DNA of 64,000 bases from a virus. Below are positions 1-64,000 of the stretch, one piece after another (the stretch's first letter is position 1; every line of letters begins with the position of its first letter). The notes beneath the pieces are model-generated. The model did not search any database. It was given only the letters and a program-made list of their open reading frames with translations, and was not told where the DNA came from. Position numbers and translations under genes: made by a program. The stretch is taken from positions 32,080 to 96,079 of the IMG/VR virus record IMGVR_UViG_3300042509_002293; one strand, written 5' to 3'.

Positions 1-2
1 TC

Positions 3-191
3 GACATGGTCCGGGCGAAGCTGGTGGCGAAGTGTCTGTGTGACTCGGATGGCAACCGCCTCTTCACTGAGCAGGAGATTCCTGCACTGAGCGACAAGAG
101 CGCGGCCGTCCTCGACCGTCTCTTCGCGAAGTGCATGAAGCTCAACCGGTTCACCAAGGACGACGTGGAGGAACTCGCGGGAAACTCCTGA
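3..191 (+). CDS. Tail assembly chaperone, G-like (5' end cut by window)
   Basis: This is the C-terminal part of a small tail assembly chaperone of the lambda gpG type. It lies directly upstream of the second chaperone frame and the tape measure gene, the usual order in long-tailed phages. The reading frame is open to the window edge, so the first ATG at 6 need not be the true start; family members are usually longer than the 61 residues seen from it. The motif KSAAVLDRLF followed by a VEELAGN end is typical of these chaperones. It ends in TGA at 189-191, just after a GGGAAAC slippery heptamer. The chaperone is expected to coat the tape measure protein before tail tube assembly and not to be in the virion. 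The role is inferred from order, frame arrangement and motif; function is fairly sure, full length unknown. Confidence 0.75.
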   Translation, partial: DMVRAKLVAKCLCDSDGNRLFTEQEIPALSDKSAAVLDRLFAKCMKLNRFTKDDVEELAGNS

Positions 192-487
192 GCCGTCCGA
201 GGCGGCGATTTGAGTATCGACTGGCGTTGGCACTCGGGAAGACGCACAGGCAACTCCTGGAGGAGTGCGACGCTGAAGAACTAGCCGAGTGGGAGGCCTA
301 TTGGCTGATAGAGCCGTGGGGGGACGAATGGCGACAGATTGCCCGTCTCACCACGGCTCTATGCACTGCATGGGGCAGTAAGAACCTCGAAGAGGAAATG
401 ATCATGCCGAGCAGCCGCAAGCCTCCCCAGTCGAAGGATCAGATGATGAGCGAGCTTATGAAGGTCCCAGGGCTCTTTCAGAATTAG
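3..487 (+). CDS. Tail assembly chaperone, GT-like -1 frameshift fusion
   Basis: A second open frame, shifted by -1 relative to the G-like frame, runs from the slippery site to TAG at 485-487. Read through the GGGAAAC heptamer at 179-185, the fusion joins ...EELAGN to LLSRPRRRFEY... and continues with an acidic, tryptophan-rich domain (ECDAEELAEWEAYWL, then EPWGDEWR) typical of the T domain of lambda-type GT proteins. No convincing independent start or ribosome binding site precedes the second frame, which supports production only by frameshifting. In lambda the GT fusion bridges tape measure and tail tube subunits. The tape measure gene begins two bases after this stop. Confidence 0.8.
179..185 (+). 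promoter_or_regulatory. Programmed -1 ribosomal frameshift slippery site GGGAAAC
   Basis: The heptamer reads G GGA AAC in the zero frame, an exact X XXY YYZ slippery site; lambda uses GGGAAAG at the equivalent place. The zero-frame stop is only one codon later. Both tRNAs can re-pair on GGG AAA after slipping back one base. No attempt was made to fold a downstream stimulator. Confidence 0.85.
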
Positions 488-489
488 CG

Positions 490-3400
490 ATGGCCACGAT
501 CGGATCACTCGTCGTCGAGTTTGGGGCAGACCTTCGCGGGCTGAGCGAGGGGATCGGCGCCGCCGTCGACTTATTCGATCAGGTCGCGGAGAGGGCCGAG
601 AGGCTCGCTGAGCAGCTTGAGTCGTTGGCCCGGCGTGACACCAGGATCAGCATTTCCGCAGACTCGTCCGAGGTCGACTCGGCCACCCAGAGCGTCGAGG
701 ACCTCGGGGAGGCTATTGAGTCTGCCTCGGACGTCGGCGGCGTGTCGGGCGGGCTGTCGGAGGTTTCCTCCGCCGCGCAGGCTGTCGCCACGTCATCTCG
801 CGACGCGACCACCTTCATCAGCAGGTTCGGCGAGGTTGCTTCGGAGGCTATCCGCCGTCCGGCCAGCGACGCCCTTCGCGGGACGGAGTCCTACATCGAG
901 ATGCGGGACTCGATATCCGGGATTGGCTCCACCGCATCCCAGTCCCTTGAGGCCGTCTCTTCGGCGACGGAGACGACGGCTTTCGCGGCTCGCGGATGCG
1001 CCGAGGCCTTCACGTCGCTCGCCTCCGGAAACTCTGCCGGCCAGTTTGCCGACGCCGCCATCGTTGCGGCCGGGAGGGTCGTGTCAGCGTACCGGGAGGT
1101 TAGTACGCTTTTCTCGGCTGTCCTGCCGCAGGCCATCGGCGAGGGCGTTACGGCATTCGGAGCCTTGACCGCAACCGTGGGCGGAGGCGGGGCCGTTCTA
1201 GCTGCGTTCCAGGGCAGTTCGGCAGCCACGGCGATTGTTATCGGGTCTCTCGCGAGGTCGTTTGTCGGCGTCGGCGTCGCCTTGGCAACCTATTCCGCAA
1301 TCATGGCGGCAGCTAGGGTCGTGCTTTCGGGGCTGAGCGACGAGGCTCGCGCGTATGCCGAGGCCGGAGTGTCGGTCGTCGCGATGATTGTGTCGGGAGC
1401 CGCTGCCGCGAGGGCCGGGGCTGCGGCATACCAGATCGTCGCCTCGGCCATGTTCCGCTCGGGGTCTGCGTCCGCCCTCCTGTCTCAGGTCCTGGGAACT
1501 GTCTCATCCGCCACGTCCAGGCTGCTCGGGCCGACGACGAGGCTGGTTTCTTCCTACGCGACGCTGACGAGCATCATCGGCGTGGCGTCCACGGCGTTCC
1601 AGGGCTTCAGCGACAGGCAGCAGAGCGTTTCGCAGACGTTCACCCAGATTGCAGGCTCGGTGGCGAGGTTCGCGGCCACGTCGGTGGCGATCGGCGCCGT
1701 GTCAGGTGGCCTGAATGCCCTCCGCGCGTACGCTGTGGCCGCCGGCGGCGCAATGACCTCGGCGGGTGCAGGCTCGGCGGCCCTCTCCGGGGCTTTCGGC
1801 GGCGCCACGGCAGCCGCCGGCGGGCTGATCGCGACGTTCCCCGCCGTGGCCGCCGCCATATCCGTGGCCGCCGTCGCATCCGGGAGGTTCGAGCAGCAGC
1901 TTGAGTCTCTTGCGTCGAAGGCCGAGTCCATCGAGCAGATGGCCGATCGCTTTGGGTCATCCAACGAAGGCGTGGAGAAACTGAGGATCGCAGCCTCGAA
2001 CGCCAACGTCTCGATGATGGCCCTGATCCGATCGCAGCAGAACTTCTACACCAACCTGAGCAAGGTCAAGTCGGGCCAGTTCGACAGCCAGAACACCCGA
2101 GAGGCCAAGCTGGCCTTCGACGAGCTTGGCATACCGGTCGAGAAGCTGAAGTCCCTCAAGCCGGAAGAGTCGTTCAGGCTCGTCGCCAAGTCTCTCTCCG
2201 AGGTCAAGAACGCGGCCGACAAGACCAGGATCGCCGTCGACCTGTTCGGCGCTCGTGGAGCGTTCGCCCTGCCGGCCTTGAAGGAGATCGGAGAGCTTGA
2301 GGAGGACTTTGGGCGACTCGGCGGCGCCATCCGGGCCGTCGACTTCGGGAACATTATGAGCATGGAGGCCTCGTTCGACCGGCTCAAGGTCGCGTCGGAC
2401 GCCCTCAGCCGAACCATGCTCGTTCCGTTCGTCTCACTCCAGAGGGCCTTCAATAACTTCGCCGCAGACCTCAAGGGTGGGCTCGCCTCGGCCCTTGCCC
2501 CCCTGGCCACAATGCTCAACGCCATCGCGGAGCCGCTTGCCGTGATCATTGAGGCCTTCGGCCGGATGATCAACGTGACGCTCAGGCTGATCGGCATCTT
2601 CACGGGTATCGCGGCGTTCTTCCAGATATTCGCCAGCGTGGCCATGATTTTCCAGGGCATCGGCGAGGGCTTCCGCGCTGCGATGAAGCCCCTGGAAGGC
2701 CTGATCGATATGTTCTCCTCTGCCGGCAACGAGGCCGGCATCTTCAGCGGCGTGATCAGTGTCGTCGAGACGGTCCTCAACGGGATCGGCGTGGCGATCG
2801 GCTATGTGATCGGCATCCTCGCGAACGCGGCCATCGTGATCGTAGCCGGCGCTGCGGCGTGGGCGATCTACTCGGCGGCGATGGCGTTGGCCTCTGCCAC
2901 GTCCATCACGGCAGCCTTTTCTTTCGCGGCCGCCTGGGCTGCGGCTCTCGGTCCGTTCCTTCCCGTCATCGGGCTGATCGCCGGAGGAATCGCCCTCATC
3001 GGCGGTGCGGTGATGCTTCTTGCCGTTGGCATCAAGGCCGCATTCGGGTACTTGGTCGGCCTCGGGCAGGCTTTTGGTCTCGTCAGCAAGCAGCGGGATC
3101 CGATTGACGCCTCCGCAGCCTCGACCAAGGACCTCGCCGCCGCAGCCCGAGAAGCCCAGGACGCCGCCTCGTGGTTCAGCGACGGCGAGAACGAGAGCGT
3201 GATCGCCGAGTCGGTCAGCGAAGCCAGGGACGCCTTCAACGGTCTCGTCACCGAGTCGATTAAGTACGGCAAGGCGGGCTCGGACTCTATTGCGTCCGTT
3301 CAGAAGCGGTACGCCGACCTTGAGCAGTCTCTCGCGGACGGCAAGATCAGCACCGAAGAGTTCACCAGCAAGACCGAGGGCCTGTTCGAGTCTGCCGAGA

Positions 3401-5703
3401 AGGGCATGAAGGACTACGAGCAGAGCGCAGCGGTCACGCTCCAGAAGAACCTGGAACTGTACAAGCAGCTTGACGACTCGGTGCGTCAGGTCGAGAAGTC
3501 GGTCCGGGACCTCAACTCTGGCACGGTCGTCGACGGGAAGCTGTTTCCGGCTTCCGAAGAGGTGAAAAAGCGGGCGGCAGAGTACAAGGCGGAGTACACG
3601 GCCGCCATCGATGGGATTAAGAAGAAGCAGCAGTCCGGCGGCTTCCAGGACGAACTCAACGAGCGGCGGAGTCAACTCACGGCCGACCTGGAGTCCGGCA
3701 AGATCAATGCCGAGCAGTACGCCACCATGAAGGTGGAGCTTGACTCCACGAACGCGCAGGAGCAGGCCAAGTTTGCCGCCGAGGACGTTCAGCGGGAGTT
3801 TGACCGCAAGACCGCAAAGCTCAAGGCGGACATCTCGTTCGCTGACGACATTCGGAAGAAGCTCGACGAGGCCTTCCTGTCTCCGGTCGAGAAGTTCCAG
3901 AAGGAACTCCAGAAGGTACTCGACAACCCGCAGCTAACAGACGCCGAGAAGGGTTCCGCAGAGAAGATGCTCCGCCGGGATGCCAAGGAGGATCTCTTCG
4001 GCAAGACGGCCCAGCAGAACCTCACGGACCGGACTCGCGACATCATGCAGGCCAACAGGGCCGGCATTCTCGGTTCGCCGATGGCCGAGGCCGGTGGCGA
4101 CGGGACGGTGCCTCCGGAGGTGGCTGCCGAACTGAAGTCCGCCGCCGAGGAATTCGCCTCTGCGGTTGGGGTCACCAGGACTCCTTTCGAGGAATTCTCG
4201 TCTCGGCTCGACGGGGTCGCGAAGCAGTTCGGATTCGCCGGGCAGCCACTCGACGAGGTCCGCAAGAAGCTGGCCGGCAACGCCGAGCAACTCGCCCTCT
4301 TCGATCGTGCCGTCCAAGAGGCTCGCGACAGCCTTCTTCAGTCCTTGGGCATCGAGAAGACGCCCGAGGAGGCCTTCAACGAGCAGATGAAGAAGATCGA
4401 CGAGGCCGTCAACGCGACGGACCCGAACAAGAGGATCACCGCCGAGCAGGCCGAGCAGGCCAGGACCGTCGCCCGCCGCAGACGGGACGCGGAACTGGGA
4501 GCCGGCGAGGACCTCGGCGGTCAGTTCGCCGAGCGTCAGCGGAAGATCGAGGAGTCGTTCGGTGGCGGCAAGGACCCGGCCCGGCAGGGCGTCGCCATGA
4601 ACAAGCTGGCGATGGACCGCCGGCAGGCGGCCGGCCTGGACGCGACGGCTGGGCAGACGCTCAAGGCCGGCGTCGACAAGATCAACGACGCGTTCGGCGT
4701 TACCGGAAAGTCGATGGCCGAGATCCAGGCCACCCTCTCTCCGGCTGATTTTGCCGAGTACCAGGAGGCCGTCAAGGCAAACGCCGACAAGGTGAAGCAA
4801 AGTCTCGGCATCGAGAAGACCGGAGCCGAGCAGCTTGCCGAGACTCGGAAGAAGTACCAGAAGGCCGTCGCGGACAAGGTCATCACGGAGGAGGAGGCCG
4901 GCAAGGCCCTGAAGCGGCAGAGGGACAGCCTCCTGTCTTCGCTCGGGATCTCGAAGACACCGGCCCAGGACTTCGAGGACGCCGTCGAGCGAATCAAGGA
5001 AAACGCTGCCGAGCTTTCTCCGGACGAACTGGCGAAGGGAATGAAGGAGGCGAAGGACAAGCTCTTGTCGAGCCTGGGCATCGACAAGTCTCCGGTCCAG
5101 GCTGCTTCCGAGCAGATGGAAAAGCTGACGGAAGCCTTCGAGAAGGGCCAGATCAGCACAGAAGAGTTCGCGGACGGCATGCAGAAGACTCGCGACACCA
5201 TGCTTCAGTCTCTCGGGATCCCGCTCGACCCGGTGACGCAACTCGCTGAGAAGATGAAGAATCTCCGGGAGGCTATGGACGCCGACCAGATTACGCCCGA
5301 GGAGTTCGCCCGTGGCGAGGAGGAGGCCAAGAGGGCCCTCCTGCCCGGTGGCGAAGAGGAGAGCCCGATCAAGAAGTTCCAGCGGGACCTGGAGACTCTG
5401 GAACGAGCCAACCAGGACAAGCTCATCTCGGACGACGACTTTGCGCAGCGGAAGCTCAACCTCCAGGCGGAGCTTGAGGAGTCCCTCGCCCCGGCCCTGG
5501 ACAAACTGGCCCCAGACCGCCGTGGCGTCGACGGCTCTGACGCCCGCAGCAAGGCCGGCGTCGACACGTTCTTCCGGATTCTTCGCGGCAACGACAACCC
5601 GTCGCTCAAGGCCCAGCTTGAGATCGCCAAGAACACCCGCCTCCTCGCCGAGGCCTCGCGGGAGCCCGAGGCGGCTCCGTTCATCGCCCAGCTTCCTCGA
5701 TAG
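490..5703 (+). CDS. Tail tape measure protein (1737 aa)
   Basis: This very long protein follows the chaperone pair and precedes minor tail genes, as tape measure proteins do. It has an alanine/glycine/serine-rich, helix-prone first half, three hydrophobic stretches at about residues 685-725, 755-805 and 820-855, and a charged coiled-coil second half. The C-terminal third contains tandem units of about 44-46 residues, each opening with a variant of LLSSLGIEKTP; the clearest begin at nucleotides 4333, 4792, 4930, 5062 and 5200. Using the general rule of about 0.15 nm tail per residue, the tail would be roughly 260 nm long (inference). No peptidase or lysozyme domain was recognised. The start ATG lies two bases after the previous stop. 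Confidence 0.93.
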   Translation: MATIGSLVVEFGADLRGLSEGIGAAVDLFDQVAERAERLAEQLESLARRDTRISISADSSEVDSATQSVEDLGEAIESASDVGGVSGGLSEVSSAAQAVATSSRDATTFISRFGEVASEAIRRPASDALRGTESYIEMRDSISGIGSTASQSLEAVSSATETTAFAARGCAEAFTSLASGNSAGQFADAAIVAAGRVVSAYREVSTLFSAVLPQAIGEGVTAFGALTATVGGGGAVLAAFQGSSAATAIVIGSLARSFVGVGVALATYSAIMAAARVVLSGLSDEARAYAEAGVSVVAMIVSGAAAARAGAAAYQIVASAMFRSGSASALLSQVLGTVSSATSRLLGPTTRLVSSYATLTSIIGVASTAFQGFSDRQQSVSQTFTQIAGSVARFAATSVAIGAVSGGLNALRAYAVAAGGAMTSAGAGSAALSGAFGGATAAAGGLIATFPAVAAAISVAAVASGRFEQQLESLASKAESIEQMADRFGSSNEGVEKLRIAASNANVSMMALIRSQQNFYTNLSKVKSGQFDSQNTREAKLAFDELGIPVEKLKSLKPEESFRLVAKSLSEVKNAADKTRIAVDLFGARGAFALPALKEIGELEEDFGRLGGAIRAVDFGNIMSMEASFDRLKVASDALSRTMLVPFVSLQRAFNNFAADLKGGLASALAPLATMLNAIAEPLAVIIEAFGRMINVTLRLIGIFTGIAAFFQIFASVAMIFQGIGEGFRAAMKPLEGLIDMFSSAGNEAGIFSGVISVVETVLNGIGVAIGYVIGILANAAIVIVAGAAAWAIYSAAMALASATSITAAFSFAAAWAAALGPFLPVIGLIAGGIALIGGAVMLLAVGIKAAFGYLVGLGQAFGLVSKQRDPIDASAASTKDLAAAAREAQDAASWFSDGENESVIAESVSEARDAFNGLVTESIKYGKAGSDSIASVQKRYADLEQSLADGKISTEEFTSKTEGLFESAEKGMKDYEQSAAVTLQKNLELYKQLDDSVRQVEKSVRDLNSGTVVDGKLFPASEEVKKRAAEYKAEYTAAIDGIKKKQQSGGFQDELNERRSQLTADLESGKINAEQYATMKVELDSTNAQEQAKFAAEDVQREFDRKTAKLKADISFADDIRKKLDEAFLSPVEKFQKELQKVLDNPQLTDAEKGSAEKMLRRDAKEDLFGKTAQQNLTDRTRDIMQANRAGILGSPMAEAGGDGTVPPEVAAELKSAAEEFASAVGVTRTPFEEFSSRLDGVAKQFGFAGQPLDEVRKKLAGNAEQLALFDRAVQEARDSLLQSLGIEKTPEEAFNEQMKKIDEAVNATDPNKRITAEQAEQARTVARRRRDAELGAGEDLGGQFAERQRKIEESFGGGKDPARQGVAMNKLAMDRRQAAGLDATAGQTLKAGVDKINDAFGVTGKSMAEIQATLSPADFAEYQEAVKANADKVKQSLGIEKTGAEQLAETRKKYQKAVADKVITEEEAGKALKRQRDSLLSSLGISKTPAQDFEDAVERIKENAAELSPDELAKGMKEAKDKLLSSLGIDKSPVQAASEQMEKLTEAFEKGQISTEEFADGMQKTRDTMLQSLGIPLDPVTQLAEKMKNLREAMDADQITPEEFARGEEEAKRALLPGGEEESPIKKFQRDLETLERANQDKLISDDDFAQRKLNLQAELEESLAPALDKLAPDRRGVDGSDARSKAGVDTFFRILRGNDNPSLKAQLEIAKNTRLLAEASREPEAAPFIAQLPR

Positions 5704-5712
5704 TACGGATAC
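5703..5712 (+). repeat. Dispersed 10-bp motif site GTACGGATAC
   Basis: One copy of the dispersed one-way motif (core TTGTMYGGAYACG), sitting in the short gap between tape measure stop and next start. It is the only copy seen inside the left tail module. Confidence 0.5.
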
Positions 5713-5718
5713 TCATAC

Positions 5719-6621
5719 ATGGCTGTCGTTCGATGCCGAGAGATGTACCGTGGCCGCCAGAGGTCCAACAGCTACGGAGACGTGCCGACGTACACCAGGA
5801 TCTGGATGGTCACGGTCGACGACGCGAACACACCTTTCCAGGAGATATCCGAGGCGCCCAAAATTGCGTGGCTGGCCGCGCACCCCGAGGACTCTAGCGC
5901 GTTCCTTTTTGACTCCCAGGTCCAGCAGGATGGCGACAGCCCGTTCCACTACCGGGTGACGTTCTCGTACAAAGGCCTGACCGACAAGGATCCTACGCCG
6001 ACAGACAGGCCACCACAGTTCTCGTTCTCGGGCTCCCTGGCGTCGGCGCCATGCTTCTGGCACTACCCGTTCGCCAACAACAACACGGACAAGAGGGTGA
6101 TCCTCAACTCCGCAGGGGACCCCATCGGAGGCCTCGACCGGGACGAGGGCGAGTTCACGGTGACGATCACCTACAACGAGATCGCTCCGTTCAATTACGC
6201 CAAGGCGCAGCAGTACGTCGGCGCCATCAACAGCGACACCTGGAGTGGCGGGGATCCGAAATGCTGGAAGTGCATGTCGATCAGCGCCAACAGGAAAATT
6301 GAGCGAGCGCCCGACGAAGCTCCGCCTCTAATACCGGGCGAGCCACGAGTCTGGAAGACATACATCTACTACGAATTGAGCGAGGTGCTCGCGTATCGGG
6401 CGACGGGCTGGGACCTCCAGACGTGGGACGTGGGCTTCAATCAGATAGTCGGCGGTCAGCGGATGAAGATCATGGCAGGAGGCGACCCGGTGAGTGAGCC
6501 GGTCGCACTGAGCGGGGGGGCGGCGAAGGCTCCCGGCCAGCCGCCGGACCTGCTCTCGTTCCGCATCTACAAGATGCTTCCGTTCAGCGGGACGTTCCCT
6601 GTGATCCCAGACACGGTGTAA
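5719..6621 (+). CDS. Tail protein, function unknown (300 aa)
   Basis: The protein is placed between the tape measure gene and fibre genes, where distal tail or baseplate hub proteins are usually encoded. It is rich in aromatic residues, tryptophan and short beta-prone segments (for example TRIWMVTVDD and FHYRVTFSYKG), with no signal peptide or membrane segment. No specific domain was recognised. The start has no good Shine-Dalgarno sequence; a dispersed-motif site sits immediately upstream. A structural role is inferred from position only. Confidence 0.6.
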   Translation: MAVVRCREMYRGRQRSNSYGDVPTYTRIWMVTVDDANTPFQEISEAPKIAWLAAHPEDSSAFLFDSQVQQDGDSPFHYRVTFSYKGLTDKDPTPTDRPPQFSFSGSLASAPCFWHYPFANNNTDKRVILNSAGDPIGGLDRDEGEFTVTITYNEIAPFNYAKAQQYVGAINSDTWSGGDPKCWKCMSISANRKIERAPDEAPPLIPGEPRVWKTYIYYELSEVLAYRATGWDLQTWDVGFNQIVGGQRMKIMAGGDPVSEPVALSGGAAKAPGQPPDLLSFRIYKMLPFSGTFPVIPDTV

Positions 6622-6625
6622 CGGC

Positions 6626-6994
6626 ATGGCATACGGACCATCACCCAGCTATCGCGCAGACTCCGGCTCGGCGTCCAGGCCTGTTCAGTTCACGCTCCAG
6701 GATGCGGAGCGAATCGGAAGAGTGGTGTCCGCCTACGAGCGAAGTCGTCGGGGCAGGAATCCCAGCACGCTGCCGAGGGCGGCTGGCGGCGGCGCGGCAA
6801 TCCGGGAGGCGACGTTCGTGGGGTCGTGGGCGTTGGGGTCTCAGAAAGTCGTCGACCTAGCCGGCGGCGGGGGCACTGCGGTCGCGGTCAACAAGCTGTT
6901 CAACATCATCGGCGTTGGCTCCTTCGGCTGGAGGACCTGCTACATCTCTCGGTCCGGCGACGGGCCGTATGTTCTCGTCAACTCGGAGTGCTGA
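6626..6994 (+). CDS. Small virion-associated protein, unknown (122 aa)
   Basis: Begins four bases after the preceding stop and ends just before the giant fibre gene, so it is probably co-translated with both. The first half is basic and arginine/serine-rich (TLQDAERIGRVVSAYERS), the second half is glycine-rich and beta-like, ending in a serine/cysteine tail. No family recognised. It may be a connector or adaptor between the tail tip and the large fibre; this is inference from gene order. Confidence 0.55.
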   Translation: MAYGPSPSYRADSGSASRPVQFTLQDAERIGRVVSAYERSRRGRNPSTLPRAAGGGAAIREATFVGSWALGSQKVVDLAGGGGTAVAVNKLFNIIGVGSFGWRTCYISRSGDGPYVLVNSEC

Positions 6995-6996
6995 CG

Positions 6997-9900
6997 GTGG
7001 GCTCCCCTGATCGAGGCTGTCACTCGCCGCGAGCCTACACCTGGGGGGAGGGGGCATCGGCGTCGTCCACCTACGGAAGGTACAGGGGCTCGTGGCCGTA
7101 CCGCCAGGGGTCATACTTGCCTGGATTCTTCGGGGACTTCCGAGACCCGCCGATTGCGGGCGATTGCCAGATCCCTCCGTCCATGCAGGGAGACTGGATT
7201 GATTTCTCGTCAACGGGCTGGACGTCGTATGCCATCGACTCTTCTGGCCAGTTGTGGGCGTGGGGAGACGGTCCGCTCGGGGACGGAACGCTCTACGGCT
7301 CCATGCACCCAATCAGGATCCCCGGGGGTCCCTGGAAAAGTGTGTCGACGTGCGGGCCCCACACCGTGGCCGTCACCACAGACGGCGACGTCTATACATG
7401 GGGCGGAAACTCTTACGGTGAGCTTGGCAACGGGACGGCGAGGGCACCTGAATCGTGGTCGCCTCGGCTGATGCTTAACTCGTCGATCGAGTACGTCAGG
7501 ACAGGTCCCGGGACCGAATTCAACCCTTCATTTAATCTGAATTCCCCGCAGATTGTGAAGGCTAATCAAGACGACCCCGGCGGCGGTGCCATCCTCCGGG
7601 TCAACCGCGAATTTTTCATAGAGCGGTTTACCAACATATCGGCCTCCGGAATCTCTTTTGGGGAATTATTTAGCCTGCCCGTCCTGAGCGTTGAAGGCTC
7701 CCCTGTTATTGAGCCCGCCGAGCTTGCGCCCAACGTCTCCCTGAGGGTGCTGCGGGTGGAGGTCGTGTCTGGCGGACAAGGCTACGAAAACGGCGCGGCC
7801 GTGGTTTTCTCTCCGAACGCCGCCGGCATTGCCGCAACCGGCCGAGTCGTTGTCTATGGGGGGGCCGTGCTTTATGTCCTGGTCGACTACAGGGAAGAGC
7901 CGGTCCTCTACGACAAGATGCCGACGGCGACGATCGTGGGGTCAGGAGGCGGCGCCGTTGTGCAGGTGGTGGCAACCGGAAGAATGACCGGGATCGATCT
8001 TCGATCGAAAGGCCGATATCAGGCATCAGGCCTGTCTGTCGCCTGGAAGCTCCTCGGCCGCGACCACTCCACCGTGGTGTCGCAGGGCGACACGTCTGGG
8101 GCTTTCCTTCCGTTCGTCGTCGCTCGCATCACCGGCATCGACGTCATCGACGGCGGCAGCGGGTACACATGCCCATCAGGCCTTCCGCTGAAGGTGCATT
8201 GCAGCGGCGTCGAGGTTGGCGAGTGCGTTCTCTCGCCGTCGGGCGTGGCGTCGGTGACTCCGTCGACGGTCCAGGCGGCCGACCGGTCGCTCGGCGAGTT
8301 GTCGCCGTTCTCGGTAGGAATCTATCAGTCGGGTGCTTCATTGACTTACAAGTACCCGCCCAAAGGCGCCGAGCTTCGCTTCACCGGCAGCGGGCTGGCG
8401 GTGCCGCTTGAAATCTCCTTGTCGTCAGCGCCTTTTGCCACGTCGCTCGACGCGGAAGCCGTTAATTATCCTGACGAGAAGTCGAAGGCCAGCGTGAACA
8501 AAGTTTTCGTTGTCCACAGCAAGGGAAGTTTTTCTATTGACGTCGCTGGGCGGAACGTCCGTGAAGAAAGCAAGGTTGAAATCTGGGTTCCCTACGAGGG
8601 AGAGCCGAATCCAGAAGTCCCGAAGGCCTACCTCACGTTCCAGGATGGATACCCAGAAATCGAACTGGTCGTCTGGTTTGACTATCCGCAGTGGTCGGCT
8701 CGCTTGACGGAGTCGATCTACGGAGTGACGAGCAGGCCTTACGTTGTGGTGAGACAATCCGAGGAGCAGTACGGCCCCGGGACGAGGCCATCCACAGTCC
8801 TGCCGCTGCCGGTGGCTGCGGTTGATCCTACGGGATTCCCCTCTGCGATACCTCACGCCCCCTACAACCGACCCTTGAATCCATCCCGGGGCGGGCTCCT
8901 GCTGTGGGGCCAGAGGGCTTACGACCAGCGACCTCTCACTGGGGGGCAGTGTTTCTGGCTGGGTCCTGGCATTACGGTGAGCGACTACGCTACGTCCGAA
9001 GGGGACCGGTGTTACGAGGTCGTCGACAACGTGTACGGCGGAGACGTCCTCGGGCTCGTGAGGGGCGTGCCGGCGACACTCACCGGCGCTGAAGCTCGAA
9101 CCCACCACCAGACGAGCAGGTTACTGACTGGCTACGGCGTCACTGTCTACACATATCTTGGCGGGCAACGCTACTCATGGCCAGACTTCCAGACTCAGAG
9201 CGTTTATCCGGAGAGGCGGTCCGTAATAAGCAACTTAGGTGAGTCCTGGGAGGGACCGCCGACGCTGCCCCCGCAGGTCACCGCCGTATACGACGATGCC
9301 GGAACATACGGCGATCGGGTCTCAATCGCCTGCTCGGTCGGCACTCAAGGAAGGTCCGTAGGCCTATCCTTCTCGATATCCGACCCCGGCTCAGGATACA
9401 GGGAGGAGCCGAGCGTTGTGTTCACGACCCTGGCCCTGTCGCCCACCAGGATTTCCTCGATCTCCGGCGTCGACAAGGCCGTGGCCGTTTACGGTCGGAC
9501 AACTCTCCTCAAGGACGGCGTCCTGTACTGGTGCGGCGCCGAGCACATCGGCTACAGCAATGGCACAGTCGCGTCGCTCATCTCGACGACCCCCACACGC
9601 CAGGGGTACTCGCTGCGGGTCTATTCCAATGGCTTGCTCGGAGGCATGCCCTGGAACCTGATCGATTACTGGGCTCCCAACCCCCCGGACGAAACGTACA
9701 TCCTGAACATGCTGACGCAGGCGTTCCTGCCCCAGGCCAGGACGTCGGGGTGTGACGCCACTCCCCGGCAGGGGGACGGCCACAGCGATTCGTATGTCTC
9801 TCCGGGGCCCGTCGACGTCGGGCCGCCGTCGCCGCTGACTGGGGTTCCGATCTTTTGGCCGCCTGAGGGGTATGTGCCTCCTCCGCCGCCGACGGGGTGG

Positions 9901-12900
9901 CAGCCGCCCCCTCCGCCGCTGGGGGATCCTCCGCCCGGATCTATAGTCGTGCCTCGCGGAGTTTATGCCGGTTCGAGTCAGATATTCGACGTCCCAAACA
10001 AGAACGACCGTGTCGTCGTGCCCGTCGACTACTCCGACCGAGAGAGTATTTTCGGGGTTAAAAAGAGCAGCTATCCCGTCGCCGAGACTTTATTCGGCAG
10101 CCACTTCAGCGTGCCCGACCTGCCAGCCGGCTTCTACGGCGTCCTCGATTCGCCGGGATACGTCCGCGACATCATCCAGACGAGCCCGTGGGGATTCCAC
10201 GCCATAGGTCAGGATGGAGGCAAGTGGATCGTCGGATCCGGCCCCGGGCCGGGGAGGTTCTGGCCCGTCCAGCGAAAGACAATTTTCGCACCTGAGGGCG
10301 CGGTGAGCGTGTCACGGACGTGGTCTCTGGAGGACAAGCAGGCCAAGTTGCAGCTTATTGTCAACAATGAGGTCTGCCGCGAGCAGCAGATTCAATGGAA
10401 GGCCCTCAAGGCTGAGGAGAACAACGAAGACGTTCAGTTTTCGTGGAGGGACTTCGGGGATGTTGTGGCAGACTCACCCCAGGAGCTTGCGCTCTTGTTC
10501 CCCGCATATCCGGCCGGCTTTCGCCCAGGCGGGCTCGTCAAGCTGCGGATCTCTGGCGGCAGTAAGGTGACGATCTGGCCCGCCTCGTCGGGAACGCCCA
10601 GCGTCGCGACCTACGACTACGAGTCGTGTCCCAATAAGTATTTTGAATGGAAAAGATTTTACAGAGATGGGGAGAACAAAAATCCAGTCGGAGCGGGCGG
10701 CGTTACGCTCTTGCCCCTCGCCATTCCCACGGCCGAGATCCCCGAGGGCGGTGTGATCCTTAGGGCAGTCGCCGGGAGGATTCCGGGCGAATACTACGAG
10801 CCCACCTGCGAAGGCGAGGACACGGGCCCCGGAAGCACTTTTTGGGAAGGCCCAACCGCGACCACGATAGGCCACTTTTACACGCCCAAGTCCCACACCT
10901 GGAGCACGTCCTTCTGGTGGGAACATCACGATGCACCGATTTACGAGATACCAACGGAGGTGGACCTTCCCTCCATCAACTACCTCGGGGCTTACGCCGG
11001 CGGCCTCTACCTCACGCAGCCTCTTGCGATTGGCCAGATGGGTTACCTTGGCCAGATCGGTTATGTGAACGGCGACGGAATCTATGTTTCCCAGCCCTGG
11101 ACTTCGCCGGCCCTGCCGAAAGATGTTGTGCTGTCTTCGCTTATTGAAACAAAAACCTACGTCACGCAACTTCCGACGGTGGTGTTGGTTTCTCCTTCTG
11201 GGGCTACGGTGACTGGACAGTGGGTCGCTCGCCCCACCTCCGGAAGCGGCATCGCGCCGTACAAAATCTCGAACGTCGTGGATGCGGCCGGGAAGTCGTT
11301 GTCGACTCAAGTCCAAAACGGAAGTACCAGCCTTGCCGTCACGAGCCAGGGCTCGACTGTCCTTTTGGGCAGCGGCCAGGAGGTCCCGTCCGCATACCAG
11401 CGAAGCTTCCAGAAGCTCGGCCGATCGTTCGGCTTATCGGGCGGGTCGATTTACACAACCGAGTCCATTCGACCCAGAGCCACGCAGAACGTGGCCGTGC
11501 AGGTCGTCAATCCTGGGTACGGATACACGGACGTCCCGGAGGTGCGTGCCAGCCACCAGCCGGACTCCAGCATCGCGAGGGTCACTCCGCAGTTCTCCGG
11601 GTCCGTCGTCTCCGTCGGCGTGATCAAGGGCGGCTCTGGATTTCAGTTCCCGCCCAGGGTGGCGTTCGCGAACGGGTTCGCCTCGGCCGAGGCCGTGATC
11701 GAGGGCCCAATCGGTCGCGTCGTAGTCGTGAACCGTGGGGCCGGCTACCTCTCGCCGCCGCTTGTTTATTTCGATGGCCCCGGAATCCCCGCGAAGGCAG
11801 TCGCAGTCCTTGGCCCCGGTGGCTCCGTTCAGTCGGTCACGATCATCGACGGAGGCAGGTATCGACAGCCTCCAGTAGTTCAACTGATTCCTACCAACTT
11901 TTGGGGCGAAGGTGCGATCGGGGCAGCGGCGGAGGCACATATCGACGGGCGGGTGCTGTACGCGACCGTGTCCAGCGGAGGCCAGTACGACAGCCCGCCT
12001 CTGGTTTTTGCCGTTCGTCAGATTCCCCTCACTGAGACGTCCTTCACGGACGACGACCAAGACTACCGGGACTACAGAAACGGCCTGATCACGCTCCAGG
12101 AGTACCACGCAAGGCCCGGCGTATGCGTTCTTGAGGCCAGGGTCGAGGGGACGGTGACAGACATCGACGTCAACTCCGGCGGAAATTGGTACAGCGATTG
12201 GTACTGGAACGACACGGCGAAGGTCGAGAACTCACCGACTACCGAGGGCCTCGCGATCCACCCCCTCGTCTGCGACGATCCGTACAAGTCTTCCTTGCTT
12301 CCCCTGGGCACGCTCTCGGCCAACTTTCCGTACCCTGGCGGACCAGTCAGCAAGGGCAACATCTATTCCGGCAGGGTGTACCGCAGGAGACCCGAGTTTC
12401 CGCTCGTCAACTCGCAGACGTTCTTCGTCGAGATGGTGAATTGCGCCAGGAATCGTGCCCGGGGGCTGCGGTCCCAGGTTCCCGTCTCGCCGTGGCAATG
12501 GGTCAACGGGAGCATTCACGTCAAGGACATCTCCGGCAAGAGCCTCAAGACTGCGGTGTCGCACACCGAGATCACACTCCCGGGCGGGTCAAAGGCCAAG
12601 CTCAGCGACATCCCCATGACCCAGCGGTGGTACAAGCTCTTGGACGTCCTCGGAACCGGTGCCGAGATTAGTGAGTCCGGTCGCATTCTTTCGATCTCCG
12701 CGCAGGGGGGAGGCTACACTGACGCCGTCTGCTTGCAGCTTGTGTCCGCAAGGCCTCCGGCCTACGGCGCCTATGCAACGACTGAGGTGGACAGTTCTGG
12801 CTCTGTTTCTGGGGTATCGCTCGATTCCGGCGGTTTCGGATACCTCAATCCGGTCGCCTTCGTGTACGGCGGCAGGCGAATGCCGGGTGTTCCGTATCGG

Positions 12901-13497
12901 CAGGCAAAGCTGGGCATCGTCATGGCTGGCGGGTCGATGCCCAGGTCGATTGCTGGAGTCGTCGTCCTGGACGGAGGCTCCGGGTACGATCCTCGCGATC
13001 CCCCGAGTGTTCAGATCACCGAAGGCACCGAGAACATTGTCGACACCGAACTCGGCGAAGCCATCAACAAGGCACTCAGGGCAATCCCTTTCTCGTCCCT
13101 GATGGACTGGACTTCTGCCGTGGCCGAGTACGCTCGGGCCCCAGGAGACGCCCCGCCAGGGTACGTCGGTGAGCTTTCAAGTGCGTTCCGTTCGTGCGAG
13201 TCCGCGACCTCGTTCTCCGAAAGGCTCCAAGTCGCAACGCTCGGCGACCTCAAGATCGACACGTTTGCTTTCTTTGAGAGCATCCACTCAGTCAACACGC
13301 TGACCGGTCGCCCATACAACTTTGCCAGCTACAGTTCCCCACCCTCGCTGAGCGTCATCGGGGGCTGCTACACGCCCGCTGTTGTCTCGGCCACGCTCGC
13401 ATCGTGGTCGGCCGTGGAGATGGTCGACGATTATGCTCCTTCCGGCTGGTACAACCCGTGGAACGAATCGTATTTTGTCGCGAAAAGGGTGTCCTGA
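6997..13497 (+). CDS. Giant fibre/adhesin-like protein with RCC1-type and GGSGY repeats (2166 aa)
   Basis: The GTG at 6997 is chosen because a GGAG lies eight bases upstream and the preceding gene ends at 6994; upstream in-frame codons overlap that gene. The N-terminal ~170 residues carry RCC1-like beta-propeller motifs (YTWGEG, LWAWGDG, HTVAVTTDGDVYTWGG). The remainder contains at least a dozen repeats built around a glycine-rich GGSGY-type turn followed by a PP-x-V strand, for example IDGGSGYTCPSG, IKGGSGFQFPP and VLDGGSGYDP, with a proline-rich linker near residue 970. Such repeats are common in large phage tip or fibre proteins and suggest an elongated beta structure contacting the cell surface. 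Receptor binding is inferred. The stop overlaps the next start. Confidence 0.75.
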   Translation: MGSPDRGCHSPRAYTWGEGASASSTYGRYRGSWPYRQGSYLPGFFGDFRDPPIAGDCQIPPSMQGDWIDFSSTGWTSYAIDSSGQLWAWGDGPLGDGTLYGSMHPIRIPGGPWKSVSTCGPHTVAVTTDGDVYTWGGNSYGELGNGTARAPESWSPRLMLNSSIEYVRTGPGTEFNPSFNLNSPQIVKANQDDPGGGAILRVNREFFIERFTNISASGISFGELFSLPVLSVEGSPVIEPAELAPNVSLRVLRVEVVSGGQGYENGAAVVFSPNAAGIAATGRVVVYGGAVLYVLVDYREEPVLYDKMPTATIVGSGGGAVVQVVATGRMTGIDLRSKGRYQASGLSVAWKLLGRDHSTVVSQGDTSGAFLPFVVARITGIDVIDGGSGYTCPSGLPLKVHCSGVEVGECVLSPSGVASVTPSTVQAADRSLGELSPFSVGIYQSGASLTYKYPPKGAELRFTGSGLAVPLEISLSSAPFATSLDAEAVNYPDEKSKASVNKVFVVHSKGSFSIDVAGRNVREESKVEIWVPYEGEPNPEVPKAYLTFQDGYPEIELVVWFDYPQWSARLTESIYGVTSRPYVVVRQSEEQYGPGTRPSTVLPLPVAAVDPTGFPSAIPHAPYNRPLNPSRGGLLLWGQRAYDQRPLTGGQCFWLGPGITVSDYATSEGDRCYEVVDNVYGGDVLGLVRGVPATLTGAEARTHHQTSRLLTGYGVTVYTYLGGQRYSWPDFQTQSVYPERRSVISNLGESWEGPPTLPPQVTAVYDDAGTYGDRVSIACSVGTQGRSVGLSFSISDPGSGYREEPSVVFTTLALSPTRISSISGVDKAVAVYGRTTLLKDGVLYWCGAEHIGYSNGTVASLISTTPTRQGYSLRVYSNGLLGGMPWNLIDYWAPNPPDETYILNMLTQAFLPQARTSGCDATPRQGDGHSDSYVSPGPVDVGPPSPLTGVPIFWPPEGYVPPPPPTGWQPPPPPLGDPPPGSIVVPRGVYAGSSQIFDVPNKNDRVVVPVDYSDRESIFGVKKSSYPVAETLFGSHFSVPDLPAGFYGVLDSPGYVRDIIQTSPWGFHAIGQDGGKWIVGSGPGPGRFWPVQRKTIFAPEGAVSVSRTWSLEDKQAKLQLIVNNEVCREQQIQWKALKAEENNEDVQFSWRDFGDVVADSPQELALLFPAYPAGFRPGGLVKLRISGGSKVTIWPASSGTPSVATYDYESCPNKYFEWKRFYRDGENKNPVGAGGVTLLPLAIPTAEIPEGGVILRAVAGRIPGEYYEPTCEGEDTGPGSTFWEGPTATTIGHFYTPKSHTWSTSFWWEHHDAPIYEIPTEVDLPSINYLGAYAGGLYLTQPLAIGQMGYLGQIGYVNGDGIYVSQPWTSPALPKDVVLSSLIETKTYVTQLPTVVLVSPSGATVTGQWVARPTSGSGIAPYKISNVVDAAGKSLSTQVQNGSTSLAVTSQGSTVLLGSGQEVPSAYQRSFQKLGRSFGLSGGSIYTTESIRPRATQNVAVQVVNPGYGYTDVPEVRASHQPDSSIARVTPQFSGSVVSVGVIKGGSGFQFPPRVAFANGFASAEAVIEGPIGRVVVVNRGAGYLSPPLVYFDGPGIPAKAVAVLGPGGSVQSVTIIDGGRYRQPPVVQLIPTNFWGEGAIGAAAEAHIDGRVLYATVSSGGQYDSPPLVFAVRQIPLTETSFTDDDQDYRDYRNGLITLQEYHARPGVCVLEARVEGTVTDIDVNSGGNWYSDWYWNDTAKVENSPTTEGLAIHPLVCDDPYKSSLLPLGTLSANFPYPGGPVSKGNIYSGRVYRRRPEFPLVNSQTFFVEMVNCARNRARGLRSQVPVSPWQWVNGSIHVKDISGKSLKTAVSHTEITLPGGSKAKLSDIPMTQRWYKLLDVLGTGAEISESGRILSISAQGGGYTDAVCLQLVSARPPAYGAYATTEVDSSGSVSGVSLDSGGFGYLNPVAFVYGGRRMPGVPYRQAKLGIVMAGGSMPRSIAGVVVLDGGSGYDPRDPPSVQITEGTENIVDTELGEAINKALRAIPFSSLMDWTSAVAEYARAPGDAPPGYVGELSSAFRSCESATSFSERLQVATLGDLKIDTFAFFESIHSVNTLTGRPYNFASYSSPPSLSVIGGCYTPAVVSATLASWSAVEMVDDYAPSGWYNPWNESYFVAKRVS

Positions 13498-13772
13498 TGC
13501 ACGACCACCACTTCCACATCGGGCTGAACAACGAAAAGTGGCTCTGGCGGTACTCGCCCCTCAAGGGCGGCGCCGACGGGTGGACCGAGTACGCCAAGCG
13601 TAAGGTCCTCATCCACTCGAAGCTCAAGGGCCGCCAACGCCTCGAATGCGAACTCCACGAAGGGCTCCATGCAACTCTCGGTCCAACCGTCAGCGAGTCT
13701 TGCGTCGAGCAGGCCGCCAAGGACCTCGCCAAGATCCTCCACTCGCTCGGATACAGGCTGCATGAGTCTTAG
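13497..13772 (+). CDS. Small HExxH protein, putative metallopeptidase (91 aa)
   Basis: Starts in a TGATG overlap with the giant fibre gene. A histidine-rich N-terminus (MHDHHFHIG) is followed by a central HEGLH at residues 54-58, preceded by a hydrophobic/acidic helix (RLECELHEGLHATLG) and followed by a helix ending in SLGYRL. HExxH with this spacing is a zinc-binding signature, and the pattern resembles very small SprT/zincin-like proteins encoded by phages. The third zinc ligand cannot be assigned. The substrate is unknown; maturation of a neighbouring tail protein or an anti-host role are both possible. Confidence 0.6.
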   Translation: MHDHHFHIGLNNEKWLWRYSPLKGGADGWTEYAKRKVLIHSKLKGRQRLECELHEGLHATLGPTVSESCVEQAAKDLAKILHSLGYRLHES

Positions 13773-13830
13773 TCTGGAAAAGATAACCCCGCCCTGCTAC
13801 AGTGGTCTCACCCAGTCACGGAGGCGAGGC

Positions 13831-14328
13831 ATGCGAGACGGCGACGAGTTCCTGGAGGAACTGAAGGAGGAGTTGGTCCGCGAGGACCTCCGCCCCGGGA
13901 TCTTTGACCTGAACCCGAAGGACGCCGTGGGGGCCACGAAGCTCCCGCTCCACCTCTGGCCGATGACGGCCACGGCGATGGGCTCGATCGCGATGCTCAA
14001 CGGGGCCCTGAAGTACGGACGATCCAACTGGAGGGTCGCCGGAGTCCGGGCAAGCATCTACGTCGACGCCTGCCAGCGTCACCTCGCCGCGTGGTTCGAG
14101 GGCCACGAGGCCGACGAGGAGGGCGTCCCCCACCTCGCCAGCGCCCTGGCCTGCATCGCGATCGTGATCGACGCCCAGGCCGCCGGAAAGCTTCGCGATG
14201 ACCGACAGGTCCAGGGCGGGTATCGCGAACTCGTGGCGTCCCTGACTCCGCACGTCTCGCGGCTCAAGGAACGACACGAAGCTCGCGGCCCGCGACACTG
14301 GACCATCGCTGACAACAGCCAGCCGTGA
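13831..14328 (+). CDS. dATP/dGTP diphosphohydrolase-like protein (DUF5664-type, 165 aa)
   Basis: The ATG at 13831 is preceded by GGAGGCGAGG and clears the upstream gene. Residues ~30-115 show the family pattern: KLPLHLWP, then ALKYGRSNW, a histidine in CQRHLAAWFEGHEAD, and VPHLASALACIAIVI. Proteins with this domain occur in many phages and are thought to hydrolyse purine deoxynucleotides, shifting the dNTP pool; some partner with modified-purine synthesis, but no PurZ or modified-base polymerase is visible here. The gene faces the convergent integrase gene 21 bases away. Family assignment is from motif memory; activity is inferred. Confidence 0.75.
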   Translation: MRDGDEFLEELKEELVREDLRPGIFDLNPKDAVGATKLPLHLWPMTATAMGSIAMLNGALKYGRSNWRVAGVRASIYVDACQRHLAAWFEGHEADEEGVPHLASALACIAIVIDAQAAGKLRDDRQVQGGYRELVASLTPHVSRLKERHEARGPRHWTIADNSQP

Positions 14329-14349
14329 GAGGCGGCCACTCGCCCTCGC

Positions 14350-15255
14350 CTACCCCGAGTGGTCGCCCCCGGCTGGCCTGTTGTCGCGGTGAAGCGACGG
14401 CAGGACGTGGCAGGGCGGAGTTCCCAGGTCTGCATAGCGAGGATCTAGGTATGCCCTCGTGACGCGTGGGCTACTGTGATCAAGCAGGAGGGTGGCATTG
14501 CCTCCCCGGGCAGCGAAGTGTGACGCCGCGCAGCGTCTCAGTTGATGAAATTTCGCTCGCCGACCTCCGGGAAGTCCGGCCGCCTGGACGATATCGCCGA
14601 ACCGCTTCCAGATGTGCGCGTAGCAGCGGTCCCACTTGAAGATCAGGTCCGTCGGTGACTTCCCTCGGCACATCGCGTCGACGAGTTCGCACGTCTCGTC
14701 GGTGAGCGTGTAGAGCCGGTCCCGTTTCCCGCCCTTGCGGTGCTCGGCCTTCACGAGGAGCCTCGGGCTGCTCCAGTCCTCGACGCGAGCGGCGAAGATC
14801 GCGCCGCACCGTTCTGCGGTCTCGTAGAGCACACAGATCAGGGTCCGCCAAAAGAGCCCCGCCGGAATGCCGCTGATCCTCCCCGGCGTCGCCCCGGCGA
14901 CCAGGGCGAGATGCTGGAGTTCTGCGACGGACCAGCATGACGGAACCCGTTCGGGGAGACGGGCGGAGGGGGGCACGCACGGCGCGGTGGGGACGATGCC
15001 GCGATCACGAGCGAACCGCCAGAGCGAACACAACTGATTGCGTTCTTTCTCGCTCGTGTAGGGGCTCCTCTCCCTCGATCGCTTGTCGAGGAACCTCGAC
15101 AGCACGAGGTCGTCAAAGTCAGCCGTCGTCGCCGGCCTGCCGAGGAATTTGTCGAAAGTCCTCAGTGTGCAGTGGTAGAGCCGGGTGGTGTTCTCAGATC
15201 GGCCCCGCAGACGAAGCGGGCGGAAGTGTTCCTCGAATAACTCGTTGAGTTTCAT
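14350..15255 (-). CDS. int: Tyrosine recombinase / integrase (301 aa)
   Basis: Read on the - strand, with start ATG at 15255 chosen because GGAGG lies eight bases upstream; the open frame extends further upstream without support. An N-terminal SAM-like core-binding domain (ENTTRLYHCTLRTFDKFL) precedes the catalytic domain. The expected catalytic set is visible: Arg149 (ETAERCGAIF), Lys in EHRKGGKRD, the HQLRR box (His237, Arg240), His260 (LLDHSS) and Tyr269 (TRAYLDP). It should carry out site-specific integration or genome resolution. It is one of only two convincing - strand genes, consistent with a lysogeny island; no attachment core was identified with confidence. Confidence 0.93.
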   Translation of the reverse strand: MKLNELFEEHFRPLRLRGRSENTTRLYHCTLRTFDKFLGRPATTADFDDLVLSRFLDKRSRERSPYTSEKERNQLCSLWRFARDRGIVPTAPCVPPSARLPERVPSCWSVAELQHLALVAGATPGRISGIPAGLFWRTLICVLYETAERCGAIFAARVEDWSSPRLLVKAEHRKGGKRDRLYTLTDETCELVDAMCRGKSPTDLIFKWDRCYAHIWKRFGDIVQAAGLPGGRRAKFHQLRRCAASHFAARGGNATLLLDHSSPRVTRAYLDPRYADLGTPPCHVLPSLHRDNRPAGGDHSG

Positions 15256-15365
15256 TGTGCGTACCTCCAAAAGGAAAAGGGGGAGAATACGCGTCCTTGC
15301 GGTGAGAACATCCCTGCGTTGGGGGGCCCTGACCAAGCGTGCCGAGTGACGGTGCCGTTTTACCG

Positions 15366-15653
15366 CTACGACCGACACCCGCGACGGTCTCCTTTCACGG
15401 CTACTCGAATGTCTTCTCCGATCGCGAGCGCGGCGTACTCGATCGTGTTCATCGGCGGCTCGTCGCGGCTCCCGTCGAACATGAGAACGAGGTGATACGG
15501 GATCACCTCCCGGACGATCTTCCGCACAGCCTCGTTGCCGACGACGCGTCCAACTCTGGACTCGACGATCTCGGCGATTCGCTCGACGTCCTTGTCGAAG
15601 TCTCTGAGTGGATGCGTCTCGGTTTCTTTGACGTCATCCCAGAAGGGCTTCAT
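15366..15653 (-). CDS. Hypothetical protein next to integrase (95 aa)
   Basis: Transcribed in the same direction as the integrase and 110 bases upstream of it. The product has ordinary composition: an acidic helical N-terminus (MKPFWDDVKET), a conserved-looking helix (VERIAEIVESRVGRVVG) and a C-terminal segment IEYAALAIGEDIRVAV. A plus-strand frame over the same region looks like its shadow. A weak GAGG precedes the ATG at 15653. Position suggests a role in integration, excision or lysogeny control, but no DNA-binding motif is recognised. Confidence 0.65.
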   Translation of the reverse strand: MKPFWDDVKETETHPLRDFDKDVERIAEIVESRVGRVVGNEAVRKIVREVIPYHLVLMFDGSRDEPPMNTIEYAALAIGEDIRVAVKGDRRGCRS

Positions 15654-15745
15654 GGCAGAGCCTCACGCCTGAGTGTTTTTTGCGTCGAGAGAAGTTCCCG
15701 CCGCCGTCTCAATACTGGTGTCCCCGCCACTTGAATGTCAAGCCT

Positions 15746-15778
15746 GGGGGTTCCGGAAGGTCCGGAACCCCCGGTTTT
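15746..15778. terminator. Strong GC hairpin with T run in the divergent gap
   Basis: GGGGGTTCCGG and CCGGAACCCCC form a perfect 11-bp stem with a five-base loop, followed on the + strand by GGTTTT. It lies between the leftward integrase island and the rightward operon. It could stop rightward antisense transcription or act as an operator; the + orientation fits a rho-independent terminator. Confidence 0.6.
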
Positions 15779-15788
15779 AGCCCGGAAA

Positions 15789-15798
15789 GTACGGACAG
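15789..15798 (+). repeat. Dispersed motif site GTACGGACAG
   Basis: Copy of the dispersed one-way motif just upstream of the first regulator gene of the rightward operon, between the hairpin and the ribosome binding site. Confidence 0.5.
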
Positions 15799-15811
15799 AC
15801 GGAGGTTTCCC

Positions 15812-16255
15812 GTGCCAAAGGACAGAATCGTGTCGATCGGCGAGGCGGCGGCCCTCAGGGGGCTGACGGAGGAGGCCATCATCAAGGCGATTGCCTCCGG
15901 GAGGCTCTTCGTCCACCAGTTGTCCGGGAAGGGGTACATGCTCTCGGAGAGGCAGGTCCTCGGGCGGAGTTTCGACAAGCAGGAATTCCAGCGAATGTGC
16001 CGGCAGTACGTCTCGGTTCCCGAGGCCTGCAACATCGTCTGGAAGACCGACGCGGCCGTCATGCGGGACATCCGCAAGGGGAGGATCAAGGGATTCCGGC
16101 TCAACAGCCGGTGCTGGGCGGTCCTCAAGGCCAGCGCCGAGGACGAGTTCCGCGACTACCTGGAGAACGGGCGTCGCCGGGTCGGCCGGCCCAGGGCCGT
16201 CGGCGAGACCCGGTCCCCCCGGGACCTGAGACGGAAGATTTTGCGGAAACGCTGA
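15812..16255 (+). CDS. Helix-turn-helix DNA-binding protein with two HTH-like units (147 aa)
   Basis: The GTG at 15812 has GGAGG six bases upstream; the frame is open further left but without a site. Two similar excisionase/MerR-like helix-turn-helix units are visible: VSIGEAAALRGLTEEAIIKAI with a GRLFVHQL wing, and VSVPEACNIVWKTDAAVMRDI with a GRIKGFRL wing. The C-terminus is basic (GRPRAVGETRSPRD). As first gene of the rightward operon beside the integrase island, it is a good candidate for a lysis-lysogeny regulator or excisionase. Which motif it binds cannot be told from sequence. Confidence 0.7.
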   Translation: MPKDRIVSIGEAAALRGLTEEAIIKAIASGRLFVHQLSGKGYMLSERQVLGRSFDKQEFQRMCRQYVSVPEACNIVWKTDAAVMRDIRKGRIKGFRLNSRCWAVLKASAEDEFRDYLENGRRRVGRPRAVGETRSPRDLRRKILRKR

Positions 16256-16268
16256 TCTGGGGTACAAT
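16241..16268 (+). promoter_or_regulatory. Promoter TTGCGG-N16-TACAAT for a near-leaderless gene
   Basis: A sigma70-like promoter sits at the end of the preceding gene. The -10 ends eight bases before the GTG start at 16276, so transcription would begin at or next to the start codon. Confidence 0.55.
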
Positions 16269-16275
16269 CGGCACG

Positions 16276-16479
16276 GTGTTGCGAATACTGACCACTGTCG
16301 AGGCGGCGGCCGAACTCGGGACCAGTCCGTCGAGCATTTCTCGCGCCGCGAGGAGGGCCGACGTCGGGCTGCGTCGCGAGGACGGTCGCCTCGTCGGCAT
16401 CAGCCGCAGCGACATGGCGAAGATCAGGAAGCTGCTCCGGTACAAGGCCGGCAACCCCAACTTCGGAAAGAAGAAGTGA
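16276..16479 (+). CDS. Small helix-turn-helix protein (67 aa)
   Basis: The GTG at 16276 (or the TTG next to it) opens a small protein with an excisionase-like helix-turn-helix (TTVEAAAELGTSPSSISRAA) and a wing (GLRREDGRLVGI), ending in a lysine tail. There is no Shine-Dalgarno sequence; a good promoter ends eight bases before the start, suggesting a leaderless mRNA. The stop overlaps the next ATG. Probable regulator or recombination directionality factor; its target is unknown. Confidence 0.6.
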   Translation: MLRILTTVEAAAELGTSPSSISRAARRADVGLRREDGRLVGISRSDMAKIRKLLRYKAGNPNFGKKK

Positions 16480-17345
16480 TGCCGCACACCGTGTACTACA
16501 GCGACGACTTCTGCCGTGCCACCCACGCGTTCGACACGACAAGGAAGTCGAGGTGGGTCGCCGACTCGCTCCGCACTCGTCCGGTGGACGGGGTCTCGCT
16601 GGAGGCACCGGCTCCGGCTGCGGTCGCTGACGTCGAGGCCGTCCACGCCCCGGAGTACGTCGCGGCCATCCGGGACGGCGAGCCCGACGGCGTCGCCAGC
16701 AGCAGCGGGCTGGCATGGTGCGAGTCCATGCTCGGATCGGTTCTGGCAAGCACGGGAGGCATGGTCGCGGCGGTGACGCGGGCCGCCCGGAGCGGCGTCG
16801 CCGGCTCGCTGTCGTCCGGCATGCACCACGCCCGGCGGAGCCACGGTCTCGGATTCTGCACGTTCAATGGGCTCGTCGTCGCCGCGAGGGCAGCCGAGGC
16901 TCTGGGGTACGAGCGGATCCTGATTCTCGACCTCGACGCCCACGGTGGAGGCGGGACGGCTTCTCTTATTTCCGGAAATGTACGGATAAGCCACCTCGAC
17001 CTCGTCGTCGACCCGTTCGACGTTCACGAAGACTCGATCGACCTGTCCCGGAGAAGCCCGCTCGACTACCTGACCGTGCTCTCGGCCTCCCTGGAGGCCC
17101 TCCGCCCGGACTTCGTCATCTACAACGCCGGCATGGACGTCGCCGAGGGGGACTGCGGCCCCGGCGGCTTCGACTCGCGGATCATCGCCGCCCGCGAGGT
17201 GACGGTCTTCGAGTGGGCTCAGCGGATCGGGGTGCCCATCTGCTACGGACTCGCCGGCGGGTACGAGTCGCCGACCCGGTCGCGGGAGTCGCTCGTGGCT
17301 CACCATCGCTCGACCATCAGGGCCGCAGAGCGGATCTGCGGCTGA
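16479..17345 (+). CDS. Histone-deacetylase-fold amidohydrolase (288 aa)
   Basis: The sequence carries the arginase/deacetylase-fold landmarks of class II HDACs and acetylpolyamine amidohydrolases: the His-His pair in SSGMHHARRSHGLGFC (116-117), the zinc-binding DLDAHGGGGT (Asp153, His155), the second aspartate in YNAGMDVAEGD (Asp220) and the C-terminal GLAGGY (Tyr262). All catalytic positions appear intact. Length is shorter than the usual 340-380 residues, mainly through a reduced N-terminus. Substrates of the family are acetyl-lysine, acetylpolyamines or other amides; the phage substrate is unknown. A host-modifying or anti-defence role is inference. Translationally coupled to the upstream HTH gene. 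Confidence 0.88.
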   Translation: MPHTVYYSDDFCRATHAFDTTRKSRWVADSLRTRPVDGVSLEAPAPAAVADVEAVHAPEYVAAIRDGEPDGVASSSGLAWCESMLGSVLASTGGMVAAVTRAARSGVAGSLSSGMHHARRSHGLGFCTFNGLVVAARAAEALGYERILILDLDAHGGGGTASLISGNVRISHLDLVVDPFDVHEDSIDLSRRSPLDYLTVLSASLEALRPDFVIYNAGMDVAEGDCGPGGFDSRIIAAREVTVFEWAQRIGVPICYGLAGGYESPTRSRESLVAHHRSTIRAAERICG

Positions 17346-17368
17346 TCACCAAGGAAGGAGAGTTCGTC

Positions 17369-23484: not shown

Positions 23485-23753
23485 TTAAGAAACCCAAGTA
23501 CGTCCTCGAACCGTCCACCGAGCGTCGCATCGCGGCCCGGGAGGCGGCCCGGATCCTCGACCTCTCGATGGGGCACCTGCGAAGCTTGGCTCGCAAGGAG
23601 ATTCTCCGATCGTGGAAGATCGGCCCCAGCACCGTGCTGTACAGCCTCGACGAGATCGTGGCCTACGGCAAGGAGAAGGCCGAAGGCCGCCGGAAGGGGA
23701 AGGTCCGAGGCGCCCGCCCGCAGGGGTTCTCCCCGGACGCATCCGGCGAATAG
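23481..23753 (+). CDS. Helix-turn-helix protein, excisionase/MerR-like (90 aa)
   Basis: The N-terminal half has a winged helix-turn-helix typical of small excisionase-like regulators: AAREAARILDLSMGHLRSLA then KEILRSWKIGPSTVLYSLDEIVAYG. The C-terminus is basic (GRRKGKVRGARP). It ends at a terminator just before the first of the eleven operator-bearing promoters, making it a candidate for their repressor; this is inference from position only. Confidence 0.65.
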   Translation: MIKKPKYVLEPSTERRIAAREAARILDLSMGHLRSLARKEILRSWKIGPSTVLYSLDEIVAYGKEKAEGRRKGKVRGARPQGFSPDASGE

Positions 23754-23774
23754 GCCTGTTTTTGCGGGCTTTTT
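23754..23774 (+). terminator. Rho-independent terminator
   Basis: GCCTG (23754-23758) pairs with CGGGC (23765-23769), loop TTTTTG, followed by five T. Separates the HTH gene from promoter P1. Confidence 0.6.
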
Positions 23775-23805
23775 GTGACCAGTGTCATAGAGACTTGCCC
23801 CACAC

Positions 23806-23834
23806 TTGCAATGCACCGAGGCCGGTGCTATACT
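23806..23834 (+). promoter_or_regulatory. Promoter-operator cassette P1 (TTGCAA-N17-TATACT)
   Basis: The spacer holds the operator CACCGAGGCCGGTG at 23814-23827. The CATAG element that opens later cassettes is present 30 bases upstream. Drives the AAA ATPase gene. Confidence 0.85.
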
Positions 23835-23878
23835 CTTGGGGTCGGACGAAACCACCCGCCAACGAAGGACTGAAACCC

Positions 23879-24985
23879 ATGAACAACGTCGCCGCCGCCC
23901 CCGCCTGGAAGAGCTACTACGTCGGAGCCACCGTCGCCACCCCTGACGGCATCGAGTGGAAGATCATCGAGTGCCAGAAGCGGCCCACGGCCAAGGGCTA
24001 CCAGAGCCGCGTGTTCACGCTGCTCGGTCCTGACGGACGCAAGGTCCGGAAGACCGCCCGTGGCATCACCCTGTTCTCAGCGGGGGTCGAGGTCAGCGAG
24101 GCGAAGCCCCAGGTCGTCGAGTTCGCCCCGGCGGAGCCTGTCGCTCCGGCCCCCGTGGTGGAGCCCGTCCCGGGTCAGGTCCGGCATGCCAACTACGGGG
24201 CCCTCCTACGGGCGGTCGCCGCGAAGTGCAACGTCTGGCTCGTCGGCCCGGCCGGCTCCGGCAAGACCTCGGCCGCCGAGAACGTGGCCAAGGACCTCGG
24301 CCTGCCCTTCTACTCGAAGAGCGTCGGCCCGCAGACCAGCGAGTCGAGCCTCCTGGGCTACCAGGACGCCAACGGACGCACGGTCCGGACGCTCCTCCGC
24401 GAGGCGTTTGAGCACGGCGGCGTGTTTCTCCTGGACGAGGTCGACGCGGCCAACCCGGCCGTCCTCGTCGTGATCAACGCCCTGCTCGCGAACGGCCACT
24501 GCGCGTTCCCGGACGGGGTCGTCGAGAAGCATCCGGACTTCACGCTGATCGCCGGCGCCAACACGATCGGCCAGGGTGCGGACCGCCAGTACGTCGGCCG
24601 GCAGCAGATCGACGCCGCGACGCTCGACCGGTTCGTGAATCTCGTGTGGGACTACGATCCGGCGATCGAGGCCGCCGCCGCCGGCGTCCCGCTCGCCGCC
24701 GTGGCCGACGCCCCCAGGCCTGCGGCCATCGCGTTCGAGGTCGGCGTCACGCCCGCCGAGACCGAGCGGCGGGCCGCCGAGTACGTCCGGTACGTCGTGG
24801 CGGTCCGCAACGCCGTGGCGTCGTTCGGCAAGTCTGTCCGGTTCATCGTCAGCCCTCGGGCCAGCAAGCATGGGGCCGCCCTGGTCCGGGCCGGGTTCTC
24901 GATCGCGGACGCCTGCGAACTGGCGATCTGGAAGGGGCTCGACTCCGACACCCGGGCCAAGCTGGAGGCGGCCGCCGCACGCTAG
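23879..24985 (+). CDS. AAA+ ATPase, CobS/MoxR-like (368 aa)
   Basis: The ATG lies downstream of cassette P1. Residues ~10-75 form a small beta domain (YYVGATVATPDGIEWKII), then a proline/alanine linker, then a AAA+ domain: Walker A GPAGSGKT (123-130), Walker B VFLLDEVD (~182-189), sensor-like INALL and GANTIGQGAD, and an arginine in ATLDRFV. This matches the AAA_5/CobS-MoxR group, often paired with a vWA-domain partner. The only vWA protein seen here is the Ro60 homologue 3 kb upstream; a functional link is speculation. Other CobS-like phage proteins act as remodelling motors of unknown target. Confidence 0.85.
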   Translation: MNNVAAAPAWKSYYVGATVATPDGIEWKIIECQKRPTAKGYQSRVFTLLGPDGRKVRKTARGITLFSAGVEVSEAKPQVVEFAPAEPVAPAPVVEPVPGQVRHANYGALLRAVAAKCNVWLVGPAGSGKTSAAENVAKDLGLPFYSKSVGPQTSESSLLGYQDANGRTVRTLLREAFEHGGVFLLDEVDAANPAVLVVINALLANGHCAFPDGVVEKHPDFTLIAGANTIGQGADRQYVGRQQIDAATLDRFVNLVWDYDPAIEAAAAGVPLAAVADAPRPAAIAFEVGVTPAETERRAAEYVRYVVAVRNAVASFGKSVRFIVSPRASKHGAALVRAGFSIADACELAIWKGLDSDTRAKLEAAAAR

Positions 24986-25014
24986 TTGCAATGCACCGAG
25001 GCCGGTGGTATACT
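24986..25014 (+). promoter_or_regulatory. Promoter-operator cassette P2 (TTGCAA-N17-TATACT)
   Basis: Starts at the base after the ATPase stop. Operator CACCGAGGCCGGTG at 24994-25007. Confidence 0.85.
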
Positions 25015-25039
25015 CACACGACCCCCAGGAGGAATGCCC

Positions 25040-25867
25040 GTGATCCACAAGTTTGAGTCGTTCGAGAAGTTCATCGAGCAGGCCCTGGTCGTCCCGTCCA
25101 GGCAGGACAGTTCGAGCAGCCGGCAGACGCGAGAAGGCAAGGACCCGTGGCACGGGACGAACACCTTCGAGCAGGCTGTCGAGATCGCCCGGAAGGGGTG
25201 GCCGGAAGGGGCCGCCAAGGCCCTGGAGCTACGGGCCGAGGTCGAGTCGGCGGTCCGGGACCTGATCAACGCCCGGTCGAGTTCGTACACGTTCGACCTT
25301 GTCGGCGAGTACGTCGACATCGGCCGGCACCTGTCCGGCGAGCCGGAATGCTTCGGCACCGAGGTGACCGACGGCAGCAGCGTGTCGCGGCCGGTGGTCA
25401 AGATCGTGGCGAACCTCGCCGCCAGCGGCTCGATCAGCCCGAGGAGCCTGTTCGTCCGGGGGGCCGCGATCGTGGCCGCCATCGACATCCTGGAGGCCCT
25501 CGGCCGCCGTGTCGAGGTGTGGGTCGCCCACGGGTCCGCGACGCGTCGGGGCGGCGGCGCCACCCACGAGTCTCACGTCCTGGTCAAGAGTGCCGACCAG
25601 CCCCTCGACGTTGACAGGCTCAGCTTCGCCGTGGCCCACCCGGCCTGCCTGCGGCGGCTGTGTTTCTCTGTGATGGAGCAGCGTGGGCACCTGCCCAACT
25701 CGACCTACCCCCACAGCGTCACGGTCGAGGGCGACGCCATCGTCACCAAGCACTCACTCCGGGGGTCCGACTTCTCGAAGCGGGAACTCCTGGAACTCGT
25801 GGCCGAGCTTTGCGGGCAGGCGGGGGTCGAGATTGACGAGGAAGAGGTGGATGCGGCCTGCCACTAG
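25040..25867 (+). CDS. Phage protein of the DUF7192-like type (275 aa)
   Basis: GTG at 25040 is preferred over ATG at 25034 because AGGAGG is then seven bases away, as in the other cassettes. The start FESFEKFIEQAL, then TFEQAVEIARKGWPEGAAK, is characteristic of a widespread but uncharacterised phage protein family. The middle has NLAASGSISPRSLFVRGAAIVAAIDILEALG and the C-terminus is acidic (EIDEEEVDAA). Family resemblance is from memory of the motif; function unknown. Confidence 0.65.
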   Translation: MIHKFESFEKFIEQALVVPSRQDSSSSRQTREGKDPWHGTNTFEQAVEIARKGWPEGAAKALELRAEVESAVRDLINARSSSYTFDLVGEYVDIGRHLSGEPECFGTEVTDGSSVSRPVVKIVANLAASGSISPRSLFVRGAAIVAAIDILEALGRRVEVWVAHGSATRRGGGATHESHVLVKSADQPLDVDRLSFAVAHPACLRRLCFSVMEQRGHLPNSTYPHSVTVEGDAIVTKHSLRGSDFSKRELLELVAELCGQAGVEIDEEEVDAACH

Positions 25868-25893
25868 ACAATGCACCGAGCCCGGCGTATACT
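25865..25893 (+). promoter_or_regulatory. Promoter-operator cassette P3 (TAGACA-N17-TATACT)
   Basis: The -35 overlaps the stop codon of the preceding gene. Operator CACCGAGCCCGGCG at 25873-25886 has one changed base in the right half, and the -35 is weaker than in the other copies. Confidence 0.75.
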
Positions 25894-25918
25894 TGGGAAG
25901 TCACGAGGAGACATCGAC

Positions 25919-26134
25919 ATGAAAACGGTTCGCCCAATCTCGTTCTTCCCGCCGTCGTCCGGCAAGGGCAAGTGGCATGCAGCCGCAGCGTGCAGCACCC
26001 TGTCGGCGTGCGGCTCGGGGGCGACGGTCAACTCGCTCGGGTTTCAGCGGATTCAGGTCGAGGGTGGAGTCGAGGCGAAGTGGGTTCATCCGATTTGTTG
26101 CCGTCGGTGTCTGAAGCAAGCCTGTGGGGAGTAA
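25919..26134 (+). CDS. Small cysteine/histidine protein (71 aa)
   Basis: ATG follows AGGAG at the usual eight-base distance. Residues include KWHAAAACSTLSACGSG and WVHPICCRRCLKQACG; the CxxC pairs suggest a zinc site. Proteins of this form recur in phage genomes with no assigned role. A long basic N-terminal extension upstream is not used because it overlaps the promoter. Confidence 0.6.
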   Translation: MKTVRPISFFPPSSGKGKWHAAAACSTLSACGSGATVNSLGFQRIQVEGGVEAKWVHPICCRRCLKQACGE

Positions 26135-26138
26135 CGCG

Positions 26139-26654
26139 ATGCACTACAAATTCCTGCGAGTCACGAGCAACGAGGGCCGCTGCGAGAAGTGCGGCACCGT
26201 CTGCCCGAAGCGGCGTGTCGAGGTCCTGCCGGTCGACGCCGATGGCAATGCCTGCGGTGAAGTGCAACTCTGGGGCGTCAACTGCGCGGCCCAGGCCCGC
26301 TACGGCTCGAAGGCCCGCAAGTACCAGGAGCGGGTCGTGGTCGAGGCCGACACGGCCGAGCGGGAGCGGGCCTACCAGGAGCGGCAGAAGCTGGCTCGGG
26401 TCGCGGTCGTCGGCCAGAGCTACGACTTCGGCGGGCCGGCCACGGTCGTCTTCTGCCGTGACGGGCTCGACAGCGAGGGCCTCGCCAACCGGCTCTACCG
26501 CCGGACCGGCCGCAGCCTCGTCGGCAGCTACTTCGCCCGTGGCCCCCGGGGAGAGGTCGTGCGGGTCGACGGCAGCGATGCCGCCGACGTGGCGTTCTTC
26601 GCGGAGCGGGGGTACGTTCAGGTCTCGAACCCGGTCGAGGAGGTGCTCCACTGA
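26139..26654 (+). CDS. Hypothetical protein with N-terminal zinc ribbon (171 aa)
   Basis: ATG at 26139 follows GGGGAG. The N-terminus has RCEKCGTVCPKRRVEVLPVD and a further cysteine in GVNCAAQARYG, giving a probable treble-clef or zinc ribbon. A basic/acidic helix follows, then a compact beta domain (YDFGGPATVVFCRDG ... FFAERGYVQVS). Unknown function. Confidence 0.6.
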   Translation: MHYKFLRVTSNEGRCEKCGTVCPKRRVEVLPVDADGNACGEVQLWGVNCAAQARYGSKARKYQERVVVEADTAERERAYQERQKLARVAVVGQSYDFGGPATVVFCRDGLDSEGLANRLYRRTGRSLVGSYFARGPRGEVVRVDGSDAADVAFFAERGYVQVSNPVEEVLH

Positions 26655-26845
26655 GCGACCTGCGCCACGGCGACAAAGTGAAGGTCCTGGTCGACGGCCA
26701 GTGGGTCGAGGCGACGCTCACCCACCCGTCCCTACAGCTTCCCAGGGGCATGGGGGAGGCGTGGCACTTCACGCTCGATCCCGAGTGTCCGGCCGAGCCC
26801 GGCCGAGACTGGGCCCCGGCAAAAGACATCAAAAAGGCCGACTAA
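26651..26845 (+). CDS. Small SH3-like protein with unusual start (64 aa)
   Basis: An open frame directly follows the previous stop, beginning LSDLRHGDKVKVLVDGQW, which looks like the first strand pair of a small SH3-like barrel; it ends KDIKKAD. The only codon available for a coupled start is CTG at 26651; an internal GTG would remove the conserved-looking GDKV strand. Start assignment is therefore uncertain. Function unknown. Confidence 0.45.
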   Translation: MSDLRHGDKVKVLVDGQWVEATLTHPSLQLPRGMGEAWHFTLDPECPAEPGRDWAPAKDIKKAD

Positions 26846-26854
26846 AGCCCGGGG

Positions 26855-26883
26855 TTGCAATGCACCGATAACGGTGGTATACT
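26855..26883 (+). promoter_or_regulatory. Promoter-operator cassette P4 (TTGCAA-N17-TATACT)
   Basis: Operator CACCGATAACGGTG at 26863-26876. Confidence 0.85.
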
Positions 26884-26906
26884 TGGGCCACCCCAGGAGA
26901 AAAGCC

Positions 26907-27866
26907 ATGACCGACCTCACCAAGCTTTCGCCGTCCGAAGTCGACACGATCTACCTGGAGCGGCTTGCGGCCCTCCAGCGGGCATGGAGGGAGGTCGAGT
27001 ACGCCTCCCTCGCCGTCCTGCGTGAGTCTGGCCGAGGCATCACCGTCGAGGTCGCGAACCGCAAGGGCTACCCGGTCCACGAGACCGTCTACGTCCACCC
27101 GTCGTTCGGGCAGACGCTCCAGGCGTGGTATCGGACCTACAAACTCGACGACGTCCGCGTCCACGTCCTGACCGTCGAGCGGTGCCTCGCCGAGGGGCTC
27201 GCCCCCGCCGCCGCCGCAAAGCTGGCCCAGGCCGAGGCCGCCTGCCGCGACGCCCAGGCGGCCTGCCACGAGGTCGAGACGGAGTACGATCGCCGCCCCT
27301 GGAGCCGCTACTGGCTCGTCACGTCAAGCGACGGGCACATCCACCGGTCGACGTGCTGCTCGACCTGCAACAAGGGCCTCAACCGCACCGGGTTCGCCCT
27401 GACGCCGTTTCTGAGCGGCAAGGCCGACTCCGATGCCGTGGCGGACCTGGGCCCGGCCCTGTGCTCGGTCTGCTTCCCTGAGGCCCCTGTCGAGTCGAAG
27501 GAGCAGGCCCGCATCCCGGCCCGGCTCGCCCTGGCCCTCGCCGAGGAGGGCGTCGAGGCCTTCCAGAAGGCCCGCCAGGAGGCCGCCGCCAAGCAGGCCG
27601 CCCGGTGCCCCGGCTCGGGTCAGCAGGGCCTCCCAGGCAGCCACAGGGCCTTCCACAAGTGCCCGGTCTGTGGCGAGTCTCAGCGGGCCACCCCGGGCGG
27701 CAAGTTCCGGCCCCACAAGCCGGCCCGGTTCAACGTCGAGAACGCCGACTACAAGGCCTGGAACGGCTCGGCCTGGGGCCCGAAGACGAAGGCCGCGATC
27801 TACGGGTCGCTCGAAGAGGCCGAGGCGGTGGCGGCCCAGGTCGGCGGCACGGCGAGGAGGAAGTGA
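26907..27866 (+). CDS. Phage protein with zinc-binding motifs (319 aa)
   Basis: The first ~140 residues are helical and acidic (TDLTKLSPSEVDTIYLERLA). A central module YWLVTSSDGHIHRSTCCSTCN with a later CSVCF resembles modules in uncharacterised actinobacteriophage proteins. A second zinc motif, HKCPVCGES, sits near residue 262. The C-terminus is a small basic domain (NADYKAWNGSAWGPKTKAAIYG). Two zinc sites plus basic patches suggest nucleic-acid binding; function unproven. Monocistronic start behind P4, but two small genes follow in the same transcript. Confidence 0.65.
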   Translation: MTDLTKLSPSEVDTIYLERLAALQRAWREVEYASLAVLRESGRGITVEVANRKGYPVHETVYVHPSFGQTLQAWYRTYKLDDVRVHVLTVERCLAEGLAPAAAAKLAQAEAACRDAQAACHEVETEYDRRPWSRYWLVTSSDGHIHRSTCCSTCNKGLNRTGFALTPFLSGKADSDAVADLGPALCSVCFPEAPVESKEQARIPARLALALAEEGVEAFQKARQEAAAKQAARCPGSGQQGLPGSHRAFHKCPVCGESQRATPGGKFRPHKPARFNVENADYKAWNGSAWGPKTKAAIYGSLEEAEAVAAQVGGTARRK

Positions 27867-27868
27867 GG

Positions 27869-28066
27869 ATGAACAAAATCACCTGGGATGACTGCCGCAA
27901 GGGCGACGAACTATCGGCCAGCCTGGACGGACGATTCACGATCCGCTTCCGCCTAGCTGCCGATGGCAAGCCTGTCCGGCTGAGGATGAATGGCGAGTAC
28001 ATGGGGTCGTTCAGCACGATCGCGGCGGCCAAGAGACACGCCTCAAGACTGGCGAAGGTGAAGTGA
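27869..28066 (+). CDS. Hypothetical small protein (65 aa)
   Basis: Starts two bases after the preceding stop with GAGGAAG upstream. Short beta strands (RFTIRFRLAADGKPVRLRMNG) and a C-terminal basic helix (AAKRHASRLAKVK) suggest a small nucleic-acid-binding fold. No family recognised. The stop overlaps the next ATG. Confidence 0.55.
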   Translation: MNKITWDDCRKGDELSASLDGRFTIRFRLAADGKPVRLRMNGEYMGSFSTIAAAKRHASRLAKVK

Positions 28067-28311
28067 TGGAACTCGAAGAACCTCTCGATCCGAAGGAAGC
28101 CGCCGCCGCCATCCGAGGCATCGTGACGAACTGGCGGACCTGCACCCAGGCCGCCGGGCTCGCCAGGAAGGCCGGGAGGGGCCAGGACGCCGTCGAGCCC
28201 CTGGCGACCGCCGTGGCCGCGATCATCGAGGCGGCGGCGTGGCTGTCCCAGGGCGACGGCGAGGACCGGCTCACCCTGGCCCGAGCCGTGGCGGAGAGCC
28301 TTGTGTCATAG
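28066..28311 (+). CDS. Hypothetical helical protein (81 aa)
   Basis: TGATG overlap start. Alanine-rich helices throughout (DPKEAAAAIRGIVTNW, AVAAIIEAAAWLSQG). The last codons GTG TCA TAG match the conserved leading edge of the promoter cassette that follows. No function recognised. Confidence 0.55.
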   Translation: MELEEPLDPKEAAAAIRGIVTNWRTCTQAAGLARKAGRGQDAVEPLATAVAAIIEAAAWLSQGDGEDRLTLARAVAESLVS

Positions 28312-28327
28312 GCCGAAAACGGCCCCC

Positions 28328-28356
28328 TTGCAATGCACCGACATCGGTGCTATACT
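28328..28356 (+). promoter_or_regulatory. Promoter-operator cassette P5 (TTGCAA-N17-TATACT)
   Basis: Operator CACCGACATCGGTG at 28336-28349. Together with P6 and P7 it forms a near-identical repeat of about 75 bases running through the ribosome binding site AGGAGACGACCA to the GTG start. Confidence 0.88.
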
Positions 28357-28398
28357 TGGGGCAGACGGGACGAGACACCACTAACCAGGAGACGACCA

Positions 28399-29133
28399 GT
28401 GAACACCGCCACCAGCTACACCGCCGCCCAGGGGTTCGCCGCTCTCGCCGCCATCAAGTCGGCCAAGGCCAAGTACGACGCCATCGCTTCGCGAGACGCG
28501 GTCGGCGGGTTCCGCCACTGCCCCGACGCGAAGGTCGCTGCCGAGTACCACTCGGCTGGCCAGAAGCTGTTCGAGGTCGCCGACTACTTCTTCGCGACAC
28601 TCACCGGCTTCAAGACGCTGAACGAGTGCCTCGACGCCCAGGGGCACGGCTACCGCCCGACGTTTCGCGAGGAAGGCGGCAAGGACGCCGAGGTCGTGTT
28701 TCTCGCCGAGGTCTACGACTACCTCGCCGAGACTCGCGGATTGCCGCTTCGGGCCTACCGGCCCGAGCAGGCTGTCCCGGCCAAGCTGACCCTCGCCTCG
28801 ATCAAGGCGAAGCTTCGAGACCTTCGCGAGGAAGCGCACCGCGAGACTCGGTCGATCGACGCTAAGTATTTTCGATCGAGCGGCCACGAGGTTCGCCTCG
28901 GCGGCGGCCCGGACGGCTATTACGAGTACGGCGGCGCCTGGGACGGGACGCTCAAGGACCTGAAGGACCACGCCGAGCGGTGCCGCAGCAAGGGAGGGGA
29001 CACCGTCGACATCGGGGGGCAATGGCTCTGCGGAAACGACCTCAACGACACGTTCGACCCCACCGACTGCGAGTGGTTCGTCAGCCTGACCGTCGACGAG
29101 ATCCTGGGGATCGGCAGGAAGGCCGTGTCATAG
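28399..29133 (+). CDS. Hypothetical protein (244 aa)
   Basis: GTG follows the cassette's AGGAG. Helical N-terminal half (AAQGFAALAAIKSAKAKYDAI) and a loop-rich C-terminal half with GGGPDGYYEYGGAWDG and CGNDLNDTFDPTDC. No signal or membrane segment; no family recognised. Single gene between cassettes P5 and P6; ends AVS, encoded by the start of the next cassette. Confidence 0.6.
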   Translation: MNTATSYTAAQGFAALAAIKSAKAKYDAIASRDAVGGFRHCPDAKVAAEYHSAGQKLFEVADYFFATLTGFKTLNECLDAQGHGYRPTFREEGGKDAEVVFLAEVYDYLAETRGLPLRAYRPEQAVPAKLTLASIKAKLRDLREEAHRETRSIDAKYFRSSGHEVRLGGGPDGYYEYGGAWDGTLKDLKDHAERCRSKGGDTVDIGGQWLCGNDLNDTFDPTDCEWFVSLTVDEILGIGRKAVS

Positions 29134-29137
29134 CCCC

Positions 29138-29166
29138 TTGCAATGCACCGAGACCGGTGCTATACT
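29138..29166 (+). promoter_or_regulatory. Promoter-operator cassette P6 (TTGCAA-N17-TATACT)
   Basis: Operator CACCGAGACCGGTG at 29146-29159. Downstream leader identical to that of P5 up to the start codon. Confidence 0.88.
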
Positions 29167-29208
29167 TGGGGCAGACGGGACGAGACACCACTAACCAGGA
29201 GACGACCA

Positions 29209-29478
29209 GTGAACGCCACAAACGCCTTCCGCGACCAAGTCAATCAGCGAATCACGCTCGTCGTCCGCATTGCCAAAGACGAAAGCGGCCGCCCGAGGGC
29301 GCACACGTTCAACGAAGCCCGATATGCGATTCTTGAAGGCCAGGACAGAGTCAAGTTTAGCGCTCGCATCCCGATGTTCGGGCTGTCTGAATTCCGGGAG
29401 GTTTCCGCTCGCGTCCACCACGTCGGATTCGACGGCACTGTCTACCTCAAGAATGTTCGCCTGCGAAAGTCCCGCTGA
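29209..29478 (+). CDS. Hypothetical protein (89 aa)
   Basis: GTG start in the same leader as the P5 gene, with the start VNATNAFRDQV resembling VNTATSYTAAQ there. The body is beta-rich and basic (RITLVVRIAKDESGRPR, VKFSARIPMFG, GTVYLKNVRLRKSR). Possibly a small OB- or SH3-like fold; unknown function. Confidence 0.58.
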   Translation: MNATNAFRDQVNQRITLVVRIAKDESGRPRAHTFNEARYAILEGQDRVKFSARIPMFGLSEFREVSARVHHVGFDGTVYLKNVRLRKSR

Positions 29479-29480
29479 TT

Positions 29481-29490
29481 GTCCGGACAC
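29481..29490 (+). repeat. Dispersed motif site GTCCGGACAC
   Basis: With the preceding T it contains the perfect palindrome TGTCCGGACA. Sits in the 31-base gap between two genes; an identical copy with the same flank is at 33767. Confidence 0.55.
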
Positions 29491-29509
29491 GCCAACCAGG
29501 AGCCCGCTC

Positions 29510-29812
29510 GTGACCACCTTCAAAACCACCATCCGCTGCGGAGACACGCTCCACGTCCTCGTGGCGGGCACGGCCCAGGAACTGGCCTCCCTGGCTTCCA
29601 GGACGGCCTCGAAGCTCCTGAGGGCCAACGGCGACGCCGTCCAGGCCCAGGACGGCTCGTCGACCTGGATCGTCGACGAGGAGGTCCACCCGGCGGTCTG
29701 GCACCAGGACGGCAACCGGGTCCGGGCGGTCCGGGTCCAGTACCACCGGGACACGGCCGGGAAGGTCTCGAAACAGGCCCTCCGGAACGTGTGGATTTCG
29801 GCCGTGTCATAG
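29510..29812 (+). CDS. Hypothetical protein (100 aa)
   Basis: GTG preceded by AGGAG at eight bases. Beta strand IRCGDTLHVLVAG, a helix TAQELASLASRTASKLLRANG, then STWIVDEEVHPAVWHQDG and a basic end. No family recognised. Ends AVS from the next cassette. Confidence 0.58.
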   Translation: MTTFKTTIRCGDTLHVLVAGTAQELASLASRTASKLLRANGDAVQAQDGSSTWIVDEEVHPAVWHQDGNRVRAVRVQYHRDTAGKVSKQALRNVWISAVS

Positions 29813-29817
29813 CCCCC

Positions 29818-29846
29818 TTGCAATGCACCGAGGTCGGTGCTATACT
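29818..29846 (+). promoter_or_regulatory. Promoter-operator cassette P7 (TTGCAA-N17-TATACT)
   Basis: Operator CACCGAGGTCGGTG at 29826-29839. Leader nearly identical to P5 and P6 with a few substitutions. Confidence 0.88.
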
Positions 29847-29888
29847 TGGGGCAGACGGGACGAGAAACCACCAACCGGGAGACGGCCA

Positions 29889-30581
29889 GTGAATATCCAC
29901 TTCGACATCAACGCGACCAGCCAGACCGAGTGGTACGACATCCGGTGCGACAAACTGCCCGGCCAGGAACTTGGCTACATCTACCTCTGCCCCGGCTACG
30001 GCGGCAGCTACTGCTACACCATCAAGACGCAGTCGGCATACAAGCGGCATCGCGGCGCCCTCCGCAGCCGCCTGTTCAAGACCCTCGACGAGGCAAAGCA
30101 GGCCGCGAAAGCCACCGTCGCCCGTCGGCTGAAGCAGGAGCGGGACGCGGAGCCCGTCAAGCACGGCTGCGGCCACTACTACAAGGGCGGCCCGAGGTGG
30201 TACTACGTCTACGTCGGGAGCAAGGGAGAGGCCCTCTGCTACCCGCAGCCGGCGGCCTCGAAGAAGGACGCCCTGGCGAAGCTCCAGACCCTGCCGCTCT
30301 GGGTCAAGCACCCGGTGGACGTCGTCGAAGGCGTAGTCCGCTGGAAGTCGAACGGCAGCGTGCCGCCGGCTGACTGCCGGGAGAAGCTCCGGGCCGAGGG
30401 GGTCCGATTCGACGAGGCCAAGTCTGCGGCCGCCGACAAGGCCGACTTGGAGGCTCTGCTCGCCGAGTGCCGCAGCCGCCCCCGGGACGACAGCCCCGAG
30501 GCCCAGTTCGAGCGACGGGCCGCGTTCGGGCCTGGGCAGACGATCGTCGACGTCCTCGGCGGTCATCGGTACGAGACCTGA
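29889..30581 (+). CDS. Hypothetical protein (230 aa)
   Basis: GTG in the cassette leader. Aromatic-rich N-terminal half (WYDIRCDKLPGQELGYIYLC, SYCYTIKTQSAYKRH), a helix with many lysines, then GGPRWYYVYVGSKGEALCYP and an acidic C-terminus. Neither domain is recognised. Monocistronic between P7 and P8. Confidence 0.6.
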   Translation: MNIHFDINATSQTEWYDIRCDKLPGQELGYIYLCPGYGGSYCYTIKTQSAYKRHRGALRSRLFKTLDEAKQAAKATVARRLKQERDAEPVKHGCGHYYKGGPRWYYVYVGSKGEALCYPQPAASKKDALAKLQTLPLWVKHPVDVVEGVVRWKSNGSVPPADCREKLRAEGVRFDEAKSAAADKADLEALLAECRSRPRDDSPEAQFERRAAFGPGQTIVDVLGGHRYET

Positions 30582-30590
30582 GGAGCCCCC

Positions 30591-30619
30591 TTGCAATGCA
30601 CCGGCCTCGGTGATATACT
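30591..30619 (+). promoter_or_regulatory. Promoter-operator cassette P8 (TTGCAA-N17-TATACT)
   Basis: Operator CACCGGCCTCGGTG at 30599-30612. The downstream leader differs from P5-P7. Confidence 0.85.
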
Positions 30620-30657
30620 GCCCCCAGTCGCCCACCACTCACGAAAGGACCTGACCC

Positions 30658-31521
30658 ATGAGCAACGCCCGCACCGACGTCCATGCCCCGGCCGCCGCTG
30701 GCTTCGACCCCGAGGCTTACGCCTGCTACGGCTGCTTCGACAACGGCGAGCCGTTCTCGGCCCGCGAGCGGCATGAGGCCGTGAAGTCCCTCCGGGATCG
30801 CGGATTCAAGTGCGGCCACGGCTCCAGCGGTCAGTGCGGCCACTGCGGTGCCCATATCCGCTACACCGCCCTGCTCGCCCGCGAGGACGTGAAGGAGTTC
30901 ATCTTCGTCGGCGAGGACTGCCTGGGGAACCGGTTCTCCGGCATCACCGCCGGGCAGTTCCAGGAGCTTCGCCGGCGGGCCGCGCTCAATCGGGAGCGGG
31001 CCGGCAAGGAAGAGCGGATCGAGCGGCTCCAGGCCGAGCACGCCTGCCTCAAGCGGCTCGTCGAGGACGGCAGCCACGGCAGCGAGTTCCTGTCCGACGT
31101 CCGATCCAAGTTCCTCGCGAACGGTCGCCTGAGCGACGCCCAGGTCGCCGCCGTTGGCCGGGCGTTCGAGGGCATCGACCGTCGCGCCAAGTGGGACGCC
31201 GAGCGTCGCGAGCGGGCCGCCGCCCTGGTGGCCGCCGGGGTCCGGGCCCCGCAGGGGCGGGTCGAGGTGGTCGGCCAGATCGTCTCGGCCAAGTCTCAGC
31301 TTAACGCCGTCGGCGAGCCCTGCGTGAAGATCGTGATCCGCACCGACGCCGGCTGGTCGGCCTGGGTCACGCTCCCGTCGGCCCTCGACGACGGCAGCGA
31401 CGTGAAGGGGCGACGGATCAAGCTGTCCGCGACCCTGACGCCGTCGGACAAGGACGCCACGTTCGCGTTCGGGAAGAGGCCGACGAAGGCGGCTTTTCTC
31501 GACGCGGCGGCCACTGCCTGA
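30658..31521 (+). CDS. Phage protein with zinc finger and putative OB-type C-terminal domain (287 aa)
   Basis: The N-terminal part has YACYGCFDNG and GQCGHCGAHIRY followed by FIFVGEDCLGNRF, an arrangement common in an uncharacterised actinobacteriophage family. A long charged helix occupies residues ~100-195. The C-terminal ~90 residues are beta-rich (RVEVVGQIVSAKSQL, CVKIVIRTDAGWSAWVTLP, GRRIKLSATLTPSDKD), which looks like an OB-type fold. A DNA-processing or single-strand-binding role is plausible but not shown. Confidence 0.65.
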   Translation: MSNARTDVHAPAAAGFDPEAYACYGCFDNGEPFSARERHEAVKSLRDRGFKCGHGSSGQCGHCGAHIRYTALLAREDVKEFIFVGEDCLGNRFSGITAGQFQELRRRAALNRERAGKEERIERLQAEHACLKRLVEDGSHGSEFLSDVRSKFLANGRLSDAQVAAVGRAFEGIDRRAKWDAERRERAAALVAAGVRAPQGRVEVVGQIVSAKSQLNAVGEPCVKIVIRTDAGWSAWVTLPSALDDGSDVKGRRIKLSATLTPSDKDATFAFGKRPTKAAFLDAAATA

Positions 31522-31523
31522 TT

Positions 31524-31533
31524 GTCTGGATAC
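31524..31533 (+). repeat. Dispersed motif site GTCTGGATAC
   Basis: Full-length copy (ATTGTCTGGATACG) in the 42-base gap after the zinc-finger gene. Confidence 0.55.
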
Positions 31534-31563
31534 GTCACCCATCAAGAACAGGAGACACGACTC

Positions 31564-31977
31564 ATGCTGATTCGCAATGACCAGGACAAGGCCCAGGCCA
31601 AGCTGCTCGACGCCATCAACTGGAAGGTGGTCGAGGCCCATCGGGCCGAGATCGCAGCCAAGGACAAACTCGCCGAGAAGGTCGCCCTGTGTGCCGCCAG
31701 CGGCGTCCAGGCGGCCGGCGAGGCGGTGAGACTCGCCCGCGTCGCGAAGAACTGGCAGTGGGTCCTCAAGTGTGCGGGCAAGGCCTGTGCGGACGGCAGC
31801 AACGACGTGTCCGGCGCCGTGGCCCAGTGCGTCGCCAGCATCCGCCGGTCGATCGAGTTGGCCGCCGAGACCGGGCCCTCGACGTGCCCGTTCCACAACG
31901 CCGTCGACTTTGCGGAGGCCCGGGGCGACGTCGAGACGCTCCGCCAGATCGAGGCCCTGCCCGGGGCCGTGTCATAG
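31564..31977 (+). CDS. Hypothetical helical protein (137 aa)
   Basis: ATG at 31564 has AGGAG eight bases upstream; the longer TTG-initiated frame starts inside a dispersed-motif site and is unlikely. Alanine-rich, predicted all-helical, with scattered cysteines (VALCAASG, WVLKCAGKACADG, STCPFHNAVDF). Ends AVS from the next cassette. Unknown. Confidence 0.58.
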   Translation: MLIRNDQDKAQAKLLDAINWKVVEAHRAEIAAKDKLAEKVALCAASGVQAAGEAVRLARVAKNWQWVLKCAGKACADGSNDVSGAVAQCVASIRRSIELAAETGPSTCPFHNAVDFAEARGDVETLRQIEALPGAVS

Positions 31978-31981
31978 GGAC

Positions 31982-32010
31982 TTGCAAACCACCGGTATCG
32001 GTGGTATAAT
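31982..32010 (+). promoter_or_regulatory. Promoter-operator cassette P9 (TTGCAA-N17-TATAAT)
   Basis: Operator CACCGGTATCGGTG at 31990-32003. The -10 is a perfect consensus. The leader begins TTGGGCCAGTTCGAGAGACA, shared in part with P10. Confidence 0.88.
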
Positions 32011-32051
32011 TGGGCCAGTTCGAGAGACATCACACACGAAAGGGAACGCCA

Positions 32052-32477
32052 GTGTACAACTACCTGAAGCTCCGAAGCTGCTCGAATCTCGCCTGCGAGA
32101 CCTTCCAACTCGTCGAGCCCGCCAGCGAGACCCCGGCGGCGAGACTGTCGCGGGTGCAGTCCATTGCTCGGCAGTGGGGCCTGGGCAATGGCAGCGACGC
32201 CGTCGAGGTCTCCGTCGAGTCCTTCAACGGCGACTGCGTCGTGTCCAGGCACGCCGTGGCGATCGACCGCCCCGAGCCGGCGGCCGTCGAGGTCGACGAA
32301 GACGAGCAGCCCGTCACGATCACCATCACGAAGGCCCAGGCCCGGGTCGTCCTGGCAGGCCTCTCCAGGCGGTACATCGAGCTTGAGGCTCTCGGAGGCT
32401 GGGAGGCCGAGGCCCTCGGCAAGGAGGCCAAGGCCACCTACCAGTCGATCGACAAGCAGGTCTACGGCGACGCCTGA
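32052..32477 (+). CDS. Hypothetical protein (141 aa)
   Basis: GTG downstream of P9. N-terminal CSNLACETFQLVEP, a beta segment AVEVSVESFNGDCVVS, a charged linker rich in glutamate, then helices ARVVLAGLSRRYIELEALG. No family recognised. Confidence 0.55.
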   Translation: MYNYLKLRSCSNLACETFQLVEPASETPAARLSRVQSIARQWGLGNGSDAVEVSVESFNGDCVVSRHAVAIDRPEPAAVEVDEDEQPVTITITKAQARVVLAGLSRRYIELEALGGWEAEALGKEAKATYQSIDKQVYGDA

Positions 32478-32525
32478 GTTTCCGGATGCGATTGCCCCTC
32501 ACCCCCCAATCAGGAGACGACGACG

Positions 32526-33065
32526 ATGCGACACAAGAAGACACGCAGGCCGAGCCAGGCGCAGTTGGCCGTGATCGGCAAGATCAACGCGGAGTGCGAG
32601 CGGCTCGGAGCCAAGGGCTGCGAGCGGCCGGACGGGATCGCGGACGCGACGTGGTGGAAGTGCTACGAACTGGGCTACATCGAGACCGTCGACCGGGACG
32701 GCAACACGCCGCTCGTGGGCGTCGGCTCGCACGGCCGTGGTTGGGTGCCGCAGTGCCCGAAGCCGGTGGCGGCCGTAATCAAGCTGCCGCCCAAGTTCTA
32801 CCAGGACCACTCGGAGCGAGACTTGCCGACACCGGAGGACGTCGGCAATGCCAAGAGTTACGTCCTGGTCCGGGCCGACGACCCCGCCCTGCCTGAGCTT
32901 CTCAACGACGCCGAGTTCTACGCCGATCCCTGGGGGCCCGACGCCGAGTGGCTCGGCGGGCTCAAGGCCTCAGCCAGGGCGACGATCCGGGCCATCCGGG
33001 ACGTCACCGGCTGGGACGACGCAAGTGATACGGTCAAGCGGCTGCGGAAGCCGCAAAAGGCCTGA
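32526..33065 (+). CDS. Hypothetical protein (179 aa)
   Basis: AGGAG lies ten bases before the ATG. Basic N-terminus (RHKKTRRPSQAQLAVIGKI) followed by ADATWWKCYELGYIETVDRDG, an aromatic loop, and an acidic helical C-terminal domain (LPELLNDAEFYADPWG, ASARATIRAIRDVTGW). A degenerate dispersed-motif copy (TTTCCGGATGCG) lies upstream. Function unknown. Confidence 0.57.
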   Translation: MRHKKTRRPSQAQLAVIGKINAECERLGAKGCERPDGIADATWWKCYELGYIETVDRDGNTPLVGVGSHGRGWVPQCPKPVAAVIKLPPKFYQDHSERDLPTPEDVGNAKSYVLVRADDPALPELLNDAEFYADPWGPDAEWLGGLKASARATIRAIRDVTGWDDASDTVKRLRKPQKA

Positions 33066-33076
33066 TTTCAGACCCC

Positions 33077-33105
33077 TTGCAAACCACCGGCCTCGGTGCT
33101 ATACT
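33077..33105 (+). promoter_or_regulatory. Promoter-operator cassette P10 (TTGCAA-N17-TATACT)
   Basis: Operator CACCGGCCTCGGTG at 33085-33098. Confidence 0.85.
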
Positions 33106-33144
33106 TGGGGGCAGTTCGAGAGACACCAGCAAAGGAGACGACCC

Positions 33145-33762
33145 GTGAGCAACACCAACTACATCCCGACGCCCAAGTCCGTCGAGCTTCACCTCGGCAG
33201 CAACCCCGAGTTCACCAGGAAGTACGGCGCCAAGGTCAAGGCCGCCGGCGGCCGGTACACCGAGTGCCGTGGCCACAGCAACACCCGCTTCGTCGACCTG
33301 CCCTGGACCGACGAGAGCCGCGATCTCGCCAACAAGCTCATCGCGGAATTCGGCCGGCTGAACAACCGGACGGTCGTCGTCCTGCGGCCAGACCGCACCT
33401 TTCGCGGCAAGCACGTCCACGCCCCGGTGGTCGTCCACTACGTCAGCCAGACCGACGCCAACCCGTGCGGCATCGTGCAGGAGAAATACGAGGCAGCGTT
33501 CCTCAAGGCCTTCCCCGAGGCCGCGTTCCCGGAGCCTGAGGTCGTGAAGCCCCCGAAGCCGCTCGCGGCCGACCTGCATCTGAACAGCCCCGCCCAGTTC
33601 TGGGCGGTCCTGGATGCCCTCCAGCAGTACATCGACAACGCCAACGACGCCGAGCACCTGATCGACGACGCCCAGATCGACGAGTTCAAGGCCAAGCTGC
33701 GGGCTGCCGAGCAGTTCCGCGACCAACTCGACGCCGTCCTGGCGTCGCTGGCCGAGGCCTGA
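33145..33762 (+). CDS. Hypothetical protein (205 aa)
   Basis: GTG follows AAAGGAGACGACCC. Residues 1-90 form a mixed domain with FVDLPWTDESRDLANKLIAEFG and VVVLRPDRTFRG; residues 110-205 are largely helical (SPAQFWAVLDALQQYIDNAN, AEQFRDQLDAVLASLAEA). Not recognised. A dispersed-motif site follows its stop. Confidence 0.57.
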   Translation: MSNTNYIPTPKSVELHLGSNPEFTRKYGAKVKAAGGRYTECRGHSNTRFVDLPWTDESRDLANKLIAEFGRLNNRTVVVLRPDRTFRGKHVHAPVVVHYVSQTDANPCGIVQEKYEAAFLKAFPEAAFPEPEVVKPPKPLAADLHLNSPAQFWAVLDALQQYIDNANDAEHLIDDAQIDEFKAKLRAAEQFRDQLDAVLASLAEA

Positions 33763-33764
33763 TA

Positions 33765-33899
33765 TTGTCCGGACACGCCAACCCGAGGAAGACACCCTTC
33801 AACCTGACCCCCACAGCCCGCGACATCCTGAAGTACGCCCAAGCAGCCACCCACGTCCAGCGACAGTCGAAACTCGAAGTGAAGGAGACGGCCAAGTGA
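33765..33899 (+). CDS. Possible small basic protein with TTG start (44 aa)
   Basis: A 44-codon frame starts at a TTG inside the TTGTCCGGACAC motif and ends in a GTGA overlap with the next gene. The product is basic and helix-prone (TARDILKYAQAATHVQRQ). The overlap is typical of real genes here, but there is no ribosome binding site before the TTG, so it may be noncoding. Confidence 0.35.
   Translation: MSGHANPRKTPFNLTPTARDILKYAQAATHVQRQSKLEVKETAK
33767..33776 (+). repeat. Dispersed motif site GTCCGGACAC
   Basis: Second copy with the perfect TGTCCGGACA palindrome; the flank ATTGTCCGGACACGCCAACC is identical to that at 29481. Confidence 0.55.
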
Positions 33900-34231
33900 A
33901 CAACCCCGACGAAGTCCGCGACTGGGCATCCATCATGTTTGACCGCATCGACGGCGGCAGCAGCGTGGCCCCGTACCTAGCGGACGTAGCAATCGAATCG
34001 TCGCCGCCGGCCTGGGGGAACGCCGCCGCCTGGGAGGCGCACCTCGCCCGCAGAGACTTGTGGCTCCTGGCTCACGCCAAGTGGAGAGTCGACGAGGAGG
34101 ACGTCGCCGTCGAAGTCTCGCTCCACGGACGCGGCGTCCGCGTCCGTGACTCAAGCGGTGGCCTGGACGTGCTTTGCTTCGATTTCCGTGAGTTCGATCG
34201 AGCCCTCAACGAATTTCTCAGCGGGGAATAG
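33896..34231 (+). CDS. Hypothetical protein (111 aa)
   Basis: GTG preceded by AAGGAGACGGCC. Acidic and tryptophan-containing (VRDWASIMFDRIDGGSS, AWGNAAAWEAHLARRDLW), then a small beta domain (VAVEVSLHGRGVRVRDSSGG). No family recognised. Confidence 0.55.
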   Translation: MNNPDEVRDWASIMFDRIDGGSSVAPYLADVAIESSPPAWGNAAAWEAHLARRDLWLLAHAKWRVDEEDVAVEVSLHGRGVRVRDSSGGLDVLCFDFREFDRALNEFLSGE

Positions 34232-34236
34232 CGACA

Positions 34237-34497
34237 GTGACCACCTACACAACAACACCCGCGAGGTTCTCGCGGGCCGACCAGATCACGCCGGGCAACA
34301 TCGTCCGCCTGGGCGGGGAACTGTGCAAAGTCATCACGCCGAGAATCCTTGAGTGCTGCCGAACCGGTCGATGGTTCGTCGACGCCCAGGCGTTTCGGGG
34401 CGGCCAGGACGCCGAGCCCGTCATGGTCGAGTACGTCGGACCGCAGTGGGACCCGGCGGTTCGAGACTTGGTCGAGTCCTACAGGAGGGGCGAATGA
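34237..34497 (+). CDS. Hypothetical protein (86 aa)
   Basis: GTG five bases after the previous stop. SH3-like pattern: RADQITPGNIVRLGGELCKVI, then RWFVDAQAF and VMVEYVGPQWDP. Two adjacent cysteines (LECCRTG). Function unknown. ATGA overlap with the next gene. Confidence 0.55.
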   Translation: MTTYTTTPARFSRADQITPGNIVRLGGELCKVITPRILECCRTGRWFVDAQAFRGGQDAEPVMVEYVGPQWDPAVRDLVESYRRGE

Positions 34498-34622
34498 GCA
34501 CCCAGAAAATCATCCACGCCCTGATCCTGGTCAGGCTTGGGCAGGAGCTAGGGACGGACACCCCCCTGGCCCGAGCCGTGGCCCGGCTCATCGAGGAGGC
34601 CCTAAAACTTGCCGTGTCATAG
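34494..34622 (+). CDS. Hypothetical mini-protein (42 aa)
   Basis: ATGA-coupled to the preceding gene with AGGAGGGG before the ATG. A single helical hairpin (QKIIHALILVRLGQELG, TPLARAVARLIEEALKL) ending AVS from the next cassette. No family recognised. Confidence 0.5.
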   Translation: MSTQKIIHALILVRLGQELGTDTPLARAVARLIEEALKLAVS

Positions 34623-34627
34623 CCCCC

Positions 34628-34655
34628 TTGCAAAGCACCGGCCTCGGTGTATAAT
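34628..34655 (+). promoter_or_regulatory. Promoter-operator cassette P11 (TTGCAA-N16-TATAAT)
   Basis: Operator CACCGGCCTCGGTG at 34636-34649. Spacer is one base shorter than in the other ten; the -10 is a perfect consensus. Confidence 0.85.
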
Positions 34656-34697
34656 GGGGCAGTGGAGCAACGAACCACAAACCCGGAGACGAAACCC

Positions 34698-35087
34698 ATG
34701 TCCGCTTTCGTGTGCAGCCAGAACCACATCGCCGCCATCGCCAGCTACGCCGTCGCCAAGAAGGTTTGGCTCGGCAACGCCTCGGCCAAGGACTCCGACT
34801 TCAAGAGCATCTACGAGACGCTGGCTCGGGCCAACGTCGTGAGCGTGTGCCACCGCTACTCCGACGACAAGCCTGAGAACTACCGTGACGTGCTCCGGTC
34901 GCCCAAGCTGTCGAGCGTCCAGCACTCGGCCCTCCAGATCGTCAAGCTGTGCGACTGCCTCGACTACCAGTCGTGCGAGACCGAAGACTGGCGAGACTCG
35001 GACGCCTGCAAGCTTCTGAGCCGGATCCGGGACGCGGCGATCAACGCCCTGCCCGGGTACGACGACGTGAAGTGGGCTATCGCTTGA
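34698..35087 (+). CDS. Conserved phage protein (129 aa)
   Basis: Begins MSAFVCSQNHIAAIASYAV and continues LARANVVSVCHRYSDD, KLCDCLDYQSCETEDW and INALPGYDDVKWAI. This pattern is shared by a broadly distributed phage/plasmid family of unknown function; the LDYQSCE and LPGYD segments are its most conserved parts. Soluble, no signal. Expressed from P11. Confidence 0.68.
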   Translation: MSAFVCSQNHIAAIASYAVAKKVWLGNASAKDSDFKSIYETLARANVVSVCHRYSDDKPENYRDVLRSPKLSSVQHSALQIVKLCDCLDYQSCETEDWRDSDACKLLSRIRDAAINALPGYDDVKWAIA

Positions 35088-35112
35088 CAGCGTTGTACGG
35101 ATTCCCTTACCC
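35084..35112 (+). promoter_or_regulatory. Possible promoter TTGACA-N17-TTACCC with dispersed motif in spacer
   Basis: A consensus -35 overlaps the preceding stop region; the spacer carries TTGTACGGATTC. The -10 is poor, so activity may need help or the motif is the main feature. Confidence 0.45.
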
Positions 35113-35137
35113 TCCCGACCCGAAAGGATACCAACCC

Positions 35138-35440
35138 GTGAACCACGCCACGCTCGACTTCGACGCCTTCGCCCGCCGCTACTGCGAGCGGCACGAGAAC
35201 ACCCCCGAGGGGCTCGCCGAGATATTCCGCCGGCAGGTGGAGCTATTCCATCCGGACGGCTGGCTGCTCCTGGAGTGTCAGGTGCTCGACTCCAGCCGCC
35301 TCGGTCACTACGTCATCGTGCCCTACGGCGGGCAGGCAACGCTCAAGGCGATCCCCGACCGCCCGGTGAGCCCCAGGGGACTCGCGAGCGACATGAGTGT
35401 CGTCGTCGCGGTCCTGCCGGCCGACAAGCTGCCTTCGTGA
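35138..35440 (+). CDS. Hypothetical protein (100 aa)
   Basis: GTG preceded by AAAGGA. Helical start (DFDAFARRYCERHENTPEGLAE), then a beta region (WLLLECQVLDSSRLGHYVIVP) and VVVAVLPADKLPS. No family recognised. Confidence 0.55.
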   Translation: MNHATLDFDAFARRYCERHENTPEGLAEIFRRQVELFHPDGWLLLECQVLDSSRLGHYVIVPYGGQATLKAIPDRPVSPRGLASDMSVVVAVLPADKLPS

Positions 35441-35441
35441 A

Positions 35442-35451
35442 GTACGGATAC
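35442..35451 (+). repeat. Dispersed motif site GTACGGATAC
   Basis: In the 35-base gap between two genes, 24 bases before the next start. Confidence 0.5.
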
Positions 35452-35475
35452 GCAACGAACGAATGGAGGTGACCA

Positions 35476-35808
35476 GTGAAGATCGTCAGGCAGGACGAGT
35501 ATCGAGTCTCGGAGCGAGTCGTGTTGAAGCCGGGAGACGTGTTTCGGGCCAGCGGCGGCCCCTACTGGCGATCGAAGGACGGCGTCGACGCGAGCCTCAA
35601 GGCGCCCGGACCGTACAGGTTCGTCCAGTACGCGAAACGGGGTGCGGTGGGCTGGATCGAGGCCTACGACAAGAACGGCAACTTCGCAGTGCTGCACGTC
35701 GAGGGCCGGCGGCGGAAAGTCGACCCCGCGATTGTGCCGCGACCCTACCGGGTCACGGGCAAGAAGCGGGCCCAATCGCAAAGGCTTGACAATAGGAAAC
35801 GGGCCTGA
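35476..35808 (+). CDS. Hypothetical basic protein (110 aa)
   Basis: GTG preceded by GGAGG. A beta barrel-like N-terminal part (YRVSERVVLKPGDVFRASGG) and FAVLHVEGRRRKVDP, ending in a strongly basic tail. Possibly a nucleic-acid-binding SH3-like protein. The tail codons contain the -35 of the next promoter. Confidence 0.55.
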   Translation: MKIVRQDEYRVSERVVLKPGDVFRASGGPYWRSKDGVDASLKAPGPYRFVQYAKRGAVGWIEAYDKNGNFAVLHVEGRRRKVDPAIVPRPYRVTGKKRAQSQRLDNRKRA

Positions 35809-35814
35809 TATCCT
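35786..35814 (+). promoter_or_regulatory. Promoter TTGACA-N17-TATCCT
   Basis: Strong sigma70-like promoter at the end of the preceding gene; a dispersed-motif variant GGCTGGACAC (35835-35844) lies about 20 bases past the predicted start. Confidence 0.75.
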
Positions 35815-35868
35815 CGTGCAAGTTCGATTCGTTTGGCTGGACACACTAACCTCGAAAGGGAATGACCC

Positions 35869-36612
35869 ATGAGCAACAACAGCAAACTGTGCCTTCACGC
35901 CGGTGCCGTCCTCGTCGACCGCGAGGTCGTCAACGCGGTGGCGACCCCCCAGGCCACGCAGACCTGGACTCCCGTCGCTCACGGAGACGTGATCGACTCC
36001 GTCGAGAACGCCCTCGCCGGAAGCGGACTGGGCATCTCCGATCGGTCGTTCGCCCTGACAGGCGACGGTGCCCGCCTGTTCGGGCTGCTCACTCTCGCGC
36101 AGGTCGACGGCGGCGACTACGCCGTGACGCTCGGGCTGCGGAACTCGCACGACAAGACTTTCCCTTTGTCGTTCGCCCTCGGATCCCGCGTGTTTGTTTG
36201 CGACAATCTGGCGTTCTCCGCTGAGCACACCGTGAAGAGCAAGCACACTCGGTTCATCTACGACCGCCTCTCGCGGCTCGTGTCCGAGGGCGTGGCCGGG
36301 CTCGTGCAGCACCGGCAGGCCCAGGCCCGCCGGATCGAGTGCTACAAGGAACTGGAGGTCCGTGGGCAGTCCCACCTCCACGACGTCGTGCTCAAGGCAT
36401 ACAGGGCCCAGGCCATCCCGGCTACGGCGATCCCGAAGGTGATCGAGGAGTTCGAGGAGCCCAAGCACCCCGAGTTTGCGAACTGGACGGCATGGAGCCT
36501 GTTCAACGCGTTCACGGAGACGCTGAAGGAGTTCGGGGACCTCCAGCGTCGCACGCAGCGGCTCCACGGCGTGTTCGACGCCGAGGTTGGGCCCAAGCTG
36601 CTCGCGGTCTAG
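35869..36612 (+). CDS. DUF932 family protein (247 aa)
   Basis: Matches the phage/plasmid-like DUF932 family in layout: an N-terminal WTPVAHGDVIDSVENALA, the central DYAVTLGLRNSHDKTFPLSFALGSRVFVCDNLAF, then a helical C-terminus with TAWSLFNAFTETLKE. The CDN segment and the NSHDK segment are typical. Length is near the lower end of the family. Members occur next to defence or replication genes, but activity is unknown. It has its own promoter. Confidence 0.82.
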   Translation: MSNNSKLCLHAGAVLVDREVVNAVATPQATQTWTPVAHGDVIDSVENALAGSGLGISDRSFALTGDGARLFGLLTLAQVDGGDYAVTLGLRNSHDKTFPLSFALGSRVFVCDNLAFSAEHTVKSKHTRFIYDRLSRLVSEGVAGLVQHRQAQARRIECYKELEVRGQSHLHDVVLKAYRAQAIPATAIPKVIEEFEEPKHPEFANWTAWSLFNAFTETLKEFGDLQRRTQRLHGVFDAEVGPKLLAV

Positions 36613-36618
36613 GTGAAT

Positions 36619-36628
36619 GTCTGGATAC
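36619..36628 (+). repeat. Dispersed motif site GTCTGGATAC
   Basis: Seven bases after the DUF932 stop (AATGTCTGGATACG). Confidence 0.5.
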
Positions 36629-36691
36629 GCTGCTCCGGGAGGGGCGAGGACGACCCTCGCCCCTCTCACGGAACCTGGAGAACACACAACC

Positions 36692-37027
36692 GTGGCAAAG
36701 AAAAGTCAGAAAAGCCCGTTTGGGCACCCGTTCAATGAGTGGCGGACGTCCTGGATCAACGAAGGGGACCGCCTCATCGCCGAGGCCGAGGAACTCTTGG
36801 ATGATCCGACGACCACGCCGCATAAGTCGAGTCATCGTTCGAGGTACGGCCGCGCCGCGAGACTCTACGCCAAGTCGGCGAGGTTCTACCGGCAGGCCGG
36901 GCTGGGGCTGATGGCGCAGGCGTCCTACCAGGACGCTGCCGAGTGCTGCTCCGTCCTCGGGGACGAGCAGGGATGCCGAGAATACGAGGGCAAGGCGAAC
37001 GAGATCCCGGAATACTGGAGCGAGTGA
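36692..37027 (+). CDS. Hypothetical protein, TPR-like helices (111 aa)
   Basis: GTG at 36692 (VAKKSQKSPFG) is preferred to a TTG inside the dispersed motif. After a basic N-terminus come helices with a repeat-like spacing (YGRAARLYAKSARFYRQAG, AQASYQDAAECCSVLGDEQG) resembling a tetratricopeptide pair. Function unknown. Confidence 0.55.
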   Translation: MAKKSQKSPFGHPFNEWRTSWINEGDRLIAEAEELLDDPTTTPHKSSHRSRYGRAARLYAKSARFYRQAGLGLMAQASYQDAAECCSVLGDEQGCREYEGKANEIPEYWSE

Positions 37028-37029
37028 CA

Positions 37030-37326
37030 ATGAAGGCAGCATGGACAGCGTCAGTTTGGATCGATCGAGCGGGACACCCGCAGTCGCACGTCTCGTCGGG
37101 AGTGGTCGTCTACGAGGACGACTCGACCGTCGTCCTGATGCGGATGCCCGAGTCCGAGCATCGGTACACGTCCTCGCACGCAAGGGGCGAGGTGTTCGAG
37201 AGCGAGGCCGAGGCCCAGGGTGAAGCGGTAAAGAAGCTCGTGGCACTGAGGCGGGACACCATCCTCAGGTTTGACTCGCTCATCGAGTCAGCGAGGGGCT
37301 TGCAGGCAGTAGCTGTCGTCGGTTAG
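37030..37326 (+). CDS. Hypothetical protein (98 aa)
   Basis: Starts two bases after the previous stop. Small beta domain (AAWTASVWIDRAGHPQ, VVVYEDDSTVVLMRM), acidic helix and a hydrophobic C-terminal end. No family recognised. Confidence 0.52.
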   Translation: MKAAWTASVWIDRAGHPQSHVSSGVVVYEDDSTVVLMRMPESEHRYTSSHARGEVFESEAEAQGEAVKKLVALRRDTILRFDSLIESARGLQAVAVVG

Positions 37327-37346
37327 GATCCCAGTCGCAAAACAAA

Positions 37347-37356
37347 GTACGGACAC
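37347..37356 (+). repeat. Dispersed motif site GTACGGACAC
   Basis: Between the small gene and the helicase, followed by AAGTAGGTAGGTAGG before the helicase start. Confidence 0.5.
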
Positions 37357-37372
37357 AAGTAGGTAGGTAGGC

Positions 37373-38746
37373 ATGGAAGCTACGCCCCCGTGGGCGCAGC
37401 AGCAGTCCTGCGCGGACTGGCTGCGTCGCCGTCTATTCGGGTACATCGGGCACGAGGTGGGATGCGGCAAAAGCCGCACGCTCCTCATGGCGGTCGCGGA
37501 CCGCCGACTTGTGCTCGTGGTCTGCCCGATCGCCGTTGGCCCAGCCTGGGCGAAGCAGGCACGGCTGTTTGCGCAGGGTCGACGAGTCGTCGTGGCCGTC
37601 AGCGGAACGGCAAAGGCCAGAGCGGCGGCGATTCGCGAGGCTGTGGCCGCCGGTGGCGACGTCCTCGTCGTCGTCAACTACGACGCCTGCTATCGGGGCG
37701 ACGTCGCCAAGTCGATCTCGGCCACGCCGTGGGACGCGATCGTCTGCGACGAGGCCCACCGGATCAAGAGTCCGAGCGGCAAGGCATCTCGGTTTCTGGC
37801 CAAACTGGCCAAGTCGCTGCCGGAGTCCCTCCGCGTCTGCATGTCAGGGACGCCGACTCCCAACAACCCCTGCGACTGGTGGGCTCAGTTTCGGTTCCTC
37901 GATCCGGCTGTCCTCGGAGGCAGCTTCCCTGCGTTCCGCAACCGGATCGCGATCACACACCCACGCTACCCGGGCTGGATCACCGACTTCCGGGACGACG
38001 CGCTCGTGGCCCTTCGCGAGCGAATCGACGAGCACGTCCATCGCGTGAAGGCGGATGACGTCCTGACGCTGCCTGACGCGATCCACGAGACGATCGAGGT
38101 CGAACTCTGCCCGCAGGCCGCCGCGTTCTACAGGGAACTGGAAGCCGAGATGATCGCCAGACTGGAGACAGGCGAGGTCGTGACGGCAGCCAACCGGATG
38201 GTCGTCGTGAACCGGCTTCACCTCGCCGCAGGTGGCCACGCCAAGGCGGACGGCAGCGACACGTTCGTCCGCATCGCTGGCGTGCCCGACAAGACGATCG
38301 CGTTTCGCGAGTGGCTTGAAGACTTCCCGATTCGAGAGCCGCTCGTCGTGTTTGTTCGATTCATCGAGGACCTCCGCGAGGCTGCGGAGGCGTGCCGGGA
38401 ATCTGGACGCAGCGTGTCGCTCCTCTGTGGGGCCACAAAGCAGCTTGAGGAGTGGCAGGCCGGGCAGTCGGACGTGATCGTCGTCCAGCAGCAAGCCGGA
38501 GGGGCGGGAGTTGACCTGACCCGAGCCTGCTACTGCGTGTACCTCAGCGTCTCACACAGCCTGGGCGACTACGAGCAAAGCCTCGGAAGGCTACGGCGGC
38601 CGGGTCAATCGAAATGCGTCAGGTACTACCACTTTGTCTCGAAGGGCACTGTGGATGAAGCGATCTATCGAGCACTGGAATCCAAGGCCGACGTGGTCGA
38701 GGCAGTTCTCGATGGTTTGACGAGGAGGGTAGGTAATCATGGCTGA
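37373..38746 (+). CDS. SNF2/SF2-type DNA helicase (457 aa)
   Basis: All core SF2 motifs are visible: motif I EVGCGKSRT (Lys33), Ia LVLVVCPIAVGPAW, II CDEAHR (126-131), III MSGTPTPN, the C-terminal RecA-like lobe with VVFVRFIEDL, V QQAGGAGVDLTRA and VI QSLGRLRRPGQ. The arrangement and GRLRRPGQ ending match phage SNF2-like helicases that lie beside exonucleases and recombination proteins. It probably remodels or unwinds DNA during replication or recombination. It opens the replication block and overlaps the next gene by eight bases. Confidence 0.9.
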   Translation: MEATPPWAQQQSCADWLRRRLFGYIGHEVGCGKSRTLLMAVADRRLVLVVCPIAVGPAWAKQARLFAQGRRVVVAVSGTAKARAAAIREAVAAGGDVLVVVNYDACYRGDVAKSISATPWDAIVCDEAHRIKSPSGKASRFLAKLAKSLPESLRVCMSGTPTPNNPCDWWAQFRFLDPAVLGGSFPAFRNRIAITHPRYPGWITDFRDDALVALRERIDEHVHRVKADDVLTLPDAIHETIEVELCPQAAAFYRELEAEMIARLETGEVVTAANRMVVVNRLHLAAGGHAKADGSDTFVRIAGVPDKTIAFREWLEDFPIREPLVVFVRFIEDLREAAEACRESGRSVSLLCGATKQLEEWQAGQSDVIVVQQQAGGAGVDLTRACYCVYLSVSHSLGDYEQSLGRLRRPGQSKCVRYYHFVSKGTVDEAIYRALESKADVVEAVLDGLTRRVGNHG

Positions 38747-39128
38747 GATTGTTTTTTCGAGGCGGCGTGGCCGGGCCAACTTTGGGCGACAGGCACACGG
38801 AGACATCCTTGTCTCGCGGTGTGTGCGGGCGGGCTCCCAGGTGGGGCTGGCCGTTCGCATCCACAAGTCCATCCTGGAGAAGCTGTCGTGGCTGGTCGGG
38901 GATCACGTTGTGCTCGAAGTCAAAGGCAACGAATGGAAGCTCCGGCGAGTCTCCGGCAAGGATGAGGGCGGCATCATGGTGTCTCCGCTGAATCGCAACT
39001 CCGGCCACGGGGTCGCACGGTTCGCCGCGTCCAAGCAGAGCCTGGACGGGCTGTTCTCTGGCGAGAAGTCGTTCGAGGCATGGCTCGCCACGGGCGAGGG
39101 CCTTGAGGCGACCTTCGTCCGGGGCTGA
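38739..39128 (+). CDS. Hypothetical basic protein (129 aa)
   Basis: Starts inside the helicase end. Basic N-terminus (VFSRRRGRANFGRQ), a central segment IHKSILEKLSWLVGDHVVLEVKG reminiscent of AbrB-like or small DNA-binding barrels, and a C-terminal region ending EATFVRG. Its place between helicase and exonuclease suggests a replication accessory protein. Confidence 0.55.
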   Translation: MAEIVFSRRRGRANFGRQAHGDILVSRCVRAGSQVGLAVRIHKSILEKLSWLVGDHVVLEVKGNEWKLRRVSGKDEGGIMVSPLNRNSGHGVARFAASKQSLDGLFSGEKSFEAWLATGEGLEATFVRG

Positions 39129-39208
39129 TGAGAGCCGCCCTCGCGATAGGCGCGGCAGCCGCTTCGACGCGGCGGGGCGGAATGGTTTCCACAACGAGGA
39201 GCAGAACA

Positions 39209-40048
39209 ATGGCGACGAGTAGTCTGGATACGCCGAACGTCGAACTGGTCTACGACATGGCCAACGACGTCTATCACGCCCGAAAGGAATTCGTCTCCCG
39301 GTCCCAGGCTCACCGCTATCGAGGTGTGCTCGGAGGCCGGGCCCAGCGGTACGCGGAGGTCGCGCGGAAGAGTTTGTTCGCCGGCAACTCGTCGACGACG
39401 TTCGGGACGATCGTGGACACGGCCTTCGAGGCCGAGGTTCGCGGGATCGACTGGAGAAGCAGGTGTGCCGTTGCTCCCCCGAGCGTGCTGGCCGCCGACG
39501 GCAGCCGCCGTGGAAAGGCGTTCCAGTCCTGGAAGGCATCGCTCGACCCGGCCGCGATCGAGTGCTCCGAGACCGACTTCGGCAAGGTCGCCGACATGAT
39601 CGCAAGTCTTCGCGAGCACAGGGGAGCCAACGCACTCATGGAGGCCTGCACCCACTCGCAGCTTTCCGTGTTCTGGACGAACTCGTCCGGCCACAAGCTG
39701 AAGGCCCGCGCCGACGGCGTGACCCCGGAACTCTGGTTCGACCTGAAGACGACAAGCTCGGAGTGGCGGGACCTGAGGTACAGCTTCCGGAGGTTCGGCT
39801 ACGACTGGCAACACTCGTGGTACACGGACGCGGCCCTGGCTGCCGGGTGGCCGCCCTTCGAGTTCAAGTTCATCGTCGTGCAGACGTTCGCGCCTTTTGA
39901 CGTGAAGGTCGTGAAGCTCACGCCGGATGCGGTCGAGCGGGCACGCATCGAGATCGACGAGACGCTCTTCGAGATGCGTCGTCGTGCCGAGACTGGCGAA
40001 TACGTCGCCGAGTCGTACCACGAGGAAGAGGTCCTGGATCTTGGTTGA
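39209..40048 (+). CDS. PD-(D/E)XK exonuclease, RecE-like (279 aa)
   Basis: The ATG at 39209 has GAGGAG upstream and starts close to the conserved YDMANDVYHARKEFVSRSQAHRY. The nuclease core shows TTFGTIVDTAFE, then the catalytic pair in KARADGV and WFDLKTTSS (D and DxK), then helix YDWQHSWYTDAALAAGW, typical of exonuclease VIII-like proteins. It probably resects DNA ends for annealing or replication. A dispersed-motif copy lies in its first codons (39222-39231). The likely single-strand binding partner follows. Confidence 0.83.
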   Translation: MATSSLDTPNVELVYDMANDVYHARKEFVSRSQAHRYRGVLGGRAQRYAEVARKSLFAGNSSTTFGTIVDTAFEAEVRGIDWRSRCAVAPPSVLAADGSRRGKAFQSWKASLDPAAIECSETDFGKVADMIASLREHRGANALMEACTHSQLSVFWTNSSGHKLKARADGVTPELWFDLKTTSSEWRDLRYSFRRFGYDWQHSWYTDAALAAGWPPFEFKFIVVQTFAPFDVKVVKLTPDAVERARIEIDETLFEMRRRAETGEYVAESYHEEEVLDLG

Positions 40049-40122
40049 TTCAGCGAGTGAACCCGTCCGCGTCGCGGCGGTGTGTCTCTCGTTTTGGTTG
40101 GTAGGCAAATAGGAGTTGACTC

Positions 40123-40890
40123 ATGTCAACGTCTCTTGCGGTCAGTCAGTTCCGTGCTCTCGCCCCCAATAGCGAGATCGCGGAAGTCATCGAGGCGAAC
40201 CTCGGTGGCGGTTCTTTGCGGCGGTCGGACTTGACGTTCGTCAAGATTCCCACGGGTGGCTCCACCCGCTGGAACTGGACCGTCGCCGGGAACGAGTTCT
40301 CGGAGAAGGACATCACCGGGCTCTGCGTCGTCGCGACGCGGACGGAGTACAACCTGTGGCCGCACGCTGTGGCGAAGGCCGGCAACTCGCCGTACCTCCG
40401 TTCGCTCGACGGCATCACCGGCCACAAGGTCGGCGAGGACCCGGGCGACCTGGACGTTGCCGCCATCGAGGCGGCGAGGAACCAGGACGGCACCTACCGG
40501 TGGAAGGAGATTCCGTACTGCCAGTGGCAGGACCGGAAGCCGCCCCGGGCGAAGCCGAGCCGCGTGCTCGGCATCCTGCGTGAGCAGGACACGTCGCCGG
40601 TGTTTGTGCAGGTGTCGCCGACGAGCTTGAAGCCCGTCGAGGACTTCCTGCGGGCTCTCTCTGCCCAACTCGTCCCGCACTATCGTGCGATCGTCGAGTT
40701 GACCCTGGAGAAGAAGAAGGGTTCGTCGGCCGACTACGCGGCGATCGTCTGCCGCCACGTTGGCACCGTGCCGGAGGACGTTGGCCAGCGTGCCAAGGCC
40801 CTGTTCACGTCCACCATGACGCCGGTGCTGGTCGGCAGCATCTCGCGTGTGGCGTCGCGTGATGCGGTGGTCGACGCCGTCCCCTTCTGA
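40123..40890 (+). CDS. Probable single-stranded DNA-binding / annealing protein (255 aa)
   Basis: Follows the exonuclease gene, the usual place of a partner annealase or SSB. The body has VKIPTGGSTRWNWTVAGN and ITGLCVVATRTEYNLWP, unlike OB-fold SSB. The C-terminus ends DAVVDAVPF, very like the acidic DDIPF tip by which SSB proteins recruit partners. A strong terminator lies 20 bases after the stop. Function is inferred from this tip and the context. Confidence 0.65.
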   Translation: MSTSLAVSQFRALAPNSEIAEVIEANLGGGSLRRSDLTFVKIPTGGSTRWNWTVAGNEFSEKDITGLCVVATRTEYNLWPHAVAKAGNSPYLRSLDGITGHKVGEDPGDLDVAAIEAARNQDGTYRWKEIPYCQWQDRKPPRAKPSRVLGILREQDTSPVFVQVSPTSLKPVEDFLRALSAQLVPHYRAIVELTLEKKKGSSADYAAIVCRHVGTVPEDVGQRAKALFTSTMTPVLVGSISRVASRDAVVDAVPF

Positions 40891-40896
40891 GTTGTT

Positions 40897-40906
40897 GTAC
40901 GGACAC
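40897..40906 (+). repeat. Dispersed motif site GTACGGACAC
   Basis: TTGTACGGACACGAG between the SSB-like gene and its terminator; the flanking GAG is shared with 19048 and 50905. Confidence 0.55.
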
Positions 40907-40911
40907 GAGTA

Positions 40912-40954
40912 GCGGGGGCTCGCGGCAGCGGGTCGCGAGCCCCCGCATGTTTTT
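40912..40954 (+). terminator. Strong rho-independent terminator
   Basis: GCGGGGGCTCGCG (40912-40924) and CGCGAGCCCCCGC (40934-40946) form a perfect 13-bp stem, followed by ATGTTTTT. It ends the helicase-exonuclease-SSB transcript. Confidence 0.9.
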
Positions 40955-40975
40955 GCATTCATGGAGGAATAAACA

Positions 40976-42601
40976 GTGGACTACAAGCCGAACGAACTTT
41001 TCCAGGCCGCCGCCAGTCTCGCCGCTCTGGGCATGAAGGTGGTCAAGCTCTACGGGATCCGCGACGACGGATCCTGCACCTGCTCGAAGGGCCACGACTG
41101 CCCGAGCAAGGGGAAGCACCCGGCCGGTGACGCCGGCTGGCAACATCGAGCCACCGACAACGAGGATGATATCTCGACGTGGTTTGAGGGCTGCAACGAA
41201 AACGTCAGATGGAACATCGGCGTGAGACTCGGGCGAGTCTCCGGCATCGTGGACATCGAAGCGGACGACGAGCAGGCGATGGAGGTCATCCGCCGCTACG
41301 GGCTCGACCAGATCGACACGACGGCGTTCCGGGGCTCGCGAGGCCCGCACTACCTGTTCCAGTACGACCCGGACCTGCCCGACGTGGGCGTGACGAAGGT
41401 CGACGGCCTGGAGTGCCGGCTCGGGGGCGGCGAGGCCGCCAGCCAGTCGGTGTTCCCGAAGTCCTGGCACAAGACCAAGGTCCAGTACGACTGGCTGCCC
41501 GGCCGGTCGCCTGACGAGGTCCGGCCGGCGCCGCTGCCGGAGGCGTTCAAGCAGGCGATCCTGGCGAACTCAAAGGGCAAGGGCACGGGTACCGTCGCCA
41601 AGGCGAAGGACGCAATCCTCGCCGACCACAAGGTCGGGGAAGGCGGCAGACACGCGTTCCTGGTCGGGATCGCCTCGTGGCTTGCTGGGCAATGCCGCGA
41701 CTACTCGGACGCCGACCGGACGCGAGTCAACACGGTCCTGAGGGCGCTCAACGTCACCCACTGCGACCCCCCGAAGACGGTCGACGAAGTCCGGAAGGTC
41801 GCCAACGACCAGTTCGATCATTATCGCAATCGCCACCTCGAACGCCGGGCGAACAGGCCTTTCGAGAGGCATGGCCTGGAGTGGGACGCCGAGGCCCGGG
41901 AATGGGAGCCCGGCGGCTGGCAACTCATCGTCGTCCACTCGGACCCGACCATGTACAGGCTGGTGATTCCCAATAGGACCCCGGGCGAGCCGTCGCACAA
42001 GATCCTCATGGACACCCGGACCTACCTGGGGGCTCGTGAGGTCGCCATCGCGGTCCTGGCGGCCACGAAGCGGATCAACCTGCTCGACCCGAACCCGTCC
42101 CGCTGGGCGGCCGTCTGGAACGGTGAGAACGTCGAGAACGAGGCCGGCGAGCGGCGGCAGATCCGAGGGCTCGCCTCGAAGCTGATCGACGTCGCGGAGG
42201 ACGAGTACCCGCCTCCGGAACTCAAGCGGTTCTCCTACGTCGCCACGACCCTCCTGGACTACCTGAAGCGGTTCGAGGTGGCGTCGTCTGAGGCGGAGGA
42301 GGACAACGTACCCAACGCCAGCGGAGTGCCGAAGTGGATCCGGGTCCGGGCGAAGGACTCGGACACGATCCGGGACGAACTGTGGTTCAAGTGGAACACC
42401 ATCTGGGACCAGATCCGGAGCAAGAACGCCTCGATCTCCGCCAAGGACAGGGACGACATCCACACCCGCGTGCTGGCCGAGACGGGCGAGGAGCGGTTCC
42501 GCCAGGGGCACCGGATCATCGCCGGCTCGGACGAGCGGTTCCGGGTCTGGACGAAGAGCCACATCAAGGCCCTGGAGCGGATCGCCGAGGGGGGCGGCTA
42601 G
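40976..42601 (+). CDS. Primase-polymerase (Prim-Pol) replication protein (541 aa)
   Basis: GTG after GGAGGAA. The N-terminal ~200 residues match the bifunctional primase/polymerase domain: CTCSKGHDCPSKGKHPAGDAGW, NIGVRLGRVSGIVDIEADD (metal-binding Asp93 and Glu95), FRGSRGPHYLFQ and CRLGGGEAASQSVFP. The middle has a PriCT-like helical segment (EGGRHAFLVGIASWL). No helicase Walker motif is present, so a separate helicase must act; both helicases encoded nearby are candidates. Expected to prime or initiate phage DNA replication. Confidence 0.85.
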   Translation: MDYKPNELFQAAASLAALGMKVVKLYGIRDDGSCTCSKGHDCPSKGKHPAGDAGWQHRATDNEDDISTWFEGCNENVRWNIGVRLGRVSGIVDIEADDEQAMEVIRRYGLDQIDTTAFRGSRGPHYLFQYDPDLPDVGVTKVDGLECRLGGGEAASQSVFPKSWHKTKVQYDWLPGRSPDEVRPAPLPEAFKQAILANSKGKGTGTVAKAKDAILADHKVGEGGRHAFLVGIASWLAGQCRDYSDADRTRVNTVLRALNVTHCDPPKTVDEVRKVANDQFDHYRNRHLERRANRPFERHGLEWDAEAREWEPGGWQLIVVHSDPTMYRLVIPNRTPGEPSHKILMDTRTYLGAREVAIAVLAATKRINLLDPNPSRWAAVWNGENVENEAGERRQIRGLASKLIDVAEDEYPPPELKRFSYVATTLLDYLKRFEVASSEAEEDNVPNASGVPKWIRVRAKDSDTIRDELWFKWNTIWDQIRSKNASISAKDRDDIHTRVLAETGEERFRQGHRIIAGSDERFRVWTKSHIKALERIAEGGG

Positions 42602-42779
42602 GCCCGCCGGCAAAAAATGGACTTCTCCTATATGGGTACCCAGAGGAATTTAAGACCCAGAACATGAGATCCAAGATCCAAAGAGAGCAGAAACGCGTCA
42701 GAAGTCCTTTGGTTACAAGCAGTTAGGTCTCCTATACATAGGGATTTTTTCTCTTTTTTGCCTGATCCAATTTCAACCT
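42602..42779. other. AT-rich intergenic gap with inverted repeat and T runs
   Basis: This 178-base gap between the two main replication genes is far more AT-rich than its surroundings. It contains CCTATATGGG, the inverted repeat CCTATACATAGG (42731-42742) followed by T6 and T6 runs, and a possible -10 TATACA (42733-42738). The longest frame is 16 codons. It may be a terminator-promoter pair or the replication origin. Confidence 0.45.
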
Positions 42780-44441
42780 ATGGCAATCTACAAAAGATGG
42801 GTAGGCGGCGCAGGGACGGGCAAAACCAGCCTGATCCTCGACTGCCTGACTGAGGCGAAGGCGTCGCTCGGCCTGAGCACGGACGAGATCGGCCTCTGCA
42901 CCTTCACGAGGGCGGGGCGACAGGAACTCTCCGAGCGGGCTGCCGAGGCCTGGGGGGTCGACGTGGAGGCCCTGACGAAGTCTGGATGGTTCAGGACGGC
43001 CCACTCGATCGCATACCGGCAGTCCAAGGTCGAGCAGGGCCAGCTTCTGGAGGGCGAGGACGGGATCGAGTGGACGAGCCAGAAGCTGGGCGAGAGGGCC
43101 GCTCCGGGCTCCGGAGACCCAGCCTCGTCCGGGTGGGAGACCCGAGGCGAGACCGACGCCTCGATCGCGTTGCGGGCCTGGGAACTCGCCCGGCAGTCCC
43201 TGGTCCCACTGAGTCAGGTGATCTCCGACTGGACCCAGATCGGAGACACGACCATCCAGGCCAACGCCGCCCGGGTGATCATCGACAAGTACGAGCACGC
43301 CAAGCGGGCGGAGGGCCGTCTGGACTTCACCGACGTGGCCTCGCGATTTGCTGGGGTCCGGCATACGGTCGACGGCCCGGTCGAGGTCGAGCCGACTGGA
43401 GACGTCCCTGAGCAACTGCGGGTGCTCGCGATCGACGAGGCCCAGGACTCCTCGGCGATCGTCGATCGAATCTGCCGGCGGATCGCCAGGAGCCCGAACA
43501 TCGAGCGAGTCTTTTTGCTCGGCGACCCGTACCAGTCGATCCTCGGATTCAACGGCGCCGACTATCGGCATTTCCTGTCCTGGGACGCGGACGAATCGAT
43601 CATGCCCAGATCCTACCGCTGCCCCAAGGTCATCATGGACTACGGCGAGCGGTGCCTCAGGCAGATGCGGAGCGGGTACCGGGACCGGAAGATATCTCCG
43701 GCGCCGCACGAGGGCTCAATCCTCCACGCCCGTCACGCCCACGAGGCCGTGTCTCGGATCGATCCTTCGCGGAGCACGCTCGTCATTGCCCGGGTTGCGT
43801 TCGCCCTGGCGGAGTACGAGGACGAACTCAAGGCCCGCAAGATCCCGTACTCGTGGATCGACCGAGTCGGGTCAGCGTCCTCGTTGTCTGGATACAAGTG
43901 CCTCTGGGATCTTGAGCACGGCCAGATCGTCAGCGGGGACGACTGGGCGGCCGCCATCGCCATGTCGGCGGCGTCTCACCCGGAAGCCGGCAAGCTGATA
44001 GTCCACGGCGAGAAGAAGGCCTGGAAAGACGGACGGAGAGGCAATATCGACTTCATCCGCCCGATCCCCGAGGACATGGAGTTGGCTGGATGCACGCCGA
44101 AGATGGTGGAGTTCATCCTCTCGGGCCGGTGGCCTGAGGCGATGGACTCCCGGCATCGAGACAAGGCTGCCGCCTGGAGGTCTGCCGCACTCACCCACGG
44201 CACGGACGTGGCGAGCAACCCGCGAGTGAGGCTGTCCACGATCCACTCGGCCAAGGGCATGGAGGGAGACCTCGTGATCCTGAGCACGGTGTCGAGCAAG
44301 GCGGTCGAGACTTCGAGGGTCTCGCTGGCCGCGAGGCACGACGAAGAGTGCAGAGTGAACTATGTGGCCGTTACACGGGCGAGGGAGAATCTGTTGGTGG
44401 TCGATGACGGGTCCAGATACTCACTGGAGCTACCAGCATGA
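42780..44441 (+). CDS. UvrD/Rep-like SF1 DNA helicase (553 aa)
   Basis: Superfamily 1 motifs in order: Walker A GGAGTGKT (9-16), Ia CTFTRAGRQEL, II IDEAQD (218-223), III LGDPYQSILGF, IV PRSYRCP, V STIHSAKGMEGD and VI YVAVTRARENLLV. It is shorter than UvrD, as is common for phage versions. Likely 3'-5' translocase in replication, repair or recombination. ATGA overlap with the protease gene. A dispersed-motif copy at 43886-43895 lies within the coding region. Confidence 0.92.
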   Translation: MAIYKRWVGGAGTGKTSLILDCLTEAKASLGLSTDEIGLCTFTRAGRQELSERAAEAWGVDVEALTKSGWFRTAHSIAYRQSKVEQGQLLEGEDGIEWTSQKLGERAAPGSGDPASSGWETRGETDASIALRAWELARQSLVPLSQVISDWTQIGDTTIQANAARVIIDKYEHAKRAEGRLDFTDVASRFAGVRHTVDGPVEVEPTGDVPEQLRVLAIDEAQDSSAIVDRICRRIARSPNIERVFLLGDPYQSILGFNGADYRHFLSWDADESIMPRSYRCPKVIMDYGERCLRQMRSGYRDRKISPAPHEGSILHARHAHEAVSRIDPSRSTLVIARVAFALAEYEDELKARKIPYSWIDRVGSASSLSGYKCLWDLEHGQIVSGDDWAAAIAMSAASHPEAGKLIVHGEKKAWKDGRRGNIDFIRPIPEDMELAGCTPKMVEFILSGRWPEAMDSRHRDKAAAWRSAALTHGTDVASNPRVRLSTIHSAKGMEGDLVILSTVSSKAVETSRVSLAARHDEECRVNYVAVTRARENLLVVDDGSRYSLELPA

Positions 44442-45178
44442 AATCCCTCTCGTTGATGGTTCTGTTCTTTGCCGGGGTCGCGATTGCCGGGACCAGGGAT
44501 CCGGGGGTCTCGGACCAGAGATATATCGACTACGGGTCGCAGTTCACCTGCGTCGGGAAGCTGGAATGCCGAGACTCGGATGGCCGCGATGCCGTCGCCA
44601 GTTGCGTCGCGATCGACCCCCACTGGGTCGTCACGGCCGCACACGTCGTCGCCGGGTCCACCAACGTGACGATACTCGTGTCTGGCAAGTCTCAGGCTGC
44701 CACCGAGATCGTGGTTCGGGACGGCTTCCGCTGCGACTGCGTCGGGTGCTGCGACATCGCCCTCGCCAGGGTCGGCGAGGACATCGGGCTGCCCTTCTAC
44801 CCCGGGTTGTACGGACAGGCTGACGAGGCCGGAAAAGTGGTCGCGATTGCCGGGTACGGGATGACCGGGACCCTGGAGACGGGGCACCTGATTAACGACG
44901 GACAGCGGCGTGCGGGCAGCAACATCGTCGACCACATCGGATCCAAGGGCCTCCTGATCTGCTCCGCAGGATCAGGGGTCGGCACCGAACTGGAGTTCCT
45001 CATCGCGCCGGGCGACTCCGGCGGCGGCCTGTTCATCGGCAACTCGCTGGCCGGGATCAACTCGCTCGTGATGGCCTCCAAGCGGTCGCCCCAGTCTCGA
45101 TACGGGGACGAATCCGGACACGTCCGAATCAGTCAGCACCTGGAGTGGATCCGTGAGCAACTCGCCAGAACTCGATAG
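44438..45178 (+). CDS. Secreted trypsin-like serine protease (246 aa)
   Basis: An N-terminal signal peptide (MKSLSLMVLFFAGVAIAG) is followed by an S1-type fold with an intact catalytic triad: His69 in VVTAAHVV, Asp106 in CDIALARV and Ser194 in PGDSGGGLF. Several cysteines suggest disulfides (RCDCVGCCD). Trypsin-like proteases with export signals are unusual in phages. Substrate unknown; modification of the host surface or inactivation of competitors or defence factors are possibilities. Cotranslated with the helicase gene, overlaps the next gene by 26 bases. Confidence 0.85.
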   Translation: MKSLSLMVLFFAGVAIAGTRDPGVSDQRYIDYGSQFTCVGKLECRDSDGRDAVASCVAIDPHWVVTAAHVVAGSTNVTILVSGKSQAATEIVVRDGFRCDCVGCCDIALARVGEDIGLPFYPGLYGQADEAGKVVAIAGYGMTGTLETGHLINDGQRRAGSNIVDHIGSKGLLICSAGSGVGTELEFLIAPGDSGGGLFIGNSLAGINSLVMASKRSPQSRYGDESGHVRISQHLEWIREQLARTR

Positions 45179-45644
45179 TGGCCTGCTTTTCGACGTCTCC
45201 CCCGAGGAACGCGACGGGCAGGAAAAGAAGAAGCCAAGCAAGAAGCAGCGTCCGGACGAGCGTCCCCGTCCGGCTGGCCCTCTGGACTTCCCCTCTGAAG
45301 CCCGGTGGCTGGGATCCGTCGAGGGCCACTACCAGTGCGATCAGTGCGGGATCGGGATCCTCGACATCGCCGAGACTCGGAAGGTCGACGGCGCCGCTAA
45401 GTGGCTCGTGTGCTGTGGCTGGGTCTGCGGGCACTGCTGGCTCGTCGACCCCGTGCCAGGGGTGCTCGACAAGCGGGAGGAGGGCCGCGAGTTTCGCGTT
45501 CGCGGTGGCCGGTTCGACGGCATGACGTTCTCCGAGATCGCCGCCGAGGGAGGCCGGTGGTACATCGAGCAGCTTGTGAAGGCCGGCAAGCGTCAGGTGC
45601 TCGCCGAGGAGGCTGCCAAGTGGCTCGCCTTGACAGGATCGTAA
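45153..45644 (+). CDS. Zinc-binding hypothetical phage protein (163 aa)
   Basis: GTG preceded by GGAG. A lysine-rich disordered N-terminus is followed by a zinc ribbon (YQCDQCGIGI with CCGWVCGHCWL) and a C-terminal domain (RFDGMTFSEIAAEGGRWYIEQL) seen in other phage proteins. Function unknown. A promoter begins inside its last codons. Confidence 0.6.
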   Translation: MSNSPELDSGLLFDVSPEERDGQEKKKPSKKQRPDERPRPAGPLDFPSEARWLGSVEGHYQCDQCGIGILDIAETRKVDGAAKWLVCCGWVCGHCWLVDPVPGVLDKREEGREFRVRGGRFDGMTFSEIAAEGGRWYIEQLVKAGKRQVLAEEAAKWLALTGS

Positions 45645-45657
45645 GTCTGGATACGAT
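45630..45657 (+). promoter_or_regulatory. Promoter TTGACA-N16-TACGAT with dispersed motif
   Basis: Consensus -35 in the end of the preceding gene; the motif GTCTGGATAC (45645-45654) overlaps the -10. Same 16-base spacing as the promoters at 19039 and 50896. Confidence 0.65.
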
Positions 45658-45690
45658 AACCCCCTCGCGAGCAGCCACGGAAGGCACGTC

Positions 45691-46182
45691 ATGCCGGAAA
45701 TTCTCGACAACTGGACCGTCGCCCAGGCTTGGCAGCACGTCTACGGCGACCGCCCGAGGCCCGAGGCCAGCGACGTCCCGGACGACATGCTCTGCGAGAC
45801 GGACGGCGTGATCGCGTCCTACATGGGCGACGAGACTACCGAGGGTCGCAGGAAGGCCGCCGCCGCCCTCCTCTACCTCTGGCCTCGACTCGTGTCGTGC
45901 CCGCTGTGTCCTGGCCCGTCTGAGAACAGGCAGCGGTACGTCGCGACCGCTGTGGTCGAGTGCGTGAGCGAGTACAGGGGCGAGTACGAGAACGTGTCCA
46001 CCCAGGACGAGTGTCGAATCACGCTCGCCCTCGCCGAGTGGAATCTGGCGAGCATCACGCCGCACTGCTGGGGGATCATCTGGGACGCGATGGGCACGTC
46101 CGGGGTGAACACCCGCAACAAGCTGCTGTGGGACTTTTACAAGCACGCCGAGAAGGTCGTCTTTTTCTCAGAATTGGAGTGA
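45691..46182 (+). CDS. Hypothetical protein (163 aa)
   Basis: Helical N-terminal part (NWTVAQAWQHVYGDRPRPEAS), a CPLC pair near residue 73 and an aromatic C-terminal region (LAEWNLASITPHCWGIIWDAMG). No signal or membrane segment. Not recognised. First gene after a motif-bearing promoter. Confidence 0.55.
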   Translation: MPEILDNWTVAQAWQHVYGDRPRPEASDVPDDMLCETDGVIASYMGDETTEGRRKAAAALLYLWPRLVSCPLCPGPSENRQRYVATAVVECVSEYRGEYENVSTQDECRITLALAEWNLASITPHCWGIIWDAMGTSGVNTRNKLLWDFYKHAEKVVFFSELE

Positions 46183-46185
46183 CTC

Positions 46186-46653
46186 ATGCCCGCCGGCAAT
46201 TCTCAGATCGTCAAGATTCTCCAGTCGTCCCTCGCCCTCCACTGGTCTGCCATCGAGGCCTACACGCTCCAGTCGCGTCATTACTCGACCTGGGGCTACC
46301 CGAAGCTCGCCGAGAAGTACGCCGGCGACGCCGAGGAGGAGCGGCAGCACGTCCACAAGATCGCCGACCGCCTGGAGTTCTTTGACGAGACTCCGACGGC
46401 GATGCACGAGTCTGTGGAGTGGCCCCGCCACGACTTCGCCGCCGCCCTCGACGTCAACTACGACCTGGAGCAGTCGGCGGCGAACATCGAGCGTGGCGGC
46501 TACTCGATGGCCGTCGAGCTTGGAGACGCAGTCACCGCCGAGCTTTTCAAGGACCTGTTGTCCGACAGCGAGGCCTCGCTCATCGAGATCGAAGCCATTC
46601 GCGAGGTCATCGACCAGATCGGACTGGACAACTACCTCGCGAATCAGGCCTGA
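46186..46653 (+). CDS. Bacterioferritin-like ferritin (155 aa)
   Basis: Length and helices fit bacterioferritin: ALHWSAIEAYTLQSRHYSTWGYPKL resembles helix A, EEERQHVHKIADRLEFFD helix B with the E-x-x-H pair, YDLEQSAANIERG helix C and a final EIEAIREVIDQIG. By hand alignment the first-helix glutamate is a histidine, the last-helix E-x-x-H pair is replaced by serines, and the heme methionine is absent. Iron oxidation is therefore questionable; iron or DNA sequestration may remain. Phage-encoded ferritin is rare. Sits between an unknown gene and a methyltransferase. Confidence 0.82.
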   Translation: MPAGNSQIVKILQSSLALHWSAIEAYTLQSRHYSTWGYPKLAEKYAGDAEEERQHVHKIADRLEFFDETPTAMHESVEWPRHDFAAALDVNYDLEQSAANIERGGYSMAVELGDAVTAELFKDLLSDSEASLIEIEAIREVIDQIGLDNYLANQA

Positions 46654-46655
46654 GT

Positions 46656-47396
46656 GTGTCCTGCCGAATCATCACCGGCGACTGCCTGAGTGTTCTGGCG
46701 ACGCTCAGGCCGGAAAGCGTCGACCTCGTCGTCGCCGACCCGCCGTACAACATCGGCGTCGACTACGGCCAAGGCAAGTCCGCAGATCGTCGCCCAGACT
46801 ACTGGGAATGGTGTCGCAAGTGGATCTTTCTGTGCGACCGGGCCCTGAAGCCCACGGGCTCGCTCTGGATCGTTAGCGGCCAGGAGCACGGGGCTGAGAT
46901 CGACCTGAGCCTCCAGCTACAGGGCCTCCACGTCCGCAATCGCGTGACGTGGCACGAGACGTTTGGAGTCTACTGTTCGCACAAGTTCGGGCGGACGAGT
47001 CGGCCAATCTTCTACGCGACGAAGGCCCGGAAGGGCTTCACATTCAACCGCTCGGCGGTGACGGTGCCCTCGGCTCGCCAGACAAAGTACGGCGACCGCC
47101 GGGCCGCGCCGGGCGGCAAGGTCATGGGCGACGTCTGGAAGATCAGTCGAATCTGCGGCACGTTCAAGGAACGCGTCCCAGGCGTCCCGACTCAGCTACC
47201 CGAGGAGCTTGTCCGGCGGATCGTCGAGGTGTCGAGCAATCCCGGGGACACGGTCCTCGATCCGTTCGCCGGCTCGGGGACGATCCCGGCCGTGGCGTCA
47301 GCCCTGGGGCGGAACGCGATCGGGATTGAGTTGAATCCTGAGTACGCCGAGATCGCCAAGCAACGCGTCGACCGTGTGGCGGAGGCAGTCGCGTGA
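46656..47396 (+). CDS. DNA methyltransferase, beta-type N6-adenine/N4-cytosine (246 aa)
   Basis: GTG at 46656 places the conserved IITGDCLSVLATL near the N-terminus. Catalytic motif IV DPPYNIG (28-34) comes first and the AdoMet-binding motif DPFAGSGT near the C-terminus, the order of beta-class amino-methyltransferases. VTWHETFGVYCSHKFGRTSRPI and the ending GRNAIGIELNPEYAEIA are also typical. No restriction endonuclease adjoins it, so it is probably an orphan protecting phage DNA or altering expression. Confidence 0.9.
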   Translation: MSCRIITGDCLSVLATLRPESVDLVVADPPYNIGVDYGQGKSADRRPDYWEWCRKWIFLCDRALKPTGSLWIVSGQEHGAEIDLSLQLQGLHVRNRVTWHETFGVYCSHKFGRTSRPIFYATKARKGFTFNRSAVTVPSARQTKYGDRRAAPGGKVMGDVWKISRICGTFKERVPGVPTQLPEELVRRIVEVSSNPGDTVLDPFAGSGTIPAVASALGRNAIGIELNPEYAEIAKQRVDRVAEAVA

Positions 47397-47644
47397 GTGA
47401 TGACCGCTGGATTCCGATCGTCGAGCAGTCGCCGCCCGAGAAGAAGGTTGTGGTGGTCTGCGAGACACACCACGGCGGCGTCGACAAGATTTACGCCGGC
47501 TGGCTCGCCGGCGAGCAGTGGTTCTCGTTCGATCCAGAGTCCGGCCTGGGGCGTCGCGACATTCGCGCGACTGACTTCTGGCTGTCGTTGCCGGAGTGGC
47601 CGGCTGGCGGAAACGTGGTGCGAACCATGCAGTGGCCGGCGTGA
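47393..47644 (+). CDS. DUF551-like protein (83 aa)
   Basis: GTGA overlap with the methyltransferase gene. Begins DRWIPIVEQSPPEKKVVVVC and ends with a WLSLPEWP block, the typical arrangement of the small DUF551 phage family. Function unknown. Confidence 0.7.
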   Translation: MSDDRWIPIVEQSPPEKKVVVVCETHHGGVDKIYAGWLAGEQWFSFDPESGLGRRDIRATDFWLSLPEWPAGGNVVRTMQWPA

Positions 47645-47670
47645 GCGTCGCTGGCATTGATCGCTTTTTT

Positions 47671-47680
47671 GTACGGATAC
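47671..47680 (+). repeat. Dispersed motif site GTACGGATAC
   Basis: TTTTTTGTACGGATACG, directly after a T run that could belong to a weak terminator (AGCG/CGCT stem). Confidence 0.55.
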
Positions 47681-47708
47681 GCGTGCCACACGGGCAAGGA
47701 GGCCCGCC

Positions 47709-48554
47709 ATGCCGTGGATCGTCTACGAGACGGTTAACAAGCTGAACGGCAAGAAGTACGTCGGCGTCCACAAGCAGGATGGCGATGAGTTTGATGGGTA
47801 TCTCGGGTCTGGAAAGCGCCTCATGCGCTCAATCAAAAAGCACGGCGTTGACGCATTCGAGAGGTCGACCTTGTTCTCCTTCGACGACGAAGATGCCGCC
47901 TACGACAAAGAGGCCGAGATCGTTACCGAAGAATGGTGCAGCCGGCCGGACACATACAACATCAAGGTCGGTGGATTCGGAGGTTTCCCGAACGCCGACC
48001 CGGAGTTCAGGGCGAAGGCCTCGGAGAGGTCGCGTGCGATGCACGCCGACCCGGAGTTCAGGGCTAAGAACTCGGAGAGGGCGCGTGCGATGAACGCCGA
48101 CCCGGAGTTCAGGGCGAAACACTCGGCGCGAATGCGGGCGATGAACGCCGACCCGGAGTTCAGGGCTAAGAACTCGGAGAGGGCGCGTGCGATGAACGCC
48201 GACCCGGAGTTTAAGGCGAGGAGCTCAGAGAGAGCGTCGAAGCGGATGCGTTCGATGCAAGCTGACCCGGAGTTCAGGGCTAAGAACTCGGAGAGGGCGC
48301 GTGCGATGAACGCCGACCCGGAGTTCAGGGCGAAACACTCGGCGCGAATGCGTGCGATGAACGCCGACCCGGAGTTCAGGGCGAAACACTCAGAGAGAGC
48401 CCGGGCGATGAACGCCGACCCGGAATTCAAGGCGAGGCAATTGGCTGGAGTTCGGGCATATCAACAATATCGCCGTCGCGAAAAAGCGAACTCGCTCCTT
48501 TGCATCCTCGACGCCCAGGCCACGGAAGGCCAGCCATGTCAGTCAAATCCCTAG
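47709..48554 (+). CDS. GIY-YIG homing endonuclease with tandem 17-residue repeats (281 aa)
   Basis: Residues 1-95 form a GIY-YIG-type nuclease: WIVYETVNKLNGKKYVGVH, GYLGSGKRL, FERSTLFSF, an acidic helix with glutamate (YDKEAEIV) and DTYNIKVGGFGG. The rest is nine copies of ADPEFRAKxSERARAMN, a DNA-binding repeat like those of intron- or phage-encoded homing enzymes. Probably a free-standing homing endonuclease that inserts at a neighbouring site. It lies 18 bases into overlap with the next gene and is related to the gene at 49252. Confidence 0.8.
   Translation: MPWIVYETVNKLNGKKYVGVHKQDGDEFDGYLGSGKRLMRSIKKHGVDAFERSTLFSFDDEDAAYDKEAEIVTEEWCSRPDTYNIKVGGFGGFPNADPEFRAKASERSRAMHADPEFRAKNSERARAMNADPEFRAKHSARMRAMNADPEFRAKNSERARAMNADPEFKARSSERASKRMRSMQADPEFRAKNSERARAMNADPEFRAKHSARMRAMNADPEFRAKHSERARAMNADPEFKARQLAGVRAYQQYRRREKANSLLCILDAQATEGQPCQSNP
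47994..48440 (+). repeat. Nine 51-bp tandem repeats within the homing endonuclease gene
   Basis: Units begin at 47994 and are spaced 51 bases, except the fifth which is 63 bases. DNA identity between several units is almost complete (for example units 2, 4 and 6; units 3 and 7), indicating recent expansion. Confidence 0.9.
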
Positions 48555-49288
48555 CAAAAAAGCACGTCCCCTACACCGACCGCCTCGACCCCCACGAGGA
48601 CCCGTTCTCCACGAACAAGGTCACGGGCCGGAGCCTCAACGTCCCGATCATCGGGACGTGCCGCCCAACGACGGTCTGTGCCACAACGTGTTACTTCGCC
48701 AAGGGACCGTCGACCTGGACGTCGAGCCTGAAGAAGCAGCACCGGCTGATGAACTCGATCAAGGACGACCCGCTCGGTGTGGCGAGCCGGATCGTGCGGT
48801 CGGCTCGCCGGAAGAAGCTCTCGTTCATCCGCTGGAACGGCGGCGGCGATCTGTTCGAGGAGATGCTCCCGTGCATCAACGCCGTGGCGGTCGCGATGCC
48901 TGACGTTCCGCAGTGGATCGTGAGCCGCATCCCGAAGCTGGCCGCCCAGGTCACGCCCAGGTCGAACGTGTACCTGCATCTCTCGATCGATCGCTCGTCC
49001 TGGGATCGGCTGGACGAGTTCAAGCGGCTCGTGCCGGCCGACCTCAACTGGTTCTGGAGCTATCAGTGCGACGAAGGCGAGACGCCGCCGTCGCCTGACG
49101 TGGCGCCGGTGATCTTCCGGAACTGCTACGACCCGCTCGGCGACGCATTGTACGGAAACGATTGCCCGCTGAATGCGGCTGAGGACATCACCGGCGTCTG
49201 CGAGGGATGCAGACGTTGCTTCGACGGAGGGGCCGTCGAAAGGGCAAAGGAATGCCGAAGTGGCTGGTCTACCAAACAACAAACCTGA
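48536..49288 (+). CDS. GP88-like cysteine-rich phage protein (250 aa)
   Basis: ATG at 48536 overlaps the homing gene by 19 bases. The start has a TGCRPTTVCATTCYFAKG-like block (VPIIGTCRPTTVCATTCYF), then FIRWNGGGDLFEEMLPCINAV and a long C-terminal part ending in cysteines (NDCPLNAAEDITG, CEGCRRCF). This is the pattern of phage GP88-type proteins, which have a triple-cysteine cluster suggesting an iron-sulfur or metal site. Activity unknown. The end overlaps the second homing gene. Confidence 0.7.
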   Translation: MSVKSLAKKHVPYTDRLDPHEDPFSTNKVTGRSLNVPIIGTCRPTTVCATTCYFAKGPSTWTSSLKKQHRLMNSIKDDPLGVASRIVRSARRKKLSFIRWNGGGDLFEEMLPCINAVAVAMPDVPQWIVSRIPKLAAQVTPRSNVYLHLSIDRSSWDRLDEFKRLVPADLNWFWSYQCDEGETPPSPDVAPVIFRNCYDPLGDALYGNDCPLNAAEDITGVCEGCRRCFDGGAVERAKECRSGWSTKQQT

Positions 49289-49797
49289 CTAACGGGAAAA
49301 TTTACGTCGGAGTCTGCCGGGCCGACAGAACTCGCGCGGACGGGTACCTGGGGAGCGGCACGCTGATTCGTGCTGCCGTGGAGAAGTACGGCCCCGCGAA
49401 CTTCGAGAGGACGACGCTCATTGAGTGCGAGACGGCCGACGAGGCCTACCTGATCGAGGCGGCGATTGTCGACGAGAAGTGGTGCGATCGGGAGGACACC
49501 TACAACCTGAAGACGGGCGGCATGGGCGGCCGGGGATTCGCGATGAGCGACGAGGCCAAGGAAAAGATCAGGCAGAGTCGCCTCGGGAAGCCGCACCCGC
49601 CGGAGACGAACGCCAAGATCAGCGAGTCGCTCTCAGGCAGGACGCTCACCGATGAGCATCGCAAGAACATTTCAGAGGCCATGAAGCACGCCAACCGTGG
49701 ACGACCAGTCGGCGAGGAGACTCGGAAGCTCCTCTCTGAACGCCAGAAGCAAGCTTGGAAGAGGGGTAGAAAGCCGTGGAAGGGAGATGCCACTTGA
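49252..49797 (+). CDS. GIY-YIG homing endonuclease with NUMOD3-like repeats (181 aa)
   Basis: ATG at 49252 begins PKWLVYQTTNLTNGKIYVGV, followed by GYLGSGTLIRAAVEKYG, LIEAAIVDEKW and DTYNLKTGGMGG, a second GIY-YIG nuclease clearly related to the one at 47709. The C-terminal half carries NUMOD3-type DNA-binding motifs (SDEAKEKIRQSRLGKP, TDEHRKNISEAMK). Its first 37 bases overlap the GP88-like gene, suggesting insertion at the end of that gene. Confidence 0.85.
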   Translation: MPKWLVYQTTNLTNGKIYVGVCRADRTRADGYLGSGTLIRAAVEKYGPANFERTTLIECETADEAYLIEAAIVDEKWCDREDTYNLKTGGMGGRGFAMSDEAKEKIRQSRLGKPHPPETNAKISESLSGRTLTDEHRKNISEAMKHANRGRPVGEETRKLLSERQKQAWKRGRKPWKGDAT

Positions 49798-50086
49798 GTC
49801 ATCGATAACCAAGTCGATCGTGGCGTCCGCCAAGTCTCGCGGCTGGTGGACGTTCAAGATCGCCGGAGGACCGATGCAGACGGCCGGGATCCCGGACCTC
49901 CTCGCCGTGAAGTCAGGCCGGGCGGTTTTCCTGGAGGTCAAGCAGCCTGGGAAGAAGCCCTCTCCGCTCCAGGAGCAGAGGATTCACGAGATCCGGACGA
50001 TAGGCGGCGCGAGGGCCGAGGTTGTGACGAGCAGGGCCGAGGCAGAAAGGATTCTCGACGATGAAGATCACACTGGCGTGGCATGA
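49787..50086 (+). CDS. VRR-NUC domain nuclease (99 aa)
   Basis: Starts in the end of the homing gene. A stand-alone VRR-NUC fold: IVASAKSRGWWTFKIAGG, MQTAGIPDLLAVKSGRAVFLEVKQPG (catalytic D, ExK) and SPLQEQRIHEIRTIGG. Such phage nucleases resolve branched DNA, so it probably serves replication or recombination. Overlaps the next gene by 26 bases. Confidence 0.87.
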   Translation: MPLESSITKSIVASAKSRGWWTFKIAGGPMQTAGIPDLLAVKSGRAVFLEVKQPGKKPSPLQEQRIHEIRTIGGARAEVVTSRAEAERILDDEDHTGVA

Positions 50087-50519
50087 GGCGGCAATGGGCT
50101 CGGACGTCGGCCGGATGCGGCATCTCGCCAGCATCAAGGCCGGCCTCCAGGACGCCCACGGCCTGAAGACTGCCGGCTGGAGCGAGCACATCGAGGGCGC
50201 CTGCGGCGAGATGGCGGCGGCCAAGGCCCTCGGCATCTACTGGGACGGCAGCATCAACTCGTTCTCGCGAGACGACCTCCCCGGGCTCCAGGTCCGAACT
50301 CGGAGCCAGGACCACTACGACCTGATCGTGAGGCCATCGGACTCCGACGACTCGACCTTTCTGCTCGTGACCGGCAGGTGTCCGCACTACACGGTGCATG
50401 GCTGGATCAAGGCAGCGGACGCCAAGAGGCCGGAGTATGAGCAGGCTCACGGCGGGCGGACGCCAGCGTACTTCGTCCCCCGGGATGCCCTGCATAGTCT
50501 GGACACACTAAGGAGATGA
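50061..50519 (+). CDS. Conserved phage protein, possible nuclease-like fold (152 aa)
   Basis: Contains HIEGACGEMAAAKALGIYW, DDLPGLQVRTRS and HYDLIVRPSDSDDSTFLLVTG, then HGWIKAADA and PAYFVPRDALH. The glutamate, aspartate and V-R-T-R spacing resembles a PD-(D/E)XK scaffold and similar proteins occur beside phage nucleases, but catalytic residues cannot be fixed. A dispersed-motif copy (50497-50506) lies in its last codons. Confidence 0.6.
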   Translation: MKITLAWHEAAMGSDVGRMRHLASIKAGLQDAHGLKTAGWSEHIEGACGEMAAAKALGIYWDGSINSFSRDDLPGLQVRTRSQDHYDLIVRPSDSDDSTFLLVTGRCPHYTVHGWIKAADAKRPEYEQAHGGRTPAYFVPRDALHSLDTLRR

Positions 50520-50522
50520 CCC

Positions 50523-50672
50523 GTGGGTTGCATGACGTCGAGGCCGTGGCCTCCGGATCCGAAGAATCAGCCGATCGTCAAGTGTCAGAAAAGGCTCGTG
50601 GTCCAGGACGGGAGAATCACATGGAAGTTGGTGAAGGTGCCCGCTGGTGGCGAGAGGAAATCGCCGACCTGA
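50523..50672 (+). CDS. Hypothetical small basic protein (49 aa)
   Basis: GTG with AGGAG at the ideal seven bases; the in-frame-shifted ATG at 50516 directly abuts the AGGAG and is rejected. The product starts VGCMTSRPWPPDPKNQP and has QKRLVVQDGRITWKLVKV, a plausible short beta hairpin. It overlaps the next gene in another frame. Confidence 0.5.
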   Translation: MGCMTSRPWPPDPKNQPIVKCQKRLVVQDGRITWKLVKVPAGGERKSPT

Positions 50673-50899
50673 ACCCCGAGGCCCTGCTGGCCGACGGGTT
50701 CGAGGACGCCGTGATTGGGTACAGCCTCAACCAGCATCACGCCCAGGTCGTGGTCTACGACTACGAGAAGTGCGTCCGGATCCTCATGGGCTCGCACGGC
50801 ATGTCGGACGAGGACGCGAGGGAGTATCTGTGCTTCAACACGCTCTCGGCCTACGTCGGGGAGCACGGACCGCTGTTCGTCGCCACCAGGACGGCTTGA
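50621..50899 (+). CDS. Hypothetical acidic protein (92 aa)
   Basis: ATG at 50621 follows a GGGAG. Begins EVGEGARWWREEIADLNPE and continues VVVYDYEKCVRILMG and DEDAREYLCFNTLSAYVG. The frame is open 35 codons further upstream, but that part looks like a shadow of the overlapping small gene. Function unknown; this form recurs in phages. Confidence 0.57.
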   Translation: MEVGEGARWWREEIADLNPEALLADGFEDAVIGYSLNQHHAQVVVYDYEKCVRILMGSHGMSDEDAREYLCFNTLSAYVGEHGPLFVATRTA

Positions 50900-50923
50900 C
50901 AAAAGGACGGATACGAGTACATT
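50896..50923 (+). promoter_or_regulatory. Promoter TTGACA-N16-TACATT with dispersed motif in spacer
   Basis: Starts in the stop codon of the preceding gene. ACGGATACGAG sits directly before the -10, exactly as in the Y-RNA promoter at 19039. Predicted transcription start is within about five bases of the ATG at 50934. Confidence 0.75.
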
Positions 50924-50933
50924 CTTTCGTCGC

Positions 50934-51353
50934 ATGGATGCCATCGTCACCAACGTCGCCAGCCTCTCGCCGCTGGATTCGCAGGAGATCGTCAGCCTGC
51001 TGTCCAACTCGGGATCCGACTTCCAGGCCGAAGTCGCTGGGGGGCGTTCCTCGCGTCCCGTCGCGATCGTCAGGAACGCCGAGGCCAGGGTTGCCGGCTG
51101 GGCGAACACAGACCGCTGGGAGGGCTTGCAGACCCTGGAGTGCTACACCCGCAGCGACATGCGTCGCCGGGGTATTGCCAGGGCCGCCGCTGCCCTGCTC
51201 GTGGCGGACGGTCGCATTGATCCGCGAGAGTGTGTGGCCGTCTTCGAGCCAGAGTGCGTGAAGCTTGCCGAGAGTGTCGGCTGCCGTGACGTTCGCCTTT
51301 ACGAACTTCGCGGGGATGAGTGGGTCCTAGTTCAAGGAGGAACGACGACATGA
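50934..51353 (+). CDS. GNAT-family acetyltransferase (139 aa)
   Basis: The acetyl-CoA binding motif is clear: LECYTRSDMRRRGIARAAAALLV, with R-x-x-G-x-A. Flanking strands (PVAIVRNAEARVAGWANT and VAVFEPECVKLAESVG) fit a small GNAT fold. No ribosome binding site precedes the ATG; the strong promoter ends eleven bases away, suggesting a leaderless mRNA. Substrate unknown; notable beside a deacetylase-fold enzyme elsewhere in the genome. Confidence 0.77.
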   Translation: MDAIVTNVASLSPLDSQEIVSLLSNSGSDFQAEVAGGRSSRPVAIVRNAEARVAGWANTDRWEGLQTLECYTRSDMRRRGIARAAAALLVADGRIDPRECVAVFEPECVKLAESVGCRDVRLYELRGDEWVLVQGGTTT

Positions 51354-51745
51354 GAAGCTTGGTTCTCTTTCTGTGTCTTTCGCTCACGGCCACGGCGGCC
51401 GAGACCTGCACGGCCCTCAACGAGGCCGAGTCGATCGTGCTGTCTGAGACGAATTCGGCCAGGGCCAGGATCGGACTCCCGGGCCTCGTGGTCGACTGCC
51501 GGCTCATGGCGGCGGCTCGCCGGCATGCCCGTCGTCTGGCTCAGTCTGGATCGCTCTACCACTCGCAGGGCGTGGCCGAGAACGTCGCCTCCGGCCAGCC
51601 TGACGGGTTCGACGCCGTGGCCTCGTGGATGGCCTCGTCGGGCCACCGTGCCAACATTCTCAACAGGTCCCACCGTCGAGTCGGCGTGGCCGGGTTCGTC
51701 GGCCCCGACGGCCGCCATTACTGGGTGCAGCAGTTCGCACCCTGA
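51350..51745 (+). CDS. Secreted CAP-domain protein (131 aa)
   Basis: ATG in an ATGA overlap, with AAGGAGG upstream. Signal peptide MRSLVLFLCLSLTATAAE, then a CAP/SCP fold: VLSETNSARARIGLPGL, ARRHARRLAQSGSLYHS, VAENVAS, ASWMASSGHRANIL and VGVAGFVG. Histidines and glutamates of the CAP cavity appear present. Secreted CAP proteins are common in bacteria but unusual in phages; function could be envelope interaction or stability outside the cell. Confidence 0.82.
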   Translation: MRSLVLFLCLSLTATAAETCTALNEAESIVLSETNSARARIGLPGLVVDCRLMAAARRHARRLAQSGSLYHSQGVAENVASGQPDGFDAVASWMASSGHRANILNRSHRRVGVAGFVGPDGRHYWVQQFAP

Positions 51746-51857
51746 TCGTCCCCTCCGGTGGTTCCGTTGCTCCCGATCGCTGGGTAGGCGGTCGGGGGCG
51801 ACGGGCCATCGGGAGATCCGAGGAATCACATGCTCAACTGGCTGAGGAGCTTTTTTC

Positions 51858-52139
51858 GTGAAGACGATTCGCAGGTCAGAGTTCGCGATTCTCTGGGAGA
51901 CTCAGGAGACGGTGGAGATCGCGAAGGAGTACGAGATCACCGTCAACCAAGTGTGGGATCTGGCGAAGGGGTTCAAGCTGGGCCCAAAGCCGTGGGCAAA
52001 GGAAAACAGGCCAAGCCCCGAAGAAATCAGGGAGAGGGCAGCAGAGGTTCGGTCAAGGTGGACCGAGCAGGAAATGGAAAAGCGGTTCGTGGGAGCCGTC
52101 GCGTGGACTCCTCCTCTCGCCGGAAGGGCAAAGGCCTGA
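51858..52139 (+). CDS. HTH-like small protein (93 aa)
   Basis: GTG with GAGGAG at eight bases. A helix-turn-helix-like segment ETVEIAKEYEITVNQVWDLAKG is followed by SPEEIRERAAEVRSRWTEQEMEKR. The latter part is shared with the protein at 54222 (SEEEIRQKCLEF ... WSEEERARR), so the two are distant paralogues flanking the sugar-modification genes. Role unknown. The preceding gap (51746-51857) has GC-rich repeats but no clear gene. Confidence 0.55.
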   Translation: MKTIRRSEFAILWETQETVEIAKEYEITVNQVWDLAKGFKLGPKPWAKENRPSPEEIRERAAEVRSRWTEQEMEKRFVGAVAWTPPLAGRAKA

Positions 52140-52140
52140 A

Positions 52141-52728
52141 ATGAAATGCCCTGAATACTGGCTCTCGTTCGCCGTCTCGGAAGCTCTGCCCAAGAGGCGG
52201 GCCCTGGCGGCCGACATCGGCGCCAACGTCGGATCGTGGTCCGAGGCAATGTCGACAGAGTTCCAGGCCGTCGTGGCAGCGGAGCCTGACCCCCGGGCCT
52301 ACAACCAGATCCCGGACCTCCCGAACGTGACCGTCGAGAGGGTCGCGGTGGGCGAGGAGCCCGGCGAGGCGGAGTTCTTCCTGCACGAGTCCCCGGGCCA
52401 CAACTCGCTCCTGCCCTCGCATCCGATCGGCGGCGAAGGCGGCGCCAAGATAGAGCCCGTCGCCACGACGGACGTGCAGGTGGTCACACTCGACCAGCTA
52501 CTCCCTGCCGGAGCCGACTTCGTGAAGATCGACATCGAGGGCGGCGAGGTCGCCGCCCTGCGTGGGTGCAAGCGGCTCGATAGCTGGAAGCACGCCGTGT
52601 TTCTGGTCGAGTGTCACGACACTTTCGACGCGGTGGCTGTCGAGTTGCAGAGACTCGGGAAGAGCGTCCGCCGTCTGCCGCACCCATTCCCAGGCCACCC
52701 CGGCCACTGCTGGGCCATCGGAACGTGA
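52141..52728 (+). CDS. FkbM-family methyltransferase (195 aa)
   Basis: AdoMet-binding core ALAADIGANVGSWSEAM, then VAAEPDPRAYNQI, a short beta region, VTLDQLLPAGADFVKIDIEGGEVAALRG, all typical of FkbM methyltransferases. These usually methylate sugars or peptides. It is coupled (GTGA) to two glycosyltransferase-like genes, suggesting synthesis of a methylated glycan on virion or host surface; acceptor unknown. Confidence 0.87.
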   Translation: MKCPEYWLSFAVSEALPKRRALAADIGANVGSWSEAMSTEFQAVVAAEPDPRAYNQIPDLPNVTVERVAVGEEPGEAEFFLHESPGHNSLLPSHPIGGEGGAKIEPVATTDVQVVTLDQLLPAGADFVKIDIEGGEVAALRGCKRLDSWKHAVFLVECHDTFDAVAVELQRLGKSVRRLPHPFPGHPGHCWAIGT

Positions 52729-53372
52729 TCCTCGTCGTCCAGAGCTACGAGACTGGACAGCCCGAGAGAGACGGCGAGATCGCCCGGTGTATCGAGGGGA
52801 ACTCGCGAATCTTCGATCGCGTCATTGCACTCGACGGCAACTCGACGCGGTGGACGTTCGGCGAACTGGCCTCCATCTGCCGCAATCAGGCGAGCCCCGG
52901 CGACGTGTGTGTGGTGGCCAACTCAGACATCCTGTTCGACGAGACGATCGAGCTTGCCGAGGGTGTGCTCGATCGCTGCGACCTGATCTCGCTCACGAGG
53001 TGGGAGTCGCCCTCGGGGCCGAGGATGATCGGGCACGTCATCGACGACCTGCTCTTCTCTGGCTCCCAGGACTCCTGGATCTTCCGAGCCGGCGGGCTGC
53101 CGGAGGTCGAACTGTCGATCCCGCTGGGTGACGTCGGCTGCGATCAGGTGATTGCCGGCTGGGCGGTGTCGCAAGGGCTCCGCGTGTCAGATCCAGCACT
53201 CTCGATCCGGACTTGGCACCACCACGCCGACCGGTCTCGGGCGGATCGTCCGATCTTGGGAGGCAGGTACGGGTATCCGGAACTCACCACGACACACCTG
53301 ACAGGCCGAGTCTTCTGCCACGACTGGACCGGGGGCGGATACGAAAACGCTGAAGTATGCAGATCCAACTGA
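52725..53372 (+). CDS. Glycosyltransferase-like protein (215 aa)
   Basis: GTG coupled to the FkbM gene. Starts VILVVQSYETG and has VIALDGNSTRWTFGELASICRNQA and VCVVANSDILFDETIELAEG; the NSDI segment is like the DxD of GT-A enzymes. C-terminal WHHHAD and VFCHDWTGGGY. Length is short for a full enzyme. Acts probably with the next gene on a common glycan; inference from domain look and context. Confidence 0.65.
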   Translation: MILVVQSYETGQPERDGEIARCIEGNSRIFDRVIALDGNSTRWTFGELASICRNQASPGDVCVVANSDILFDETIELAEGVLDRCDLISLTRWESPSGPRMIGHVIDDLLFSGSQDSWIFRAGGLPEVELSIPLGDVGCDQVIAGWAVSQGLRVSDPALSIRTWHHHADRSRADRPILGGRYGYPELTTTHLTGRVFCHDWTGGGYENAEVCRSN

Positions 53373-54331
53373 GCCTCGAAGACCTCCGCAGCCACGACGT
53401 CGACCTGATCCTTCCCCCGGACCCAGAGTTCGCCGAAGAGTACGCCCGGCGTGTGGCCCTGGGGCGAGAGGCGGCCAAGCGAAGATCGGTGGCCTTCGTG
53501 GCCATCTGCCGCAATGCGATGCCGTTCCTGCCGTTCACGCTGGACCGTGTCGAGCAGGCGGGCCAGATGTTCCGCGAGTCCTGCACCTTCATCTACGAGA
53601 ACGACTCTGCCGACGACACGAAGGAGTGGTTGACACACTGGAGCAAGCAAGGAGACGGCAACCGGTTTATCTCACTGCGGGACAACGGCAGGCCACACCT
53701 CAACTTCTCGAAGGCCGCTGAGCGGACGATCGCTCTGGCCGAGTACCGCAACCAGTGCCGGCTCTGGGTGGCCGAGAACACGTCCGCCGACTACGTCGTC
53801 GTGTTCGACACAGACCCGTGGGGCGGATTCAGTGTCGACGGAATCGCCAACACGATCGGCCACCTCGAAGACTTCGACGACTACTCGAACGCCTCGGGCA
53901 TGGCGAGCTACTCGTGGTGCGAGTGGGGGCCGCCTGTGTGGCAGCAGCCGACTCTGTGCCACTACGACGGCTGGGCGTTCAGGTGGACGTGGTGGAAGGA
54001 GCGGCAGGACATGCTCTGGTTCCATCTCTGGCATCCGCCGGTGGGTTCTCGGCCGATCCGAGTGAACTCGGCGTTCGGCCAGCTTGCCGTCTACCGGGGA
54101 GCGGACTTCGTCGGGGGCGAGTACCGAGGAGGGGATTGTGAACACGTTCCTTTTCATAGGTCGCTGGGGGGGGACCTGTACCTAAACCCGTCGAGTCGGG
54201 TTGTTTCCTTTTGGGTTCCGAATGAGCGGAAAGAGAGTGAAGGTCGTCGTCTGCACGGCGACGTTCACGAAGATGTGGTTGGCAGGGACGCCGACCCGGA
54301 TCATCGCAGAGACTCTGAGGATCACGGCTGA
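53357..54331 (+). CDS. Glycosyltransferase-like protein, C-terminus uncertain (324 aa as read)
   Basis: The GT-A-like core shows RSVAFVAICRNAMPFLPFTLDRV, TFIYENDSADDTKEWL and the DxD-like YVVVFDTDPWGG, with aromatic C-terminal segments (WAFRWTWWKERQ) and DLYLNPSSRVVSFW. As read, the frame overlaps the next gene by 110 bases and its last ~30 residues look noncoding. A run of eight G (54166-54173) lies just upstream; a -1 shift there would end the gene at 54225 in an ATGA overlap. Either a frame error, a slippage event or a genuine long overlap. Confidence 0.68.
   Translation: MQIQLSLEDLRSHDVDLILPPDPEFAEEYARRVALGREAAKRRSVAFVAICRNAMPFLPFTLDRVEQAGQMFRESCTFIYENDSADDTKEWLTHWSKQGDGNRFISLRDNGRPHLNFSKAAERTIALAEYRNQCRLWVAENTSADYVVVFDTDPWGGFSVDGIANTIGHLEDFDDYSNASGMASYSWCEWGPPVWQQPTLCHYDGWAFRWTWWKERQDMLWFHLWHPPVGSRPIRVNSAFGQLAVYRGADFVGGEYRGGDCEHVPFHRSLGGDLYLNPSSRVVSFWVPNERKESEGRRLHGDVHEDVVGRDADPDHRRDSEDHG
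54166..54173 (+). other. Homopolymer of eight G, possible frameshift point
   Basis: Longest G run noticed in a gene. Shifting the frame by -1 after it gives a TGA at 54223-54225 that overlaps the next ATG exactly as at most gene junctions here. The zero frame, however, reads YLNPSSRVV, which looks like true protein. Confidence 0.5.
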
Positions 54332-54614
54332 CCGCTGCGACGCCACGCGACGCAGCCTGAAGCTCCCCCCACGAGAAAGCTGGCACGGCTCCAAGTCCGG
54401 AAAGCGGGTCGCCTACCTGCCCTCCGAGGAGGAAATCCGGCAAAAGTGCCTGGAGTTTCAGGCAGGCTGGAGCGAGGAGGAGCGTGCCCGAAGGCGGGTC
54501 GGGTGGAAGCCCGAGCCGGATCCGGTCGAGACCCGCGTGTACCCGGACGTGATTTTCGAGGTCCAGGGCGACGCGACCGGGTTCCTCGAAGGGTTGATCG
54601 ACTCTTCGGGTTGA
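54222..54614 (+). CDS. HTH-like protein, paralogue of 51858 gene (130 aa)
   Basis: Starts MSGKRVKVVVCTATFTKMWLAG, followed by TPTRIIAETLRITADRCDATRRSL, a helix-turn-helix-like unit, and LPSEEEIRQKCLEFQAG. No good ribosome binding site; probably coupled to the upstream gene. The C-terminal half is acidic. Regulatory role is inference. Confidence 0.57.
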   Translation: MSGKRVKVVVCTATFTKMWLAGTPTRIIAETLRITADRCDATRRSLKLPPRESWHGSKSGKRVAYLPSEEEIRQKCLEFQAGWSEEERARRRVGWKPEPDPVETRVYPDVIFEVQGDATGFLEGLIDSSG

Positions 54615-54668
54615 TTGCAGTCCGGTGGTAGCTTGCAGGTAGGCAGGCGACAGCAAGGACGCAGTTTT

Positions 54669-54947
54669 ATGCCCGAGTACGGCGCGAGCAACCTTTCGGT
54701 CTGGGACAAGATCCGTCTGGTCCAGGAGTGGTATCCGGTCGTCACGTTCGTCCAGGCGGTTCTGGCGACCCCAGACCACCATGCGAAGGCGGTCGTGGTC
54801 GCCGACGCCTGCGAGTGGGTGGCCTCGAAGACCCAGACCAAGGTCGACGATGAGCTTGTCGGCCACCTGACCGCCATCCTGCGGTCCCCGCAGGGCGAGT
54901 CTCTCCTGCGGTGGGTCATGGCGAAGATCAACGAAGGGGTTAAGTGA
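54669..54947 (+). CDS. Hypothetical protein at the start of the lysis-like block (92 aa)
   Basis: Begins PEYGASNLSVWDKIRLVQEW and is helical and soluble, with no membrane segment (VVTFVQAVLATP is only weakly hydrophobic). It overlaps the following membrane gene by one base. No family recognised. Confidence 0.55.
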   Translation: MPEYGASNLSVWDKIRLVQEWYPVVTFVQAVLATPDHHAKAVVVADACEWVASKTQTKVDDELVGHLTAILRSPQGESLLRWVMAKINEGVK

Positions 54948-55207
54948 TGGCGGACTATGCGGTCCTGGTTCGCGTTGCCGCCCTGGTGGCGGCGGTTGCT
55001 GTCGTGGCGGGCCCCTGGCTGGTGGCAGCCGCCCGCTCGGTCAGGCTCCCGTCGCGACCGGCGGCCAAGACGCCGGACACGCTCGTGGACGCCCACACGG
55101 TCCTGGAGATTGCCAGCCGACTGAAGTCGGCCGGCAACTCCCGTGGTGTCGAACTGTGCCAGCAACTGATCGACGTGATGCTCCAGCCTTCGGAGCCGGA
55201 CGCGTGA
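54947..55207 (+). CDS. Membrane-anchored small protein (86 aa)
   Basis: TGATG coupled. One strongly hydrophobic segment (VLVRVAALVAAVAVVAGPWLV, residues ~6-26) followed by a cytoplasmic or periplasmic soluble domain (TVLEIASRLKSAGNSRGVEL). Single-span topology and location next to a papain-like protein make it a holin or anchor candidate; no more can be said. Confidence 0.58.
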   Translation: MADYAVLVRVAALVAAVAVVAGPWLVAAARSVRLPSRPAAKTPDTLVDAHTVLEIASRLKSAGNSRGVELCQQLIDVMLQPSEPDA

Positions 55208-55680
55208 AATACCGCACCGCTGTGGCGGCACTCCTCCTGGCTGTGGCGTTTTTCGGGGTCCCCGAGGTCAAGCCCCGCAGCGTCGCCGTCTACGCCATTC
55301 CGGAGCCATCCAGCGACATGAAGGCCACGGTCCAGCCCATCGTCAAGGTCGTGTCGAGCATGAATGCGATCGACCGGCTTTGGCTTCAGAACATCTACCT
55401 GAACTGCGCCCGGGTGGTCGAGGCCGACGGGATCGTCGACGAGCCGACCATCACGAGCACGGACGGACTCCGGGCCGTCCATGTCGCCGTGTTGGCATTC
55501 ATCTGGAAGGGGATGGCCGACAACTCCCCGGAGAAGTACCCGAGACTGGCCGAGGCCATCGACTCCGCGTTGAACTCTTGCGTCTCGGAGGACTCGCGTC
55601 AGATCACCCCGGAACTGCGGCGACGCGCTGCCGATCTCTACCGGGCAATCGCATGGGCGGGGCTTGGAAAGGACGCGTAA
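55204..55680 (+). CDS. Exported or membrane-anchored protein (158 aa)
   Basis: GTG coupled to the preceding gene. N-terminal signal-like segment (KYRTAVAALLLAVAFFG) followed by a helical soluble domain (LWLQNIYLNCARVVEADG, PELRRRAADLYRAIAWAG). No catalytic motif. Possibly part of the lysis or envelope block. Confidence 0.57.
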   Translation: MKYRTAVAALLLAVAFFGVPEVKPRSVAVYAIPEPSSDMKATVQPIVKVVSSMNAIDRLWLQNIYLNCARVVEADGIVDEPTITSTDGLRAVHVAVLAFIWKGMADNSPEKYPRLAEAIDSALNSCVSEDSRQITPELRRRAADLYRAIAWAGLGKDA

Positions 55681-56619
55681 ATGGCCGCGATCCTCAGGCC
55701 TACGGGATACGTCCCGAACCCGAAGGCCGCTGAGAAGTACGTCTCTAGCCTCCGGTGGCCAACTCTGGCCGAGGCTGGCCCGGACCTCAAGGCGAACGAC
55801 AACGCCGACGTTGTCCTCTGGCCTGCCATCATTCGAGTCAGGCCCAGCTACTCGCGGGTAGCCCAGGCCATCGGCTCGTGCGTCGGGCATGGGTTCGCAG
55901 GATGCGTCGACGCCCTGTCCTGCACGGAGATCGTCGTCCACGGCGAGCCCGAGGACTGGCCGGGCCGATGCCTGGAAGCGTCGATTTATGCGTTGTCGCG
56001 ATGCGAGGCCAGGGGGCTGAAGCGAAACTACGGGGGCGACGGGAGCTATGGGGCCGCCGCCGCCGAGGCCGTGACCAAGTGGGGCTGCCTTCACTACGAC
56101 GTCGACTACAACGGCACCAAATTCACCGAATACTCCGGAACCCGGGAGAAGCAGTGGGGATCGTCGGGGCTCCCTGACGAGCTTGAGCCGTTCGCGAAGC
56201 AGCGGGTCGTCCAGACCGCCACGCTCGTCGAGAACTTCGAGCAACTCTGCAAGGCGATCTCGAACGGTTACCCGGTCGCCCAGGCAAGCGTTCAGGGCTT
56301 CGTTTTCAAGAGGGACGAGGACGGATTCTGCCGGCCCAACAATGCCGGGTGGGCCCACTGCACCTGCTTCATCGGAAAAAGAATGGGCAAGCGTCCTGGA
56401 GCGCTCTACTGGCAGTCCTGGGGTCCGAGGAGCAACTCGGGCCCTCACTACTCGGGCGTGCCCGGGAAAGAGATGCACCCGGCATTCGCCGGATGCACGT
56501 TCTGGGTCGACGCCGCCACCGTCAACTCGATGCTCCGCCAGCGTGACAGCTACGCATTGTCTGGATATCAGGGCTTTCCGGCCCGCAAGCTGCCCCGCTG
56601 GACTGGAGGCATCCTGTGA
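55681..56619 (+). CDS. Papain-like cysteine protease/peptidase, possible endolysin or virion enzyme (312 aa)
   Basis: Directly follows the exported protein with no gap. C1-like motifs: Gln62 and Cys67 in AQAIGSCVGHGFAG, His226 in NAGWAHCTCFIG, and YWQSWGP where papain has its Asn/Trp region. The N-terminal region (ILRPTGYVPNPKAAEKY) and many cysteines are unusual. Phages use papain-like folds both as lysins and as tail-associated enzymes; the membrane and lipoprotein genes around it favour a lysis or envelope role. Confidence 0.72.
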   Translation: MAAILRPTGYVPNPKAAEKYVSSLRWPTLAEAGPDLKANDNADVVLWPAIIRVRPSYSRVAQAIGSCVGHGFAGCVDALSCTEIVVHGEPEDWPGRCLEASIYALSRCEARGLKRNYGGDGSYGAAAAEAVTKWGCLHYDVDYNGTKFTEYSGTREKQWGSSGLPDELEPFAKQRVVQTATLVENFEQLCKAISNGYPVAQASVQGFVFKRDEDGFCRPNNAGWAHCTCFIGKRMGKRPGALYWQSWGPRSNSGPHYSGVPGKEMHPAFAGCTFWVDAATVNSMLRQRDSYALSGYQGFPARKLPRWTGGIL

Positions 56620-56876
56620 TTCGAGTCGCGTGTCTCGCGTTGCTCTTGATCGCCGGCTGCGGTCGCCCCGCCCAGGAGCCGGACGCAGCCCTGTGTGAGT
56701 GTTTCGCCGATGCCGCCTTTGCGGCGGTCAAGGCGAAGAACTCCCCGGCCCCGTCGCCGGAGGAGAAATGCTGCGGGAAATGCGGCGGCACCGGGCGGGT
56801 CCGCAGCGGAGACAACCAGTCCTGGGTGGCCTGCCCGTGCCCGGACTCGTGCCCTTGCAAGCAGGGGAAGCCATGA
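56616..56876 (+). CDS. Lipoprotein with DnaJ-type zinc motif (86 aa)
   Basis: GTG coupled. Signal peptide IRVACLALLLIAGC with a clear lipobox (LIAGC, cysteine at about residue 15). The mature part is cysteine-rich, with CGKCGGTGRV like the DnaJ zinc centre, then CPCPDSCPC. Could be an outer-membrane spanin-like subunit (Rz1 type), though the zinc motif is not typical. Strong lipoprotein call, function open. Confidence 0.72.
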   Translation: MIRVACLALLLIAGCGRPAQEPDAALCECFADAAFAAVKAKNSPAPSPEEKCCGKCGGTGRVRSGDNQSWVACPCPDSCPCKQGKP

Positions 56877-57241
56877 CGCCCAGGGACGTGCGTGACCAGA
56901 TATGGAGAGAGTTGCCACTGGTCAGGAGGCACCTCGTCGGCAGGTCTCGCGTGGACGACCTCATCGAGGTTGCAATCGATCAGGCTCCGGTCGACCTGCT
57001 CCGGCATGTCGCGGGCAACCAGCACGGGAAGGACGTCGTGCTGGCGGCCTGGGGCCAGAACTCGAAGCGGGGCTACGTCCTGATTCGCGAGTCGTCTGAC
57101 GAGAAGGCATTCGGGCCACTGTTCTGGATTCTCTTGAGCCCGGTCCTGCAACTCATCCTCAGCAAGCTGTTGGACTGGTATTTCCGATCGCCGCAGAACG
57201 CGGTCTTAATGAGGGCCTGGAAGGAGGGCCGCTGGAAGTGA
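56873..57241 (+). CDS. Membrane-associated hypothetical protein (122 aa)
   Basis: ATGA coupled. Soluble N-terminal ~75 residues (DVRDQIWRELPLVRRHLVGR) then a hydrophobic stretch LFWILLSPVLQLILSKLL near residues 86-103 and a basic C-terminus. Possible inner-membrane spanin or holin-associated protein; no firm homology. Confidence 0.57.
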   Translation: MTPRDVRDQIWRELPLVRRHLVGRSRVDDLIEVAIDQAPVDLLRHVAGNQHGKDVVLAAWGQNSKRGYVLIRESSDEKAFGPLFWILLSPVLQLILSKLLDWYFRSPQNAVLMRAWKEGRWK

Positions 57242-57537
57242 CAGACGAAACGAAGCAGAGCATTTTGGATTTCTCCCTGAGGGTCGCCGAGCGTTTCGGG
57301 GTCCCGGTCGTGATTCTGGCGGCCGTTTTGTGGATGGCCAGGGACGTCGCAACTTCGGTTCACCAGACCGTAATCGTTCCAATGGTCGAGAGCCACACGC
57401 AGTTCCTGGAGTCGACGTCCCAGACTCTCCACGAGCTTGGAAAGACCCAGGACCAGCAGTCGGAGACCCTGAAGGAGTTGGCCGCCGGCCAGCGTGAGAT
57501 TCAACACGCCCTGACGGGCGGCAAGGAGAGCAAATGA
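57238..57537 (+). CDS. Holin-like protein: one membrane span plus coiled coil (99 aa)
   Basis: GTG coupled. Residues ~20-33 (FGVPVVILAAVLWMA) form one transmembrane segment; the rest is a glutamine-rich coiled coil (LESTSQTLHELGKTQDQQSETL). This shape is seen in phage class III holin-like and spanin-like proteins. It closes the lysis-like block before fibre genes. Confidence 0.6.
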   Translation: MTDETKQSILDFSLRVAERFGVPVVILAAVLWMARDVATSVHQTVIVPMVESHTQFLESTSQTLHELGKTQDQQSETLKELAAGQREIQHALTGGKESK

Positions 57538-57812
57538 TCGCGAGCGTTTCGGTGGGCACGACGGAGACCGAGGTCCTTCCGGTGCCGGTTGGCAAGCCCT
57601 ACTCGTTCATCGCCCTTGGGAACAACGGCACTGCGACCGCCTATCTCAAGCTGGTCCCGGACTCCACGCCCGTGACGACCAGCACCGGAATTCCGCTGCC
57701 AGCCGGGGCGTCGATCCTCTGCGACCAGGACATGCAGAAGGAGTTGTTCCACGGCCGGGTGACGGCGATCGTCGGCAGCGGCAGCACCACGCTCTCGGTC
57801 CAAGCCTTCTGA
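57534..57812 (+). CDS. Small structural-type protein (92 aa)
   Basis: ATGA coupled to the holin-like gene. All-beta composition (SVSVGTTETEVLPVPVG, AYLKLVPDSTPVTTST, VTAIVGSGSTTLSVQAF), typical of small virion decoration or fibre-linked proteins. No specific family. Confidence 0.57.
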   Translation: MIASVSVGTTETEVLPVPVGKPYSFIALGNNGTATAYLKLVPDSTPVTTSTGIPLPAGASILCDQDMQKELFHGRVTAIVGSGSTTLSVQAF

Positions 57813-57823
57813 AAGGTCAGCGA

Positions 57824-58198
57824 ATGCCAATCTACATCTCATACTCGCCGGGGAGCGGCAGCGGTGGCGGTGCCGCCCCGCAGGTTGCCTCACTAGCCAG
57901 CGGATCGACCATCACGACAAACGCCAGCGACGCCGACATCTTCGAGGTCACGCTCGCCGAAAATGCGACGCTCGCGAATCCCACCAACGGGGTCGACGGG
58001 CAGACGGTCCGCTGGAGGATCCGACAAGACTCGACCGGCTCCAGGGCGGTGACGCTGGGCAACAAGTTTGTCGTTCCGTCGACCGCCACCTCGCCCCTGC
58101 CGTTCAGTACGGCAGCAAACAAGATGGACGTCCTCGCTGCCACATACCACCAGGGCCGCGACAAGTGGGACGTCGTCGCCTTCGTTCCAGGATACTAA
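57824..58198 (+). CDS. Small fibre-associated structural protein (124 aa)
   Basis: Glycine-rich N-terminus (YISYSPGSGSGGGAAP) followed by a beta domain like those found in phage fibre or neck-appendage proteins (DADIFEVTLAENATLANPTN, VRWRIRQDSTGSRAVTLG). Begins the fibre/spike block together with the next gene. Receptor role inferred. Confidence 0.6.
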   Translation: MPIYISYSPGSGSGGGAAPQVASLASGSTITTNASDADIFEVTLAENATLANPTNGVDGQTVRWRIRQDSTGSRAVTLGNKFVVPSTATSPLPFSTAANKMDVLAATYHQGRDKWDVVAFVPGY

Positions 58199-58201
58199 AG
58201 C

Positions 58202-59800
58202 ATGGCTGACCTTTCGGGCCGCACGCCGATCTACGTCCGCACGACCGGCAATGACACGACCGGCAACGGTTCGCTATCTACTCCGTTTGCGACGCCGCAG
58301 CGAGCCTTCGAGGCGGCCTACTGGGATGCCAACGCCAAGCCCCACTTAGGCCTGACGACGATCACGGTAGACGTGCAAGACGACGTCTATGTCGTGGAAG
58401 GCACGTTTTACGCCGCGAACGCGGCCGCCTACTCGTTTGAAGCGGACGCGTCGACGTCTGGTGGGCTTTCTAATCTTGCGTTCGCCGTGGTCATTGCCAG
58501 CGCGATCAAAGCCGCGTGCTCGGTTGCGGTAGAAATTGAAGACATCGTCGGCGGAGAGGACGCTCCGGCGACGATCTACATTCGGAACAAAGAGTTCGAT
58601 ACCGGAACCAACCGCACGCCGCCGTCCATTACGGCAGGCGGAGTGTCGGCCACGCTGGCCTACACGACCAGCACAATAGATCCCGTGGTGGATACGGCGA
58701 GCTATGTGCTCGATCTGGGGGCGGGCACGTTTGGGGGCGTGAATCTTTACGACGCGCACGCCACCGAGTGGCCGTCCCGCATCGCCGTGCGTGGCGCGGG
58801 AAAGACAAGCTCGTTACTCGGGGGCGTCAACGCGTCTTCGCGAGATGTCTTCGCGGTTGAAGTTGTCAGTTACAACTACGTCGTGCACCTTGACACTGTT
58901 CCGCCGTGTGAAGTTGCCATCGTGAGCAACAAGACCGTCAATCTGGGGGACGTCACGGCGCACGGCGGGTATGTCTCTGACACCTGGGGCGGTATCACGG
59001 GCGTGACACCCAGGCAGGGCGAGAACATCACGCTCACAGACTGCGTGGCCGGGGATCTGTCCAACGGCGGCACTTACGGACATTACGAGGCGCCCGGCGG
59101 CGGATCCGGCAATTACCCCGGCTCAGGCACGGTGACGCTGACGGGTTGCGAGGCGGGCGATATTACGACCACAAGCTACGGCGGGTTGTGGTCGTACGCC
59201 GGGTTGAACGGATCAGGAAGCGTGACCGTCACGGGCAGCACTGTTGGTGAGATTACGACTCAGGCCGTCGGCTCCGACTCCAACCAGTATTATTTTGGCT
59301 CGTCGGGCCACGTCACCGTGACCAATAGCGCGGTCGGCAATATTGACGCACAAATTGGCGCCTCCGCCGCATACGCCGGCGGCTTCGCGGTGCCGGTTGG
59401 CGACGGCGGCGACGTCACGGTCACGAACAGCACCGTTGGAAATATTTTAACCGGAGAGCCGAGCGCTGTTGTGAGTTGGAGCTACAAGGCCGACGGCGGC
59501 AACGTGACTGTGTCGTCGTCAACTGTTGGCAATATCAACACAGTCGGCACGGACACAGAAAATCAAAACGGAATTGTGCCATCACACTCCGGCGACGTCA
59601 CGATTTCAAACAGTGTGACCGGCAACATCACAGCCAACGGCGGCGCAGACGGCGGCACTGGTGCTCTCGGTATCGGCGGGGTCGTCGAACTGGTCGGTAA
59701 TGTGCCGCTCCCGGGCATCATTCTGTGCGGCGAACTGGACACAACCGCGCTCGACAAGGGTCGCGGCGTCAATGGGTCTTCTATTTTAGGGGTCGTCTAG
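58202..59800 (+). CDS. Tail-spike-like beta-helix protein (532 aa)
   Basis: The start ADLSGRTPIYVRTTGNDTTGNG, then STPFATPQRAFEAAYW resembles an N-terminal spike domain. Residues ~270-500 contain repeated short strands such as VTVTNSTVGNI and VTVSSSTVGNI, spaced regularly as in right-handed parallel beta-helices. Codon use is less GC-rich than in most neighbours (many ATT, AAT, TTT codons), suggesting a swapped receptor-binding gene. Depolymerase activity cannot be judged. Confidence 0.72.
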   Translation: MADLSGRTPIYVRTTGNDTTGNGSLSTPFATPQRAFEAAYWDANAKPHLGLTTITVDVQDDVYVVEGTFYAANAAAYSFEADASTSGGLSNLAFAVVIASAIKAACSVAVEIEDIVGGEDAPATIYIRNKEFDTGTNRTPPSITAGGVSATLAYTTSTIDPVVDTASYVLDLGAGTFGGVNLYDAHATEWPSRIAVRGAGKTSSLLGGVNASSRDVFAVEVVSYNYVVHLDTVPPCEVAIVSNKTVNLGDVTAHGGYVSDTWGGITGVTPRQGENITLTDCVAGDLSNGGTYGHYEAPGGGSGNYPGSGTVTLTGCEAGDITTTSYGGLWSYAGLNGSGSVTVTGSTVGEITTQAVGSDSNQYYFGSSGHVTVTNSAVGNIDAQIGASAAYAGGFAVPVGDGGDVTVTNSTVGNILTGEPSAVVSWSYKADGGNVTVSSSTVGNINTVGTDTENQNGIVPSHSGDVTISNSVTGNITANGGADGGTGALGIGGVVELVGNVPLPGIILCGELDTTALDKGRGVNGSSILGVV

Positions 59801-59801
59801 C

Positions 59802-60089
59802 ATGCAGCTTCCGCAGTCAGTTCAAATCTCATTTCCGGGCAGGGGCAGCGAGCCCGTCACCCGAACCTTCAGCGAACTTCCTCTGACGCTGATCGACGAC
59901 TCGCGGGCTCGTCGCGTCCTCGCTCGGCTGAGCTTCTGCCCGCCGCTCCTGCTCTGGGAGGGCGAGACCTACGACGCCGTTGGAGACTACACGCAGGCCC
60001 AGGCGGAGGCTCGCGTGCTCGAACTGCTTGGTCCAAATCTTCAGACGGCGATAGCCGCCATGTTCGAGGCGGCAAGGCCTGTCAGGTGA
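59802..60089 (+). CDS. Small tail-associated protein (95 aa)
   Basis: Starts one base after the spike stop. Beta/alpha mix: VQISFPGRGSEPVTRTFSELPL and AEARVLELLGPNLQTAIAAMFE. No family recognised; probably an accessory or chaperone of the fibre block. Confidence 0.55.
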   Translation: MQLPQSVQISFPGRGSEPVTRTFSELPLTLIDDSRARRVLARLSFCPPLLLWEGETYDAVGDYTQAQAEARVLELLGPNLQTAIAAMFEAARPVR

Positions 60090-60092
60090 TCT

Positions 60093-60410
60093 ATGGCCCT
60101 CTACAACTCGCTTCCGGGACAACTCAGTCTCCTGATGAAGTCCGGAGACGACTTCGCGGCAACCGTCGACTTCTCCGTGCCAATGACCGGGCACTCGGTC
60201 GCGGCCTCCCTTCATAGCGTCGTCACTGGGCAGCAGGTCGGCACGTTCACGATCACGATGGTGGACGTGGCTGCCGGTAAGGTCGGCATCTCGCTGACGG
60301 ACTCGCAGACCTCGTCGCTGGCCCCGGGGACCTACTCCTGGAGGATGACGAGCGTCCAGGGCTCGACAAACAAGACCTACCTCCAGGGCCACGCAGAGGT
60401 TGTGCGGTGA
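60093..60410 (+). CDS. Minor tail / baseplate-appendage-like protein (105 aa)
   Basis: All-beta single domain (QLSLLMKSGDDFAATVDFSVPM, AASLHSVVTGQQVGTFTI, LAPGTYSWRMTSVQGSTN) like the N-terminal BppU-type domains that attach fibres to the tail tip. GTGA coupled to the long fibre gene. Role inferred. Confidence 0.62.
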   Translation: MALYNSLPGQLSLLMKSGDDFAATVDFSVPMTGHSVAASLHSVVTGQQVGTFTITMVDVAAGKVGISLTDSQTSSLAPGTYSWRMTSVQGSTNKTYLQGHAEVVR

Positions 60411-63103
60411 ATGTCACCTCCGGATCGGAGCAGATCGCTGTCACCGTCAGCGGTGAGGAGATTTCCGCGACCCTATCCGGAGGCGGTATCTCCGCAGAGG
60501 TGACCGGTGGTGCGGGCCCAGTCGGCCCCGCCGGAGTCGTGTACGCCACGCCCCCGGTTTCGTACAACTCCGCGACTCAGACCGTCTCCCTGTCGATCGG
60601 GTCTGGACTGTCAACATCCGGCGGGTCGCTTGTCCTTGCCGCCCACCAGCATGGCATCTCGGACGTCTCCGGGCTCCAGGCGTCCCTCGACAGCAAGCCG
60701 ACGCTCGCGGACGGCCTGATCCCGTCGGCGTACCTCCCGTCCTACGTCGACGACGTCCTGGAGTACGCCTCGCTGGCGGTGATGCCGGCGTCCGGGGAAT
60801 CAGGCAAGGTCTACGTCGCCGCCGACACAGGGAAGACCTACCGGTGGTCTGGAACCACCTACATCGAGATCAGCCCGTCCCCGGGCTCGACCGACAGCGT
60901 CACCGAGGGATCGGTGAACCTGTACCACACGGCGGCCCGAGCGGCGGCGGCGGCCCCGGTGCAGAGCGTTGCCGGAAGAACTGGCGCCGTCACGCTCTCC
61001 GGCTCCGACATCGTGAGCGGAACTCTGTCCGCGTTTCGACTGCCGCTCAGTGGAGCGAGCCCTGGAACGTACACGTCCGTGACCGTGGACTCCTACGGGC
61101 GGGTGACCAGCGGCGGCCTGTATGTGGTGACCTGGGACGGGGTCAGCAACAAGCCGTCGTCGTTCGTGCCCTCCACGCACTTCCACACGGCGTCGCAGAT
61201 TACCGACTTCTCGTCGGCCGTCGTGGCCGCTGCACCGCCGACAACCAACGCCAGCCTGCTCACGTCCGGGACTCTTGCGGATGCGAGGTTGAGCGGAAAC
61301 GTGCCCCTGCTCGTCGGAGGCCTGATTCCTTCCTCGCTCCTGCCTTCCTACGTCGACGACGTTGTCGAGGCGGCGAGTCTGGCCTCATTCCCGGCCACGG
61401 GAGAGGCCGGGAAAATCTACGTCGCCCTGGACTCGAACAAGAATTACCGCTGGTCTGGGAGCGTCTACGTCGAGATCAGCCCCTCGCCCGGCTCGACCGA
61501 CAGTGTCGCCGAGGGGTCGGTCAACCTGTACCACACGACAGCCAGGGCAGCCGCCGCATCGCCAGTCCAGAGCGTCGCGGGGCGGACGGGCTCGATCACG
61601 CTCGGAGTCTCGGACGTCTCGGGGGCGGTCGCGTCTTCCGACTCCAGGCTGTCGGACTCTCGGGAGTGGTCAGCCGAGACTGTCGACCAGTTGGAGGCCG
61701 AGGCCGGGACGTCCACGACTCGCCGGGCGTGGACTGCACAGCGAATCGTCCAGGCCATCGCTGCGTGGTGGTCCGCGTCAGCAGCAAAAACGAAGCTCGA
61801 CGGCATTGCTTCCGGCGCGACGGCGAACTCGACGGATGCCCAGCTTCGTGACCGATCGACGCACACCGGAACGCAGACGGCATCGACGATCTCAGACTTC
61901 ACGACTGCCGTCGTCGCGGCCTCGCCGCCAACGACGGACGCCAGCCTGCTGACGAGCGGAACTGTGTCTGCGGCGAGGTTGCCGGCCGCCACGACCACGA
62001 CGGCCGGTGCGGTCGTCGTCGGCTCTGGGCTGTCTGTCACCAGCGGCACCGTGTCGGCGAACGTCACCAGCGTGGCTGGCCGCACTGGAGCAGTGACGAT
62101 TGCCGCCGCCGACGTCAGCGGGCTGGCTAGTGTGGCAACGAGCGGCGCCTACTCAGACCTGTCCGGGACGCCGTCCGCATACTCATTGCTAACGGCGACC
62201 GGAAGCGTCCTGGGCGGCGTCAAGATCGGCAGCGGCATCACGATCACCGACGGAGTGATCTCCGTCAGCACGAGCTATGCGGCGGCGAGTCACACGCATG
62301 AAGCCAGTTCAATCACTGACTTTTCTGCTGCCGTCGCCGCAGCCTCGCCGGAGGAGGTGGTCGAGTACCTGACTGCCGCAAGTTTTCCGGCCACAGGCAA
62401 CGCCAGCCTGCTCTACATCGCAACTGACGACGGGCGGGCCTACCGCTGGGTTGGATCGCAGTACGCCGAGATCGGCCCTGCTGGGGCGTTCCTGCCCGCT
62501 CACACCCATTCGGCCAGTGACATCACCAGCGGCATCATCGCAACCTCTCTGCTCGGCGGCGGGACGGCGTCGGCGTCGACGTGGCTCAGAGGTGATTCGT
62601 CGTGGCAATCTTTGCCGACAAGTGGCACAAAGACTTTGGCAGTTTTTACCCCGCAAGACAACCAGCCCCCGTCGACGAACTTCGCCACGCTCGACACCCG
62701 AGGGACAGGCATCGCGGTCCTCGACTTCGATGCGGCGACCGACGAGAGCGCCGTGTTTGCCGGCGTGATCCCCGAGGGTGCCACGCTGACCAGCGGGCTC
62801 GTCGTCCGCATCACCTGGATGGCGACCTCGGCGACGAGCGGAAACTGCCGCTGGGGCGTGCAATGGGAGAAGACCGGCACGGACCTCGACTCCGACTCGT
62901 TCGACACGGCTACCGAGGCCACTGGTGCAGCGAACGGGACAAGCGGCATCGAGACGGTCACCTCGATCACGGCGACGGCGATTGACTCACTCGCAGCCGG
63001 GGATCGGTTCCGGCTCAAAGTCTTCCGCAACGCCGACGACGCCACCAATGACACGATGACCGGAGACGCCGAACTGGTCGCCGTGGAAGTGCGGGTGGCG
63101 TGA
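60407..63103 (+). CDS. Long tail fibre protein with duplicated modules (898 aa)
   Basis: GTG coupled. A glycine-rich collagen-like start (GGAGPVGPAG) is followed by two long copies of a module running from LIPSAYLPSYVDDV to VQSVAGRTGAVTL (about residues 105-205 and 304-402), then further VAGRTGAVTI units and a C-terminal beta domain. A-H-Q-H and SHTHEASSITDF segments resemble trimeric fibre metal-binding HxH repeats. Fibre identity is good; receptor unknown. Confidence 0.82.
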   Translation: MNVTSGSEQIAVTVSGEEISATLSGGGISAEVTGGAGPVGPAGVVYATPPVSYNSATQTVSLSIGSGLSTSGGSLVLAAHQHGISDVSGLQASLDSKPTLADGLIPSAYLPSYVDDVLEYASLAVMPASGESGKVYVAADTGKTYRWSGTTYIEISPSPGSTDSVTEGSVNLYHTAARAAAAAPVQSVAGRTGAVTLSGSDIVSGTLSAFRLPLSGASPGTYTSVTVDSYGRVTSGGLYVVTWDGVSNKPSSFVPSTHFHTASQITDFSSAVVAAAPPTTNASLLTSGTLADARLSGNVPLLVGGLIPSSLLPSYVDDVVEAASLASFPATGEAGKIYVALDSNKNYRWSGSVYVEISPSPGSTDSVAEGSVNLYHTTARAAAASPVQSVAGRTGSITLGVSDVSGAVASSDSRLSDSREWSAETVDQLEAEAGTSTTRRAWTAQRIVQAIAAWWSASAAKTKLDGIASGATANSTDAQLRDRSTHTGTQTASTISDFTTAVVAASPPTTDASLLTSGTVSAARLPAATTTTAGAVVVGSGLSVTSGTVSANVTSVAGRTGAVTIAAADVSGLASVATSGAYSDLSGTPSAYSLLTATGSVLGGVKIGSGITITDGVISVSTSYAAASHTHEASSITDFSAAVAAASPEEVVEYLTAASFPATGNASLLYIATDDGRAYRWVGSQYAEIGPAGAFLPAHTHSASDITSGIIATSLLGGGTASASTWLRGDSSWQSLPTSGTKTLAVFTPQDNQPPSTNFATLDTRGTGIAVLDFDAATDESAVFAGVIPEGATLTSGLVVRITWMATSATSGNCRWGVQWEKTGTDLDSDSFDTATEATGAANGTSGIETVTSITATAIDSLAAGDRFRLKVFRNADDATNDTMTGDAELVAVEVRVA

Positions 63104-63768
63104 TGGCGTTCCAGTTCCCGCTATTTGATGCCGTGCGGCTGGCGACAACGTCATCGCCGGTGGGTGCGGTTCCGATGACTCTGGCTTGCTGGTTCAACAC
63201 CAACACTGGCAGTAACGGCAGCGGCGCGCTGATGGCGTGTGGCGTTGCGTCGGGGACGCATCGAAATCAGATACAGACAACCGCGCAAGCTGGCGGTACG
63301 CAAACGATTTTGGCAAACGCCATTGGGGCAAGCGGCGTTGCCGGTTCTACAACGGAATCGACAGCGAGCAACTCCTCGTGGGCGCACGCTGCTGGCGTGT
63401 TTGCATCGCTAACATCGCGTACCGCGTACCTAAACGGAGTCGCAGCAATACAAGGGACTGCGGACTGCGGCTCACAAAATCAGGCCGACAGCATCGTCAT
63501 CGGCGCGAGGTGGGCGACAACGCTTGGTTTTTTCTATGAGGGCACGGTAGCCGAAGCCGGCATCTGGAACGTCGCCCTCACCAACGACGAGATCGCTAGC
63601 CTCGCCGATGGCTTCACCTGCGACCGCGTGCGTCCGCAGTCGCTCGTGTTCTACGCGCCGCTGATCCGCGACTTGCACGACATCGCGCGCGGCCTCACCA
63701 TCTCAAACACTAACGCCAGCAACAATCGGTCTGCTTCAGCATTTCCGCACCCGAGGGTCTACGCATGA
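63103..63768 (+). CDS. LamG/concanavalin-like virion protein (221 aa)
   Basis: TGATG coupled. Pattern of a LamG-like jelly roll: VPMTLACWFNTNTGSNG, SWAHAAGVFASLTSRTAYLNGV and FYEGTVAEAGIWNVALTNDEIASLADG. Such domains bind carbohydrates in phage tail proteins. Codon use is AT-richer than neighbours, like the spike gene. Next gene overlaps by ATGA. Confidence 0.72.
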   Translation: MAFQFPLFDAVRLATTSSPVGAVPMTLACWFNTNTGSNGSGALMACGVASGTHRNQIQTTAQAGGTQTILANAIGASGVAGSTTESTASNSSWAHAAGVFASLTSRTAYLNGVAAIQGTADCGSQNQADSIVIGARWATTLGFFYEGTVAEAGIWNVALTNDEIASLADGFTCDRVRPQSLVFYAPLIRDLHDIARGLTISNTNASNNRSASAFPHPRVYA

Positions 63769-64000
63769 CGCTCTACTACCGCATCGAAGACCCGTCCGAC
63801 GTGCGCGACCTCGGCGAGCAGATCGCAGCCTGGCTCGCAGTTGGCAACCCCAAGGCAGCAGCATGGGCCGAGCAGCCTCCGCAGCCTTCGCCCGATGCCG
63901 TCTGGTCTGGCGGGCAGTGGGTGACGCCGGCGCCGGCCGTGCCCGAGAGCGTCACGCCGTACCAGTTTCGGATGGCGCTTCTAAGGTCAGGAGTGTCGCT
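63765..64000 (+). CDS. Tail fibre-associated protein, 3' end cut by window
   Basis: ATGA coupled; the frame runs off the window. The visible part starts TLYYRIEDPSDVRDLGEQI, has a proline-rich linker (AEQPPQPSPDAVWSGGQWV) and VTPYQFRMALLRSGVS. The PYQFRMALLRSG segment is common near the C-terminus of fibre assembly or tail accessory proteins of the DUF4376 type; identity tentative. Confidence 0.55.
   Translation, partial: MTLYYRIEDPSDVRDLGEQIAAWLAVGNPKAAAWAEQPPQPSPDAVWSGGQWVTPAPAVPESVTPYQFRMALLRSGVS

Follow-up and report, generated by a model that had tools for sequence, protein, structure and literature searches.

Among phage proteins, the described counterpart of the protein reported here is gp202 of Rhodococcus phage E3 (HM114277), annotated 'putative histone deacetylase protein'; to our knowledge it is characterised by that annotation alone. 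No paper devoted to phage histone deacetylases (HDACs) was found in the literature searched, the phage E3 genome paper lying outside that search. HDAC catalysis has been described as relying on two His dyads made up of residues conserved from bacteria to eukaryotes. The second charge-relay residue (D183 in HDAC8, Asn186 in KpHdaH) orients and polarises the general-base His and is Asp or Asn in the characterised enzymes (PMC8556138, PMC11532494), and a conserved Ser completes the K+ site in canonical members (PMC11532494). VcHdaH of Vibrio cholerae is a weak de-decanoylase (PMC11532494). Finally, the domains DSPc, ARPP-1, TY-Chap3 and ADP_ribosyl_GH have been described as components of ARG-centric ADP-ribose systems (Iyer et al., 2022, PMC9503650, section 3.8).

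The window, that is, the whole stretch of 64,000 nucleotides analysed, belongs to a virus record of 96,079 bp and carries an HDAC gene in the following setting:

14350 to 15255, minus strand: tyrosine recombinase of the integrase family; resident flank, which served to identify relatives that have or lack the HDAC gene
15830 to 16255, plus strand: HTH_17-like protein of 141 aa (match to Pfam HTH_17 at E 2e-4, which does not reach the curated cut-off); resident, left edge of the HDAC cassette
16276 to 16479, plus strand: HTH-like protein of 67 aa (HTH67), overlapping the HDAC start
16479 to 17345, plus strand: HDAC-fold hydrolase of the Gly158/Asp181 subfamily, 288 aa (open reading frame, Pfam, AlphaFold2, structural alignment)
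17369 to 17596, plus strand: Cys-rich protein of 75 aa (CxxC...C...C), directly after the HDAC
17593 to 17985, plus strand: DUF3310, a 'nucleotide kinase' in PHROG; resident, to the right of the HDAC cassette
18190 to 18501, plus strand: MazG-like pyrophosphohydrolase, context gene
18498 to 19085, plus strand: RNA ligase, RLIG1-like / phrog_14301, context gene
19574 to 20872, plus strand: Ro60/TROVE RNA-binding protein with a VWA-like C-terminus, context gene

The sequence-only reading had proposed a phage-encoded HDAC-fold enzyme at this position, which was borne out. The gene is an uninterrupted open reading frame of 288 codons from ATG to TGA; this ATG and the stop codon of the HTH67 gene overlap. 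The protein matches PF00850 (Hist_deacetyl) at 108.9 bits (E 3.9e-31), above the curated cut-off of 27.9; PHROG, NCBIfam and PADLOC gave no match and hence no name. The AlphaFold2 model, based on an alignment of 107 homologues, has a mean pLDDT of 97.0 and a pTM of 0.94. Its top structural match in VIA-align is 9gkv_B (VcHdaH; Z 39.5, rmsd 1.8 over 285 residues, 28% identity), followed by Leptospira HDAC11 (LiHDAC11; Z 36.9, rmsd 2.1 over 283 residues, 22% identity). VcHdaH is also the nearest solved structure by sequence (9GKV/9GKY; E 9.9e-28 with a single-sequence query and 4.2e-42 with a four-sequence profile). The pLDDT and the Z-score to VcHdaH place the protein in the arginase/deacetylase-fold family of PF00850, and its zinc site is formed. 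By the ranking of structures nearest to the model, the protein is closest to the HDAC11-like branch. A plasmid origin was considered and rejected, the best plasmid matches having about 35% identity and none reaching 80% coverage by the tool's count.

The sequence-only reading had further described the active site as intact, which holds for one part of the machinery. The motifs H116-H117, D151-L-D153-A-H155, N216-A-G-M-D220 and G260-G-Y262 are all present, supplying the Asp/His/Asp zinc ligands (D153, H155, D220), the tandem His and the catalytic Tyr (Y262), and G114, H116, H117, D151, D153, H155, D220 and Y262 are invariant in the 107 aligned homologues. The description fails at two other positions: the equivalent of HDAC8 D183 is Gly158, within a DLDAHGGGGT stretch that aligns to DSDVHHGDGT in VcHdaH, and the position of the K+-site Ser is, by alignment, occupied by Asp174. 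The Asp or Asn that serves as second charge-relay residue in the canonical catalytic centre is therefore lacking, and because Gly158 is shared by 80 of 137 distinct homologues, the protein is regarded as a variant of the HDAC family and not as a canonical member. A third difference lies directly after Phe180, where Asp181 stands in place of the Pro of the canonical Phe-Pro pair. The putative foot-pocket motif before the tandem His reads SSGMHH, compared with SGGYHH in VcHdaH and GGGFHH in HDAC11; in cluster 5 / class IV deacylases a motif of small residues stands here instead of RPP and goes with an extended foot pocket.

Asp181 was found in all 80 Gly158 homologues and in only one of the 57 with Asp or Asn at 158 (137 sequences, all less than 90% identical to each other). 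Two homologues, L016 and L121, combine Asp158 with Asp174 and are without the loop bearing Asp181; they were nested inside the Gly clade in a first tree. When the trait columns were removed, a tree with all Gly rows as one clade scored 41 log units above a quick free tree (p-AU 0.928). A regain of Asp158 within the Gly clade is thus unsupported, the single-clade tree being at least as good, and the switch may have occurred only once. The Gly158/Asp181 pattern is nearly perfect but rests on one or two evolutionary events, and Gly158 is a trait of the clade, not decay. Asp181 most likely either acts as the dyad partner from a new position or is a newly gained carboxylate that binds substrate and is tied to the loss at position 158. 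The subfamily, common to phages and bacteria, has apparently not been described so far. Such a large natural clade, in which one dyad residue is missing and a conserved Asp has been gained, allows direct testing of the ways in which HDAC machinery can be rebuilt.

HDAC-fold enzymes had been called rare in phages. Only six of 50,697 phage records match the window protein, two of them the same phage (Rhodococcus phage E3) and the other four large uncultured phages of lower similarity than E3; yet 117 IMG/VR loci, of which the best 80 were kept, encode a relative, which leaves the claim unconfirmed. These loci include a 618-kb contig, and contigs called viral may contain some host DNA. Bacterial members belong mostly to Actinomycetota, with others in Chloroflexota, Planctomycetota, Gemmatimonadota and further phyla. 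When 346 genomes were drawn from the phylum to which one member belongs, five had the Gly form, the seed genome among them. On the tree viral rows are intermixed with cellular ones, with 15 label changes of which at least seven are forced by well supported branches, and this suggests repeated transfer. The window copy itself groups with phage copies, one planctomycete contig joining the wider set. The closest cellular homologue (54%) is on a planctomycete MAG contig with an HTH_17-like gene upstream of the HDAC (L013, L086), a possible hint to host range or to a mobile cassette. In one phage group (L019, L021, L027, L035) the HDAC gene is flanked by a ParB-N-domain gene on one side and a PAPS-reductase-like gene on the other.

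The neighbours of Gly-clade HDACs repeatedly include components of the ARG-centric systems. Upstream (n=82), Pfam identified DSPc in ten neighbours and ARPP-1 in three, and downstream (n=81) TY-Chap3 in three and ADP_ribosyl_GH in two; in the seed genome ARPP-1 directly adjoins the HDAC gene. In searches with sequence seeds, at least one of DSP, ARPP, ARG, VWA and TY-Chap3 was present at 24 of 79 distinct Gly-clade loci against none of 25 non-Gly controls (Fisher p 7e-4), a comparison in which the seeds came from the Gly clade, the loci are not phylogenetically independent, flank lengths vary and VWA is found in controls too. Among the 25 most frequent Pfam families of 77 control neighbours there was no DSP, ARPP, ARG or TY-Chap3, and VWA occurred in two proteins. 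The actinobacterial locus L277 (2132-8155) is one of the few Gly-clade loci from the 346-genome draw. It encodes in order an AAA ATPase, an ARG::DSP fusion, NrtR (Nudix plus winged helix), a DSP-like protein, recognised by similarity to other neighbours and not by Pfam, and the HDAC.

An ADP-ribosylglycohydrolase with a phosphatase, as expected of an ARG-centric locus, is found near the HDAC of some bacterial cousins, such as L277, but not in the window phage. No match to DSPc, ADP_ribosyl_GH or Macro was obtained in its 96-kb record, nor to DSPc, ADP-ribosylglycohydrolase or Macro in the nearest relative examined, and the ADP-ribose proposal is therefore drawn from cousins at about 40-50% identity. 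Sequence searches with bacterial seeds gave no link between the DSP neighbours of phages and those of bacteria, so HDAC and DSP may have become paired on two separate occasions. A link to Macro domains in phages was also considered and dropped, none being found in 15 records, one from the window phage and 14 from other viruses with an HDAC.

Other genes recur near Gly-clade HDACs. A protein of about 1100 aa combining a PD-(D/E)XK / RNase H-like nuclease with a helicase was observed at L279 (2330-5686) and also at L278, L090 and L131, parts of it matching the PADLOC models MkoA/MkoC and Cas4. In Acidimicrobiaceae, Gly-clade HDACs are repeatedly accompanied by a metallo-beta-lactamase protein that has an RMMBL-type RNA-specificity domain (L131, L143, L144, L146, L149).

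Taking these observations together, we give a probability of about 0.5 to the reading that the window protein is an active accessory Zn2+-dependent deacylase with an acylated ADP-ribose-linked target as the leading candidate substrate class. The HDAC is accessory cargo, which the phage carries along with a small HTH protein. By homology, D153, H155 and D220 would bind zinc, H116 and H117 would activate water and Y262 would stabilise the oxyanion. Gly158 represents the loss of the residue that normally orients the general base, His117, and the carboxylate of Asp181, beside Phe180 of the substrate tunnel, would most likely either replace that residue or bind substrate. During infection the enzyme would most likely deacylate a protein or other molecule made by the host. 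The earlier suggestion of a removable acyl modification remains plausible, given an HDAC-fold hydrolase with a formed zinc site. Acylated ADP-ribose, or a protein modification linked to ADP-ribosylation, leads the candidate substrates because the bacterial cousins adjoin genes for ADP-ribosylglycohydrolase, DSP-type phosphatase, ARPP, NrtR and peptide chaperones. A tentative and rather speculative extension is that Gly158/Asp181 HDACs are an unrecognised enzyme of bacterial ADP-ribose conflict systems, deacylating ADP-ribose derivatives or ADP-ribosylated targets through a rebuilt dyad, and that phages took up the HDAC, with or without the DSP-type phosphatase, to counter NAD/ADP-ribose-based host defence. 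If the genomic association holds, a deacylase would be added to the predicted conflict systems and there would be a testable reason for HDAC-like enzymes in phages.

The protein may instead be an ordinary HDAC11-like lysine deacylase that adjusts transcription or metabolism by freeing a protein of the host, or of the phage, from acetyl groups or longer acyl chains, the ADP-ribose neighbourhoods of its cousins being incidental. We regard this as possible, if on balance doubtful. The nearest structures, VcHdaH with bound decanoate and Leptospira HDAC11 with bound dodecenoate, fall in protein or fatty de-acylase groups (PMC11532494, PMC13325672). The Gly158, Asp174 and Asp181 changes nevertheless separate the clade from the characterised members compared, and class IV clade A enzymes show that HDAC11-like folds can be without any peptide activity (PMC13325672).

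The loss of a dyad residue could leave little or no hydrolase activity, and it is conceivable, though unlikely, that the fold is dead or very weak and acts as a binding protein sequestering an acylated ligand, the dyad having been lost when catalysis was unneeded. Gly158 does take away the residue to which the orientation and polarisation of the general base are ascribed (PMC8556138, PMC11532494). A dead enzyme would, however, be expected to lose some of its other catalytic residues, whereas the zinc ligands, both His and the Tyr are invariant in 107 of 107 sequences, and Asp181 is invariant exactly where Gly158 occurs.

Far less probable is an amidohydrolase of acetylpolyamines or other small amides that would feed host polyamine pools to the phage. 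The fold family is shared, and bacterial HdaH and APAH enzymes both align to the model at Z of about 33; APAH structures thus rank under the HDAC11-like enzymes, and bacterial polyamine deacetylases were reported only from cluster 4, with an extended L2 loop through which its members dimerise (PMC11532494). The polyamine substrate offered by the sequence-only reading became less likely because the nearest structures, VcHdaH and LiHDAC11, are HDAC11-like deacylases.

The HTH67-HDAC pair was present in all four relatives whose integrase gene is 76-77% identical, while eight more distant relatives (integrase 56-58% identical; L285-L291, L294) keep the HTH_17-like and DUF3310 genes, directly adjacent where inspected, and lack both HTH67 and HDAC; L292 and L293 were left out since their sequences do not cover the relevant stretch. 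The cassette is thus found in the nearest relatives and missing from those slightly further away. The existence of relatives with the same flanking genes and without the pair identifies the HDAC as accessory cargo. HTH67 was found only together with the HDAC in the relatives examined; weakly similar copies of the Cys-rich protein also occur in HDAC-lacking relatives. Relatives with conserved flanks have HDAC proteins 70-71% identical to that of the window, and dN/dS, indicating purifying selection, is about 0.10-0.13 when close relatives are compared with one another and 0.29-0.32 when they are compared with the window copy. With conserved flanks, low dN/dS and the pLDDT of the model, the gene lies far beyond chance; it is a real, selectively maintained zinc HDAC-family protein. 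That it is a neutral passenger from a host on its way to loss, as its patchy presence among phages with the same flanks might suggest, is most improbable in view of these dN/dS values and the grouping of the window copy with phage copies.

The function had also been sought in the operon partners and in a GNAT acetyltransferase encoded elsewhere. A Pfam scan of about 75 of the 81 called window proteins gave no GNAT family match. The RNA ligase was rejected as a functional partner: in the stretch covered, none of 80 fetched viral loci with this RNA ligase gene (one of them another fragment of the window phage itself) carried an HDAC, so the ligase is no general HDAC partner. Together with the HDAC-lacking phages that have the same surrounding genes, this gives no support to reading the function from the operon partners. 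The RNA ligase, which among Pfam families matches RLIG1 (RNA ligase 1) best, lies next to the Ro60/TROVE-VWA gene, and the two look like a phage RNA-repair module. Near the MazG and DUF3310 genes, 13831-14328 encodes a probable member of the dATP/dGTP diphosphohydrolase N-terminal family (PF18909), a single match in a pooled Pfam scan tied to this gene by appearance only. Three further genes of the window, at 44438-45178, 46186-46653 and 51350-51745, encode a serine protease of the trypsin-like type, a ferritin-like protein and a protein with a CAP/CRISP domain.

Among the known systems, BFVD contains HDAC-like proteins from giant viruses of eukaryotes (Yasminevirus, Hyperionvirus, Catovirus); these are likewise virus-encoded and share the fold, but at 13-16% identity they evidently form another branch. 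Phage E3 gp202 is much nearer (45% identity over 96% of the protein), with the same DxDAHxGGGT and FD motifs in a phage genome, although its surroundings differ, gp202 being near tail-fibre genes. Leptospira interrogans HDAC11 (PDB 9GZ5; class IV, PMC13325672) reaches Z 36.9 but only 22% identity; the main text of that paper mentions neither phages nor viruses, and the Gly158/Asp181 switch does not appear in the passages covered. VcHdaH (PDB 9GKV/9GKY; cluster 5b, Graf et al., 2024, PMC11532494) has the same zinc and tandem-His architecture and a related foot-pocket motif, and differs in aligning Asp, Ser and Pro to positions 158, 174 and 181. The ARG-centric systems are described in a paper that does not use the term HDAC in its main text (Iyer, Burroughs, Anantharaman & Aravind, 2022, PMC9503650). 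They differ from the window phage, which has its HDAC without DSPc, ARG or Macro; their ARG, DSP-type phosphatase, ARPP-1, TY-Chap3, VWA and NrtR components are also found near Gly-clade HDACs.
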